A stretch of 64,000 bases of DNA from positions 905,301 through 969,300 of the forward strand of contig NC_006691.1 of the NCBI RefSeq assembly GCF_000091045.1, written 5' to 3'. A model generated the notes under the pieces. That model saw only the letters and a list, made by a program, of their open reading frames with translations. It was not told the DNA's origin and searched no databases. Source of the DNA: Cryptococcus deneoformans JEC21 (Eukaryota > Basidiomycota > Tremellomycetes > Tremellales > Cryptococcaceae). This document shows positions 1-64,000 of the stretch, one piece after another. The first letter of the stretch is position 1. Each line of letters opens with the position of its first letter. Both the position numbers and the translations under genes were made by a program.

Positions 1-3000
1 CCACACCGCACAACAGCTCGACTGGCTCGACCCCGCCAAACGGCTCCCCCTCGGTGACGCCGGCCGATCTGCCCGCGCCTATCTTCAAAGCATCAACGCG
101 TGTTTCTCATGCCGCGTTGTCGGCCATCACCGCCTTATCTGCCCAACCCGCCCCCCCTCCACCCCGCCCAACGCCTCCGCGTCCGTGCCGGTCGCCAACC
201 TCGTCTCCCTTGCCGACGACGACGAGTCCGACCACCACGGCGTTTTCGCTGTCGACCCTGTCACAGACACTCTAGTACAGGATGCCTCGTCTGCGCTCGC
301 TGGGTCAGTACCTCTCATCATGGTCAATTGCCGTTTCAAGGCTGACGGAGACACTGTCCCAGCACTCGTTGATTGCGGCGCTGGCATCAACGTCGTCGAC
401 CGGGCGTACGCAGAGCAACAGGGATGGCAAGGACGGCCGATTATACCGGTGGGGACCAAAATGGCAGACAATCGGGCGGGTCCAGTCGTAGACCAGGAGT
501 ATGTAGTGGATGTAATCATTGGTGACACTACCTACAACGCTACCCCATTCTACGCCATGGCCCTTGGTCCACGATACCGCCTTATCCTCGGATTACAGTT
601 CTGTCGTCAACACCGCCTATTTGATGGGGCGGAGCGTTTAAATCACCTCCTCAATGCAGGGGGGTCATCCTATACATCGCTTGTGCAACTACAACTCAAC
701 TCCATCACACCAGTCGAATCCCCGACCGTAAGCACTGAACGCCACTCCCACTCCGACGCCATCCTCCATGAATTTGCCGACATCCTTCCAGCCAATATCT
801 CTGACGTTTCCCACTACCCGCCCATTTGTTCGTCCACCTCCCAAGTCCGCCACCGAATAAACATTCTTCCTGATGCGATGCCTGTCGCTCGAGCTGGATT
901 TCGAGTACCGTTAGCGTGGCGCGACACCCTTCGACAAGAAATCGAGAAACACCGTACCGCAGGCCGCCTCCGTCCATCCAGTTCCCCTTGGGCCGCCCCT
1001 GCTTTCCTCATTAAGAAAGAAAATGGCAAATTCCGGTTCCTCTGCGATTTTCGCGGCCTCAACAGTGTCACGGTTAAAGATCGCACCCCGGTTCCCAACA
1101 TTGACGACATTCTCCAACGCGCCGCCCGTGGCAAGGTTTTCGCCAAACTCGACCTTACCGATGCATTTTTTCAGACGCTCATGCACGAGCCTGATATCGA
1201 GAAAACGGCAATCAGCACTCCCTGGGGTTTATATGAATGGGTTGTGATGCCGCAAGGTGCGTGCAATTCGCCGGCAACACAACAACGCCGCCTCAACGAG
1301 GCTTTACGTAACCTCATCAGCGTTTGTTGCGAAGCATATGTCGATGATATCATCATTTGGGGCGCGACCGACTCTGACTTAGCGAAAAATATCCGCGCGG
1401 TTCTCACGGCTTTACGTAACAGCGGGTTCGTTTGCTCGCCTAGCAAGTCGAAATTTTTCGTCGACTCAGTATCCTTCCTGGGCCACGTAATCTCCCCCAA
1501 TCACATTGGGCCAGATCCGAAGAAAGTCGAAGCACTACGCGCATGGCCATCTCCTGGTTGTGTGAAAGACCTCCGATCTTTTCTTGGCCTTCTCCAGTAT
1601 TTACGCAAATTCATCCCACACATCGCCACCAAGACGTCCGTTCTCACGGCTCTTCTCCCTCCGAACAAGACCGCAGAGAAAGCGTATGAATCCCGTAAAC
1701 GTCAACTAGCTAAGGGCCTCCCAGCCGAGCGATTAGAATCACTGAGTTGGGTATGGAAGTGGACAACGTCGGCGCAAGATGCGTTTGAGGCGCTGAAGGA
1801 AATGGTGGCACGTATCACAGGTCTGTCCCCCCTTTCCCATGAAGCTATCCTCGCAGGTCAAACCAATCTCTACCTTTTCACCGACGCAAGCAATACCGGC
1901 CTCGGCGCCTGGTTGGGCACGGGTTTATCCCCCGACAACGCTCAACCTATCGCCTACGATTCCCGCTCTCTCACTGCCGCCGAACGAAATTATCCGGTAC
2001 ATGAAAAAGAGTTATGCGCCATCATCCACGCCCTCAAAGAGTGGCGGCCTCTACTTCTCGGCGTCCCGGTACACGTCATGACGGACCATGCGACTCTCAA
2101 GTGGTTCTTTCAACAACCAAATCTGTCCGAATGTCAGAAGCGGTGGCTACTAGTGCTCGCCGATTACGACCTCCAGATTTCCCATATTCCAGGGGCCACT
2201 AATGTCATCGCCGACGCTTTCTCCCGGCTCCGCAACTCTGATGCCCACGTCAACGCCCTCACCATGATGGTTCTCTCACCAAACGCAACCTTCCTAGATG
2301 AAGTAGCTGAAGGGTATGGGCAGGACCCGGTAATGAGTATTTGGAGGGAAGTGGACCGCTGTCCTCCGGGTGTCCGCACTACCGAAGTCAATGGAGCACG
2401 GGGGGTCAGGACGGTGCTGACATATGAGGACCAGCTCTGCATTCCCGACGTACTAACCTTGCGAGAACAGTGCCTACAGGAATGCCACGATGCGATGGGC
2501 CATTTCGGGGTGGAGAAAACACTTGAACTATTGCGCTGTAAGTACTTCTGGGATGGTATGGCTAGTGACGTAAAGGACTTTGTCAGCACTTGCCCAGCCT
2601 GTCAGACATCCAAAGCTACCACCACCAAACCTCCCGGACTACTACACTCATTACCAGTTCCTCCCGCCAAATTCTCCGACATAGGCATAGACTTCGTGGG
2701 GCCACTACCGCAATCACACAGCTTCGACTATCTCATCGTCATTACCGATCGCCTCACCGGCTGGGTCGCTCTCATACCAACAGTCACGACGCTCACGTCC
2801 TCCGCTTTCGCTCAACTCTACTACGACCACTGGGTTTCTAAATATGGGGTACCACAATCCATCGTCTCAGACCGCGATAAGTTATTCACTGCTGCGTCAT
2901 GGCGTCGGTTGAATTCCCTCCTGGGCACTAAGCTAAAGATGTCCACAGCATACCACCCCCAGACCGATGGTATATCAGAACGCTCTAACAAGACAGTCAT

Positions 3001-3850
3001 TCAGATCCTGCGCACCTGGACTGACGACCAAGGCCGAAATTGGGCAGCTAACCTACAGCGGGTCGCCTTCGCAATGAACAACACCATCCGACGCTCAACC
3101 CACCACACCCCCGCCGAGCTCGTTTTCGGGAAACGCCTGTCACTCACTCCGCCGCTCCTCCCCTCAACATCAGCTACGGACCCGTCCCTCGCTCAACCTA
3201 CGGCTTCCGAATGGGATCTCGCTGCCCAACGCATGGCCCTCGAAGAGGGCATCGCTCGTGACGAACTGCTTCTCGCTAAGCATCGGCAAAGTGTTCAAGC
3301 CAACAAACATCGTCGGCCGGACCCTGTTTACCACCCGGGAGACAAAGTCTACTTGAACACCGCTGAGTTCCGTCACGAATATAAGACCGCCACTAACCGT
3401 TCTGCGAAGTTCATGCCCCGCTGGGAAGGCCCCTTCACCATCCTCCAGGCCTTTCCCGAGCAATCACTCTATGAATTGGATGTCCCCGTCACCTCAACAC
3501 AGTCGACGCCTCGCCGCCATGTTTCGCGCCTCAAGCCATACCGGGAGTCCGAACAGTATCACCAGCACGCGGTTCCTCGCCTACTCGACCGCCCGGCAGT
3601 TTCCTCGCCACGCATCCTCCAAATCCTTGAAGACCGCACCCTCACCCCCAAGGGAAATCATCCAAAGGTTTACCAAGTGCGCGCCCGCCTCGCCGGTGAA
3701 GGCCCCAAGGCTCGGTGGCTCAGTCGCGATACAGCGCAGGACTATGCAGGGTGGCAGGAGGCTTGGGAAGACTTTATTGGCGAAGATGAGCTACATCTCG
3801 ATGTACTGGACGTTACTACTGATGTTCCTCAGATGTTCACCCAGGGTTAA
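1..3850 (+). CDS. Ty3/gypsy Gag-Pol polyprotein (element E1), 5' end outside window
   Basis: The frame is open from base 2 to the stop at 3850, so the polyprotein is cut by the window edge. Visible domains in order: a gag zinc knuckle with CX2CX4HX4C spacing (about 104-145); a retroviral-type protease with active site DCGAG, where most relatives have DTGA or DSGA; reverse transcriptase with YVDDIIIW (about 1340); RNase H starting FTDASNTGLGAW; an integrase HHCC zinc domain (CPACQ); and the integrase catalytic core with DFVGPLP, SDRDKLF and HPQTDGISERSNK. No chromodomain is evident; the C-terminus only has a short conserved RILQILEDR segment. There are no stops or frameshifts in the visible part. 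Polypurine tract and 3' LTR follow downstream in the same orientation. This makes it a Ty3/gypsy element encoding Gag and Pol in one frame, similar to E2 and E3. Confidence 0.93.
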   Translation, partial: HTAQQLDWLDPAKRLPLGDAGRSARAYLQSINACFSCRVVGHHRLICPTRPPSTPPNASASVPVANLVSLADDDESDHHGVFAVDPVTDTLVQDASSALAGSVPLIMVNCRFKADGDTVPALVDCGAGINVVDRAYAEQQGWQGRPIIPVGTKMADNRAGPVVDQEYVVDVIIGDTTYNATPFYAMALGPRYRLILGLQFCRQHRLFDGAERLNHLLNAGGSSYTSLVQLQLNSITPVESPTVSTERHSHSDAILHEFADILPANISDVSHYPPICSSTSQVRHRINILPDAMPVARAGFRVPLAWRDTLRQEIEKHRTAGRLRPSSSPWAAPAFLIKKENGKFRFLCDFRGLNSVTVKDRTPVPNIDDILQRAARGKVFAKLDLTDAFFQTLMHEPDIEKTAISTPWGLYEWVVMPQGACNSPATQQRRLNEALRNLISVCCEAYVDDIIIWGATDSDLAKNIRAVLTALRNSGFVCSPSKSKFFVDSVSFLGHVISPNHIGPDPKKVEALRAWPSPGCVKDLRSFLGLLQYLRKFIPHIATKTSVLTALLPPNKTAEKAYESRKRQLAKGLPAERLESLSWVWKWTTSAQDAFEALKEMVARITGLSPLSHEAILAGQTNLYLFTDASNTGLGAWLGTGLSPDNAQPIAYDSRSLTAAERNYPVHEKELCAIIHALKEWRPLLLGVPVHVMTDHATLKWFFQQPNLSECQKRWLLVLADYDLQISHIPGATNVIADAFSRLRNSDAHVNALTMMVLSPNATFLDEVAEGYGQDPVMSIWREVDRCPPGVRTTEVNGARGVRTVLTYEDQLCIPDVLTLREQCLQECHDAMGHFGVEKTLELLRCKYFWDGMASDVKDFVSTCPACQTSKATTTKPPGLLHSLPVPPAKFSDIGIDFVGPLPQSHSFDYLIVITDRLTGWVALIPTVTTLTSSAFAQLYYDHWVSKYGVPQSIVSDRDKLFTAASWRRLNSLLGTKLKMSTAYHPQTDGISERSNKTVIQILRTWTDDQGRNWAANLQRVAFAMNNTIRRSTHHTPAELVFGKRLSLTPPLLPSTSATDPSLAQPTASEWDLAAQRMALEEGIARDELLLAKHRQSVQANKHRRPDPVYHPGDKVYLNTAEFRHEYKTATNRSAKFMPRWEGPFTILQAFPEQSLYELDVPVTSTQSTPRRHVSRLKPYRESEQYHQHAVPRLLDRPAVSSPRILQILEDRTLTPKGNHPKVYQVRARLAGEGPKARWLSRDTAQDYAGWQEAWEDFIGEDELHLDVLDVTTDVPQMFTQG

Positions 3851-4366
3851 CGGTCCCGACATGGCCACACTCCGTCGTGAGCTGTATACACCCTCCCTAA
3901 CACCCTTTTTTTCCTCATCTACCCCTCTGACCAGGCTGACACCTTCGCACAGATGCCAAACCACCCCCCCCTCAAGTCCCCAGCCCACCCCTGTCCAGGT
4001 TTTCAATTCTGTTCCCCCCTTTTTTTCCTTCGTGCCGTGTTTTCTCATTTTTTTCTCGTCCGTTTATTTCTCCTTCAGTTTCCTCCCCCCCTTCCTCACG
4101 GGCCTGAAGACAGACAAGAGGTTCCCCCACCCCCCATTTTTTTTATCCCCAGACAAAGAATCTGAAAAGAAGCCAAAAGGCCAGGGAGTTTTTTCGTGGT
4201 GGGGGTTTCCCTCAATCAACATGTTTCATGGATTGTCTCTCAGCCTGGCTCCTCATTGAAGCCCAGCTTCTACAGTTTTCTAGCTCATTTCTTTCTCCCT
4301 CTTTGTGTTTATGTCTCATTTCCTTCTTCTCCCTCACATACTCCGTCTCATCCAGGAGGGGGAGGG
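3851..4366 (+). other. E1 region between pol and 3' LTR, with polypurine tract
   Basis: No credible gene. The stretch is very rich in pyrimidines on the plus strand (long T and C runs) and ends with the purine run AGGAGGGGGAGGG at 4354-4366, directly before the TG of the LTR. This is the position and composition of a plus-strand priming polypurine tract. The last 160 bp recur at 13086-13244. Confidence 0.75.
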
Positions 4367-5310
4367 TGTAAGAGGCTAGCCTCCGACCCAGTGACCCACG
4401 GTCACCACTTTCCCCAGCTTCTAATTTCGAGCCGCGTTTCAATTTGCTTCCGCTTCTTCCTCCAAGTTGCGCGCGTCAAATTGCATCCGCGCTCCCTTTC
4501 CCAGGTCACGTGCTTTATTTTTCCCCTGTTTCTCCGAGCCGCGTCTCAATTTACTTCCGCTCCTTTCCTCCAAGTCGCGCGCGTCAAATTGCATCCGCAC
4601 TCTCCCTCCCAGGTCACGTGCATCATTTTACTTCCGCTTTTTCTCTTCTTGGTTTCTCTTCCATTTCTCGTCCTAAGTCCGAGTTTCTTGTCCGATTTTT
4701 CATGCCACAAGCCCCGGTGTTTACCGGGCTTTGGTCGCGACTGGTTTCGAGAGCGAAGGCAAAGTGCATGGAAAGGTTGACACACAAATTCCTTTATTCT
4801 TTTATCCTTGTTGTGTTCAACCTTTCCTTCTTCCGACTTTACAGCCACAAGTACCTTGCCTTCTCCTCTGTAAGCAGAGCTCTCTACTAATTACCTTCTC
4901 CCCTCAGACCCCCTGGCTAATCCTGATCAGTGTTCCTATCAATTCTTCATCTTGTCTCCTTTACTAGTCGCTGATAGGACATAATCAGGTAAGCTTCAGG
5001 CTCTTTGGGTTTCACACAAATTCCTTTATTCTTTTATCCTTGTTGTGTTCAACCTTTCCTTTCTTCCGACCTTACAGTCACAAGTACCTTGCCTTCTCCT
5101 CTTGTTCCTATCAATTCTTCATCTTGTCTCCTTTACTAGTCGCTGATAGGACATAATCAGCATATGCATTTGGGATCTTGTTTGCTTCTCTCCAGTCCGA
5201 AGTTAAGCCTTGAGCCCTGCCAGCCCTAAGAGCCCACCAGTTCTCTCCAAGCCTTGTCCCTCCGAGCTAGCCCCAACAGTACAGTGAAGGTCTATTGTCC
5301 GGACCTTACA
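4367..5310 (+). repeat. LTR family D, 3' LTR of E1
   Basis: Begins TGTAAGAGGC just after the polypurine tract and ends GGACCTTACA, giving TG...CA termini. A second copy lies at 13245-13969. This copy is about 220 bp longer because a segment (about 4781-4987) is repeated at about 5013-5160. The U3-like part holds two tandem units of about 108 bp (starting near 4429 and 4537), each ending in a CACGTG palindrome. Confidence 0.85.
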
Positions 5311-5890
5311 GCCTCAAACGCATCTTGCGCCGACGTTGTCCACTTCCATACCCAACTCAGTGACTCTAATCGCTCGGCTGGAAAGCCCTTAGCTAGTTGA
5401 CGTTTACGGGATTCATACGCTTTCTCTGCTGTCTTGTTCGGAGGGAGAAGAGCCGTGAGAACGGACGTCTTGGTGGCGATGTGTGGGATGAATTTGCGTA
5501 AATACTGGAGAAGGCCAAGAAAAGATCGGAGGTCTTTCACACAACCAGGAGATGGCCATGCGCGTAGTGCTTCGACTTTCTTCGGATCTGGCCCAATGTG
5601 ATTGGGGGAGATTACGTGGCCCAGGAAGGATACTGAGTCGACAAAAAATTTCGACTTGCTAGGCGAGCAAACAAACCCGCTGTTACGTAAAGCCGTGAGA
5701 ACCACGCGGATATTTTTCGCTAAGTCAGAGTCGGTCGCGCCCCAAATGATGATATCATCAACATAAGCTTCACAACAAACGCTGATGAGGTTACGTAAAG
5801 CCTCGTTGAGGCGGCGTTGTTGTGTTGCCGGCGAGTTGCACGCACCTTGCGGCATCACAACCCATTCATATAAACCCCAGGGAGTGCTGA
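5311..5890 (-). pseudogene. Inverted fragment of E1-type reverse transcriptase
   Basis: The minus strand encodes about 190 residues nearly identical to the E1 RT segment at about 1213-1792, including YVDDIIIW, with only a few substitutions. It has neither start nor end of the gene. On one side it abuts the exact LTR D terminus (5310), on the other the exact start of the E2 5' LTR (5891). It is therefore a broken piece and not a gene. Confidence 0.9.
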
Positions 5891-6323
5891 TGTAAGTGCA
5901 GAGCACTATACTCATTTATTCTCTATGCATGCAGTCTTTGTGCATGCATCCTCCTATGCATATTGCATATGCAGGAATTTATGCATCGCATTTACATGCA
6001 GGAATTTATGCAGTGCATTTACATGCATGCATTCCCATGTATAAGCTGTATGAATATTCAGCGATATTTGTTGTGTATGTAATCATCCAGATTATGTAAC
6101 ATTCCATGTGTATAATGTTACATTTGAAATACTTAGTAATGACGTGGCATTTGATGTGTGTAACTTTACTTTCTGACACACAGTTGGTACTTAGTAAAAT
6201 AGTAGTCGCATATTGCTGTAGTTCTTCAATACTCAATCCACATGTATTACAACCAGTGCATGTTTTGCTAGTCAACTACACACTATACTACTACGACACT
6301 CAGTGAGACACCCAGTGTCTACA
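5891..6323 (+). repeat. LTR family A, 5' LTR of E2
   Basis: Starts TGTAAGTGCAGAGC and ends CAGTGTCTACA. The first third is packed with ATGCAT and TGCATGCA palindromes and contains two direct copies of a 26-bp unit starting GCAGGAATTTATGCA. The same sequence recurs as the 3' LTR and, degraded and inverted, at 32185-32308. Confidence 0.9.
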
Positions 6324-6351
6324 CTTTTTTCAAAACAACGCACACAAAATA

Positions 6352-9300
6352 ATGCCAAACGCCCACTCACCAAACGCTCAAACGCCCCTCATGCCCCCCA
6401 AGGGTCAAACGCTCAAAGACACTCCTCCCTCGGAGGAGGCAAACACATCTCCTGTCGAAGGAGACATCAATGCTCAGGTGGCAGCAGTTATCCTCCACCT
6501 GTCGAAATTAACCAGTCAGCAAAGCCTCTTCGGTACTCAGGGGAATCACAAACCTCGAGAAGTAACTATCCCACAAGCCTCCAGCATTCCGAACTTTACT
6601 GGTCCCATTCGTGATGCTCCAGCTGTCCTTCTCATTGATCATCTAGAGAAACTTCTCCGGACTAATTCGCTTTTTTCCCCTCAAGATGACGATGCCCAGA
6701 CAGAGAAACTGCGAGTCATTATCCTGGAGGTGGCGAACAACTCTATCGAATGTACCGCGCTGAAAGCATGGGTGAGGACTACTGGTCGGATGATGGAAGC
6801 AGATGGCGAGTCGGGATGGGACGCATGGACAGTGGCTTTCAAAAAGGCAGCGATGCCGCTCGCCTGGGATCAGAAAGAACTTCGTTCCCTCCTCCGCCTA
6901 CAGTTCAATCAGGTTAGCGACTGGGAAACCTTCGATAACCAAGCCATACAACACCGACACAATTTGATGGGCACTGACCTCTATCCCAGTGACACCTCTA
7001 TGGCCACCCTTTACCGCGGCGCTTGTCCCGAGCCATTATTCATTCGTTTGATGACGACGCCGGAGTTCAGGAATGGAAGCTTGGACGAGGTACGCAACCT
7101 GTTAGAACTGACAGTTGTCAAGTACTTGGAGAACCGGGATCAACCCACTCATGCTCGCACCAAACCTCAAGCCTTGGTCACCTCGCAGACCCAACCGCAC
7201 CTGGCTCATCCAATCAGTCACTATTATCAAGCTCAAAACCCCCTACCTTACTATCTCTCTCCTGCCGGTAAACACATTCGCGAACTTTTCGCCAAAGAAA
7301 ACCGATGCAATGACTGCCACAAGGTGGGCCACAACTTCAAAACCTGTCCCAACCGCCGTGGTCCTACGCGTGTCAACTCTCGCCACGTCGACAACCACGA
7401 GGTTCTCATCCAAGAACTTACCAGTCAGCTTGACGACCATCTCCAGCTTGAGACGTCTATTGACTCAGACGAGACCTCGTACGCACTGTTTCATCCTCCT
7501 CTAGTCATTCAAGCCTCTGCTGCCGCTGACGGACGTACCTCGATTGCCCCTCCCCCTCCTCTCCAATTTCTCCTCGACACGGGCGCTGGTACATCTTTCT
7601 TTGATCCGTCAGTGGTAGCTAGACTAGGTTGGAAAGTCCGAAAGGACGCAGTGGAGCGTACTGTGCGGTTGGCTGGTGGGAAACCTGGGCCGGTAGTCAG
7701 AGATGTGACGAGTGGAACGTTTAGGGTTCGACATGCAATATATTCAGGCGAAGGAGTTGTCATGGAGTTGAACGGTACATATGATGGGATCTTGGGTCTC
7801 AATTTCTGCAAGCGCTATCATCTACTTGATCAAAGTCCTCTTTTTCGGCGTCTCTTGAGCAGCTCTGGGAAAGTTCTCACCGGCAATGACGTCGCCGTTC
7901 CCACGAGTCCCCCACCAGTTTCTCATGATGCGAAAATTTCTCCTCTCGCCGGGACTGACGTCACCGTTCCCATGCGCAACTCCAAAATTTTTCACAAGTC
8001 AAAAGTTTCGACAACTGCTGCCGCGCCAAACGAAGACGTCACCGTTCCCACGCCTCACTCCAAAATTTTTCACAAGTCAAAAGTTTCGCAAACTCCTGTC
8101 GCGCCTCAGCCTTCGGCGATAACCACCAAATTTTCGGCGATTCCTTCATCAAATTCTGTCTCTCTCGGTGCGGCCGAAACTGCTTCCTACACTGAGATCA
8201 TTGCACAACTCAAGAACGACTTTGCAGAAGTTTTTTGTGACAAACTGGGTGATGTAGCCGATTTCCCAAGCATTACGAAGACCAAGAGTGGTGTTAGGTT
8301 CGAAATCATCTTGAAACCTAACGCTACGCCCAGTCATGCAGCTCCCTACCGGGTTCCTGAAACTCTTTTGCCCAGTCATGCAGCTCCCTACCGGGTTCCT
8401 GAAACTCTTTTGCCCCGTTTCCGTGAGATGATTGCTGAACATCTGAATGCAGGTCGTCTACGCTACTCTAGTTCTCCTTGGGCGTCACCTGCCTTTCTCG
8501 TCAAGAAACCAAATGGCCAACACCGTCTCGTCTGCGACTTTCGCGCACTCAATAACCAGACCGTGCCCGACATGTATCCTATGGGAAACATCCAGGACAT
8601 CTTGCACCGTGCTGCTCGACACGGCAATCTTTTCGCCAAGCTCGACTGTAAGGATGCCTTCTTTCAGACGTTGATGAAGGACGACGACATTCACAAGACA
8701 GCGATTACAACACCGCTTGGGTTGCTGGAATGGGTCGTCATGCCGCAGGGCATTCGGAATGCACCTGCTGCCCAACAACGTCGCATCAATGAAGCACTGC
8801 AAGGTCTCGCTGGAGAATGTTGCGAGGCGTACGTGGACGATATCATCATCTGGGGAACGGACAGCGAGGATCTTCGTCGAAATTGTGTGAGTGTTCTCGC
8901 AGCTCTGCGTCGGAGTGGTTTGCGCTGTTCTCGTGAGAAATCACAGTTCTACCTCACCGAAACCTCTTTCCTCAGCCATGTCATCCGTCCTGGTCAGATA
9001 CTCCCCGACCCCACAAAAATCGCACGCATTGAACAGTTCCCTCACCCCACGACTCCCAAGGCTTTACACTCGTTTCTTGGTTTATTGAACTATCTCCGTG
9101 AGTTCATACCCAGCCTTGCTACTCACGCTTCGGTCTTGCACGCATGTCTCCCTCCCAACACCGCTGCCGAGAAAGCCTACTACAGGCACTTGAAGGAGCA
9201 TAAGGGCCGTTTGCAAGAGTCATGGCAGGGTTGGAGGTGGAACTATGGGCCTAAGGAACGGGTAGCCTTTGACGCTTTGCGTCGCGCCGTGAGTACTGTT

Positions 9301-11310
9301 CCCTGCTTGACTACAATCGACTATGATGCTGTCAAGGCTGGTACTCTCAAGGTTTTCCTCACCACAGATGCATCCAAAGTCGGCATGGGCGCCTGGATAG
9401 GCGTCGGTACTACCAAGGAAAACGCTCAACCTGTCGCCTACGATTCCCGCTCGTTCAACTCTGCACAACGCAACTACTCCACACACGAGCGCGAACTCCT
9501 GGCCATCGTCCATTCTCTTGATCATTGGTGCCCTTTCCTTTATGGTATTCCCGTGTATGCTTTCACAGATCATTTTACGCTCAAATGGTTCTTAGGTCAA
9601 CGCAACTTGTCCTCTCGACAAATCTGCTGGCTGGACATCCTCAAAGACTTCGACGTTCGTATAGAGTATATCAAGGGTGAACATAACGTCTTAGCCGACC
9701 ATCTTTCACGACACATTGGCTCCGACACTCTTCCGCCCACCGATCCCGCCCTGCCCGAGCCCGACAATTGTATTCTCGCCCCCGTGGTCACCTTCGCTCC
9801 CACATTAGCACCGGAGATTATTCGTACCATTGCCCAGGGTTATGACCGTGAGAATCTGTTCAAGGACTGGCTCGCTGATCCTACCACAGCTCCTGGCGCC
9901 TCTACCATCCCCCATGACACTCATACTCTCCTCCTTCTCGATAACCGCCTCTGCATCCCCGACGTTGACACTCTTCGTGAGGACCTTATGCGTCAAGCAC
10001 ATGAAGGCACTGCAGCACACTTGGGCATAGAGAAAACAGTGGAGGTATTACGTGAAGGCTACTTCTGGGAAGGCTTGGTTGGAGATGTCCGTGAGTTCGT
10101 CCGTGCTTGTCACTCATGTCAACAGGCAAATGCATCCACCAAAAAACCTGTCGGTCCCTTGCATCCGCTGCTGGTCCCTCGCGACAAATTCGACGATATC
10201 GCTATGGATTTTGTTGGTCCTCTACCCAGCGCTGGCGGCCACGACTATCTCCTCACCATCACCAACCGGTTAACTGGCTTCATTGAACTCGTCCCATGCT
10301 CCACCACCCTCAACGCTCGCGACCTCGCCCTTCTCTTCTGGAACTGTTGGGTCTCTCGCTATGGCTTACTGCTCTCCATCACCTCGGATCGTGATGCTCT
10401 CTTCACCTCTCGCTTTTGGACAACCCTTTGGGATGAACAGGGTGTCCGGTTGAAGATGTCGACTGCTTTTCATCCGCAAACTGATGGGACTTCAGAGAGA
10501 TCAAACAAGACAGTAGGACAATTGTTGCGGAGTTGGGTTAACAGACAGGGCACTTCATGGGCTAAGTTCCTTCCTCGTATTTCTCAGGCTATGAACAATA
10601 CTGTCCGTCGTTCTACAGGGTACTCTCCCATTCAGCTTGTCTTTGGCTGCCGCCTCCGCATGCTTCCTGGCATCGCCCGCCCGCCACCCTTCACTCGCGA
10701 GTCCATCCCTACTCGTGCTGACTGGACCGCCGCTGCTGCTCAACAAGATCTCTTCCTGGCCGACGCTCAGGACAACCTGGTCTTGGCTAAGCATCGCATG
10801 GCTATCCAAGCTAACCGCCACCGTCAGTCGGAGATCATTTACAATGTTGGAGATTGGGTCTGGTTGGATACTCGCAATAGACTCAAAGAGTTCAAGTCTG
10901 GTGATGGGGATTTCCGTGCTGCTAAGTTCTTCCCACGTTTCCAAGGTCCTTACAAGGTACTGGCTGCTCACTCCGACCGCTCAGTGTATACCTTGGATCT
11001 TCCAGACTCTCCCTCTGGCAGTTACACCACGTTCCATGCCAACCTTCTCAAGCCCTACCTCTCATCTTCTCGCTTTCATCAGACCTCCCCTCTGACTTCT
11101 TCAGCGCCATCAAGCCCTTCCTCTAGTTCCTCCCCAAGGTTATTACAGATTCTGGATGATCGTGAGTTCCGTGGTCGCCGTCAGCTTCGTGTGGTATTCT
11201 CTGGCAATGGTCCCACTGGCCAATGGCGCTACCTGGATGACCTCCGCCCTCTGGCTGGTTTCCAGTCCCTGTATGAGGAGTACTTGGGTCCTGATGATCT
11301 TGCCATTTGA
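6352..11310 (+). CDS. Ty3/gypsy Gag-Pol polyprotein (element E2), intact
   Basis: One uninterrupted frame of 1652 codons starting at an ATG 28 bp after the 5' LTR. Domains in order: Gag (roughly residues 1-300); a zinc knuckle CNDCHKVGHNFKTC (about 318); protease LLDTGAGTSFFD (about 405); RT with YVDDIIIW (about 825); RNase H TTDASKVGMGAW (about 1005); integrase zinc domain ending CHSCQQ; and the integrase core (DFVGPLP, SDRDALF, HPQTDGTSERSNK). Gag and Pol share one frame, so no frameshift is needed, as in E1 and E3. Two in-frame duplications are visible: a 42-bp tandem repeat giving PSHAAPYRVPETLL twice just before RT (about 8329-8412), and a roughly 29-residue repeat with SKIFHKSKVS in the protease-RT linker. 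The key catalytic residues I checked are present, so activity is possible. Confidence 0.94.
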   Translation: MPNAHSPNAQTPLMPPKGQTLKDTPPSEEANTSPVEGDINAQVAAVILHLSKLTSQQSLFGTQGNHKPREVTIPQASSIPNFTGPIRDAPAVLLIDHLEKLLRTNSLFSPQDDDAQTEKLRVIILEVANNSIECTALKAWVRTTGRMMEADGESGWDAWTVAFKKAAMPLAWDQKELRSLLRLQFNQVSDWETFDNQAIQHRHNLMGTDLYPSDTSMATLYRGACPEPLFIRLMTTPEFRNGSLDEVRNLLELTVVKYLENRDQPTHARTKPQALVTSQTQPHLAHPISHYYQAQNPLPYYLSPAGKHIRELFAKENRCNDCHKVGHNFKTCPNRRGPTRVNSRHVDNHEVLIQELTSQLDDHLQLETSIDSDETSYALFHPPLVIQASAAADGRTSIAPPPPLQFLLDTGAGTSFFDPSVVARLGWKVRKDAVERTVRLAGGKPGPVVRDVTSGTFRVRHAIYSGEGVVMELNGTYDGILGLNFCKRYHLLDQSPLFRRLLSSSGKVLTGNDVAVPTSPPPVSHDAKISPLAGTDVTVPMRNSKIFHKSKVSTTAAAPNEDVTVPTPHSKIFHKSKVSQTPVAPQPSAITTKFSAIPSSNSVSLGAAETASYTEIIAQLKNDFAEVFCDKLGDVADFPSITKTKSGVRFEIILKPNATPSHAAPYRVPETLLPSHAAPYRVPETLLPRFREMIAEHLNAGRLRYSSSPWASPAFLVKKPNGQHRLVCDFRALNNQTVPDMYPMGNIQDILHRAARHGNLFAKLDCKDAFFQTLMKDDDIHKTAITTPLGLLEWVVMPQGIRNAPAAQQRRINEALQGLAGECCEAYVDDIIIWGTDSEDLRRNCVSVLAALRRSGLRCSREKSQFYLTETSFLSHVIRPGQILPDPTKIARIEQFPHPTTPKALHSFLGLLNYLREFIPSLATHASVLHACLPPNTAAEKAYYRHLKEHKGRLQESWQGWRWNYGPKERVAFDALRRAVSTVPCLTTIDYDAVKAGTLKVFLTTDASKVGMGAWIGVGTTKENAQPVAYDSRSFNSAQRNYSTHERELLAIVHSLDHWCPFLYGIPVYAFTDHFTLKWFLGQRNLSSRQICWLDILKDFDVRIEYIKGEHNVLADHLSRHIGSDTLPPTDPALPEPDNCILAPVVTFAPTLAPEIIRTIAQGYDRENLFKDWLADPTTAPGASTIPHDTHTLLLLDNRLCIPDVDTLREDLMRQAHEGTAAHLGIEKTVEVLREGYFWEGLVGDVREFVRACHSCQQANASTKKPVGPLHPLLVPRDKFDDIAMDFVGPLPSAGGHDYLLTITNRLTGFIELVPCSTTLNARDLALLFWNCWVSRYGLLLSITSDRDALFTSRFWTTLWDEQGVRLKMSTAFHPQTDGTSERSNKTVGQLLRSWVNRQGTSWAKFLPRISQAMNNTVRRSTGYSPIQLVFGCRLRMLPGIARPPPFTRESIPTRADWTAAAAQQDLFLADAQDNLVLAKHRMAIQANRHRQSEIIYNVGDWVWLDTRNRLKEFKSGDGDFRAAKFFPRFQGPYKVLAAHSDRSVYTLDLPDSPSGSYTTFHANLLKPYLSSSRFHQTSPLTSSAPSSPSSSSSPRLLQILDDREFRGRRQLRVVFSGNGPTGQWRYLDDLRPLAGFQSLYEEYLGPDDLAI

Positions 11311-11775
11311 TCATTCCTTCCTATTCTTCTCTATTCCTCTCCTTATTTTCTCTTTCTCGTCCGCCTGTTCCTTCTTCCTTTCCATTTTCTTTTCTCTCTT
11401 CATTTTTTCTTTTTATCTTCTTCTCTCTTCTTCTGTTCTGGCTCATTTCTTCTCTTCCTTTTTGCTTATTTTCTGGTTTCCTCTCCTCTTTTCTTTTCTT
11501 CCATAGTGTCATGGCTTGGCTTGGGCTGCTCTGTTGGGTTATTTTTTTTGGCCTTTATGGTTTGTTTTTCCCCTGGCTTGTGCTCAACAAGACTAAATCT
11601 TAAAAGGCTGCGCTCAGGAGTGGTTACCTGCTGCGTTCTCCTTCCCCATCTTATCCATCCTGGATCTGGTGACAAGAATTTACAGAGTCAGCCCATGACC
11701 CCCATGCTTATAGCTGTTTTTTTCTCCTTTCTTTTTTGCCTCTTTGTCCTTCTCTTATTACTTCTATTTCTTTTT
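11311..11775 (+). other. E2 pyrimidine-rich region after pol
   Basis: No gene. Strongly biased to T and C on the plus strand, like the equivalent region of E1. It is interrupted by the solo LTR B; the remaining E2 sequence resumes at 12282. Confidence 0.6.
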
Positions 11776-11780
11776 CCTGT

Positions 11781-12281
11781 TGTAAGTGCAGAGCCCTTAC
11801 CACCATTCATTCTCACCATATGGTAGGATTTATTCCTATGCATTGGTCGATGTTGGTAGGTGAGATTTGATGCCGAAACGCGTTTTTCTGACTTCGCCGA
11901 AACGCGGCATTGAGCTCTGTCCGGCCTTATCCTATGCATGATATTTTATTCTCATGCATAGGACCGGCAATTGCTGCCGAAACGCGGCGGCGGACTTCGC
12001 CGGATCTCTGCCCCTTTTTTCGATGGACTTCTGTTTGTTTCTGCATACATCCATACATACATATATATATAGATCTCATACATAGTTATAGTTTTCTCTT
12101 TCTCCAAGCGAAACTCATGCATATCAACCATTGCTAGTTTCGCATCCAGTAGACCACTATAACTATAAACAAACACCGAACGCTTCCTCGAACACATCCG
12201 AACGCCCTCTATACCTATACCACGAACGCCCATCCTTCTCGAACGCCAACCGAACGCAGTGAGGCACCCCCAGTGCCTACA
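11781..12281 (+). repeat. Solo LTR B inserted into E2
   Basis: Starts TGTAAGTGCAGAGCCC and ends CAGTGCCTACA. It is flanked by a perfect 5-bp target duplication CCTGT (11776-11780 and 12282-12286). It shares only its termini with LTR A, while the body matches the inverted LTR at 16389-16908. It contains a perfect 11-bp hairpin (11931-11941 with 11952-11962) and a cluster of CGAACGC motifs near its 3' end. Confidence 0.92.
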
Positions 12282-12337
12282 CCTGTCCCTGCCTCCTGGT
12301 AACTGCTGTTCTTGCTTCCAGGCATAGGCTCTTTGAC

Positions 12338-12350
12338 AGATGGGGGAGAG
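12338..12350 (+). other. Polypurine tract of E2
   Basis: AGATGGGGGAGAG sits directly before the TG of the 3' LTR A, the expected plus-strand primer site. The bases between the solo LTR B and this tract show no gene. Confidence 0.75.
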
Positions 12351-13085
12351 TGTAAGTGCAGAGCTGTCAGAATGATTGATCCAACCTGGATCTGGAGAGA
12401 TCAGTAGGGATCTGGAGGCATGGGAATTGTTAGTGGAGGCATGGGAATTGTTAGTGGAGGCATGGGAATTGTTGGTGGAGGCATGGGAATTGTTGGTGGT
12501 GGCATGGGAAGAAGGGGAGATTAGATTACATAAGCCAGAACACTTACAATATCGAAACAAATAAAGACAAAGGATTGTAGAATAGTTTCCATGCAACTTA
12601 GACATCTCTGGCAATCGACACCGCGTGCTCAAGCTCTCTCTAGACAACTCTACATCTGACAAGAGCACTATACTCATTTATTCTCTATGCATGCAGTCTT
12701 TGTGCATGCATCATCCTATGCATATTGCATATGCAGGAATTTATGCATTGCATTTACATGCAGGAATTTATGCAGTGCATTTACATGCATGCATTCCCAT
12801 GTATAAGCTGTATGAATATTCAGCTATATTTGTTGTGTATGTATTCATCCAGATTATGTAACATTCCATGTGTATAATGTTACATTTGAAATACTTAGTA
12901 ATGACGTGGCATTTGATGTGTGTAACTTTACTTTCTGACACACAGTTGGTACTTAGTAAAATAGTAGTCGCATATTGTTGTAGTTCTTCAATACTCAATC
13001 CACATGTATTACAACCAGTGCATGTTTTGCTAGTCAACTACACACTATACTACTATGACACTCAGTGAGACACCCAGTGTCTACA
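12351..13085 (+). repeat. LTR family A, 3' LTR of E2, split by a copia LTR
   Basis: The first 14 bp (12351-12364) and the remainder (12667-13085) add up to the same 433 bp as the 5' LTR. They differ from it at about six positions, all substitutions by my reading. The split is explained fully by the nested copia solo LTR and its target duplication. The LTR ends directly against E1 3' sequence. Confidence 0.9.
12365..12661 (+). repeat. Solo Ty1/copia LTR nested in LTR A
   Basis: Starts TGTCAGAATGATTG and ends ACATCTGACA, and is flanked by a perfect 5-bp duplication AGAGC (12360-12364 and 12662-12666). It matches the copia LTR at 19201-19519 in opposite orientation. It contains five units of a 21-bp tandem repeat around GGAGGCATGGGAATTGTTAGT, against seven in the other copy. 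Confidence 0.93.
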
Positions 13086-13244
13086 GTTTCCCTCAGTCAA
13101 CATGTTTCATGGATTGTCTCTCAGCCTGGCCCCTCATAGAAGCCCAGTTTCTACAGTTTTCTAGCCCGTTCTTCTCCCCCTTTTTTTGTGTGTTTTTTCC
13201 CTTCTTCTCCCCCACATCCTCCGTCTCATCCAGGAGGGGGAGGG
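13086..13244 (+). repeat. 3' internal end of a second E1-family element
   Basis: Closely matches 4206-4366 of E1, including the polypurine tract (13232-13244). It begins abruptly at the end of LTR A, so the rest of this E1 copy is missing on the left. Confidence 0.85.
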
Positions 13245-13969
13245 TGTAAGAGGCTAGCCTCCGACCCAGCTGACCCACATCTCATGAGGTCACCACTTTC
13301 CCCAGTTTCTAATTTCGAGCCGCGTTTCAATTTACTTCCGCTTCTTCCTCCAAGTTGCGCGTGTCAAATTGCATCCGCTCTCCCTTCTCCCAAGTCACGT
13401 GCTTTATTTTTCCCCTGTTTCTCCGAGCCGCATCTCAATTTACTTCCGCTTTTTTCCTCCAAGTCGCGCGCGTCAAATTGCATCCGTACTCTTCCTCCCA
13501 GGTCACGTGCATTATTTTACTTCTGCTTTTTTTCTCTTCTTATTTTCTCTTCCATTTCTCGTCCTAAGTCCGAGTTTCTTGTCCGATTTTTCATGCCACA
13601 AGCCCCGGTGTTTACTGGAACTTTGGTCGCGACTGGTTTCGAGAGTGAAGGCAAAGTACATGGAAAGGTTGACACACAATTTCCTTTATTCTTTTATCCT
13701 TGTTGTGTTCAACCTTTCCTTTTTCCGACCTTACAGTCACAAGTACCTTGCCTTCTCCTCTTGTTCCTATCAATTCTTCATCTTGTCTCCTTTACTAGTC
13801 GCTGATAGGACATAATCAGCATATGCATTTGGGATCTTGTTTGCTTCTCTCCAGTCTGAAGTTAAGCCTCGAGCCCTGCCAGCCCTAAGAGCCCACCAGT
13901 TCTCTCCAAGCCTTGTCCCTCCAAGCTAGCCCAACCAGTTCAGTGAAGGTCTATTGTCCAGACCTTACA
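13245..13969 (+). repeat. LTR family D, second copy
   Basis: TGTAAGAGGC to GACCTTACA, directly after a polypurine tract. It lacks the roughly 220-bp internal duplication of the copy at 4367-5310, but has the two CACGTG-bearing tandem units. On the right it abuts E3 pol in the opposite orientation. Confidence 0.88.
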
Positions 13970-16344
13970 GAGACCTCATCGAGAAATAACTGAGATTTCT
14001 CACGAGAGCAGCGAAGACCACTATGACGAAGAGCAGAAAGGACGATCACAATGTTATCGTGTAGGTCCTTAGCATCTTTTCCCCAGATAATAATATCGTC
14101 CATGTATGCCTTGCAACATTCCCCAGCTAACCCTTGTAAGGCCTCGTTGATATGACGTTGTTGGGCAGCCGGCGCATTGCGGATGCCTTGAGGCATGACT
14201 ACCCACTCCAGAAGGCCGAGAGGTGTGGTAATAGCTGTTTTGGGGATATCCTCCTCCTTCATGAGTGTTTGAAAGAAGGCATCTTTGCAGTCTAGCTTGG
14301 CGAATATCTTCCCTTTGCACACCGCACGGTGCAAGATATCCTGGACGTTGCCCATGGGATACATATCAGGGACCGTGACATCGTTAAGAGCCCGAAAATC
14401 GCAAACCATACGGAATTTCCCATTACCTTTAGACACAAGAAATGCCGGAGATGCCCAAGGAGAACTGGAATAGCGAAGACAACCTGCATTCAGATGCTCT
14501 AACAGCATCTCGCGGAAACGAGGGAGCAGGGCTTCGGGTACGCAGTAAGGCGCCAAGTGTTTGGGAGTGGCGCCATGTTTGAGATTAATTTCGAAATGGA
14601 TACCCGACCTGGTCTTTGATATGGTGGGGAAGTTTCGTACGTCGCCTAGATCATCACAAAAGACATTGTGGAACTCGGCCTGGAGACGACGCAGGACATC
14701 TGTCAGACTGTGAGAATCTGCGGCCGCGGTCGCATGCGGAGTTGTCGGGTGGATCTCCGTGTGGTGTAGCCTAGTAGCGGAGACAAGCTCCGAAGGAGAC
14801 GCGCCATCCTTTCGCAGTCCTAACACAGATAGGTTCGTGCCTCCAGCCTCCAATAGATGAACAAGGGAGGTTGTATCTGCCAATAAACTGTGCTGAGCAA
14901 GGAAGTTAAGCCCTAAGATACCATCATACATTCCATGCAAATCCATCACCACACTGTTTATTTGATACATCCTGTCGCCTAGAGAAAACGAACTGATAAC
15001 CGTATTCATGACTATGGGACCCGCCTTTCCGCCAGCTAACCTAACTCTCATCCATACGGCACCTGTCTTCACCGACCATCCCAGCCTCGCTGCCAGCTTT
15101 GGATCCACGAAGGTCGTGGATGCCCCTGTGTCGATTAGGAGCCTAATGAGACGAGCTGGCCAGAGGTCATCAGCCGGGATCAGAACGGATATAGCAAGAA
15201 GAGGGTGGAAAAGGGCATATGAAGAGTCTTGAATAGGTTCGATGGCTGACAGAATAGTTTGCGCAAGAGTGAGGTATGCCGAAGTGGTATCCCCAGCAGT
15301 TAACTCGGTCTCCAGCTGATTCACCTTAGGCTGAGTATGGTGCGCACGACTGGGGCATTGTGGGTGTTGGTGACCAATCTTGTGGCAGTTGAAACAACAG
15401 CTCTCTTGGTGGAATACATCACAAATGTACCGACTGGCTGGCGAACGATAATAAGGGAGCGGGTGGGTGGGGTCATGATAGTAATTGACCAGCTGAGGAA
15501 GTTGAGCAGAGTCCGAGGATCAGGAGGCGGAAGAAGCAGGAGTCTTAATAGAGCATGGTGCGTGTTGAGAGGCTGCATCTTCATGTGCGATTCATTCAAT
15601 ATGATTGCTAATCAACGCACATAGGCCATCCAAATTGTTCGTGTGAAATCCGGGCTCATCCACTAGGCAGAGAAAAAGGCGCTTGGGACAAGCAGCACAG
15701 TAAAGGCGAGCAATTTCATGGTTGAGGGGATAGTGGTGGGTACCATGAAGATGGCTGCAATGAAGAATAACAGCATCGTCGAATTTTCGCCACGCATTGG
15801 GAGAAACCTCTGGAAGTGAGAGACAGAATAAGGTACGAGACTCCCGATACTCCCAATGTGAAAGTATGGCCTTAGCTTTGAAAGCAATTGACCAGTCTTG
15901 CCAAGTACTCCTCCCATCCTCCTCCATACGGCGGCCCTCGTGTTCGACCCAACCAACTAAACCAGCACAGTCTATTGAATTGTTGGCCAACTCGATTACA
16001 GTAATTCGCCTTCGCACCTCAAGCTCCTCATCATCAGAAGGAGTCAATAAGCCGTTTGTTCGAAGTAGTTGTTGTAGGTGACGAAGGTGTGTCAATACGC
16101 TGTCTGCATTCCCCAGGGGACCCTGGAAACAGGGAATGTCTGAGGCCTTAGGTAGAGGAAGACCCCGAAGATTGTACTGATCTCTAACTGTTGACTGTTT
16201 TTGTTGTTTGAGCAGTAACTCAGTAAGGAGTGCAAGTGTGTCGTCCTGCTTCTGGGCACGGCCAACTAGGCACTCCAAAAGCGCTGCAGTAGGGGATTCA
16301 GGAGGTGGGTCCTCCACTGCTCCTTTAGTGGGTTTCGACAGCAT
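13970..16344 (-). pseudogene. Broken Gag-Pol of E3 (gag, protease, partial RT)
   Basis: Starts at an ATG 45 bp after the LTR. Gag is related to that of E2. The zinc knuckle CFNCHKIGHQHPQC (about 15365-15410), protease LIDTGASTTFVDP and RT with YMDDIIIW follow in the same frame. Two in-frame TGA codons separate gag (stop near 15592) from the zinc knuckle (second near 15530). Both could come from C-to-T change of CGA. RT ends mid-domain where LTR D begins; the last few codons of the frame are LTR sequence. It is not functional as it stands. Confidence 0.88.
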
Positions 16345-16388
16345 CGTAGGTATTGCGATTCATGGGAAAGGCTAGTTTGAAAAAAAAG

Positions 16389-16908
16389 TGTAGGCACTGT
16401 GGGTGCCTCACTGCGTTCGGTTGGCGTTCGAGAAGGATAAGCATTCGATGTTTGTGTTCAAGGAAGCGTTCGAGGGTGTTCGAGGGCGTTCGAGGGCGTT
16501 CGGATGCATTCGAGGTTTGGTTATAGTTATAGTGGTCTAAATGGATGCAAACTAGCACTGGAGTATGCATTAAGTTTGCTAAGTAAAAGGAGAACTATAA
16601 CTATGTACCAATATATATATATATATGTATATATGCATGACTAAAGAACCAAACAGAAACCCATCGAAAAAAGGAGGCGGAGATCCGGTGATATCCGCCA
16701 ACGCACCTTGGCAGCAATTGCCGGTCCTATGCATGAGAATAAAATATCATGCATAGGATAAAGGCCAGACAGAGCTCGATGCCGCGTTTTGGCGAAGTCC
16801 AAAAGACGCATTTCGGCATCAAATCTCACCTACCAACATCGACCAATGCATAGGAATAAATCCTACCATATGGTGAGAACGAGTGGTGGTAAGGGCTCTG
16901 CACTTACA
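16389..16908 (-). repeat. LTR family B, 5' LTR of E3
   Basis: On the minus strand it runs TGTAAGTGCAGAGCCC to CAGTGCCTACA. It is 520 bp against 501 bp for the solo copy at 11781-12281, and both have the ATGCATAGG hairpin and the GCGTTCG cluster. Its outer end lies inside the copia integrase gene. Confidence 0.9.
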
Positions 16909-18921
16909 CGAGGCTTCAATTTGTTGGTGTTGGTATAATCCCTAAAGAAAATCTTTTCTCCAAATGTGTGAAGTTGAGTGAACAACAGTTTCTTGCCATA
17001 CCAGCATTCAAAGGGAATTCCATTGTTGGAGTCAAAGGAGCAGTTGCGAGAGAAGGCAATGTATTTAGCAGCCTCACCCCAGAAGCTAGCTGGCAGTCCA
17101 GTCTCCACAAGCAAAGTTCTCACACCATTGAGGATAGTAAGATGCGCCCTCTCCACTCTCCCATTCTGTGCATGAGCATCAGGTGGCACCATGACATGCT
17201 CAATCCCTTTCTCCCTGATATACCTCTGGAATGCTGCTGATGTAAATTCTCCGCCCCTATCAGACTGAATAGATTGAACCTTATGACCAGTCTGAGTTTC
17301 AGCATGATTGACAAAGTTTTTGAAACTCTGCAGTGTCTCAGACTTCATTCTCATCAAGGTGAGGGAAATCCGGTGGCTGTAATCATCATAGACAGTCAGG
17401 AAGTATCGCATACCTCCCTTGGAAGCGACTGGTGCTGGTCCCCAGATGTCGATATGCAATAGTTCAAGTGGCCTGGAAGCTCTGATGTTGGGTTCAGGTG
17501 GTGAAGGAAGTCGCCCAGTTTTCCCCTTAATACACGCTTCACAATAGAAATCTTTGGTATCACCAGCATTTGCATTCTTCAATTGATTATTCTGACCAAG
17601 TCTCCCTTCTTTTGCAAGCCTAACCACTTTCTCAATCCCCAAATGCCCTAGCTTATGATGCCATTCTGAGAGAGTATCAGCCAGTTGAACAGGATAGGCA
17701 TGGCCAGATGGATCTACCTGCAGGGAGTAGGCACCATCTTTGAATGGGGCAGACAAGCAGACCTGGTTAGACCTGGTTAGATTGATCAAAAAGTTCACCT
17801 TTACTGCTGCTGAATGCCCAGTGGAAACCAGATGGGACCTTGTTAACAGCGAGAAGGTTGCACTGGAGTTGGGGAACATGGAGGACTTGCTGAAGAGTGG
17901 TAGCTCCAATGGTCATAGTTCCCTGGCCAGCGACTGGAAGGATAGTGCCATTACCAATCTTTACACTTCTGACAATTGTTGCTGGCCCATAGTTGTGAAG
18001 TAAGTCTTTGTTGCTAACCATGTGGTGTGAAGCCCCTGAGTCCACTATGAAGGAGTTGTCATGGAAACAGGTTGTAGTTGCTGCTACAGCATGGAAGGTA
18101 GATGCCAGCTCCTCTGCCTTAGCAGACTCACCGGTACCCACCCTAGCCTGACCTGACTGACTGTGGTTCTTGCTGAACATCCTGAGAGAGCAGTCTCTGG
18201 TATTGTGAGTAGGCACTTTATGGATACTGCACCATTTCTCACTCCATTCCCTTGGCTTGGCCCTTCTATTGCTTTTGTTGCCTTGGGTGTGACTCTCCTG
18301 CACCCTGTTAGCCATTGCTACCTCCTCACTGGACCTCCTTGTCCACTCAGCTTGGACTGCTGCCTGCACAGCCGAAGAGGTAAGCGGTTCTCTGAGCCAG
18401 AGAGTTTGCTTGACAGTGGTGAATGATCCTGGAAGAGCTAGGGTCATGGCATAGGCAAGCATTCGGTCCGAGAGGTTCTCACCACTGCTGTTAATCTGTG
18501 CATGAGCAGACCTGATCTCTGCCATGCATTTGTTTGGGTCTTCTCCTTCAATGACAGGGGATATCCACATTTGTTGCAAAAGTTGAGCCTGTCTTGCGCC
18601 CACTGCTGCTGAGTACTGGGATTTGAGCTCCTCCCAGAGTGCTGAGCTGTCTGCTGTCTCTACAGATCGTATGTTGGCAGGGAGGGATGCCTGGACTTCT
18701 GGTGAGAGTGATTTGATAAGAAGGGCAAAAGCTTGCCTGGACCTCTTGTACTTCTCCTTGTCCTCTTTGGAGGACATGCTGTCAAGGCTGACTGGAGTAC
18801 CAATCTCCAGGTCCTTGAGGATGAGAGATGTTTTGATAGATAGCTCCCATTCAGTATAGTTCTGGGGGCCAGTTAAGATGACCCCCTGGTAGGATGTGTT
18901 GTTGTCTGTATTGTTGGACAT
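16909..18921 (-). pseudogene. Copia Gag-Pol: gag, protease, integrase; frameshifted and truncated
   Basis: The ATG is at 18921. The first frame (to about 17767) holds a UBN2-type Gag and the protease motif FIVDSGASHHMVSN. The second frame (17909 to 16909) holds the pre-integrase zinc region (WHHKLGHLGIEK) and the integrase core with LLHIDIWGP, QSDRGGEFTS and the downstream NGRVERAH with its catalytic Glu. The break between frames is an exact tandem duplication of the 10-bp unit ACCTGGTTAG at 17760-17781, which introduces a stop and shifts the frame. The protein then runs into LTR B. The element order protease, integrase, (RT) is diagnostic of Ty1/copia. Confidence 0.9.
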
Positions 18922-19189
18922 GATGTGTGTGTAGCTTTCAGAGCTCTATAGGAGAAGTGAGAGTCGTGTTCTTTGTAATAGAGATAAAGAGACGTCCAGG
19001 TTGTACTTAGCTAACGCAAGGCAAGTTTGCTTGTGCACTAGGCGCAGTGACTTGCCACTGGGGGGCACCAGATTTTCTCACCACTTGTTGGTATCAAGCA
19101 GTACCTGTGGTACTAATGCAATAGTGACCTGCAGGATTTGTGTTGGTTGGCTGATGTGTTTGCTAGAGTCTAGTGCTATTAAGCAGCAC

Positions 19190-19200
19190 GGCTCATAACC
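19190..19200 (-). other. Putative copia primer binding site (half initiator-tRNA type)
   Basis: Immediately after the 5' LTR the minus strand reads GGTTATGAGCC. This is complementary to GGCUCAUAACC, the anticodon-loop region of initiator tRNA-Met, and not to a tRNA 3' end. Drosophila copia is known to prime from a half tRNA cut in the anticodon loop. Matching of the next bases was not tested. Confidence 0.6.
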
Positions 19201-19519
19201 TGTCAGATGTAGAGTTGTCTAGAGAGAGCTTGAGCACGCTGTGTCGATTGCCAGAGATGTCTAAGTTGCATGGAAACTATTCTACAATCCTTTTTCTTTA
19301 TTTGTTTCAATACCACAAGTGTTCTAGCTTATGTAATTTGATCTTCCCTTCTTCCCATGCCTCCACCAACAATTCCCATGCCTCCACCAGCAATTCCCAT
19401 GCCTCCACCAGCAATTCCCATGCCTCCACCAGCAATTCCCATGCCTCCACCAGCAATTCCCATGCCTCCACCAGCAATTCCCATGCCTCCAGATCCAGGT
19501 TGGATCAATCATTCTGACA
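19201..19519 (-). repeat. Ty1/copia 5' LTR of E4
   Basis: TGTCAGAATG to TCTGACA on the minus strand, 319 bp. About 140 bp (19355-19495) are seven units of a 21-bp tandem repeat (CCCATGCCTCCACCAGCAATT on the plus strand, cut here to one unit plus a base). The long plus-strand frame over it is a by-product of the repeat. Confidence 0.9.
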
Positions 19520-20948
19520 CAACTACCCCGTCATCTTCGAGGGACATCAACATCTCTAGCTCTGTGGGGAGCTTCGGCAGTGCTCAAGGGAGTCCCTTGC
19601 CATCATCATCCTCCAGGCCTCTTTCCCCTTCACCAAACCTGAGAACTTTCTTCATCCCTCAGCACCCCCCCCCCCCCATCGTTACTCCGGTTTGGGAGCC
19701 TTTAACAAGCCTTGAGGGCATTGCTTCTGCAGAGGCCCTTACTTCTCTTATCCTGCAGGACCTGCAGGCCATTAACCAAGGTAAGCGACATAATAATATT
19801 CCTCAAAAACTTCCGGGAAGGAGACTTTGAGTCTTCTTCAACCATCATGCGAGCCTTGGGGAAACATCTCCCAAGGACATTGGGAGATGTCGCTGAGCAT
19901 CAAAACAAACTAGATTGGCTCACCTCCTCCCTCATCTCCTCGTTGACTTTAATAAAATGCTACCAACAATCTTTAACTGACCTAAGGTCTGAAATTCTAT
20001 ATTTAAAAGAAAAAATATCAGTGATTCAAGAGGCACAGCCTCACGATGGTGAGAACAGGCCCAGAAAGAAATCCAAGGGCACACACTTGCCCGAGGTGGT
20101 GGTATGTTGCCATTGTGTCATTGAGATTGATGTTAATGCTCACCCTTCCTTAGGCACTGGTCCACCGTAACGTCAGGATCCTGTTGGGTTTGCCTCCTTG
20201 TGGGGGCAAAACACTTTACTCCCCAGAGGACTGGCCAGATTATGACCCAGTCCTCGCCCCTAACGGCTACTTCCATGATGGCGAGACAAATGCCGTCATC
20301 TGGAGGCCCAATTGGGAAAATTTAAAATGTTCTTTGTGAGCAATGGTTTGTAATTCTGCTGGTGATAGAGAGCCACTGACCTCGGATATCAGTTTTTCGA
20401 ATCTAATTAATGCAGCTGTGGACGCCTGTCTGCAGGATTCGTCTGTAAGCACGATGCCCAGTCGGGAGCAGCTTAGCAGAAGAGTAAAAGAATACCTAGA
20501 AGGTATTTCAAAAATGAAAAAGAAAACCAAAGAGGAAAGGGAGGCCAACCAGCTCCTTAAGACCATTTGTGCCAGGGTAAACCCCGTAAGTGCTTACTAA
20601 GAGCCCAGTCAGCCATCATATCAACTAACATCCAACATACAGTTGAGTACATGGATCTCAGCTAACTTTGAAAACACCCCCCTCGCCCACTGTCATGAGA
20701 GTGAACTCATTCAGACTGCCTTCAAGCGAGGGATCCTAAAATCCTTACTCCTTGTCGACCACACAGAGACGTCCGTTCATGGTTTGTCTATTACTCAAAA
20801 CACAACCAACTCACAAGACGATGAAGTCTTGACAACTGATTCCAATAATTACGATGAGTTTAAAGTCCTCTGCGACCTCTATGAGCAAGAAAGGATAGAT
20901 GTGTTGAACTGGTCTTTACTTAGCACCTTCGTACAAACAGTCTCGTAG
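19520..20948 (+). other. Unrecognised, probably broken multi-exon coding remnant
   Basis: Several plus-strand frames look protein-like and are joined by plausible splice sites (for example GTAAGCG near 19781): a Ser/Pro-rich segment (19520-19780); a helical segment with SLTDLRSEILYLKEKIS (about 19860-20090); a piece with DWPDYDPVLAPNGYF (about 20170-20337); a Lys-rich helix (20343-20600); and an acidic piece with LCDLYEQERIDVLNW (20643-20948). The left end is cut by the copia LTR, so no start is present. I recognise no family. It could be a host gene or a transposon ORF remnant. Confidence 0.35.
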
Positions 20949-21036
20949 AACAGTGTACTAGATAGTGATACATACCTGGTCTTTACTTAGCACCTTCATA
21001 CAAACAGTCTCATAGAACAGTGTACTAGATAGTGAT
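20909..21036. repeat. 67-bp tandem duplication
   Basis: The sequence beginning CTGGTCTTTACTTAGCACCT at 20909 is repeated from 20976 with two or three changes. It lies at the 3' end of the unrecognised coding remnant; the following 21037-21198 shows no gene. Confidence 0.8.
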
Positions 21037-21198
21037 GAGAAAGACCAGAAAGTTACAAAAAAGGAATATTAATAATGGTATAGAGTCTGACCGAAAATAG
21101 ACCACGTAGTCATCTATCTAATTAAGGAACTAGACTAGTGAACTCTGTCAAGATGAGCCACGGTGGGTAGCGCTAGAAGTTTGGTGGTGGTCGGATGT

Positions 21199-21724
21199 TG
21201 TTACGACTCGTCCCCAACAAGGTCCGGCCTTGGAGACGAGATAGAAAGCCGTAGTTTAACTAAGCAATGAGATATATGTATGATATACCTCTTGACACTT
21301 GTCTGTTGGCGTATGGTATAGGGCGGAGGTATATTCGCTTGGGAAGATCAGGCAAGCTTATATACTAGTGGAGTAAGTTTATGTCGAAGGTGGTGCAAGG
21401 TAAGACGAGAGTGAGCACTGGGAGCTCGAGGACCTTTCGCAAAGTAACTTATGAAATATTGATCTTCGAGGGGAAGAAGATCAAGATCGAGGACAAAGCT
21501 CCCCTTTATATACTTCTACAGAAATCTATTTATATCCTTTGAGGTCCAGCTGGAGGTCCAGCTGGACGTCCAACTGGAGGTCCAACTGGAGGTCCAGTTC
21601 TTTTCTCGGAGGTCCAACTGGAGGTCCAGCTGGACCTTTTTTATCTGATTCGGATCTTGCCTTCCTATTACGTAACTCCCTCCTATGATATCTTATCTCT
21701 TCTTCTTTGTGCAGGCTCGTGACA
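21199..21724 (-). repeat. LTR family C, 3' LTR of E5
   Basis: Minus strand TGTCACGAGCCTG to GTCGTAACA, 526 bp. It contains an imperfect array of the 12-bp unit GGTCCAACTGGA around 21541-21640, two units fewer than the 5' LTR. Confidence 0.93.
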
Positions 21725-21745
21725 GTCACCCCCCCCTTCGAAGAC
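21725..21745 (-). other. Polypurine tract of E5
   Basis: On the minus strand GAAGGGGGGGGGTGAC directly precedes the 3' LTR, the expected plus-strand primer site. Confidence 0.7.
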
Positions 21746-22111
21746 GGTCGCTCCGTCGTGCCGTCTGCGGCTTGTTCTGTTGTGTACTTGTAACTAAAAT
21801 TTGCTGGAGCTATGGAATAAATTTCTATGAACTGGTCGTGAAAAATGTGGCTATGCTTTGATCTATCTAGAATAAAAAATAAGATTGATTGGGGAGTTAG
21901 GAATCTATGAACAGTTGGCAAAAAACAGAACGGAGGATTGAGTTCCAAATAGTGGGGTGTCTGTGAGCGCAAAGAACGTGTGGTATCGCCAAGAACAGGT
22001 GGTATTGGTCATATGTGAAGATAAGATCCCTTTTTTGGGTTCGGGATATGCGCTGTGGGTCCTCTGGAAGATTGGCTGTTAAGGGGGAGACGGGGAGGAG
22101 GATTTTCGAGG

Positions 22112-22119
22112 TATAAAAG
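22112..22119 (+). promoter_or_regulatory. TATA box of the antisense cargo gene
   Basis: TATAAAAG lies 93 bp upstream of the ATG at 22205, on the strand opposite to gag-pol. It supports independent transcription of the gene inside E5. The sequence from 21746 to 22111 shows nothing else I can name. Confidence 0.5.
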
Positions 22120-22204
22120 GATTGGGATTTGGTGCAAGATCACCGAAGTTTCTCTATCCGCCAAAAAAAATCTCGTCTGCCTATTTATCTTTGATCTTTC
22201 CTTC

Positions 22205-23310
22205 ATGCCTGGATCCACGTTTCAACCTAGCCTGATGAGTAACAGTTGGTGTCTCGATGACCCATATGGCATTATTCGACAGTTCTGCGCAGAGAATGTG
22301 TCGGTTGGTGATAATACCGCTGATGTAATAACGGATAATGGCGTATCGGTGGTTGCCGCTTCTGCTGTGTCGCCGAGTAGTTCTTCTGACAACTCCCTCG
22401 GGGTTTTCTTTGATCAAGTACGTGTGCTAATGTTGACAACGTGTTTGTAAGGTGCTAATGCCGAGTGTTTGAATAGGATTTCGCCTTCCCATCAATGGGA
22501 TGGGTCCCAGCGATGCATGATAGTGGAGTACCGATGGAGGCAGCGGGTGATAATATTCACTCGACTTCACTTTCTCGACCTGTGGATCCGCGAGTGCCAC
22601 GTTTGCAGGGTGCTGAACTATTCTTTGGTGCTCATGTGGAGGGAACTGTCTCGTCTGAAGTGGTTGAGGAGAGGGAGGAGGCAGTGGATGAGGGATATGA
22701 GCAGCGGCACCAGGTGAGGAGAAATGCTTTGTCTTGTGTGCGACCCGATTGAAGAGCTAATGGCGTAAGGAGGCACTGCGCAGGGAGCAGAGGAGGCGTA
22801 GGGTTGAGGAGCGTCAGAGGGCACCAGAGGTTTCGCCTTGTGACCAATGTCATGGGGCGGGTGCTGAATGTCGGGCCCTCTCATTATTCTCGACTTGTGG
22901 ACGGTGCACGGTGAAGGGTGTGCGGTGCTCGCACAATGCCAGCGGGGGTAGGGGTTCGGATGTTGTGAGTGGTAGGTCGGGGGTTGAAAATGTACAAGCT
23001 GATGGGCAGGGTAGGCAAGAGATTGGGAGGTTTCGTCGTCTATCTCCAGCGCGAGGTGAATGGCGCAGTGGCTTGTTTGTAAGACATGGAGATTCACGTG
23101 CTAATGTGTGAATGTAGCGAAACCAACACGTCTACCGCGTTTGAGGGAGTCCAGCAGGCAATCATTGCCTACCTCATGGAGGAGGAGGTGCTGGAAGTCC
23201 GAAGGCAAGAGATGAGGGGGAGGTTTCGGGAGGAGTTGCTGGTGGCATTGGGTATGTCGCGCAAGAGGAAGCGTGATGACAGGGAGGACTTGTCCGAGGA
23301 CGAGGAGTAG
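22205..23310 (+). CDS. Zn2Cys6-like protein encoded antisense within retrotransposon E5
   Basis: Gene model: exons 22205-22417, 22477-22713, 22770-23078 and about 23145-23310, all joined in phase 0, about 300 codons. The introns are 56-66 nt and at least three contain CTAAT branch-point sequences. Exon 3 encodes a cysteine array with spacing CX2CX6CX8CX2CX6C (CDQCHGAGAEC, then CGRCTVKGVRC), the spacing of fungal Zn(II)2Cys6 binuclear clusters, preceded by an Arg-rich helix (EALRREQRRRRVEERQR). The C-terminus has a helix and a basic patch RKRKRDD. The N-terminal half is Ser-rich with no known domain. It lies between pol and the 3' LTR on the opposite strand. DNA binding is inferred from the cysteine spacing only. 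Alternatives are a zinc-binding protein of another fold or a decayed capture. Confidence 0.65.
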
Positions 23311-23573
23311 GACCCGTGTGATGGTTCTGTTTTCCATTCTTCTCTTAATCTAGGTGTGTTTTCCATTGATTCGCCTTTCTTCCCTCGGCCAGAAACAAGG
23401 TTTATAAACTACTGTAGATATATTGTACTAATACTAACTCTTAGATGGCTTCTCGTTTTTTCGGTCTGGTTCAACTTTGATCTGTCTGTAGATTTTTCTT
23501 TCTTTCTCTTTTCTTTTGACCATAATTTTAATAACTACGAAAATAAAATGACTGTTACTATGAACTTGGTTTC

Positions 23574-26500
23574 CTATAATCGGTGTGTTGACTTATACTG
23601 ATCAACAATCTCTGAAGCATTTTCTAGAGCGGTTTCGGGTTCCCAACTGTTGTGTTCGGCACTGTAGCCGAGCCACTTGATAAGGAATTGGCGGCGTTTT
23701 CGGTAAAATCGATGATCGAGGATGCACTCGACTTCGTATTCTAGGTCACCTTCGACTTCGATAGGTGATGGTGCGACTTGTGTTCGCCCTGGGATCTCAT
23801 TCTCAATATATTTCTCAAGCAATTGGACGTGGAAGACGTCGTGGATACGCATTGATTTCGGCAACTCAAGGCGATACGCGTGGGAAGAAACGCGCGCGAT
23901 AATGGTGTAGGGACCGAGATAACGGTGATCTAATTTCTTGGTGGGTCGTTTCGTTTTGATGTTACGGGCAGATAGCCAGACTTTGTCGCCGATAGTATAT
24001 TCGGGAAGTGGGGCACGGTGCTTATCAAACTGTAGTGCTGCACTCTCTTGTGCTTTGGACATTTCTATCTTGAGGTGTTCGTGGAGCTTGCTCAAGTCGG
24101 TGATGGAGGCTCTGGCAGGTGGGCTGAAAATAGGAACGTTGTCATCGGGGGTAAACGATGCCCTGGGATGGTACCCTTTGTTGGCAAAGAAGGGGGACAT
24201 GGTAGTGGACGAATGGGGCGTATTGTTGTAAGTGAATTCCGCAACTGGGAGTAGCGGTGCCCATTCCTTTTGCTTATAATCGGTATAAAGGCGCAGATAT
24301 TGTTCTAAGACCTGGTTCACTCGTTCGGTTTGTCCATCTGTTTCTGGGTGAAAAGCTGTACTGAGTTCTAACTCGATGTGTAGGAGTTGTGTGAATGCTC
24401 GCCAAAAGCGGGATGTGAATTCAGATCCACGATCTGATACAATACTGGTCGGAATCCCGTGCTTGGAGAAGACGTGGGTGACATATAATTGGGCGAGTTC
24501 CTCGGCGTTGAGGCTAGTCGTTGTGGGGATAAAGAGAGCCATCTTGGTGAGTCGGTCTACGATCACAAGGATGGTGTTGTAGCCGTGTGATGGGGGAAGT
24601 TGTTCAATGAGGTCCATCGATACAGATGACCAGGGATATGGGGGAATGGGTAGAGACTTGAGTTCGCCATAGGGCTGATGACGTCTTGTCTTAGTTCTGC
24701 AACAAAGATCGCAGGAATCAATGTAGTGATTGACGAAGCCTTTTAGGCCTGGCCACCAGTAATGGCGTCGGATGAGTTGGATAGTCTTGCGTCGTCCGGG
24801 ATGCCCACTAGTGAGTGCATCATGGCATTCTTTCGTGACGAGGGTGCGTAGCTCGTTATTGGCTGGGACATAGAATGATTCGCCATATCTGAGGAGTCCT
24901 TCATCGTCTCGAGTATATGGGTGAGCTTCGGAGGGATGGTTGGCTTTGTCCAAGAATGGTTTTGCTGATTCATCGGTTTCTAGACCGGTTTTCAACAACG
25001 ACTTGATGGGCGAAGATATTTCCAACCGATCGAGTCCGGTTGTGGCAGTACCCAAGTACTGTCCAGGGCGAAGGAGAGTCTGGAAATTCTGAGGATTGGC
25101 AGCAGTAGTAAGGCTGGAGCCTTTCTCGAGTGGATGATAATCATGTCTTCGGGTGAGTGCGTCAGGCTTTGTGCCTTGTACGCCTGGTCGGTAGATGATA
25201 TTGAAGTCAAAGTCGGCTAGGAATTCAGACCATCGCGCCTGTCGTCGATTGAGTTGCTTGGTAGTCATAAAGTACTCCAGGCTTCTGTGGTCGGTGTAGA
25301 CACGAATGGTTTCTCTAGCACCTTCGAAGTAATGTCGCCATTCTTTGAATGCTGAAACAATTGCTAACATTTCTTTGTCGTGAATAGGATAGTTTAACTC
25401 GGCAGGCAACATTTTGTGAGAGAAGAAAGCAACTGGTTCGAGTTTCTTGTCGATTTCATGTGATAAGATACCTGCGATGGCATAGTCGGAGGCGTCGGTT
25501 TCAAGGATGAGTTGCTTGGTCGGATCGTAATGACGTAGGAGATCAACAGAGGTGAAACTCTTTTTGAGTGCTTCGAAAGATGTTCGTTGAGGTTCTTCCC
25601 ATACAAAGGGTAAGTCCTTCTTTGTCAAGTCGATAAGAGGTTTGGCGATACTAGAGTAGTCCTTGATGAACCTTCGGTAGAAGTTACAGAACCCAAGGAA
25701 GGATTGGGTATCACGGAGATTGCGAGGTGTCGGCCATTCCGTGATAGACTTTACTTTCTTGGTGTCCATTGATAGACCTTGGTCGCTGACAACGAAACCT
25801 AGGAACTCTACTGAGGTTTGATGGAACTCGCACTTTGAAGCTTTGACATATAATTGGGTTTGGCGGAGGCGATCTAGGACTTGTATGACGTGTGACTGGT
25901 GAGTCTCCAAGTCTGGGCTGTAGATGAGGATGTCGTCGAGGTAGATGATAACAAATATGTCTAGCAAGTCGCGGAAATTGTGGTTCATGAGATGTTGGAA
26001 GGATGCAGGGGCATTGGTGAGGCCAAACGGCATTACCAAATATTCGAAATGCCCATAGCGAGTACGGAAAGCTGTTTTCCATTCTTCGCCTGCCTTAATG
26101 CGAAGTAAATTGTAGGCTCCTCGCAGGTCGATCTTGGTGAATACTTTGGCTGATTTGAGTCGATCTAGGAGTTCGGCGATCAATGGTAGAGGATAGCGAT
26201 TCTTGATGGTGATCTTGTTGATTCCCCGGTAATCGACACACATCCTAAGCGATCCGTCTTTCTTTTTGACAAAGAGTATGGGTGCTCCGGCTGGTGATTC
26301 GGACGGTCGGATAAAACCTTTCTTAAGATTCTCATCAAGGTATTCGCGGAGAGCTTCAAGTTCTGTTTCGGAGAGATTGTATATGGGACCAAAAGGTGGG
26401 TTCTTTCCTTCTTCGAGAGGGATATGGTGGTCGAAAGACCTATGTTCTGGGAGTGTATCGGCGCTTTTCTTGTCGAATACATCTAGATATTGATGGTATT

Positions 26501-27143
26501 CTTTAGGTACTATTTCGGCATCGGTGTTTTCTTTTGGAGGTTTGTCATTGGTGATGACCATGGCTAAGTTGGCACTCGTCGTCTGTGATACAGGTGGGTG
26601 TATGGAAAGTGTTTCCCAGCTGATGGACGGATTGTGCTCTTGTAACCAGGTGATACCTAAGACGATGGGATAGGAGCCGATGTCGGTTATGAGGAGTCGG
26701 AGTAAGGTGTGTCCGAATGGTTTCTGGAAGTTGACCAGGATGTTGGCTTCTTCTTCAATTATAGTTCGCTGACCCGCAGCGTTGAATAGGTATAATGGGA
26801 TCGAATCTTCTATTTTCGTGGTTTTGAGGTTAAAGGTCTGGACGAATCTTTTGTCGATGAAGTTTGTAGAGGCACCGGAATCGATTAAAGCTTGATAAAC
26901 ATTGTTGTGAAAGAGAAAGTCGATTGTGAGTTGGTTTTTGTTGTTTTTGTTATTATCTTCGAGAGTTTGGAGATATTCGCAGGAGTCTGTATTGGCCGGT
27001 TTGATAGTACGCTCTTGTTCCCGGCTACCTTCTTCGACTTTGGCAGACAAGAGCATATCTAGTTTTTTGAAGGGAGAGTAGTATTGGATTGTTGCGAGGG
27101 GACCACTGGGCACTTGGCGACTTGATGGTTTTTGTCGGCGCAA
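23574..27143 (-). CDS. Pol polyprotein of chromovirus E5
   Basis: Open frame of 1189 codons; the real product is probably a Gag-Pol fusion entering this frame at 27062-27068. Domains: protease with LIDSGASTNFIDK (about residue 85); RT with YLDDILIYSPD (about 400); RNase H beginning ETDASDYAIAG (about 545); integrase zinc domain (HPGRRKT...CDLC, about 770-820); integrase core with MDLIEQLP, VSDRGSEFTSRFW and HPETDGQTERVNQ. The C-terminal chromodomain (about 1115-1185) shows FLIKWLGYSAEHNSWEP. The chromodomain identifies a chromovirus; in that group it can direct integration to marked chromatin. No lesions seen. The first 80 or so codons overlap gag and are probably not translated separately. 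Confidence 0.95.
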   Translation of the reverse strand: MRRQKPSSRQVPSGPLATIQYYSPFKKLDMLLSAKVEEGSREQERTIKPANTDSCEYLQTLEDNNKNNKNQLTIDFLFHNNVYQALIDSGASTNFIDKRFVQTFNLKTTKIEDSIPLYLFNAAGQRTIIEEEANILVNFQKPFGHTLLRLLITDIGSYPIVLGITWLQEHNPSISWETLSIHPPVSQTTSANLAMVITNDKPPKENTDAEIVPKEYHQYLDVFDKKSADTLPEHRSFDHHIPLEEGKNPPFGPIYNLSETELEALREYLDENLKKGFIRPSESPAGAPILFVKKKDGSLRMCVDYRGINKITIKNRYPLPLIAELLDRLKSAKVFTKIDLRGAYNLLRIKAGEEWKTAFRTRYGHFEYLVMPFGLTNAPASFQHLMNHNFRDLLDIFVIIYLDDILIYSPDLETHQSHVIQVLDRLRQTQLYVKASKCEFHQTSVEFLGFVVSDQGLSMDTKKVKSITEWPTPRNLRDTQSFLGFCNFYRRFIKDYSSIAKPLIDLTKKDLPFVWEEPQRTSFEALKKSFTSVDLLRHYDPTKQLILETDASDYAIAGILSHEIDKKLEPVAFFSHKMLPAELNYPIHDKEMLAIVSAFKEWRHYFEGARETIRVYTDHRSLEYFMTTKQLNRRQARWSEFLADFDFNIIYRPGVQGTKPDALTRRHDYHPLEKGSSLTTAANPQNFQTLLRPGQYLGTATTGLDRLEISSPIKSLLKTGLETDESAKPFLDKANHPSEAHPYTRDDEGLLRYGESFYVPANNELRTLVTKECHDALTSGHPGRRKTIQLIRRHYWWPGLKGFVNHYIDSCDLCCRTKTRRHQPYGELKSLPIPPYPWSSVSMDLIEQLPPSHGYNTILVIVDRLTKMALFIPTTTSLNAEELAQLYVTHVFSKHGIPTSIVSDRGSEFTSRFWRAFTQLLHIELELSTAFHPETDGQTERVNQVLEQYLRLYTDYKQKEWAPLLPVAEFTYNNTPHSSTTMSPFFANKGYHPRASFTPDDNVPIFSPPARASITDLSKLHEHLKIEMSKAQESAALQFDKHRAPLPEYTIGDKVWLSARNIKTKRPTKKLDHRYLGPYTIIARVSSHAYRLELPKSMRIHDVFHVQLLEKYIENEIPGRTQVAPSPIEVEGDLEYEVECILDHRFYRKRRQFLIKWLGYSAEHNSWEPETALENASEIVDQYKSTHRL
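27059..27068 (-). promoter_or_regulatory. Programmed -1 ribosomal frameshift site between gag and pol
   Basis: In the gag frame the last codons are TCA AAA AAC TAG. This contains the canonical slippery heptamer A-AAA-AAC in the correct phase, ending right before the stop codon. Slipping back by one base continues into the pol frame, which is the -1 frame. I did not fold the downstream RNA for a stimulatory structure. Confidence 0.8.
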
Positions 27144-28360
27144 TAGAGGCAGAGGTTATGATCCTTTCGCCTCTGATATTCTTCTGGAGTCAGACGTCCA
27201 CGTCTGGTTATCCTAGCTGAACTTGGGACAAATGCAGCCCTCAGGTTGACTGCCGGCGTCACCTCTTTATTGAAGGTGGTGTTGGCAGTGGTAGACCTTA
27301 TCGGCATGCTATTCGCCGCAGAGAAACGTCTGAAGTTGTTGGGGCGATTGTTATTGTAAGAGGTGCGGGTGTAGTCGCTTCGGGTGGCGTTGAAAGGCGC
27401 CTTTGGTTGCTGGTCTCGCTTTGCTAATACTCGTTCATATCGACGGCTATCAATGCGGATGGCCATGTCTTGGAGGTTCTTGAATGACTTGGCTTTGGGT
27501 AGTCTGGCAAGTTCGTCTTTGATGTCATCCTTCAAGCCCCTGTAGAAGCAAGCCTTCTTCGCTTCGTCGTTCCACTGAACCAAGGTGGCATAACGCATAA
27601 AGGTTGCGAGGTATGAGGATACAGAACCTTGCTGACGAACAGTGTTTAGTTGTCGTTCTGCTGTCTGTTCTTCGTCTGGATCTCCGAAGTTCTTCCTTAA
27701 TTCGGCACAAAATTTCTTGAAGTCCAGCATAAACTTGGGCTGGGGATCGATGGTTACGAAGGGTTGGAACCATAAGAATGGGGTATCTCGGAGGAAAGAT
27801 CCGGCGTATAGGACTTTGGAGGTCTCGGTAGGGAAACGAGAAGGTTGGAGGGTAATCACCATTGTCACTTGAGTGATAAAGGTTGAGAGCTTGGTATACT
27901 GCCCATGGTAGTACTCGGGTTGGGATACCTTCGGTTCTTGAGGTCTACTGGAGGGTACTGAGGTGCGTTGTCGGCTGTATTCCCTTTTAACTTCTGGGTA
28001 TGGTGTTTGCGCTGACAGGTCGCGGCTTGATCTAGGTTCTTCGTCTTCTTCATCCAATTCTTGTTCGTTTTTGCCCTCATTATCTTCGCTATTATCAAAC
28101 ATCTGTCGTTCGACTTTGCTCTCTTCCAACTTATGCGTCAACTCTTCCTTCTGTTGCTCAAGTCTTGCAATATGGTTGCGCATCATCTCGAGTTGGGTTT
28201 GGGTGTCGTTTGATGTGTTGTCGGCGGTAAATGGATCGGATTGAGGATTGGTGTTGAATGAACCCGCGGGATTGTGGTCGTCATCGAGGGTATGTTCTAC
28301 TTCCTTGCCTTTTTCGACCTTTTCCACAGCTCGACCACTACGAGTGGATGGACCTGACAT
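27059..28360 (-). CDS. Gag protein of chromovirus E5
   Basis: 433 codons from an ATG about 160 bp after the 5' LTR. The N-terminus has an acidic coiled-coil-like segment (roughly residues 55-110). The retrotransposon Gag (capsid-like) region follows (about 170-300). A zinc knuckle CLYCADKNHQVAKC (CX2CX4HX4C) lies near the C-terminus. The gag stop lies at the frameshift site. Gag forms the particle that packages the RNA. The frame is intact. Confidence 0.92.
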   Translation of the reverse strand: MSGPSTRSGRAVEKVEKGKEVEHTLDDDHNPAGSFNTNPQSDPFTADNTSNDTQTQLEMMRNHIARLEQQKEELTHKLEESKVERQMFDNSEDNEGKNEQELDEEDEEPRSSRDLSAQTPYPEVKREYSRQRTSVPSSRPQEPKVSQPEYYHGQYTKLSTFITQVTMVITLQPSRFPTETSKVLYAGSFLRDTPFLWFQPFVTIDPQPKFMLDFKKFCAELRKNFGDPDEEQTAERQLNTVRQQGSVSSYLATFMRYATLVQWNDEAKKACFYRGLKDDIKDELARLPKAKSFKNLQDMAIRIDSRRYERVLAKRDQQPKAPFNATRSDYTRTSYNNNRPNNFRRFSAANSMPIRSTTANTTFNKEVTPAVNLRAAFVPSSARITRRGRLTPEEYQRRKDHNLCLYCADKNHQVAKCPVVPSQQSNTTLPSKN

Positions 28361-28507
28361 GATATAGGATATGGTATACGAAGTGGTGGTATGAGGTTAT
28401 AGGTGGCTGAGGTTGTTGATGAAGTTGTTGATGAAGTTGTATAAGGGTATACGTATGTGTCGAAGGTAAAAGGTACATAAAGTCTATACCAACCAACCAC
28501 AAGTGTG

Positions 28508-28523
28508 GAAGATCAATATTTAC
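28508..28523 (-). other. Predicted self-priming binding site of E5
   Basis: Two bases after the 5' LTR the minus strand reads AAATATTGATCTTC. Its exact 14-base complement, GAAGATCAATATTT, lies inside the LTR (minus strand 28792-28779), about 43 bp after a TATA box. This fits Tf1-type self-priming, in which the RNA 5' end folds back onto the PBS. No tRNA 3'-end complement is seen here. Confidence 0.65.
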
Positions 28524-29073
28524 TGTTACGACTCGTCCCCAACAAGGTCCGGCCTTGGAGACGAGATAGAAAGCCGTAGTTTAACTAAGCAATGAGATAT
28601 ATGTATGATATACCTCTTGACACTTGTCTGTTGGCGTATGGTATAGGGCGGAGGTATATTCGCTTGGGAAGATCAGGCAAGCTTATATACTAGTGGAGTA
28701 AGTTTATGTCGAAGGTGGTGCAAGGTAAGACGAGAGTGAGCACTGGGAGCTCGAGGACCTTTCGCAAAGTAACTTATGAAATATTGATCTTCGAGGGGAA
28801 GAAGATCAAGATCAAGGACAAAGCTCCCCTTTATATACTTCTACAGAAATCTATTTATATCCTTTGAGGTCCAGCTGGAGGTCCAGCTGGACGTCCAACT
28901 GGAGGTCCAACTGGAGGTCCAACTGGAGGTCCAACTGGAGGTCCAGTTCTTTTCTCGGAGGTCCAACTGGAGGTCCAGCTGGACCTTTTTTATCTGATTC
29001 GGATCTTGCCTTCCTATTACGTAACTCCCTCCTATGATATCTTATCTCTTCTTCTTTGTGCAGGCTCGTGACA
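28524..29073 (-). repeat. LTR family C, 5' LTR of E5
   Basis: 550 bp, identical to the 3' LTR by eye except for two extra 12-bp units of the GGTCCAACTGGA array and one substitution. Includes a TATA-like TATATAAAGG before the predicted RNA start near 28792. Confidence 0.93.
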
Positions 29074-29078
29074 GATGT

Positions 29079-29570
29079 GGTAAGTGGTCTGCTGGGTATG
29101 TTCTGCCCCTTAGAGCTGACTACAAGATCATAGATTCGAACAGCCATTTGGACAGCTTTTGAAATCTATCGCTCGCAGAGCACCCACAGGCCCACAAAGG
29201 TATTCCATCTGCCATGGGAGTATATTGACAGTTCCATGGGCTTCTGAATCCAGCAGTCAGTGTCGAAGGGCTCACAGGGCGCCAGCACCAATATCAACAC
29301 CTTGCGCCAGCCTGAGGTCCATGTGACGAAGGGCATGGTGGATGAAAAATTGATAGAGATGTTCAAATCATCCAATGTCCCTGACCCCATCGACATACCC
29401 TTCGACCAAACAATCAACAGCCTCCCTTCAACCTCAAGTAAACCGCCTCTGTCAGAACTGCTTAAAGTTCAGCACCATAGTCTCTGGCTGTCAGTCCAAA
29501 AGCATTTGAAACCACTGTCATATCCCCTGACTGAGTCAATTGTCAGGGTATGGCACAGTCAATGTGAGGA
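29079..29570 (+). other. Unrecognised sequence with a partial open frame
   Basis: This was contiguous with the sequence before 21199 until E5 inserted. A plus frame is open from about 29248 to the solo LTR and reads protein-like (for example TKGMVDEKLIEMFKSSNVPD) but has no ATG near its start. It is cut on the right by LTR C. I do not recognise it; it may belong to the same remnant as 19520-20948. Confidence 0.3.
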
Positions 29571-30083
29571 TGTCACGAGCCTGCACAAAGAAGAAGAGAT
29601 AAGATATCATAGGAGGGAGTTACATAATAGGAAAGCAAGATCCGATTCAGATAAGAAGGTCCAGCTGGACCTCCAGTTGGACCTCCGAGAAAAGAACTGG
29701 ACGTCCAGTTGGACCTCCAGTTGGACCTCCAGCTGGACCTCAAAGGATATAAATAGATTTCTGTAGAAGTATATAAAGGGGAGCTTTGTCCTCGATCTTG
29801 ATCTTCTTCCCCTCGAAGATCAATATTTCATAAGTTACTTTGTGAAAGGTCCTCGAGCTCCCAGTGCTCACTCTCGTCTTACCTTGCACCACCTTCGACA
29901 TAAACTTACTCCACTAGCATATAAGCTTGCCTGATCTTCCCAAGCGAATATACCTCTGCCCTATACCATACGCCAACAGACAAGTGTCAAGAGGTATATC
30001 ATACATATATCTCATTGCTTAGTTAAACTACGGCTTTCTACCTCGTCTCCAAGGCCGGACCTTGTTGGGGACGAGTCGTAACA
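29571..30083 (+). repeat. Solo LTR C without target duplication
   Basis: TGTCACGAGCCTG to GTCGTAACA, 513 bp. TATA box at 29772-29777 and GAAGATCAATATTT at 29815-29828. The flanks are GAGGA (left) and GTAAG (right) and do not match, unlike the other insertions in the window. Confidence 0.92.
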
Positions 30084-30420
30084 GTAAGCTACATCGGAAG
30101 TTATGCTTGTTACCGTTTCAATGACTGGTTTCTAGAGCAGCATTTTTGTAGATAGGATACAGAACCATCCATTTCCCCTTTACTTCAAGTTCAAAGAAGC
30201 TTTGAACTTCAAAAGTGCAAACAGTGACAACGCGGTCAATTTCTTTCTAGAGGAGGCAGAGAGCAATTTCCCATCACAGCAGGAAACTGTTGAGGTCACA
30301 TCGTCCTTGAGCCGCAAAAGACGTCATGAGGGGAACGCCAAATATCGAAGGGAAGAAGAGGAAGAAGAGGATGAAGAGGATGAAGAGGAAAATGATGACA
30401 TATATGCAAGTTGTAAATAA
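30084..30420 (+). pseudogene. Truncated duplicate of the Myb/SANT-like gene
   Basis: Nearly identical to 37205-37540: it starts with the 5' splice site and intron 2 of that gene, then its third exon up to the Glu/Asp repeat, after which it diverges and stops. Because the intron is kept, it is a DNA-level duplication and not a processed copy. The first two exons are absent on the other side of LTR C. Confidence 0.85.
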
Positions 30421-30497
30421 AGGCTTGAAACAAGCCCTAAATCGGATTGCCAGCCCAAGCCTGAAATGGTCTTTTAAAATGCAAGTCTCAAAAAGGC

Positions 30498-30797
30498 TTA
30501 AAACGAGCCATGATCATCAAAAAAAGCCGAAAAAGGGATAGGCAAGTTTAAATTAAGCCGCCATGGGTGGTCCCATAGTGTTTTGATGTTTTCTTGGAGA
30601 TGCCAGAAGCAGGAAAAGTGGTAAGCATTGAGAAGGACAGACATGAGGGCATTGATGAGTGCCAGATCATGATCAGTAATGATGACCTTTACCTGGTTTG
30701 CTGATAAGTTCAAAAAATGAACCAAGAGCACTATGGGACCCAAAATGGTTTGTTTTGAGCCTATTGATACTTTTCTGGATTGTTTTAAAACACCCAT
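30498..30797 (-). pseudogene. MULE (Mutator-like) transposase fragment
   Basis: The minus frame contains VIITDHDLALINALMSVL followed by CFWHLQENIK. This matches the MULE transposase catalytic region (Asp motif followed by the CxxH-like CRWH motif). Only about 100 residues remain, without the N-terminal DNA-binding part or the last catalytic residue. No terminal repeats were found. The sequence on to 31030 is AT-rich and holds no gene I can see. Confidence 0.7.
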
Positions 30798-31033
30798 TCT
30801 TGGATGGTCATTTCACTTTTTTATTTGTGCAACAATGTGAATTGTGAAAACCTTCTCCCATTGAAAGCCTTAATTGCTCTACTACAGTGCATGCAATATT
30901 TATAATTCTTCTATATCTAAATAGTACATTTGAAATGAATTATAATCAAAATCTAATTGTTGTGTTCTATTCTCTCATGTTGTAAAGATGAAATTGTTGT
31001 CTTCTATTTCTGTTCCCAGAAAAATGACTTACC

Positions 31034-32110
31034 TTACTCGGCAGCTGTGAACATCACTCGACTTGCAGGGGCACCACAGTCAATAATGAAGTTTTTTTTT
31101 TTCTTACCCTTGATGATGCTCTCAACTCTGTCCATTGACTGGTTGACAGATGCCAGATCAACCAGCTCCTCCTTCGCAAATCTATCATAGCACACCCAAT
31201 CTTTACTTCCAAGCGTGACCTTTCTGTCCATGATAGGGTTGACATGGGCAAGAGCAATCGTGATCTCTCCAGAATCGGCATTGGAAGTAGGATGGTGCGG
31301 TAGGATGACAGTGATGATGTCGAGAAGTTGGCCAAAGCACATGCGCTCCTCAAATTCGATATCTCGCCTCTGGTAATGCATATTTCTGTCAATAGCAACA
31401 ATATACTAGGGGAAGTAATGATCTCATCAGTGAAATTCAATTCACTCCCATAGAGATGCTCACTGACATGAAAGAAGCGTCCCCTCCTGTCAGCTTCAGC
31501 CCCATTCAATCTGGCCACTCATATAGAATCGCCTCCACCAAGGACTCGAACATGTCCATAGACACTGATTTTATTGAAGGTGACCAGGTCTCTGAGGCTG
31601 TGCTCTGGCGGAAAGTTCCATATTGTTGCGAGTGTGCCAATGATGAGATTAAATGTGTGGGCAGAAACCTGCTGATGGGTTGTCGGCTTTGGGCCAGGCA
31701 AGGGGAGAGTATAATTCAGGTCTGTATATCCACTGATCAGCCAAGATACTGTGTTTTCAATGACGAAGCTCACAATAGGCAAGGACCGTTTTGGTTTCCT
31801 TTGCAGGTCCATCACCAACTTCCATTTCTCCAAGCTCAAGGCGTCCTTGATGCCATACTTGATACCAATGTGTGCCAACATTCCCTTGGCGAATATGCGC
31901 TTGGAAATATTGGAATAAGGGCGTCGATGATTAGACACACTGGCACTGAGATCACCACAGTATCTCTCCATAGCAAACCGTCATGTCACCCACACAGGCC
32001 CAGCAGCATTGATATAATCAGCGACATGCAAGAGCATATGTACTTGAAGGTTACAGACACGAAGACAGCCAGGAATGTTGTGACAGTAGAGCCTTGCTGA
32101 TAATGGTCAG
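31034..32110 (-). pseudogene. CACTA/EnSpm transposase (TNP2/DUF4218) C-terminal remnant
   Basis: Read on the minus strand, successive frames give a DUF4218-like stretch (VHMLLHVADYINAAGPVW, then MERYCGDLSASVSNHRRPYS). About 600 bp further on comes a stretch with LGSKDWVCYDRFAKEELVDL typical of the C-terminal part of fungal TNP2-type proteins. An in-frame stop (near 31985) and frame changes near 31500 and 31380 break the gene. The catalytic N-terminal half is missing. Confidence 0.6.
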
Positions 32111-32184
32111 CTGCAGCATGAATATCATATGATGAGAAATTGAAGCACTCACTTTTCGAGATCTTGCACCCACTCTGCAAAGTC

Positions 32185-32308
32185 TGTAGACACTGGGTAT
32201 CTCACTGATTGTTGTTGTAGTATATTTGTGTAGTTTAGAAACTAGCAAAACATGCACTGGTTGTATATATGTGTAATTATGTGATGAAGAACTACAACAA
32301 TATGCGTT
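32185..32308 (-). repeat. Degraded LTR A relic
   Basis: Begins TGTAGACACTGGGT, the reverse complement of the LTR A terminus, and follows LTR A for about 120 bp with many substitutions (for example the block TAGCAAAACATGCACTGGTTG). It ends at about 32308, just before the mariner remnant. It shows that the LTR A family has old as well as young copies. Confidence 0.75.
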
Positions 32309-32423
32309 CGCTTTTGATCCCGTTTTTCCAGTACTGTAACAACATTGATTGCATGTATCATTTTACAAGTGCATGTTTTCAGGCAAACTAAGTACATAGG
32401 CAGATTCTATGTAAATTTACAAT

Positions 32424-33480
32424 AACTAGTACTTGGTTGACTTCCCTTTCGCTTTCCATACCACTACACGCATCTGCTCCATCTCATCTATGAGATCCCT
32501 GATCTGCTCCAGGTCGATCTCATCCCATGCCTTCTGTATCTGTTCCCAGAGCTCGTCAAGCGACGTAGCGACCCTGGAGAAAGCCGCGACCTTTGTATTT
32601 AAGTGATACCATCTGTTCTCTATGGGATTTAGGTCAGGAGAAGAGGGGGATGGTCAAGAGTTTCGATTCCCATTTCAGCTCTCTTCTTTCGCAATGGCAG
32701 AGCGATGCGAGGGAGCTCCATCCTCCAACACAAGGATGTTTTCGAAACTGGAGGACCTCAGCGACTTAAGGATACCACCCTCGCCCCCCAAGACGCCTTT
32801 GATCACCATCTCGGTGTACCTGGGTCTGTTGAGGGACTCGGCCTTGGTCCTGACACCATTTTTGACCGTCGATGGAGCCAGAGGAAGGTCTAAAATAGGG
32901 ATTTTTGGTAAGCTAATTGCTCCCCAAACCATCAGGCTCTGTCAACCAGAATGGAAGGTTGGCAGGACATGTTGCGGAGCGTATGCTTCGCCTACACGTT
33001 GGGTAGTCCTTGGCCACATAATTCCTTCCCCCAGCTCCAATGCACATTCATCAGTGAAAACAACATCCCGCCAGTCCCCCTTCACGTTGTTCCTGGCCCA
33101 CTCTTTTCTCTTAGCTATGGTTTTGGGCAAAAGATAAGGCTTACACCGCATAATCCTGCAGTAAAACCCATGCTCATGTGCGACCTTGACAATAGTCATC
33201 ACACTGACATTGTATCTCTTCACGTGGACGCTCCAAGGTTCACGGGGAGTGCGAACAAAGCCCCTCAAAAGATTCCGTACTTGTCCCTGGTCCAACACCT
33301 TTGGCCTTCCAGGGATTGGAAGCGGATAAGTGTGTCCACCACGGTGTGTATACTCTCAACACCAGCGCTTGATTGTACACTTGGGACGCTTATATTGTTT
33401 TGCAAAATTGTTGAATGATTTCCCCTTTTTGTGGGCTTCCACAATAGTTCGCTTGGTAGTGGGGTGACCTGGGGTGCCAT
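32424..33480 (-). pseudogene. Tc1/mariner transposase, degenerate
   Basis: Minus strand. An N-terminal helix-turn-helix region (33480-33300, frame changes) is followed by the DDE_3 domain: VFTDEC with the first Asp (about 33050), LEDGAPSHR with the second Asp (about 32720), and SPDLNPIEN with the Glu (about 32618), about 34 residues after the second Asp. The C-terminus ends near 32424. Several in-frame stops and frameshifts are present. Short inverted copies of CTTTTGATCCC (32311-32321 and 33564-33574) may be remnants of its terminal repeats; TA duplications were not identified. 33481-33717 has no gene. Confidence 0.85.
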
Positions 33481-33717
33481 TATGGGAAAAAATCAGATAG
33501 TTATAAGTACATGCATGAACAATTCAAAATCATATTTATGGGGTATTGTCAAAAACGCGTCGTGGGATCAAAAGACCAGGGGGGGGAGGGTGTACATCCT
33601 TTTCCGTAGGTACCAGTACATTATTCATCCACAATATGCATAATCACATCAACAAAACCTTCTTAACCTGTATGACTTCTGATTAACAGACCATTACTAC
33701 TGCTACTGTAACCCCAT

Positions 33718-35394
<1,677 letters not shown>

Positions 35395-36211
35395 TGTATT
35401 TATGCAAGTATACTCCTAGAAGGATTCAATGGATAGAACAAAAGAGTTTGTTAAATTGTTGGAAGAAAAGAGAAAGAGAAAAGAGAAAGCAAATCAGCCA
35501 AAATAATTCAAGAGAATGTGGGAAAGTTGAAAGGCTGAAGGGCTACTACGATGACGCAAGCGACAGGGCACGAGTCGACTCGCGCGAATTTCTATTCGCT
35601 GATTCACTCCCCATGCGTTCGTTTCCGCCTCGTTTCCAAATCCCTCCATCTCGTTCTTTCTATAAACTCCTCTGCCACATTTGGTAATGCAGCGGCAAAT
35701 GGCGAAAATCCCCGCGGCATTTGCCTTTAAGTCATCGCTTGTTGCACCGGGGTCTCCACACTACCTACGTGATTTTTCCGGCGTGTTCGCGTCGCTCGGC
35801 AATGTTGGAATAAAATGGCACAACACCGTAGTAGCCGTTGAATCGGTGGTTACCGCTTTTTCTCAGTTGAATCGGATAAACCTTCAACAGGCACATAAAG
35901 GGGGTGCTCGGCAGATCAGCGTTTGAATCGTTCATTTATCGGAATCAGAGTCCAAAAATCTCCCCTTCCAGTAATAATGATTATCCTACCTCTTGCCTCT
36001 GAGGTAGAAGTAATCAGCGAAGATCAGCAGATGCCGTCATACCGTCATGCATCTTCCATCAATCCTTCGTCTCCACTCGCGCTCATCTTTCGTTATAATA
36101 GTTACAGGACTGAGGAGGTATCTCTTCAACAAGTTCCCTCGGCAACCTTGCATTAACTTTCCATACATTTATGACCCATATTTATTATCTCAAATCCAGC
36201 TTGAAGCGATA
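35395..36211. other. Divergent intergenic region, GPD1 / Myb-like gene
   Basis: No convincing gene; small frames here lack coding character. It must hold both promoters. Pyrimidine-rich stretches (for example near 35650) lie between the two starts. Confidence 0.4.
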
Positions 36212-37886
36212 ATGCAGGCATCCTCTCATCACTTTATACCCTTGGCCGACCAAACCAACCATGGCTCCAGCCAGCCTTCCCAATCTCCTACTATTGCTTC
36301 GACAAGTCATCGACCCTCGAGAAATCACTTGTGGGTCTCCTCCTATCGTTCTCCAACGCAGCCAGATGCTGCAGCTCGTCCTCTCCATTTTGGTGGCACT
36401 TCTTATCATTGCACGGATGATAATGTGCGCTCGCCTCCGACATCCATTTCCTCACTTAATGAATCTTGCCCTCTCTCTCAAATGAGCGCATACGAAGTTG
36501 CCCACCATAATCCACTATTCCAACTAGATCCCAATCTACCAGCTCGCCAGCAGCAACGTAATGTCCCCATGGATGAACGTTTTGAATACTCCATTGTATC
36601 CACCCCTACCAGTACAACGCCGGAAGCACAACCAAGCCAACAACTTGAGACAGTCGCATCAAGATATGATTGGCAACCGCCTCTTGGCCCAAATGGACCC
36701 AAAAATACAGGCCGAGCAACCAAGGGGAAGGGCAAGGGGAAAGGATACCGAGGCAAAAGGAAGCAAAGGGGAACAACCGGCGGCTCACAGACCCAACACA
36801 CTATCAGCCAAGGTAATTCTATGACTTTTGCCCACATCCATGCTCTTGATGAATTCGTGGTAGATAATATCATTGATTATCAATCGTATGTCCTCCTCAG
36901 TATCTATCGATCACCTTTCACTGAAAATTAACTGTGCCCCATTTCTAGCTGTACCAATGAGAAGTTCAAAATTACCGACAAAGCCGCTTGTTCTGATCTG
37001 CAAGAACAAATCAACGATGATCCGGATATGCAGAAACTCATCCAGAAACGTTTGACTGGTGATTATCTGTATCACCACATAAACTATCTCATGAAGAATT
37101 ACATCAATCCAATCAGTGACGTCTTGGAAAAGTCGGGTATGAATTGGAACGAGGTTGAGCATAAGATCGAAGCGGGTGATGAACAGTGGGACGAGTGGCA
37201 GGCGGTAAGCTACATCGGAAGTTATGCTTGTTACCGTTTCAATGACTGGTTTCTAGAGCGGCATTTTTGTAGATAGGATACGGAACCATCCATTTCCCCT
37301 TTACTTCAAGTTCAAAGAAGCTTTGAACTTCAAAAGTGCAAACAGTGACAACGCGGTCAATTTCTTTCTAGAGGAGGCAGAGAGCAATTTCCCATCACAG
37401 CAGGAAACTGTTGAGGTCACATCGTCCTTGAGCCGCAAAAGGCGTCATGAGGGGAACGCCAAATATCGAAGGGAAGAAGAGGAAGAAGAGGAAGAAGAGG
37501 ATGAAGAGGATGAAGAGGATGAAGAGGATGAAGAGGATGAAGAGGATGAAGAGGATGAAGAGGGAATAAGAAGTAGACCAGTTCCACGCAGAGACGCAGA
37601 ACAGTCTTTCCTCGACAGGGACCAAGCCATAATTGGTATCCTAGACAAACTAGCTAACATAATAGCTATTCGTAACGACAAGATGACGGAGAGCAGGCGG
37701 AGGGCGGACGATGTTAACATCGTTGCCAGGTTCCTCGAGGTCGATGGACAGATTTCCGACGTCCAAAGGGACAAGATCTTGAGCAAGTGCCTGGAAAGCC
37801 GGAGTGTTTTAAATGACATGGTGGTTTTGGCGAAGGACCCCAATGGGCGTGTCCGGAGGATAATCTTGGACAAGGTATTAAAGTGA
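36212..37886 (+). CDS. Myb/SANT-like DNA-binding domain protein with acidic repeat
   Basis: Three exons: 36212-36885, 36949-37204 and 37257-37886 (the last acceptor at TTTCTAG keeps the frame). The N-terminus is Ser/Pro/Gln-rich, followed by a basic patch (GRATKGKGKGKGYRGK). Exon 2 encodes a Myb_DNA-bind_3-like domain: a helix with YHHINYLMKNY, then LEKSGMNWNEVEHKIEAGDE and QWDEW. Exon 3 continues with RNHPFPLYFKF, typical of the segment after this domain. It also has a Glu/Asp run (about 37478-37563) from a GAGGATGAA-like microsatellite, then a helical C-terminus. Related domains occur in host regulators and as partners of Harbinger-type transposases; which applies here is unknown. A truncated copy lies at 30084-30420. 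Confidence 0.65.
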
Positions 37887-38108
37887 GAATAAAAAAGGAT
37901 GTACCTGTGTACAGTAAGTTTTCACCCCGTCCGAAATCTTGTGGATCAAGCTGAAATGCCGAGCGGTCGTGGAGATTGGTTGAAATGAAAGCATTGTCGG
38001 ACGATAGCCGTGGGTAATAGGGTATAGATAGCTACTTATGCCTGAGAACATTGTTGTGTTCAACTATGCACTCCTCTTGTCATCTTCCGTTCCTTCAAAC
38101 AGTTCCCC

Positions 38109-39200
38109 TCACTTATTACTCTCCCATACCTTCTCGCACCTTGCATGCCGTGTCATAAATGGGTCTTCCTGAATTGTCTGCTGGATCTCAGGGAGTCGCT
38201 GGGATATCTTACTTATGACTTTGTCAGCCGCTTCGTTGGCTGCTGCTTTAGCGACAGGAGCGATGAATAGTGAGTGTGACAATAGCCCCAACCTTCCGAA
38301 ACGAGCAGGTAAGGCAGCGAGGGAGCATCCTTTGGCTTCAAGACCAGGCGGCACAACGTACTTGGCCAAGCAAAGGCCATCTTTCCAGAAGCCATTGTCA
38401 AGTGGGAGCCACTCTTCTCGAATGTTGTCTGGGAAGTGGACATAATAAATGATTATGTCATGAGCGAGGCATATACAGAGGAGGAGGACATGCTGGGGTG
38501 GAAGGGATTACAGTTGGAAATTTTCGTGATTCATTTGAATTTGCCTTGTGAGAAGGTTCTGCGCGTCATTGTGCTGCGAACATTGTGCCCAGTAGTTTGG
38601 ACCCGTTCTCTTGTATGTCCTTCAGGCATCTTGATTGAACAACTGTCCTCAGTGAGTTTGGGCACATGACTCTTTGGAAGCTAGGGAGTACTTACTTTCA
38701 TTGAGCGCTTTGTAGTCGGGCGAGAGGATGGGGACGTCGTCGAGGTATGTAATTATTTGATAATGGAGTCCGAGAGGTTGCATAGGAAGTTCATTAAGCG
38801 TGGGGAGTAGGGCTAAGGAGAAGAAAATAGGCCCGAAAGGTCCACCTAGCGGACCCCCTACAAGGAGGATAGTATATGCCCGTCACATATAAGCATGAAC
38901 GGACTATTGTAGGACCTTTGTATGCTTGGTAGAATTTGGGGGCGTGGTAACTATCTTAGTCTCCGTTTACCCCTGTCGATATGGTTAAAAGGCATTAGAT
39001 GCATCCAGAGAGGAAAGGTAGATGTAATGACCATCCGAACAATGAACCTTCGATTGCTCGCCCAACCGCTCTCGCATTGGCTCGACTCCGCTTGCGACAT
39101 AACCCCTATCTGAAAGGGTGGAGAAGGTCTCCTTTGGATGTGCTTCATGAATGGCCTTCGCACAGACCCTGCTGTAGATGAGGTTGCCTACAATCGTCCG
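38109..39200 (-). pseudogene. Non-LTR-type reverse transcriptase relic
   Basis: Minus strand, several frames. A piece near 38990-39020 reads LDASNAFNHIDR. A piece near 38780-38860 has GGPFGPIFFSLALLP. YLDDVPILSPD lies near 38750. A C-terminal segment at 38109-38369 contains LPARFGRLGLLSHS followed by an Ala-rich helix. The order and motifs match the RT and tail of basidiomycete non-LTR or LINE-like RT proteins. The segments are separated by stops and frameshifts, and no endonuclease or poly(A) tail was identified. 37887-38108 before it shows no gene. Confidence 0.65.
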
Positions 39201-40176
39201 GTTTGTGAAGTGAGACGACTTACAGGGCTAAGAAGGTTTCCTTGCCTGCAGTGATAGAGATTGTTAGCAATGGCGCAACTCATCAAAGATGTTGCAGCAC
39301 TTGTCACTCTTGTTTCATAATGAGGCTGGGAGGTCTAGATATGCCGGGCGCCGTTCTCGGGTTCAGTTTGCTGGCTGTTCCCCAGAGCAAGTCAAGGGTG
39401 ATGAGGGCTGTTGGGGTTCCTGGCAGGGAACTATACTTGATTTACTTGTTTCGTGTTTCGGATATATATATACAACATTTATCAAACTACTGCCATGCTG
39501 GTGTTAGCGTACTCTCACCTCGACTTCCATCTTCTGACGGAGTTGTAAATAGTTTTGAAGAGCCGAAGTACTTGTGTAGCAGTTTCTCTCCTCCATTCTT
39601 TCCAAAATATAGGTGCATTCAAAGCCGGCTTTATTTCGGTTACTCCTAGCCTATTTCTTTCGGGACACCTTCCCTCCTTCTACTTTGGGTGATTTTGACA
39701 AGGGCCGTCGAGAGATAACACCATTGACCCTGTGGGCATCCCTGAAGCCCGTGCGCAGATATTTTACGTAAATAGATGTTTTTCCCATTTTGGGGCGCTT
39801 CCCAACAACTGCCCGCAGCCGACATACAGTACTATGATGTCAGTATGCCGTATGCTGATCCTCTTCCTCTTCAGCGCACAAAACACCGACGAAAGCAGTT
39901 ATTCCGGCGGTGGACCGATTTCACAGCTCATGCAAAATTGGGGTCGCCTTGTGGTCGTCATGGGACGTCGTCAGCTGACCGTTTAATCTGACCTCACGGC
40001 ACACAGCATGCCCATCATCCAATTGTTGTGTACCTTATCCGCACATTCGCGCTCGCGGATAACGAAAGCGTCTCATATAAGACGCCGGTCTCTTTATTCA
40101 TTCCTTCTCTCGTCCCTTACGTTTTCCCTAACAATCATTACTACTATTTCATTTGTGCAGTAACCGTTGTATCAGT
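39201..40176. other. Intergenic region without recognisable gene
   Basis: Short frames only, none convincing; it may include more decayed RT sequence. A TATA-like CATATAAGAC near 40073, about 100 bp before the next ATG, may belong to the phosphatase promoter. Confidence 0.4.
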
Positions 40177-41314
40177 ATGGCACGCGAGACACTATCCTCG
40201 GCCGGGACCAGATACAACAAAACGGCCGTGTTTACAGCCGATGGGGTCCTTTTTGATATGGTATGGCAGCCTGAACCGGAAGTTGCGGTCGTATTTGCTC
40301 ATTAGAATATATAGGACGGAACTTTGACGGATTCTATTGCTGCTGTGGAAGCTGCGTGGACGGCCAAAGCGGAGGAATTTGGCCTGGAACCGGAGGCTGT
40401 TATCAAGGCCACACATGGTCGACGGGCCAGTGACAATCTTCAAGATCTCATTCCCAACCTTCGCAAGGAACATATCGATCGCGAAGTTGAAAGTAAGAGA
40501 ATACATAAGTTAGACCTTCATGCGCTCACATAGCATTGCAGAGTTCGAACAGTCTATTCTTGCCTTCGCAGACACCCCCCCTCGCTCTCGCCGTAGCTCC
40601 TCCGCCTCTTCCACCCGTACTTCGCGGTCTGACTCCCGATCAATGTCAGGATCCATGGGTCCACTCGCGCCTTTTACACCCATGAGAAGCTGTACACCTG
40701 CAGCCACAAAGCCTTTCAGCACGGATGAGGCTCTGAATCTTACCAGCTTCAAACTGAGCGAGTCTAGGGGACTCGAACCTCAGTCGGATGACTCTGTATT
40801 TGAAGACGAAGCAGATGATCTCATCGACATGAGCGTCCGTATCCTGCCAGGTGTAAGGAGTTTGATCAATTCTTTACCTCAAGATAAGTACGCCATCGCC
40901 ACTTCTGGTGCTAAAACATACTGTCATGGATGCCTGAACCGTACCGGGTTAGTTTCTCTTTTCTTTACCCTCTTCCGTAGTAGAATTGACCAGAGTTTAT
41001 TCAGAATTACAATTCCTAAAGTCTGCGTGACAGCCGATGATCCTAGACTCCTGCGAGGCAAACCTTTCCCTGATCCCTTCTTGCTGGCAGCTGCTGATCT
41101 TGGAATCGACCCTACTCGCGCTGTCATCTTTGAAGATTCTCCTTCGGGTATCAAAGCAGCCGTAGCAGCAGGAGCTACTGTTATCGCGGTCTGCACATCT
41201 CACCAACGCCACCAAATCGAACACCTGGATGCTCATTTTGTGGTCGACACGATGGATCAGATCGAAGTTGTGCAGGGAAAGGATGGTCAGTTGGAGTTTA
41301 CCATTAGACATTAG
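40177..41314 (+). CDS. HAD-superfamily sugar/glycerol phosphatase-like protein
   Basis: Four exons: 40177-40260, 40315-40492, 40542-40947 and 41005-41314, about 325 residues. HAD motif I is [17 protein letters not shown], split by intron 1 between FDM and DGTL. Motif II is YAIATSGAK; the motif III Lys lies in [13 protein letters not shown]; motif IV is [17 protein letters not shown]. This pattern fits the glycerol-phosphatase and 2-deoxyglucose-6-phosphatase group (Gpp1/Dog1-like). Compared with the usual 240-250 residues it has about 80 extra residues, a Ser/Arg-rich low-complexity stretch ([10 protein letters not shown]...) inserted in the cap domain. The exact substrate cannot be told from the sequence. 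Confidence 0.85.
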
Positions 41315-42542
41315 TCCAGGTCACCTTCCTTTCGCACCTTTCTTTCAAAATTTGTAGCCATTAGTACACAATGTGTCGGGAGGATTTTTATATTGGCGTA
41401 TTACTGTATGACACTAAAAGGATTATGCCTCATTGTCTATCGTTTATTCCCCTGTCGTTATGAAACGGCTGATTCTTTTGAACCAGAAAAAGCTTACATC
41501 ATGAAATAAGAGCACCCTTTTTATACATTAATGGCTGAATTATGATTGCCTTACAATGTTTTTCTGCCTTCAGAATCTTTTATTTCTTCGCGCTGTAATT
41601 ACTATGGTTGTGCGATATGAGACAAGCGAACGACAATGCATAAATCTTATTGTACCCCCTTGGGGGAAACAAATCTGATAGAAGGGGAGACTTTGATCTA
41701 GAAAATGAGGAACCAATTCACCAAAGCCAAGAGAAGAGAAGCGCCTGATGAGTAATCCGACTTTGCCAGGCGACAAGACGCGCGGCAGCAAGTCAGTGGA
41801 AAACGGAGCAGGGTTGGTTAACAAGCTGGAGCGCCGTTTTTGGTCCTAAGTACAGGAAAGTCCATACTTTTGGTAGTATCCACCAGCAGTTGCCTGAAAG
41901 GAAAAATCCAAACTGGGTGCGGATTTCCATATATTTTGATTCGGTGGTATGTAGTTCTTACTTATTAGGAAACAGCAAATAGCACGACACATTGATACAT
42001 GGATACAGTTCCTTAAAACATTCAGGGTTGACATGGAGAATAATGTTCCTCCTGGCTTGTCGCTTGCCCTGCCAAATGCTGCAACTGAAAGCACACGCGG
42101 CGATAGTTACGTTTTAACATGTCTGAAAGATGAGGGAGCGCGACCCTCCTGTTGGAACATTTCACTGCCCTTCCGTTACATCCACTCACTCCTTGTTCCT
42201 TATGAACCTTAAACAATACAAAGGATGAAGTTCCGTAGTCTTCTGTAGCCGGGAACGCTACTCAATCATACTCCATTTCTGAAAGTCATTTTTAACAACT
42301 TGCTCATCCTGCGGACCCACCGACCACCAAGCACCTGAATTATGCCTTATATGCACCTCAGCATCCGATCGTCATACTTGTCATATAATTCAGCACTTTC
42401 AGAATAGAGGAAAAGCCTTTATTCTTCACATCTTTTCCTTCTTAAGGCGCACTGCACTGTACATCACCAATCGTCAAGAATCTCTACCCCCCTGCACACC
42501 GCACAGCAGTTCTTTTCGCCCCTCCTCGAGCGACATAATTCC
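41315..42542. other. Intergenic region without recognisable gene
   Basis: 1.2 kb with only short frames on both strands and no motif I can name. Expected to contain the 3' UTR of the phosphatase and the promoter of the next gene. Confidence 0.4.
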
Positions 42543-43324
42543 ATGCCGTCGAAGCTTCATATCCTTAGTCGCCGAGGATGCGCCTATCATTCAGGTGATA
42601 CAGTGAGTGCGTGCAGATGATCAAAGACGAGACTTGTTGACTGCTTGAATAATCATTGTAGAGCGGAAAAACTTTCGATTCGACGGGCAAAGTATGCTCG
42701 GCACTCACATCGGAGGAACGCGTTCTTTTGGCAATTGTCTTAAGCCTATGTAAGTCTGGATTGCCTGGTATTATGAGAGCAGCGATATTTGGCTCACGAT
42801 TGGTAGGTGCTTTTGTCCTGGTGATCTTAGCTGGTATCTATGCCCGGCAATATATTAAGGGAAAATTCGAGGCAAAAGCATCTACGTTATCGACTAAGCG
42901 TCCTCCAATGTCCGCTATGAGAGCACCACTCATAATAGCCATCGATCCCCAATCAACAACGTCTCTTTCCTTGTCTCCGTACAGCAGCGAATCAGACGCG
43001 ACCTCATCTTGCCCTTCTTCACCCTACTCTGGTTATTGCCAAAGCTCCCATACATTTCACTTCCCCCTTTTATCAGCCGATGGTCATCTTCTTCCAGCAC
43101 CCCCGGCTTCTGTCCGCCAGTCAGTCAAAGAGCTTCTCCCTGTTGACGAGCGCCCACTTCCTTCCCCGCCTCAGGCAAAACTTCATCTGTATTCTCCCCC
43201 TCTAGGATCCCCACCTCACTGGACCTATGAGCCTCTGCCAGATTATTTATCGTCTATGGGTGATGAGCAAGGCATACAGCCTATTGGGCTTTATCCTGGT
43301 ATAGAGATGGAGCATGCAAATTAA
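42543..43324 (+). CDS. Single-pass membrane protein, unknown function
   Basis: Three exons: 42543-42602, 42662-42749 and 42807-43324, about 222 residues. Splicing of intron 2 joins LLAIVLSLC to AFVLVILAGIYARQ, producing one clear transmembrane helix near residues 37-60, followed by the basic stretch QYIKGKFEAK. Such charge placement suggests that the long Ser/Pro-rich C-terminal tail faces the cytosol. The tail contains proline-rich motifs (PLPSPPQ, PLPDYL) that could bind SH3 or WW domains. I recognise no family. The intron evidence and the hydrophobic helix across the junction support a real gene. Confidence 0.6.
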
Positions 43325-43772
43325 AAACAAGGGAAGGCAATGACATTTCGTAGCAATATGCTCGCTTTTATTATTCTTACTACTCTGGACAAGATTAGCA
43401 GCAAGAATACGCGTTTCAGGTGCTAGCTCTTCAGAAATAACAACCCAGATGACAATTTTACCCAAAAGCTAACTGCCATGTTCAATATACGATCATTTCT
43501 AGTCATAGGGTATGCAGTACTCTTCCTGACATGTGGATCTTGACATCATTATGATGCCATGCATAAGCAGACAAGACGTGGTTAACTACTATATGTCCAA
43601 TGCACAATAATGCCACAAAACCGCCAGAAGAATACGGGAAGAATAATGTACTACAGTCCAAGTGAGTGATCCGGAATTTACAACGGTGCAGATGGGATGA
43701 AAAATAAGTTAGATGCGACGCCTGTTACCGCAGCCGCAGCTGAGGTGAAAAGGGTCAGTAGGACGGGACCAA
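43325..43772. other. Convergent intergenic region
   Basis: No gene seen. Lies between two 3' ends and probably holds both terminators. Confidence 0.45.
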
Positions 43773-46733
43773 TCATCTAGACAGTGCGTTTTGAGCTTCC
43801 AACTGAGAGAATAGATCCTGTTCGATGTCAGGAATAGCAAATTTTTCATATGAACGTACCTCAGCTGTATGATTGCCTTCTGACAGTTCCGGTAGGCCAT
43901 TCTCCGATAGTATAAAGTTGACCAGTCGCTCCATCTGATATTGTGTTATTGGAGTAGATCCTGGAGGAACAGCTGGAGCTAAAAAAATTTAGCTGAGTTA
44001 CAATACTTTGACTAACCTCTTATTCTTGGCTTTAGAAACTCATGTTGCAATAATTCAGGTATTGTCAGTCGATGCTCTTTGCGATATGCTAGGCATCGCT
44101 TCATTGAATCAATGGCGGACGGGCTGACAGGGACTGATAGACTTGCGGGGTCTGTAGGATGACCATCAAGACTGAATCCAACTGCTGCCTTGGGTACAGC
44201 CACTTCTGGATATGTGACGACGTGGTTGGGATCTGCGATCACACCCATTTTCGCCAGTGGTCCTCCACTAACATGTTGAAAGGGGGGGCTACCATAAATC
44301 ATTTGGTAAAGGATACAACCAAGTGACCAAACATCGCTGGGATAGGATAACTAAGGACGATTAACATGAAACGGTCTTCACCATGCCTGGAATATGACTA
44401 ACCTTCAATACCTTCTGATTGTTCATTCTTTGAATAGCCTCAGGTGACATGTAGTTTACGGTGCCAATCTGTAGTCCGTAAGCGTAGGGGATCACGATCG
44501 ATACTCACTTGCTGATCGCGCTGAATATTGACAGTGTCATTTGCTATTGCTTTTGCAATGCCAAAATCAATGATTTTCAACCGCCCCTTCACGAGAACAA
44601 AGTTCGCCGGTTTCAAATCTGTATGAACAACATTCTCGCGGTGGACGGCTTGGACAGCTTCAAGCATCTACAATGTATTAGCTATGCCCATATCATACGA
44701 TGACCTACTTGCTCCCAATATAAACCGACAAAGTTCATATTAATTGCTTTCCCCCGTTGCTCATCTAGCAACGCTGCAAAATCAATCTCGCCGCATTCCA
44801 TGACCTGATACAGTTAGCCACAGTGTGTTCTGAAGCTATCGACTGGCCACGCACCATCAGCAAACGATGAGGGCGATTATGTTGGTTGAAGGTTATTTGA
44901 TGATCGATGAGCTGAATAACACGATCGTGTCCACGGAGACGCTTCAAAAGCTCGATTTCGTTTGTGTAGCTTTGATATGTTTCGGAGTCCGCACGGTCGA
45001 GTTGTACTACCTTAAGAGCATAGATGATTCTTTTTTTAGGACCCGAATAAAGGACAGAATAAACAGTCGACGAGCCGCCCTTTCCCAAGCGTTGTAATCT
45101 TTCGTATGGGACTCCGTTCACCTGTAAACGAAACGTCAGCAAAAGCAAGAACATAGTTGTTGGTACCATTTTCTGACATGAAATAAAGTTTTGCCTTGCG
45201 GAGCGCTTTGAGTAGGCTGGGGTTGCAATATCTCTGATGGCATCGCAGGATGAGACGCAGGTGCATTAACAACGGTAGCAGTTGATACCATCGGGGCATT
45301 TCTGCGTGACTCAGCGACCGGTGGCGGGCGGGCAGCACGAAGGTTGCGATAGGGAGGACTGGCTGGTTTTCCGACATCAGACGAACGCGGGTTGTTAATC
45401 TGAATGCCCCGAACTTCCGGCCCTGTTTCTGGCAAAGAGTCCATATACATGAGGCCTGACGCCTTCGAGGGACCAGCGACAGGTCGCAGAGTTTCTTCCA
45501 GTTTACCGAAAGGCCGAAATAGTCTGTCCTCTCCTTCTGAAGGTACGGCCGCCGATGTACGTGATACCCCATGTTCCGCTTGCGATTGAGTAGCTAAAGC
45601 CATCGGCTCGTGAATTGATTCATTTATTTCATGTACGCTTTGGTTTACCGGTTTGCGCGCTGGTTTTACTGGTCGATCGTCTGGATGTGATATGTTCGTC
45701 AACCGACTTTCGCATCCGGCTGTCGCAGTTGGGGAAACGATTGCTTGATCCGATGAACAATAAACGTCCGGGGGCCCTTGGGGTGGGGGATCTGTTACAT
45801 CAGTCTCAACAAGAAAAGGTGCGAGTCTTCAATGTGCTCACTGATTGGGGCAGAGCTGTGCCTTCCTTGCAGCTCATTGACATCCCCACTTTCCTGAACC
45901 TGGACATCCTCACTTCCCTGAGGTAATATAACACGTCTTGCAGGCCCACCAAATTTAGAAAGCCCGCCCAAACGCCTCACCGTCGACCTAGCAAATGGTA
46001 AAGTGCGCTCGGGGAGAGCGGGCGTTACGAGATTTGAACGACTCGCAACTGTCGACGCATCAACAAGTGGTGCAGACGGTAGCTGTGTATGCGGAGGGCG
46101 TATCGTGGCAGTATGTGGATTGGTTATACTTTCAGATCTCTAAGGGAAACGCTGTTCATCAAACAATCTGGTTGCCGGAATTGACTGATGTTATCAACTT
46201 ACTGAGCAAACATTTCCTGAAACTTGAAATTCTACTCCTTCCGTATCCGTCCCATTTTCGGGCGATATTGGGGCAGACACTACGCGCTGGAACTTGCGGC
46301 CACCATAAGTTTTGCCCCGTTCACCGCTAGACTCCCCGCCGGAACTTCCTCCAGAATTGGCGAAGTTTTGAGCAGATAATGATCGATGGCCGGGATTGGC
46401 GATGCTTCCAGGAGGAGTGGGTATATGAGGTGATGACGACGCATTAGAGATATCCCTTTTGGGTAATATCTGGGCAGAAGATATTGAAGATCTTGCCGAT
46501 ATGGTGGAATGAGGAGGGGTAGAGGTGGATGAAGAGCCACTAGGAAGGGGTGGGGTGATTTCGTTGATGGATAGAGAGCGTAAGGACGCCGTAGGGGCCT
46601 TAATTCCTTGATCTGCGGTTTTTCCTTTCTCCAATCCCCAATCAAAATGGAAGTCCGGCATCTGCACTTCGAACGACTCGTCCTCGGTTGTCCACAGATT
46701 ATCCAGCACGCGATCGTTCTCCGGTGAGCTCAT
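43773..46733 (-). CDS. MPS1: Mps1/TTK-type dual-specificity protein kinase
   Basis: Spindle assembly checkpoint and spindle-pole kinase of the kinetochore. Exon 1 (46203-46733) and following exons encode a long, Ser/Pro-rich, disordered N-terminus, normal for Mps1. The kinase domain starts at 45117 with [21 protein letters not shown], cut here to its glycine loop GKGGSS. Further motifs are the VAIK-type ALKVVQL, the hinge MECGEIDFA, catalytic [13 protein letters not shown] within [18 protein letters not shown] and [28 protein letters not shown] and NYMSPEAI are diagnostic of Mps1. About eight introns. The intron before the kinase domain uses GTCAGA as donor. A short final exon ends at 43773; a 42-nt segment before it can be read through or spliced. 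Confidence 0.93.
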
Positions 46734-48107
46734 GGTGAACGGACAGGAGGCAGGCGGTTGATGGCTGCGATGCGGATCGGATTGGATGGGGAGGGAGGCA
46801 ATACAGATATGGCTGAGGTGATGAGTACGTCAGATATTTATAAATCAAAGAACATATATTTTACTTTGGATATCGACCCTCAGGTCGCCCAGCCCTCTCA
46901 GTCGACAGTCGCGCTTTCTTCCGCCGCGTCGACTTTTGTTTATTAATTATTCTTCCTTCTTTCCGGACACGTGACAGCCACGTGGGCGGGTTCCAGCATA
47001 TAGCAGGGGTAAAGAGATCTCCCTCAAGTGCCCTCCAGCTGCTTCAAGCCCGAACTACCATTATGAGATGGTGTCCGGGGGAGGATCGGGGCCATTGTGC
47101 GGCAAGGGCTGTGATGAAGCTTGTTGATTGAGATGCATGAACAGCGAAGGCGAGGAAATTTCAAGTGAGGAACGAGAACAATCAAAAGACAAGAAGGCAG
47201 ACAACAACAACAATGCAAGTAATCACATAGCAGTAAACACATAGGTAAAAGAAAACTGCAAGCAGTCTGAGAGTTCGTGTTTGCCAATTTGTGAAAGTAA
47301 TAACGCTTAAGAAGAGAAGAAAAGGGCAGAGAACATGGATCGAACACACTCCTTAACTTGTTGTGACGACTTGACCTACTAAATCTCGATGTAGAAGAAG
47401 AAAAGGAGCATAGTAGGGGATCTGGAGAAGAATGAATAGAGAGATCAAACATCACTTCGCACTCGATGTCTGTGAATAAAAGAGGATAGGGACCTCGTAT
47501 TTCATACCCGATCCCGGATTTATGGAGGTGAAGAAAGGAGAATAAAGTAATCATATTTCGTACTTCAATGGAAAAAGGTATGGTCTGCAGATTATCCTGA
47601 ACGAAGTTTGCTGCCGTTAGGCAAACAGCCACTCAGATACTAAGATAGTGGCCATGGGCATGTTCTGTCACAAAAGCAGCATGATATGAAAATAGCGTTC
47701 AACGCCATTATTGCTTCCAATTTCTATTCATAATAATCCTTCTTTTTCATCCACCATCCGTTGCTAAACGAGCCTATTCTCGCACCATTTCTATCTAGAG
47801 GATGTTGAAAAGTTATCGCCTCCGACCAGCCATTAAAGAATAATCTGTCAGAGACTACCGCAAAAGCCGTGAAAATAAGCTCATGAGCTCGCAGTATTAC
47901 GGCACTAGAGGGAAGTGAAAAAGTCTGCGATTATGTTAAAAGATGTAAAAGGGATACTAAATGAATGAAGGAACGAGTGTCAACATGACGAAATAAGTAT
48001 TGAATCGTGGATAAGCTCCATGAAGCTGGTGAACGGATACTTTGATATTTGATTGGTGTAAATGCGAGATTGGGTATCTAGAGGCTGATTTGACTGCTTT
48101 GCGACAA
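46734..48107. other. Intergenic region, 1.4 kb
   Basis: Holds the MPS1 promoter and the CDC55 3' UTR. A 200-codon minus frame at 47024-47632 is Ser/Cys/Leu-rich with no domain and overlaps T-rich sequence; I do not accept it as a gene. A CACGTG palindrome lies near 46970 and a second ACGTGG near 46980. Confidence 0.4.
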
Positions 48108-48840
48108 TCATGATAATGTAGAATACAAAAAGCTGAATAAAACTGTTAGCAAACCGAATTACATGAGCACTTTTGTAGACCGACAGATTGTTCGTAGCAG
48201 CAATCTACCAAGTTTGATTAGTACGCCGCAGATCCATTAAATTTCACTGGACTTACAGCAATAGTATTCTCGCGTGGGTGCCAGCTAGCATGCAACTGGA
48301 ATCATTGTCAGATAATGTGGGGAGCAGCAACTTCTTCGTTCCACCGCTTGCTGACTTACAATTTTCTTTGCAAAATCGATCCCTTCGGTTTGCAGCCCTT
48401 CCTTCTTGCCGGGCACCTTTCCACGTGATCCTCCAATCTTCTTTGCTTTGAAAGCCGATTTATCCGCTTGAAGAACAACGTCGTTGTCTCCGTTGACATC
48501 GTAAATTCGGAAGTAGTTGTGGTATGAGCCGGTCAGGACTTGGCTTTGAGAAAAAGTACGGTTATTGATTGCCAATGACTGGAAGAAACAAGGCCCTTAC
48601 CTGCCGTCGCCACTGAAAGTACACTCAAATTTATCGAAGATGCAATCGTTCTCATAAAGGTCACATAATTTCTGTCGGAGATGATCGTGAATGTTGATGG
48701 TTTTCACAGGCTTGCTGTCCATGTTGATGTCCCATATCTTAAGCGTCAAATAGTCTCGGGACAGTATGTATCGCCCATCCTGAGAGAATTTGACGTCCGA
48801 GATAGAAGAGATAATCTCAGAGAAGAAGGATTTTTGAGAA

Positions 48841-48883
<43 letters not shown>

Positions 48884-48908
48884 CTGGACACAAGTACACT
48901 CACGCTTC

Positions 48909-48943
<35 letters not shown>

Positions 48944-48962
48944 GGCCAACTTAATGGTGCCT

Positions 48963-48997
<35 letters not shown>

Positions 48998-49970
48998 CGG
49001 GTGAAACTCGGCTGCAGTAATGACTTCCGTGAGTTCCTCCATGTTGACGGGCTTTATGTCGACAATGTCTACGGGGCTTTAGATTGAACCATTGGACTCG
49101 ACCGAGCTTGTACTTACTAAAGCTCTGGTCGCTAATATCCAGGTTCCACAGATTAATTCTCAGGTCGTCAGCGGAGATGTATGTTTCACCATCTGAGTTG
49201 ACCGATATGGAATTGATGTGATAGGCGTGAGCGTTGGCATAGACCTTTCGGGGGACGGCCGCAGTAATTGAATCATGAGTGGTCATTCGGGGAAGACGCA
49301 GAGGTGGTTGTGATGGTCCGGTACCACTGCCATACCCATCGGTATGATTGTTCTCGGCTACCACCCGGATCTGTTTGTCAAAGACCTTCCAGAGTTTGAT
49401 AGTTTTGTCTGTATGAAATGTCAGATCACCAAAATCGCATATTACGCGACCAAGAGCAAATGAACATCACGCACCATTGGTACTCAGCAAAAAATGAGCG
49501 GCATTCTGCCTTTTACACCATTTGATGCGGTTGATTTTCTCTTCGATTTCAAGTGATTTAAGATAATCAAACTCCGGTTCGTGTGATTGAAACTAGACGG
49601 ATCAGAAATTTTCGCGATACACAATGCAATAGAGACCTACTTCCGTGTAGAACTTGTATTCGCACCCCCGTTTCTACAAAGCCTTAATTGACTGCAGATT
49701 GACAGGGAAAAAGAGATACTCACCTGCTCATTCCGCTCAAACAACACCACACGGCCGCCTTTATCACCAGTAGCGAGATAATCGCCAGTATGGTCAAACT
49801 CGACAGTTGAGATGATATCGGCTATACAATGGGTCGAAATCATTTCAGCTAGTTTGTACACAGGAGAAATCAAGCTGACCCAAGGACGAACCTTCGGTAA
49901 TGTCTTCCACCTCCCCCTTGTCACCAAAACACTGGGCAAACCGCCACTGATTCGTCGGTTCGACATCCAT
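48108..49970 (-). CDS. CDC55: PP2A regulatory subunit B (B55), WD40
   Basis: WD40 propeller that targets protein phosphatase 2A, with roles in mitotic exit and morphogenesis. The first exon encodes [18 protein letters not shown], followed by [20 protein letters not shown], the near-invariant B55 start. Further blocks are [78 protein letters not shown] and [10 protein letters not shown]. The end is encoded by NNLF plus a short last exon using a GTCGGT donor; stop at 48108. About ten exons. Length near 460 residues, normal for the family. Confidence 0.93.
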
Positions 49971-50845
49971 GGTATGAATCCAGTTGGTTGTGGTTGGAGA
50001 TCACTGGGATACACTGAGGGGCCTTGCCAGCAATGTGAGCGCTTGAAAAGGAAGTTGATGAGAGAGCCTAGGTACTATGAGTCAAATCCGCGTGGGTGAG
50101 ATAAATGGGGGAATAAAGGAGAGACCTTTGCGGGAGGGCCTTGACTAATACGTGAATGGTGTGGCGCACTTAGGATATGTGCGCTATACGTGCTAGGAGG
50201 ATCGAGGATATGACTCGAAGATGGACGTGTAGTTGATTTGGGACTGGATTACTTCTCGAGCCGAGCTCACCCACCCGCTGCCTGTTGTCGCCTGTCCAAA
50301 TGACACCACCAAGCCATTCAATTACGTAACTTATTGTTCGACCCTCCATTTAATTTCCCCACAATGGCTTGTTACGTACTCTGGTCATACTGGCTACTGC
50401 TTCTTCCGCAGTATATGAAGTTGCTGGCTTAGTCTGCCAGTCGGATAACTAAATACCTGTAGTACAGTGCGGACGCAGCCATTTGATAGGCATAGTAGGC
50501 ATACTTCTTCTTACACTATGCCCTGCCGTCACTGTCCTCAACGTACGCAGCGATACAACGGGAATCCTTTCACTCTTGCAGCGTTGCTCTCCTTTTAACA
50601 GTTCCTGCACGTTACAGCAACCCTTTGAGCTGTCGTCTTGAGCGCTTGAACGATCAAAAGTAAGATTATCAGCGGTATTTCCATAACCGGCGACATTCAC
50701 ATCGACTCCTGAATGTACGATGAGCCGATACCGTTCAGCGACAAGTCATTGTCCCAGCATCGCAGGAAACAAAACAAGCTGTAAATTTCCACACATCAGC
50801 TTCATATCAGTATTCTTCAAGTTTGCTATATCTCTTGTGTGAACG
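49971..50845. other. Divergent intergenic region, CDC55 / DUF4112-like gene
   Basis: No convincing gene. A minus frame at 50449-50700 (83 codons) has no recognisable domain. Promoters of both neighbours are expected here. Confidence 0.4.
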
Positions 50846-51959
50846 ATGGCCGCTTTCAGCCTATTCTTCCGGGTCATAGACAGGTTTGTTGACGGCGACG
50901 TTGCCATAGTTCAAGGTCAAAAACATAAATACACCATTCCAGCATGTTTCAAAGATTTGTACTGGCCCCGGTATGACGCGCAAACCCATGGTAAGTACGA
51001 AACCTATCGAGATGTCGAGCATCTCGTGGCTCAAGCACGATGCGCTATGGAACACGAAGATATTCGCGTGAGTTTCGCTTTGATTGTGGATATTGCTGAA
51101 CTGTGGCAGCCGTTTTTCAGAATCTACTGTCTTTTTGCCGAACTCAACAAGCAGAATGGTCAGAACACAAGTTTTGCCCTCTGTGGAATAAGTGCAGATG
51201 GAAAACATCTGGATTACGAAGTATGTCACCGTACATTATGGCCAGTGGCAACTTCTTAGTAACCCCATTGGGAGGACAGTCCAACCTCACATCATCCAAA
51301 CGTCTAGTAAGATCGGACAAAAAAGCCATGATGTATATGAAAACCTACGCTTGGTTTATGGAAGGAATTGTGCCGATTCCAGTAAGTTGTTCAACCTTTG
51401 GTGATACCTTTATGAACGGATGCCTATTATGGGTCGTAGATTGGTAGGTTCAAACTGGGAGCTTCAAGTTTAGCGGAAATCATCCCTTTCATGGGAGCTT
51501 TAGGGGTCTTCATCGTCAGCTTTTTAATGTATTCGCGCACCTGTCAAAGTATAACTGCACCGTCTTGGCTGTGGAAAGAGATGTTGGGGCCGCTTCAATG
51601 GGCAATTCTCTTCGCGTACGTTTCGATTGATTGCAAATGGTCTGTAGATGATGTGGCGTGTCAGTTAATAAGAAGGTATTGATAGTTTTTTCATACCTGA
51701 AGTAGGTGACATCGCCGCGTCAAGCATAAGCCCTAGCCGGAGAGCAGCAAGGAAAGTCAAACACTGGCTCAAGTTACGCAGTCTACTTTCCCGAGATCAA
51801 CAATATGAGGACGGCAGTTGGCAGTCCCGAGGATTAGCCAGAGTTTTCCCAGATCCGAATACAGGCGGCGATCCTTACGAGTGGCGGTACACCGATCATT
51901 TTCGCAAGCAACTGTATGGTGAAGGTTTAGTACACTTGCGCAAAGAAAATGAAGTATAA
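50846..51959 (+). CDS. DUF4112-like membrane protein
   Basis: Multi-exon. Exon 1 is 50846-51067; later exons include segments with SDKKAMMYMKTYAWFM, then GRFKLGASSLAEIIPFMGAL, then WLWKEMLGPLQWAILFAGDI after an intron ending at about 51708. The last exon ends at 51959. The pattern of a helix before RFKLG...IIPFMGALG...FLMY, followed by a second hydrophobic helix and a GDI motif, is that of the DUF4112 membrane domain. The function of that family is unknown to me. Exon 2 is uncertain: two acceptors (51109 or 51121) give different peptides, so the middle of the protein is tentative. Confidence 0.55.
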
Positions 51960-52359
51960 ATGTACTGTACGGTGTTCATGTTATCGCTCATCGTCATGTG
52001 TGGTTGTACAGAATAATAATGCAATGCAATACATTATTGCAACTGGTGGAAAGGCCAGCTATGATAAACTTACCAGTATCTTGCCATAATAACGCCATCG
52101 ACGATGGGGACCGAGGAGTGGAGTACGCAACAGTCTGGGTCTGGCCTGACTTATCATGCCCCTTCGTTGCAGATCGTGTCTCACAAGTATTCATTTATTC
52201 TAAATCTTTCGGACAGTGATGATAGCAGTATCGCAGCATCAAACTATTTGTTTTTGGTGGGTGGCTCCATCCTGGATGAAATTAAATGCATTGGAAACCA
52301 CCGTTCCATTGTGGCGATAGCTCACTGCTTACGCAAAGTTATATAGCACAGTATCGATC
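51960..52359. other. Convergent intergenic region
   Basis: No gene supported; short frames only. Lies between two 3' ends. Confidence 0.45.
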
Positions 52360-52907
52360 TTAGCTGCCACGGTATGTGGTGTATGAAAAAGGACTGAGTA
52401 GGAGAGGTATATGATAATGCTGAGAAGGATCGGCATAGTTGAAAGTAATCTGAAAGTTTGATATCAGGATATATCCGACGAATGATTATAAGCCTACCTC
52501 GACCACTGGGTAGAAGGTTTCTGTCCCCGTGGCTTTGAAGTAATCACCCGTAAAAAACACCATCTTGTAAATGCCAGGGGAGAGCTTCACGTTTGGTGAT
52601 AAGAGAGTAGAGCATCTTCCATCAATATCAGTGGTCCTGTTGTATATGAGGGGTCAGTGTCAAACCACCTCCCTTCGTCACCAAAAGAAACACACACACC
52701 CGTCTGCCAGAATCTTGTCTTTGGCGTCATTGGGTCCCGACAGCTCTGCCTTCAGTATTTGGAGAGAGACCTTGACTCCTGAAGCTGGCTTCCCTTGGGA
52801 CGAATCCAACACTGTGATCGTTATTACTTTCAGCCCGAGCCTAGAAGCTAGCAACAAGGCGGGACCTTATATTACTTACCGTGGCAAGTTATAGGCGAAC
52901 GCGACAT
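52360..52907 (-). CDS. URO2: 5-hydroxyisourate hydrolase (transthyretin-like)
   Basis: Second enzyme of uric acid degradation: hydrolyses 5-hydroxyisourate to OHCU, after urate oxidase. Four exons. It begins [14 protein letters not shown], continues with [12 protein letters not shown], then DGRCSTLL and GDYFKATG, and ends [19 protein letters not shown]. The N-terminal His, the central Arg and the C-terminal YRGS tetrapeptide are the active-site signature that separates this enzyme from transthyretin. About 120 residues, the usual size. No clear peroxisomal C-terminal signal, because the protein ends in RGS. The GT-rich donor of intron 2 sits in a short GTGTGTGTG repeat. Confidence 0.95.
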
Positions 52908-53348
52908 GTTGGGGACGCGAATGATGGGTTAACAGGTGTTGTGTATGCGGATGTCCTGCAAACAATTGTAACAATATATGTTATTTGTTGTCGACCTTCA
53001 ATCCATTCGTTATCGGATATTCGCAAGCATTCCAGTCACTTGGTACCAACCAACGAATGAATTCCACTCAACGTGCTCCGCTATGATCGCACAGCTGTCT
53101 TCCGACGGAAGAAGATATCAGGGGACCAGAGGTGGAGGTGAGTGTGTGGCGAGCGACATCCGTCACTCGCTGGCTCCGATTCATTCATACTTATTAAATT
53201 TCATTATTATTCCACAACTCAACATTAACGCTATACGGGAAAACTTGGAAAGAGCAAAGGATTTCGTAAGGATTGAGAGCCAACCTCACAGCACAAAACT
53301 CCCTAAAATCAACTTCTTTTATTTGATCCTATCACCAATTTTAACGTC
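52908..53348. other. Divergent promoter region, URO2 / RING gene
   Basis: No gene supported. Probable promoters of both neighbours. Confidence 0.4.
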
Positions 53349-54525
53349 ATGGACCGAGATGGCAATGCTTCCCCGCCAACAAAAGATCGGCCTCTCCTCC
53401 TCAGCACTCCTACAACACGAGTGATCAGAACGTTTGAGGAAATTAGAATTCCGGTGAAGACTGAAGAAGTGTACCCCGAGCTTGAATGTGCGATGTGAGC
53501 TTTGGGCCACACTTCCATCTGGAACACTGCTCAACATTTTTTTTCACAGATGCTCCCACATCCTGGGTGCCGCTCAATCCCTGGTCCCGTGTGGGTATGT
53601 GGAGTACTTTGTAAACCGATCCCCTCTGTTTGCTTATCAGCCGCCATAGGCACTCCTTCTGTGGACCGTGTGCCTGGAAATGGATCAAAACTAACAATAG
53701 TGTGAGCGAACATCTTCTCAGCGATTTTGTATATGCTGACTCCAGTGAAAGCGTGCTACATGCCCTCATTGCCGTATTGAAATCTCCATGACGGATCCCA
53801 TCGTCCCTAACATCGTCGTGGACCAGATTGTGGATCGCAAACTCCAAAAGCTCGAGCACGGCTTGGAGAAAGAAGCAATGCTGCTTGATCGACAAGAGAA
53901 GCTGCGGTATGTTTTTTTCCCCTTTTTATTTTCGTTCAGTCGAGAATCGTTAAAAGGACCGCTGCTGATGGAGCTTGGAAGCGAATGGAAGGATCTTCAG
54001 CCCCAGCTAGAGCATTTCCGAAGACATATCCGGACATCTCGTATAGTAAGGGGGGTTGATACTGTTCTGCCTAACATCGGCGAGGACTCAGGAGAGCCCC
54101 AGATAAATCCACGTAGAGCCTCTCGCAACTTCGCGGAACTTGGGGCGCCCATAGATTTAGGTGTTTCAGCACCCACCATTGAAGAACTCATTGGTCAATC
54201 TCCCTCTAGAAGGTCACAATCTTCGGCTGAGTTCCACAGCGAAATGAGAGAAAGGCAACGGAGAGCATTGTCGCAATTTCTTCAAACAGGTACAGTTGGC
54301 GAAGTCGAATCAAACGGTATCCAAGAGCCTCCCAGGACGCGAACAAGCCGGGCAGGAGCCATGGCTGCAGAGACCCGTTCACGTCACCGAGAACGTCCGT
54401 ACCCGGACAGCCATCCTCCGGTTCCGCCCTATTCAACTTCACCCAGCATGCGTCGACAACCCAGGGGAAGGGGGGATGGCGGAACTCGAGAGGATCCACA
54501 GATAGTCCCGTCGGATAGCGAATAG
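53349..54525 (+). CDS. RING-finger protein, probable E3 ubiquitin ligase
   Basis: Exons from 53349. Cysteines come from three spliced pieces: ECAICSHILGAAQSLVPCG, then HSFCGPCAWKWI, then ATCPHCRIEI. This is a C3HC4 RING with normal spacing, around residues 46-95. It is followed by DPIVPNIVVDQIVDRKLQKL, a helix often found after RINGs of this kind. The C-terminal half (53880-54525) is Ser/Arg/Pro-rich with no domain. The exon after the first RING half uses an acceptor at GAAAG before CGTGCTACATGC, the only one that keeps the last Cys pair in frame. Substrates are unknown. Confidence 0.8.
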
Positions 54526-54801
54526 ATAAATGGGACATTATTCTCCTCGAAGGAACTATACCTCGGGTTTATTCTATTTTTTGTATTGCAGCATCTTTAC
54601 TTTGTAGCTTTTTTATCTGAAACCTAGATCCTGAACGATTCGAGCCAGCGGCTATGCATAGATGATGTGTTCTTATCACATCTGAAGATAAAAAGTCCAT
54701 GTACCGTCCAACGTTCCATTATTTAATATATATTACTTCAATACGAAGCAACCAATTCCTTCGGAGCTCAATTGACAACAGGACTTCTTGGGAAACGGCT
54801 G

Positions 54802-55597
54802 TCAGAGTTTCGATGGCGTAGGGACTTTAACAACGTCTGAAGGATCCAACAGATATCGAACCATTTGAAATTCCTTCTGCTTGAATCTAGGCGCCCCCTA
54901 ATGTCAGCAATGACTCAGATTAGTATGACGATGGTACGTACCCGCACTTTTCATAAAAAGCTGTAACGTCTCGGTCAGTGTCGTCGTTACACGTAACTTA
55001 AAGCAAAGGTGATGGTGGACCCACGGATGTTTTTCTCACTACAGTCCAGGATGATTTTATAGCAGCCTCGGGCAAGTCCGATATCCACCAGCGTGTTTAT
55101 AATCTTCATTCCAAGCTTTCTTCCTTGCATGCTTTGTGACACGGCGATGTCTTCGATGTGGCCTACAAGCCCCGCATTACGAACAAATTTGCGCTCAATA
55201 ATGACAGATCCGCAGGCCACAACCTGAAAGCACAGTTCCAGCGGCGTACATTTGTGGGACATATCCATCTAAGCGCAGCTTACTTACCTGATTGGAGAGC
55301 CGATGAACGACCACTACTGTAAAGTAGATACCAGCACTTGCCTTCATCTCTTGGAAGATCGTCTCATACGTGCTGACAGATTGAGGAGGGGCAGACGTAA
55401 GGACAGATAGAAGTTCAATATGGCCCCTCAAAACATCGGTAGAAGAAAGTGGGCGAAGCTATCCGAGTGGTATCAACGATGCGTTGCGTACGGGAAGCGA
55501 AATAACAAACATAGAGGTCTGGCCCAAGCTCGTCTTGAGCTGAAGCGGGTAGTATAGAAGGGTCGAAGAGGAGATCTAAGGAGGAGTCGGGGGTCAT
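54802..55597 (-). CDS. GNA1: Glucosamine-6-phosphate N-acetyltransferase
   Basis: Makes N-acetylglucosamine 6-phosphate from acetyl-CoA in the UDP-GlcNAc pathway that feeds chitin, GPI anchors and N-glycans. First exon begins MTPDSSLDLLFDPS; the intron after GPDLY leads to LRPLSSTDV. The GNAT core reads GHIEDIAVSQSMQGRKLG (acetyl-CoA pyrophosphate loop), KIILDCSEKN, then FYEKCGFK, and the end is RYLLDPSDVVKVPTP. Four introns. About 175-180 residues, a little longer than the yeast enzyme. 54526-54801 beyond its 3' end shows no gene. Confidence 0.94.
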
Positions 55598-55875
55598 CTA
55601 TGGGGAGCTCTGCCGGGGAAGGGATGGGAAAAAGGGAAGAAGGGGGAGGGGGAAAGGTTCTTGAGCTGAAGAACGTTCAGCCCAACATCGTCCTGCTGAC
55701 TGCAGAACCACACATGCGGGGCCCCAAAGTTAGGCGCGAGCCGCAGGAGGTCTTCCAATATACTTAGGCGCGGCCCGTCCCAGCAGCGCAGTAACTGCAC
55801 CGATAATAACCATGTACGATCGCATAATAGTAGCACAAGTGCATTCCCCACCTCCCCCGCTCCCGTTATCGTACC

Positions 55876-58800
55876 ATGCCTCGAAGAAAAAACGACTATC
55901 TCTCGGACGGCTCTGACTCGGACGCCTCAAATTCGGCTCGCTCCCAAGACGGTTACAACTCTCAAGAGGACCCGGATGCTCGAGATGAACGGCGCCTTTT
56001 CGAATTCAAAGGCAACAAACGTCGCAAGACTGATGGACGCAGCGGGAAAGATGCCGCTTGGGAAGGTATATTTGGGGAAGAAGATGGCGTAGGAGGGGTG
56101 CCGAGACGTGGAGGTATCGGCGGTAGAGGACGTCCTGGACCTTCTTCATTGAGGGCTGATTGGACAAAGTGCGTACGAAGTCTGAATTGATGAGTGCAGT
56201 ACTGACTGTCTTCAATACTAGAGCCCCCGCGTTTGTATCCAATGGGTCCAAGACTTTGCAAGAGGAGGAGGAAGAAGGCCAGGTGCGACAGGCCAATACT
56301 GAAGAGCCGGAAAGAGATGAAGATGAGAACGGTTCGGAAAGCAGCACTAGCTCTGACTCTGACTCTGGTTCTGAAAACGATGATAACGGCAGCTCTCCCG
56401 CCCCTTCTCCCCGTATCAGGGATGCAGATGATTATAACGGAGAAAAACAGACTACAGGGGGATTGGGCTTGGGTTTCAGGAATGCCTCTGCCCAGGGTGC
56501 CACTGACGAACCCACAGGAGAAGCCGGAAAAAGAGAAGAAGGCGACGCAACAGAGCTTGCTTCTCGGAGCAAGGCCGGCATTGGTGCTGGATTATCGGCG
56601 GGAAAGAAAACGCTGCCCGATGAGACTATATACAGTGTCGGAAATGAGCCTCACGCAAGGTCTTCTACCAACGACACCATTGATCATGGTCCAAAACCTA
56701 CAGGAATTCCTAGTAGTTTTGGAAGACCTCCGCCTTCTCTTACTGCGCACTCCGGTCATCATACTCAGCGTCGCTTCCTTCCAAGGGCTCAGTCGCCAGC
56801 GGCGTCCACAACTAAAGCCCAACTGACTGCGTCGGAAAAGGCCCATTTCAGTAAAATCCAATCATCGTTTGGGGCCCGTCTGTTAGCAAAGCAGGGATGG
56901 GAGGTCGGTAAAGGTTTGGGTGTACAAGAAAATGGTCGTGCTGTACCAATTGAAGTCGGGAAAGTTCTGAGGGGTCAAGGTATACAAAGAGGAATTAGGA
57001 CTGAGGACAGTAAGCGAGAAGCAAGACGGCAGGGTGTGACCTTTTCGGATGATGAGGATGATGAAGCACCGAGGAGAAGGAGGCATCGAGAGAAGGGACC
57101 GAAGGTGCATAAAGAAAAGAATGAAGAAGATCAGGGTTGGAAAAGGCAGAAAAAGGTCAAGGTCAAAGTTCAACATAAGACCTATGAACAGTTATTGGCC
57201 GAGGCGGGTGATGCTGTTCCTGCAGCTGGCATAGGCCTTGTGTTGGACGCTCGAGGAGGAGAGGTGTGTTGATGGTCTCAAAATGCCAATTGGCGCTAAC
57301 TGACGGTTTATCTTAGCTTAAAGAGGTCCAGTCGCTGTCGTCCCTTTCGCTTTCCACTTGGACCCCAAGTTCGGACTCGACAAGATTACCTGAACTTCGT
57401 CATAATCTCCACCTTATCGTCGATGCTGCTAAGCAAGATGTCTCGGGTTTGGTAAGGGAAGGGAAAAAGGTAAATGAGCGACGGCGTTGGGCCCTGCGTG
57501 AGGAAGAGATTTCCAGGGCCAAGGCTGAAGAAGCCAGCACCAGTGAGACTTATTGATCATAGTACTTCTGGTCTCTGCGCTAACGTCAATATTGTAGAGA
57601 TCTCTCGTCTGAAAGAAATACAGGAGATTGTCGATACGATCAGTCATGTAGCCACGGAACAGACAGTCTCATCAACAAGTTCTCTTGCGCCTTTATCCAA
57701 TAGCTTTGAACTGCTAATTCACAAGTTTCAAGAAGAATATCAATCTCTGAAATTAGATGATGTTATCGTGGGTGCAATTGGACAAATTGTAAGTCATTAG
57801 AACGAAATTTCCATCAGTGGCTAACCAAAGTCAGCTACGGAATGCTTTCACAGAATGGCGACCTTTCGATGTATCATCCAACGTTTTACTCTCATCTCTC
57901 AAGACTTGGAAGAAAGCGTATAATTTACCCGAAATCATTGACAATGATACTGCTGTTGCAACTCTGAGCCTCAGGGGAAAAAATGCTGCCGTCGATAGGA
58001 TAGATGCCGGTGGCGAAAGGGTAATGACGGCTTGGGAAAGTCTCATTTGGCATTTGTGGGTACCGAAGGTACGCTCGGCGATAAAGTAGGTGAAACCCCC
58101 TTCTACGTGGATCTTAATCTGACCGTTTATATAGCAATGAATGGGATCCTTTGAGCCCTAACGATGCGGTCCACCTAGTCGAGTCTTGGGAACCGATCCT
58201 TCCCCTGTTCGTAAAGGATAACATACTCGACCAGCTTGTATTGCCAAAAGTCAAGGTAGCAATAGAACAATGGGATCCCAAGCGGAACAAGCGCGAGCGC
58301 CGTTCGAAATCTCTCGCGAGTATAGTGTTCCCATGGCTGCCACTACTGGGTGAGCGGGTCGACGAGGTTATGGATCTTGCCAAACGCCGCATCCGCCATG
58401 TCATGCGCAGTTGGGCAGTCAAAGATGGCGTTCCGGAAGAGTTGAGCCGCTGGCGAAAAGATGTAAGTCTCTCTTTTTCACGCTTGCTGTCAGATATAAA
58501 TACTCATGTCCTTTGACATTAGGTATATTCGTCAAATGAATGGGACAAGCTCATAATTCAGTTCGTTTTGCCCAAACTTGGGCTCTGCCTTCGAGAGGAC
58601 TTCACGATCAATCCTCGCAAACAAGACATGGTGCCCTTGCAAGATTGGGTCCTCCCGTGGCACAGACTCATTCGACAATCAATGTTCTCTCATTTGCTCG
58701 AAGTGGAATTCTTTCCCAAGTGGCTCGATGTCCTATACATCTGGCTCATACAGCCATCATACAAAGCCAATGAGGTCGCTACATGGTATGTGTTCCCGTC

Positions 58801-59306
58801 GTGTCCTTCGCTGTCGTTGACAAGTTTTCTTCGCATTCAGGTATCAATGGTGGAGTGAGCGCTTCCCTGAAGAGGTGCGCGACATGCCCGGTGTCAAGCA
58901 AGGTTTTGAGAGCGGTCTCAACCTTATGCAAGAAGCTATGGACCTCGGTCCCGATGCACCCGCAAAGCTCCACAAGCCCAAATTTGAGCCTCGTTCGACT
59001 AAAAAGGTGCTCCAAACCTCAACGACCCCTAAGCTTCGCAAGCCCGAACCTCCTGGTATTGTTGCCACCGACATCACATTCAGATCCATTGCAGAAGACT
59101 ACGCCGCGCAACACGATCTCATATTCCTACCCTTGGGTAGATCACACGACAAGACCGGAAAACCGTTGTTCAAGGTGTGCAGAAACGTGGATGGTAAAGG
59201 GGGTGTCACAGTGTATATTGGGGAGTATGCGGTGTTTGCGAAAATGGATGATGGAGAGTTCAGAGCGATATCGCTGGAGGATATGGTCAAAAAAGCATCG
59301 GCGTAG
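55876..59306 (+). CDS. TFIP11: TFIP11/Ntr1-type G-patch spliceosome disassembly factor
   Basis: G-patch partner of the Prp43 helicase that releases the intron lariat spliceosome. N-terminal acidic TIP_N-like segment (RRKNDYLSDGSDSD), Ser/Glu-rich linker, G-patch around FGARLLAKQGWEVGKGLG (56868-56990), a Lys/Arg-rich region, and the long GCFC/TFIP11 domain. The latter includes WHLWVPKVRSAI, NDAVHLVESWEPILP, FPWLPLLG and PHRLI-like WHRLIRQS. The C-terminus ends with ISLEDMVKKASA. About 900 residues in roughly eight exons. It is divergent from GNA1 with 278 bp between the starts. Yeast relatives are Spp382/Ntr1. Confidence 0.92.
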
Positions 59307-59641
59307 CTGCTAGGTTGCATCAAATGTTCCACTGCAGATATGTAAAGAAATGCTTCTATAAGGACTCTTTTGATCCACATCACCGGAGACTCATCTGATG
59401 GTCTATGTGTCTGCTTCCGGAATAGTAACAATGTTTGACCACGTACAGGATTATGATAAATTACATGACTTTTTTTCTGTTTACAACATGTTACTTTTAT
59501 CTGATCGTTGACATGATATTTGTTCCGAGATAGTGATTGACAATGATAAACAGTGACACACAAGAATGCCATCAGAAGTATGATGTTGATGACTAACTGA
59601 AAGACACGAAAAGGATAAAATAGTCATGGATAGTAGGGGCT
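59307..59641. other. Convergent intergenic region
   Basis: No gene seen; lies between two 3' ends. Confidence 0.45.
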
Positions 59642-61987
59642 TTACATCGATTGTTGAATCTTCACCAGCCATTTATCACGACTCCCCGTACCAACATTCT
59701 TCCCGTCCTCATCCGCATACGCCTCAGCCCTTACAGTCCCTCCATTCGTATCCGTAACCCTCAAGTTCAGTCCAGTCCAACTAGCGGCTGCCTTTTGCTT
59801 AGAAGTAAAAGTAAGATTACCCAGTAAAGTATTCGATGCAGGAGGCAAAAGGAACTGAAATGGGGCGGGGTGATCAAAGGTAAAGCAAACGTAAGAGGTA
59901 ATGGTCACAGTCTGTGGCAAAGGGGTGATAGGATCAGAGAAAGACGATGCCGTCTGAGAGGCGGATGGTGTATCAGAAATGGAATGTGAGAGTCCAGGCT
60001 ATAACATATCAATTAGTGACGTTAGATCAATATGAAAAGACAATTTACGCACGTCAAGCAAAGGAGTTCTTTCATTGTTCGCCGATTTGACATCATCCCC
60101 TGCGCCTTTGATGAGCGGTGTCGGCCTTGACCGGAACGGAGACAATATAAAATTCCAAATGGTACTGAAAAATTTGGTGATGGCCTTGAAGATCCACCAC
60201 CGTCCGTCATCGGGCTTTGAATTATGATTAGCCACAGATGATATGTCGTCAGGTCCGGCCAATTCAGTTTGAGGAGTATGGGCGCCGTCGACAGCAGGTA
60301 CGACGACGACAGGCGCCGAAGCATCCCTAGGCAGGCTAAAGTATGATTTATTCTCCATAGGGTTTGTAGGCTCCGCCTCAGTTTCTTCTTCCCCAACTTC
60401 ATAATCGATGCCGTCTGGTGCGCATATCCACACAGAAGAATTGTCAGTTTCAGATGACCGTAATTGGATAAACTCTACCAAGCGGAGGACTTCAGCGGCA
60501 GCACCTGGTTGAATGTAAATTGGAATTTTTCGTGGCTTTGACATATCGGTAGAATTAGGGATGTAAAGGGGGGGGACAGGACTGTAGTCTGAAATGACCG
60601 CGAGCGGGGCTGCAGTAACAAAACTCTCAGGAATTATCACAGTGATGTCTCGAGGATGATGTGAATGTACAGCATCAACGATAAGGTAGGATTTTTCGGG
60701 CTCTTCTTTCCCTGAATGATATATCAGAGCGCCCACGTCTTTACTCAAGTTATCCTTCTCTTTGACCTCAGCGACAATGAGATGGCTTTGATCTCCTTTC
60801 GAAGCCTTGACAGCCTCCCGCAAGACCTCGGAGGGGAAGGATTCAACACCCAACGCGTAGCTAGCTGGGATTCCATTACAGCTACCCATTGGGGATAGGC
60901 CCCTCTGGAAAAGAGGATTGTCGGGATGACCAATAACAGCCAGGTAGCTCGTGGGCGCTTTGATAGGAATAGGCAACCGCGTCGGGGAAAGGTGTGAGAA
61001 TGAAGATAGATGAGGAGTCGGAGGTCCATGGAGGAGAGCAAAGGTTTGCTTGACTTCCTTTTGGGGAGGAAGTGGTTGTATTTGCGGTTTGACGGCACTG
61101 CAGTTTTTGCGTTAGAAGCCACTTTTGGGTTCCGAGTCAGTAAGGACATACCGTTCGCCTGATCGTTGTAAAGTCACGCCGATACCTCTCCAGTCCCAAG
61201 AGTCACTGTCTTCAAATGCATTGTGCACTGGAGGCCAGTTTGATCCGGACCTGATTTTTGTCTGATCGGGGGAAGTATCTGCCTCCTTGAGATTGACAAT
61301 CCCATTACCCCCCACTCCGCTTTGCCAATTAATCTGCCCATCCGGATAGACATACCGAAAGGTGTAGGAGTAAGATCTGTTAGCCTCGGCAGGGATAACC
61401 AGGACCAGGTGGAGAGTAGTTAACAACTTTGCCGGCTCCGGAAGGGATACGGGTTTAAGTGTCAAGCCCGAACCCCTGTCGGTGGAAGCCGCATGGCCAT
61501 TGAGTTCATCGGAAAACGTCTTGAATGGTGTAAATTGCTGGGAGCGCCACTCGCCTGGATAAGCAGGTGGGTTGCCTTTGCTATCAAAAAAAGGAATGTC
61601 TGTCCATATTTCCCAGCGACCGTGTTCAGGTACTAAGTCTGAAGACAGGTCTTGTCTGTCAAAGGTTGCGAAGAAGTTGAGGTGGACATACCCGTCTCTG
61701 GCGAGAGGAGACAGATGTACAGATTTTATGTGATCTATGCTTGGATGGAATGTGGGCATAGCTGGGTGATATGTGGTCAAGATGTATGGATGAATGGCAT
61801 ACGTTCCGTTGGGGGACAAGAAACAAGAGCCAAGGCTGGCCATCACAGCGTGGGAACGGCTATCTACATCCGCGGACAAGGCACCGTGCCTGAAAGAAGA
61901 TAGACCATTCACTGACGTGGAATTTCCCAGCCTCCACCTCTCGAACTCCTTCTCGTCGGATTGTTTTATCCTCCGCCAGCCACGCAC
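59642..61987 (-). CDS. Large protein of unknown function
   Basis: Three main exons (about 61151-61987, 60053-61099 and 59642-59999), some 740 residues. Splicing at GAACG/GTATGT and CTGCAG, and at TTGAC/GTGCGT and TTATAG, keeps the frame. The N-terminal third has a beta-rich look with HGRWEIWTDIPFF and RYVYPDGQINWQSG, suggestive of a carbohydrate-binding or Ig-like fold. The middle has LFQRGLSPMGSCNGIP. A possible hydrophobic helix is WWIFKAITKFFSTIWNFILS near residue 590. I do not recognise a family. An internal ATG (MASLGSCF, near 61845) is an alternative start. Confidence 0.6.
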
Positions 61988-62086
61988 ACACCTCTCATCT
62001 CACCTTCAACTCATCTTTGCCTGCCAGCCCAGTGACACTGTCATCCATTACTTGAACAACCAGACCCACGGGCAAGAACATACACA
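61988..62086. promoter_or_regulatory. Short divergent promoter
   Basis: Only 99 bp separate the start codon of the unknown gene (61987) from that of RBG1 (62087), so promoter elements and 5' UTRs of the two must be shared or overlap. If the unknown gene starts at the internal ATG, the gap is about 240 bp. No clear TATA box. Confidence 0.45.
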
Positions 62087-63966
62087 ATGGGAATCCTTGA
62101 AAAGATCGACGACATCGAGAGTCAGTAACCCCATGCCGTCTTCAGTAACTTGACGCTGATATTACATGTTCTCTTCTACGATATCCAGAGGAGATGGCTC
62201 GGAGTAAGTCTTTACCTCTGTGAATCGTTAAATAAAAGCTTACCCATGTTTATAGCGCAGAAAAAGTGAGAATTACCGCGTTTATGATAGAAAACTGACA
62301 CCCGCCCGTCCACAGTAAAGCGACCGAGTACCATTTAGGTTTATTAAAGGTAAGCTTGCATTCGAAGACAATGCTAGAAGCCAGATCTGATTTATGTGAA
62401 TTTTCCAGGCAAAGCGTATGGAGCCATCGTTGTTGCCGTGTACACCTCTAATGTTCTTCATCTAGTCGCCAAATACAGAGCTCAACTTCTCGAACCAGAA
62501 AAGAAATCAGCTAAAGGGGAGGGTTTTGACGTCTTAAAATCTGGAGGTACGCTTGGAAACTTGCTCTGTTTCTGCTTGTCTAAAATTTGGTTCAGATGCC
62601 CGCGTGTGTATGATCGGTTTCCCATCGGTCGGAAAATCTACATTGTTATCGAAGACCACCAAGACTGAATCCGTCGTCGGGGCCTATGAATTCACAACTC
62701 TCACTGTCAGCTCTTGAATTCTTCATTGTCCCAAAGTAAATTGAAGTTAATGCTACGCTTAGGCCATTCCTGGTGTGCTCGAATATGAAGGGGCCAGAAT
62801 ACAACTGCTCGATTTGCCTGGTATCGTGCAAGATGCTGCCAAAGGCCGAGGTCGAGGTCGACAAGTCGTCTCAGTGGCAAAAACAGCTGACCTCATTCTT
62901 CTTCTGAGTACGTTCCTTCTCAGTGTTGTGTCCAATGTATTTTATCTGACCTCATCCCAATAGTTGATGCCACAAAGTCTGCTGAGCAAAAACGTCTTCT
63001 GGAGATTGAATTAGAAGCAGTTGGTATCCGATTGAACACTCGACCTCCTGATGTCGTTTTCAAGCAAAAGCAGGCAGGCGGTATCACTGTATGTGAAACC
63101 TGTTTTCTAATGATGCATATTACTGACATTTAATAGCTGAACTGTACTGTCAAACTCACTAAAACAGACGAGCGAACCATCAGATCAATCCTTCAGACTT
63201 ATAAAAGTACGTACTTGTGAGATTACCGAACCTATCGCTTACGCCTGCCACAGTCCACAACTGCGATGTCATGATCCGTGAAGACATCACCACCGACGAA
63301 TTCATCGATGTCCTTCTCGGCACCCGAAAGTACATCCCGTCTCTCACTGTTATCAACAAAATCGACGGAGTTTCAATGGAGACACTTGACAGTATGGCCA
63401 GGGAAGGCGATGGACGGACGATCATGATCAGTTGTGAGATTGATTTAGGTATTGATTGGTTACTGGAGGCTATTTGGAAGGTAAGTGCTTTTGAACCCAG
63501 ATAATACAGTATCGGAGCTGACCGGTCAATCAGGAGCTTGGTCTTGTAAAGTCAGTAAAGGGCTCAACGCTACCATCCATTTCCTCCTAGTATGCTAACG
63601 GTTCCAACAGGGTGTACACCAAGAGACGAGGAGAACAACCAGATCTCAATGATCCCATCTGCCTTCGTCAGGGTGCTACTATCGAGACCGTCTGTCACGG
63701 CATTCACAGATCCCTTGCATCTCACTTCAAGTCAGTAAAATGGCAGTTGACAAAAACATTTCGCAAACAAGCTAACGATGATTTATCAGGTATGCTTTGG
63801 TTTGGGGAAAGTCAAGCAAGTTTAATCCGCAGCCGCAAAAAGTGGGCCTCAATCACTTAGTGCAAGACGAGGATGTGTAAGTTTCGTACCCTATCAATCC
63901 AAATCGATCACTTACTGATCACAATCGTTTTCATAATTCAACAGCGTCAGTATCTTTACAAAGTAA
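62087..63966 (+). CDS. RBG1: Developmentally regulated GTP-binding protein (DRG1/Rbg1)
   Basis: Cytoplasmic OBG-type GTPase that binds ribosomes together with a DFRP partner. The start is highly intron-split: exon 1 is 62087-62120, exon 2 is 62189-62203 (15 nt) and exon 3 is 62256-62265 (10 nt). Together they encode the conserved EKEMARTQKNKATE. The G1 loop is [12 protein letters not shown], switch region YEFTTLT, G3 [18 protein letters not shown]4 NKID (in VINKIDG) and G5 near ISCEIDL. The C-terminal TGS domain reads [16 protein letters not shown] to [15 protein letters not shown] and ends with DEDVVSIFTK. The last exon ends at 63966. Full length, about 370 residues. Confidence 0.95.
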
Positions 63967-64000
63967 AGAAAGGAGCGATGAATGACGACTTTGTCGGATT

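What the first reader, a model, noticed from the sequence alone, without database searches (positions are those of the whole stretch)
22105..23310. Intron-containing Zn2Cys6-like gene carried antisense inside a complete chromovirus
Between pol and the 3' LTR of E5 lies a plus-strand gene with its own TATA box, four phase-0 exons, three introns with CTAAT branch points, and cysteines spaced CX2CX6CX8CX2CX6C. Introns in a cargo gene survive retrotransposition only if the gene is antisense to the genomic RNA, because sense introns would be spliced out; this one is. A retroelement carrying a putative DNA-binding regulator could use it to control itself or to influence the host. The gene structure is seen directly; the function and the idea of selected cargo are inference.
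Basis: partly seen in the sequence, partly recalled or inferred. Interest (0 to 1): 0.78.

Follow-up and report, generated by a model that had tools for sequence, protein, structure and literature searches.

The report
Antisense accessory gene in fungal retrotransposon
A jumping element in a Cryptococcus-like yeast genome carries, on its opposite strand, an extra intron-containing gene whose protein code has been preserved by selection, probably for a small zinc-binding nuclear protein, although a near-identical sister element does without it.

Summary
E5 (21199-29073, minus strand) is a complete Ty3 chromovirus (LTRs identical at 526 of 527 aligned positions, GATGT duplication). Between pol and its 3' LTR, on the plus strand, lies a gene that I model with five exons and four introns (22205-23310, 292 aa), not four and three. 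Its exon 4/5 junction is in 10 of 19 public homologous protein models; all 15 named ones are Cryptococcus.

Against a divergent copy, exons 2-5 give dN/dS 0.25 (0.17-0.38), with 58 of 106 differences at third codon positions; shifted frames give above 1. So the protein has been under selection. All six cysteines are kept in the 10 models that span them, but Zn2Cys6 membership is not shown (Pfam below cut-off, typical residues absent, models poor).

A twin on C10 with open gag and pol (pol 99.4% identical to E5's) lacks it. The gene sits in a 1.7-kb cassette (21847-23550) that appears to be exchanged between elements.

It belongs with known antisense accessory ORFs of LTR retrotransposons (Grande gene23, Retand ORF4, Boty brtn), as an intron-rich, presence/absence variant. 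Expression, splicing, zinc binding and function are untested.

The parts
21199..29073 (-). Complete Ty3 chromovirus E5 that carries the gene
   Evidence: LTR pair and duplication GATGT at 21194-21198 and 29074-29078; RVT_1, RT_RNaseH, rve, Chromo, Retrotrans_gag
21199..21724 (-). 3' LTR
21847..23550 (+). Accessory-gene cassette: missing from gene-minus sister elements, where about 75 nt of other sequence stand in its place
   Evidence: Boundaries 21846/23551 in C10 and C5, 21839/23551 in C2b, 21878/23551 in C1b; C1a shares 23551 but its LTR side is truncated
22112..22118 (+). TATAAAA, 87 nt before the start codon; TATAAAA also in C2, C14, C11a, C11b
   Evidence: sequence, alignment; promoter use not tested
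22205..22417 (+). Exon 1
   Evidence: agrees with the N-termini of P0001, P0003 and P0004
22477..22713 (+). Exon 2
   Evidence: dN/dS 0.47 [0.22-0.93] against C12
22770..22964 (+). Exon 3: basic stretch (EALRREQRRRRVEERQRAP) and six-cysteine cluster
   Evidence: dN/dS 0.17 [0.07-0.36] against C12; full six-cysteine motif in 10 of 19 homologs, the others not spanning it whole
23015..23055 (+).
   Evidence: exon 4/5 junction in 10 of 19 public models; P0002, P0003 and P0011 use another form
23118..23310 (+). Exon 5: predicted long helix, RKRKR stretch, acidic tail, stop TAG
   Evidence: exons 4+5 dN/dS 0.18 [0.08-0.37] against C12; helix only in a low-confidence model
23574..28396 (-). gag (27059-28396) and pol (23574-27155) open frames
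28524..29073 (-). 5' LTR

Best explanation
The feature is an accessory gene of a Ty3 chromovirus, carried antisense between pol and the 3' LTR, with a TATA box of its own and, in the best model, five exons for a 292-aa protein. Shown here: anatomy, antisense geometry, presence in several elements, past selection on the protein, conserved cysteines, and optional presence as a cassette that does not follow the descent of pol. Inferred: the protein enters the nucleus (RKRKR), binds zinc through its six cysteines and nucleic acid through the basic stretch and cluster, and acts in trans as a regulator of the element's or the host's transcription or silencing, so that an element without the gene (C10) can spread beside elements that have it. 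Its introns persist because in the element's genomic RNA they read in reverse and are not spliced.
For: Selection: dN/dS 0.25 [0.17-0.38] for exons 2-5, E5 against C12; shifted frames 1.87 and 1.36; 58 of 106 differences at third positions, p = 5e-6. Length differences in exons 1, 2 and 5 of C2, C14 and exons 2 and 5 of C11a, C12 are multiples of three. Spread: 19 homologous protein clusters, 15 of them named, all Cryptococcus. Position: 6 copies (C6, C2, C14, C11a, C11b, C13) keep the gene's 5' side next to the LTR and 4 (C6, C2, C14, C12) keep pol's end next to the gene's 3' side, all antisense. Cassette: shared boundaries in gene-minus elements; over the whole pol E5 is 99.39% identical to gene-minus C10 and 99.27% to gene-plus C2. 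The gene's dS between versions (0.43) exceeds the largest pol dS among five pairs measured (0.17). Analogues: Grande GENE23 is nuclear (PMC7264820, parts 1-2 of 3 read), the Retand TRP28 domain is predicted to bind DNA (PMC11963269, passages).
Against: No RNA or protein evidence. Pfam Zn_clus never passes its cut-off (best 12.6 of 21 bits) and in P0002, P0008 and P0013 another family, also below cut-off, scores higher. AlphaFold confidence is poor (mean pLDDT 36.7 and 61); Foldseek finds nothing significant. C10 has open gag and pol and no gene. P0002, the only homologous model named as C. deneoformans, has a different exon 4. In gag and at pol's end gene-plus C14 is slightly closer to E5 (99.7, 99.8%) than C10 is (99.6, 99.6%), so the evidence for exchange is short of a tree test. 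Among the young copies changes are too few to show current selection (E5-C14: 4 synonymous, 4 nonsynonymous; E5-C2: 6 and 3), and C12 against C11a gives 0.69 [0.38-1.36], compatible with decay.
Confidence: 0.6

Rival explanations
1. Passenger: a host gene caught with its introns by chance and carried along without benefit to the element.
For: Optional presence; intron-rich structure like a host gene; decayed copies C11a and C11b.
Against: Purifying selection between two divergent versions. No host parent found: the 31 matches listed in the own genome are all at gene copies or relics, and the one away from LTR sequence (C14:683971-684132, 57% over 54 aa) is a lone exon-5-like relic; these lists are lower bounds. 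No named homolog outside Cryptococcus in three protein searches.
Confidence: 0.15
2. The antisense RNA, not the protein, matters: its introns stall spliceosomes, recruit the host SCANR complex and give siRNAs that limit the element.
For: In C. neoformans, inefficiently spliced transposon transcripts are routed to siRNA production (PMC5851062 and PMC5006051, passages; the original paper is not held). Four introns in one antisense gene could be substrates. Both effects could act at once.
Against: Selection is seen on codons: introns 2 and 3 differ by 20-32% between versions while dN is 0.11-0.14. But introns 1 and 4 differ by only 5% and 8-18%, so constraint there is not excluded.
Confidence: 0.12
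3. An independent mobile element or gene nested in the chromovirus, moving on its own.
For: Sharp cassette boundaries.
Against: No inverted 10-mers near the edges; same place and orientation in the copies whose LTR or pol neighbour survives.
Confidence: 0.04

Closest known systems
Antisense additional ORFs of plant LTR retrotransposons (aORF-3R: Grande gene23, RIRE2, Retand ORF4 with TRP28)
   Same: Between pol and 3' LTR, antisense, conserved across species; Grande GENE23 is nuclear and transcribed from its own promoter (PMC7264820, parts 1-2 of 3 read); the Retand TRP28 domain probably binds DNA (PMC11963269, abstract and passages).
   Different: No Pfam match to TRP28; four modelled introns; basidiomycete host (by the inferred organism); present in some and absent from other near-identical elements, whereas 97% of Retand clusters have antisense TRP28 ORFs (PMC11963269).
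brtn, the antisense gene of Boty / BcGypsy1 in Botrytis cinerea
   Same: A fungal Ty3 element with an additional antisense gene (PMC8365987, passages; PMC7264820; the original paper seen only as a reference title).
   Different: Ascomycete host; sequence, introns and cysteines of brtn were not compared here.
HTLV-1 HBZ and other retroviral antisense proteins
   Same: A nuclear protein coded antisense in a retroelement (PMC11963269, passage).
   Different: HBZ is a bZIP protein (recalled). The HTLV antisense promoter lies inside the 3' LTR (PMC7264820); here the TATA box lies about 390 nt away from the LTR, in the internal region.
Fungal Zn2Cys6 proteins (PF00172)
   Same: Cysteine spacing; the H99 homolog CNAG_07950 carries a UniRef name beginning 'Zn(2)-C6 funga' (cut off there).
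   Different: Below the Pfam cut-off in all 10 proteins scanned; no basic run between Cys 2 and 3, no proline between Cys 3 and 4 (features recalled as typical).

Membership tests
Ty3 chromovirus (the host element) | LTRs with target-site duplication; gag; protease, RT, RNase H, integrase; chromodomain | tested here: met
Antisense accessory ORF of LTR retrotransposons (aORF-3R) | Between pol and 3' LTR, antisense to gag-pol | tested here: met
Antisense accessory ORF of LTR retrotransposons (aORF-3R) | Protein conserved to a degree similar to the element's other proteins | tested here: met
   Gene dN/dS 0.25; pol 0.17-0.44 in five pairs
Antisense accessory ORF of LTR retrotransposons (aORF-3R) | Present in most copies of the family (described as usual in PMC7264820) | tested here: inconclusive
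   At the pol/3' junction 4 places have the gene (C6, C2, C14, C12) and 5 lack it (C10, C5, C2b, C1a, C1b); lists are lower bounds, one genome only
Antisense accessory ORF of LTR retrotransposons (aORF-3R) | Transcribed from its own promoter (as in Grande) | not testable with these tools
   Only a TATA box at 22112-22118, kept in other copies
Fungal Zn2Cys6 proteins (PF00172) | Spacing CX2CX6CX5-12CX2CX6-8C (recalled) | tested here: met
   0 of 20,000 shuffles
Fungal Zn2Cys6 proteins (PF00172) | Score above the Pfam gathering cut-off | tested here: not met
   Listed for 8 of 10 proteins at 8.9-12.6 bits against 21; not listed for P0001 and P0005 (the protein had a superseded exon 4)
Fungal Zn2Cys6 proteins (PF00172) | Basic residues between Cys 2 and 3, proline between Cys 3 and 4 (recalled) | tested here: not met
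   Read from CDQCHGAGAECRALSLFSTCGRCTVKGVRC
Fungal Zn2Cys6 proteins (PF00172) | Two-zinc cluster fold | tested here: inconclusive
   Mean pLDDT 36.7 and 61; no significant Foldseek match, no PDB sequence match

The most novel reading that the evidence does not exclude
The cassette is a dedicated trans-acting self-control or counter-silencing gene of Cryptococcus chromoviruses: a new family of zinc-binding nuclear proteins that modulates heterochromatin, RNAi (SCANR) or LTR transcription, kept in balance by exchange between gene-bearing and gene-free elements, with its antisense introns as a second, RNA-level layer read by the host's spliceosome-coupled RNAi.
Probability: 0.15. Interest if true: 0.85.

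Novelty: new variant of a known kind. Interest (0 to 1): 0.55.

Why it matters
Antisense accessory genes of LTR retrotransposons have no settled function. Here such a gene occurs in what appears to be a tractable haploid yeast whose transposon silencing is tied to introns, with natural element pairs that differ by the presence of the gene. That makes the question of what an antisense accessory gene does for its element directly testable. It also suggests that CNAG_07950, a homolog of this retrotransposon-borne gene, should not be read as an ordinary host gene in genotype-phenotype lists without checking.

Tried and rejected
My own first fit of introns 3 and 4 was superseded too; the first homology search, first Pfam scan and first protein alignment used that 298-aa version, which differs in exon 4. 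Public gene models then gave the five-exon model. P0002, P0003 and P0011 have another exon 4, and P0016 and P0018 read from inside intron 4 straight into exon 5, so alternative splicing or a retained intron remains possible. All public models are predictions as far as I know.

Led nowhere: AlphaFold on 8 homologs and on exon 3 alone; Foldseek (three hits, defensins, E 2.9 or worse); PDB sequence search (no match); a third protein search on residues 140-289 of P0001 (13 proteins, all among the 19 already found).

Literature: no paper describing an antisense gene in a Cryptococcus retrotransposon appeared in the listings; most listed papers were not opened, and I did not check the founding Tcn paper, so it may be mentioned there. 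I did not assign E5 to a Tcn family, and did not test that the window is centromeric.

Full report
WHERE. The window is C6:905301-969300 of a genome of 19,051,922 bases in 14 contigs. By recall this is the size and chromosome number of Cryptococcus deneoformans JEC21. It fits that public protein P0002, CNBN2000 of C. deneoformans B-3501A, matches the C14 copy exactly in the two stretches tested, up to GGRGSDV and from ETNTS on.

ELEMENT. E5 runs from 21199 to 29073 on the minus strand. Its LTRs agree at 526 of 527 aligned positions with 24 gap columns, and GATGT flanks it on both sides. Pol carries RVT_1, RNase H, integrase and a chromodomain; gag is recognised as Retrotrans_gag.

GENE MODEL. 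Plus-strand exons 22205-22417, 22477-22713, 22770-22964, 23015-23055 and 23118-23310 join into 292 codons plus stop. Donors are GTACGT, GTGAGG, GTGAGT, GTGAAT; acceptors GAATAG, CGTAAG, GGGTAG, ATGTAG; lengths 59, 56, 50 and 62 nt. Two introns of a cloned C. neoformans gene are 52 and 49 nt (PMC5851062, passage), so the sizes are ordinary. The three-intron model, as far as I could rebuild it, shifts frame. Of 19 public homologous models, 10 (P0001, 5, 6, 7, 8, 9, 10, 12, 13, 14) show the exon 4/5 junction used here; P0002, P0003 and P0011 use another form; P0004 has exon 4 but not the junction; P0015, P0017 and P0019 end earlier; P0016 and P0018 read from inside intron 4 into exon 5. In the divergent copies the donor and acceptor of introns 2 and 4 are kept in C11a and C12; intron 3's donor is GT in C11a and GC in C12; intron 1's donor is lost in C12.

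SELECTION. The genome holds a second, divergent version of the gene. Against C12, exons 2-5 (217 codons) show 58 synonymous and 48 nonsynonymous changes: dS 0.43, dN 0.11, ratio 0.25 (bootstrap 0.17-0.38). Shifting the frame gives 1.87 and 1.36. Per part: exon 2 0.47, exon 3 0.17, exons 4+5 0.18. Against C11a, which has a frameshift and stops, the ratio is 0.33. Of 106 differences to C12, 58 are at third positions (p = 5e-6). C12 keeps exons 2-5 open although much of its exon 1 is replaced. Exon 1 gives 0.38 (C11a) and 0.45 (C11b) on few changes. C12 against C11a gives 0.69 (0.38-1.36), and the three young copies differ too little to test.

CYSTEINES. Of 19 homologs, 10 contain the whole motif, all with the same spacing; eight lack the region and P0011 has half of it. 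The spacing fits Zn2Cys6, but Pfam's model stays under its cut-off in all 10 proteins scanned (listed for 8, at 8.9-12.6 bits against 21), other families below cut-off score higher in three of them, and the basic loop and linker proline recalled as typical are missing. 'Six-cysteine, probably zinc-binding' is the safe description.

OPTIONAL CASSETTE. In C10, C5, C2b, C1a and C1b the sequence passes from pol's end to the LTR side without the gene: 21847-23550 is missing in C10 and C5 and about 75 nt of other sequence stand there; C2b is alike, C1b keeps somewhat more on the left, and in C1a the LTR side is truncated. C10's gag and pol are open over the same 445 and 1193 codons as E5's; C5's are broken. 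Over the whole pol E5 is 99.39% identical to gene-minus C10 and 99.27% to gene-plus C2. By pieces, E5-C10 is 99.6 (gag), 99.4 (RT), 99.6 (integrase), 99.6 (pol end); E5-C2 is 99.1, 99.3, 99.8, 98.3; E5-C14 is 99.7, 98.9, not obtained, 99.8. So the gene's presence does not clearly follow the descent of pol; no tree test was made. The gene's two versions are more divergent (dS 0.43) than any of five pol pairs measured (highest dS 0.17). Identity of E5 to C11a is 92-97% in 60-base steps up to the one starting at 22490, falls to 68-83% from 22550 to 23090, and is 80-95% beyond. Exchange of 3' cassettes between elements, by template switching or gene conversion, is the simplest reading; it is inference.

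OTHER COPIES. The own genome holds gene copies or fragments at C6, C2, C14, C11 (two), C12, C3 and C13, plus a lone exon-5-like relic at C14:683971-684132. No intact host parent was found; the lists are lower bounds.

MECHANISM. Most likely a small nuclear protein made antisense from its own promoter and acting in trans. RKRKR, the basic stretch and the cysteine cluster suggest nucleic-acid binding; none of this is tested. In this fungus poorly spliced transposon transcripts are fed to RNAi by SCANR (PMC5851062, PMC5006051, passages), so the introns may have a regulatory cost or use of their own. One paper reports by qRT-PCR that the H99 homolog CNAG_07950 is higher in one group of isolates (PMC12363409, passages only), which suggests that a relative is transcribed; strand and splicing are unknown, and primers may hit several copies.

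KNOWN KIND. Antisense accessory ORFs between pol and the 3' LTR are known from plant elements and from Boty in Botrytis (PMC7264820, parts 1-2 of 3 read; PMC11963269 and PMC8365987, passages). What differs here is the six-cysteine protein without a recognised domain, four modelled introns, and the presence/absence cassette.

Noticed in passing
L030 (C10:867920-874501) and L032 (C5:783160-789728): Gene-minus sister elements with an alternative spacer of about 75 nt; gag and pol are open in C10 and broken in C5.
   Followed up: partly
L056:1472-1633 (C14:683971-684132): Lone exon-5-like relic with an intron-4-like acceptor before it, 57% identical over 54 aa, no LTR match in the 3.5 kb fetched: possibly an older paralog.
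   Followed up: partly
window 29571-30083: An inverted LTR of the same family stands about 500 bases beyond E5's 5' LTR.
   Followed up: no
window 19352-19491: A 21-bp tandem repeat, six exact copies of CCCATGCCTCCACCA plus a partial one, in an open plus-strand frame (19342-19830); the stretch recurs inverted at 12413-12661.
   Followed up: no
H99 chromosome 1 near 975 kb (literature only): CNAG_07950, a homolog of this gene, appears in two genotype-phenotype studies (PMC6635531, PMC12363409, passages), one of which removed centromeric variants; repeat misalignment is a possible cause.
   Followed up: no
C11a gene copy (L004): Of 199 differences from E5 in the aligned stretch, 141 are transitions and 40 are E5 CpG read as TpG or CpA, as decay of methylated DNA would give.
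   Followed up: partly
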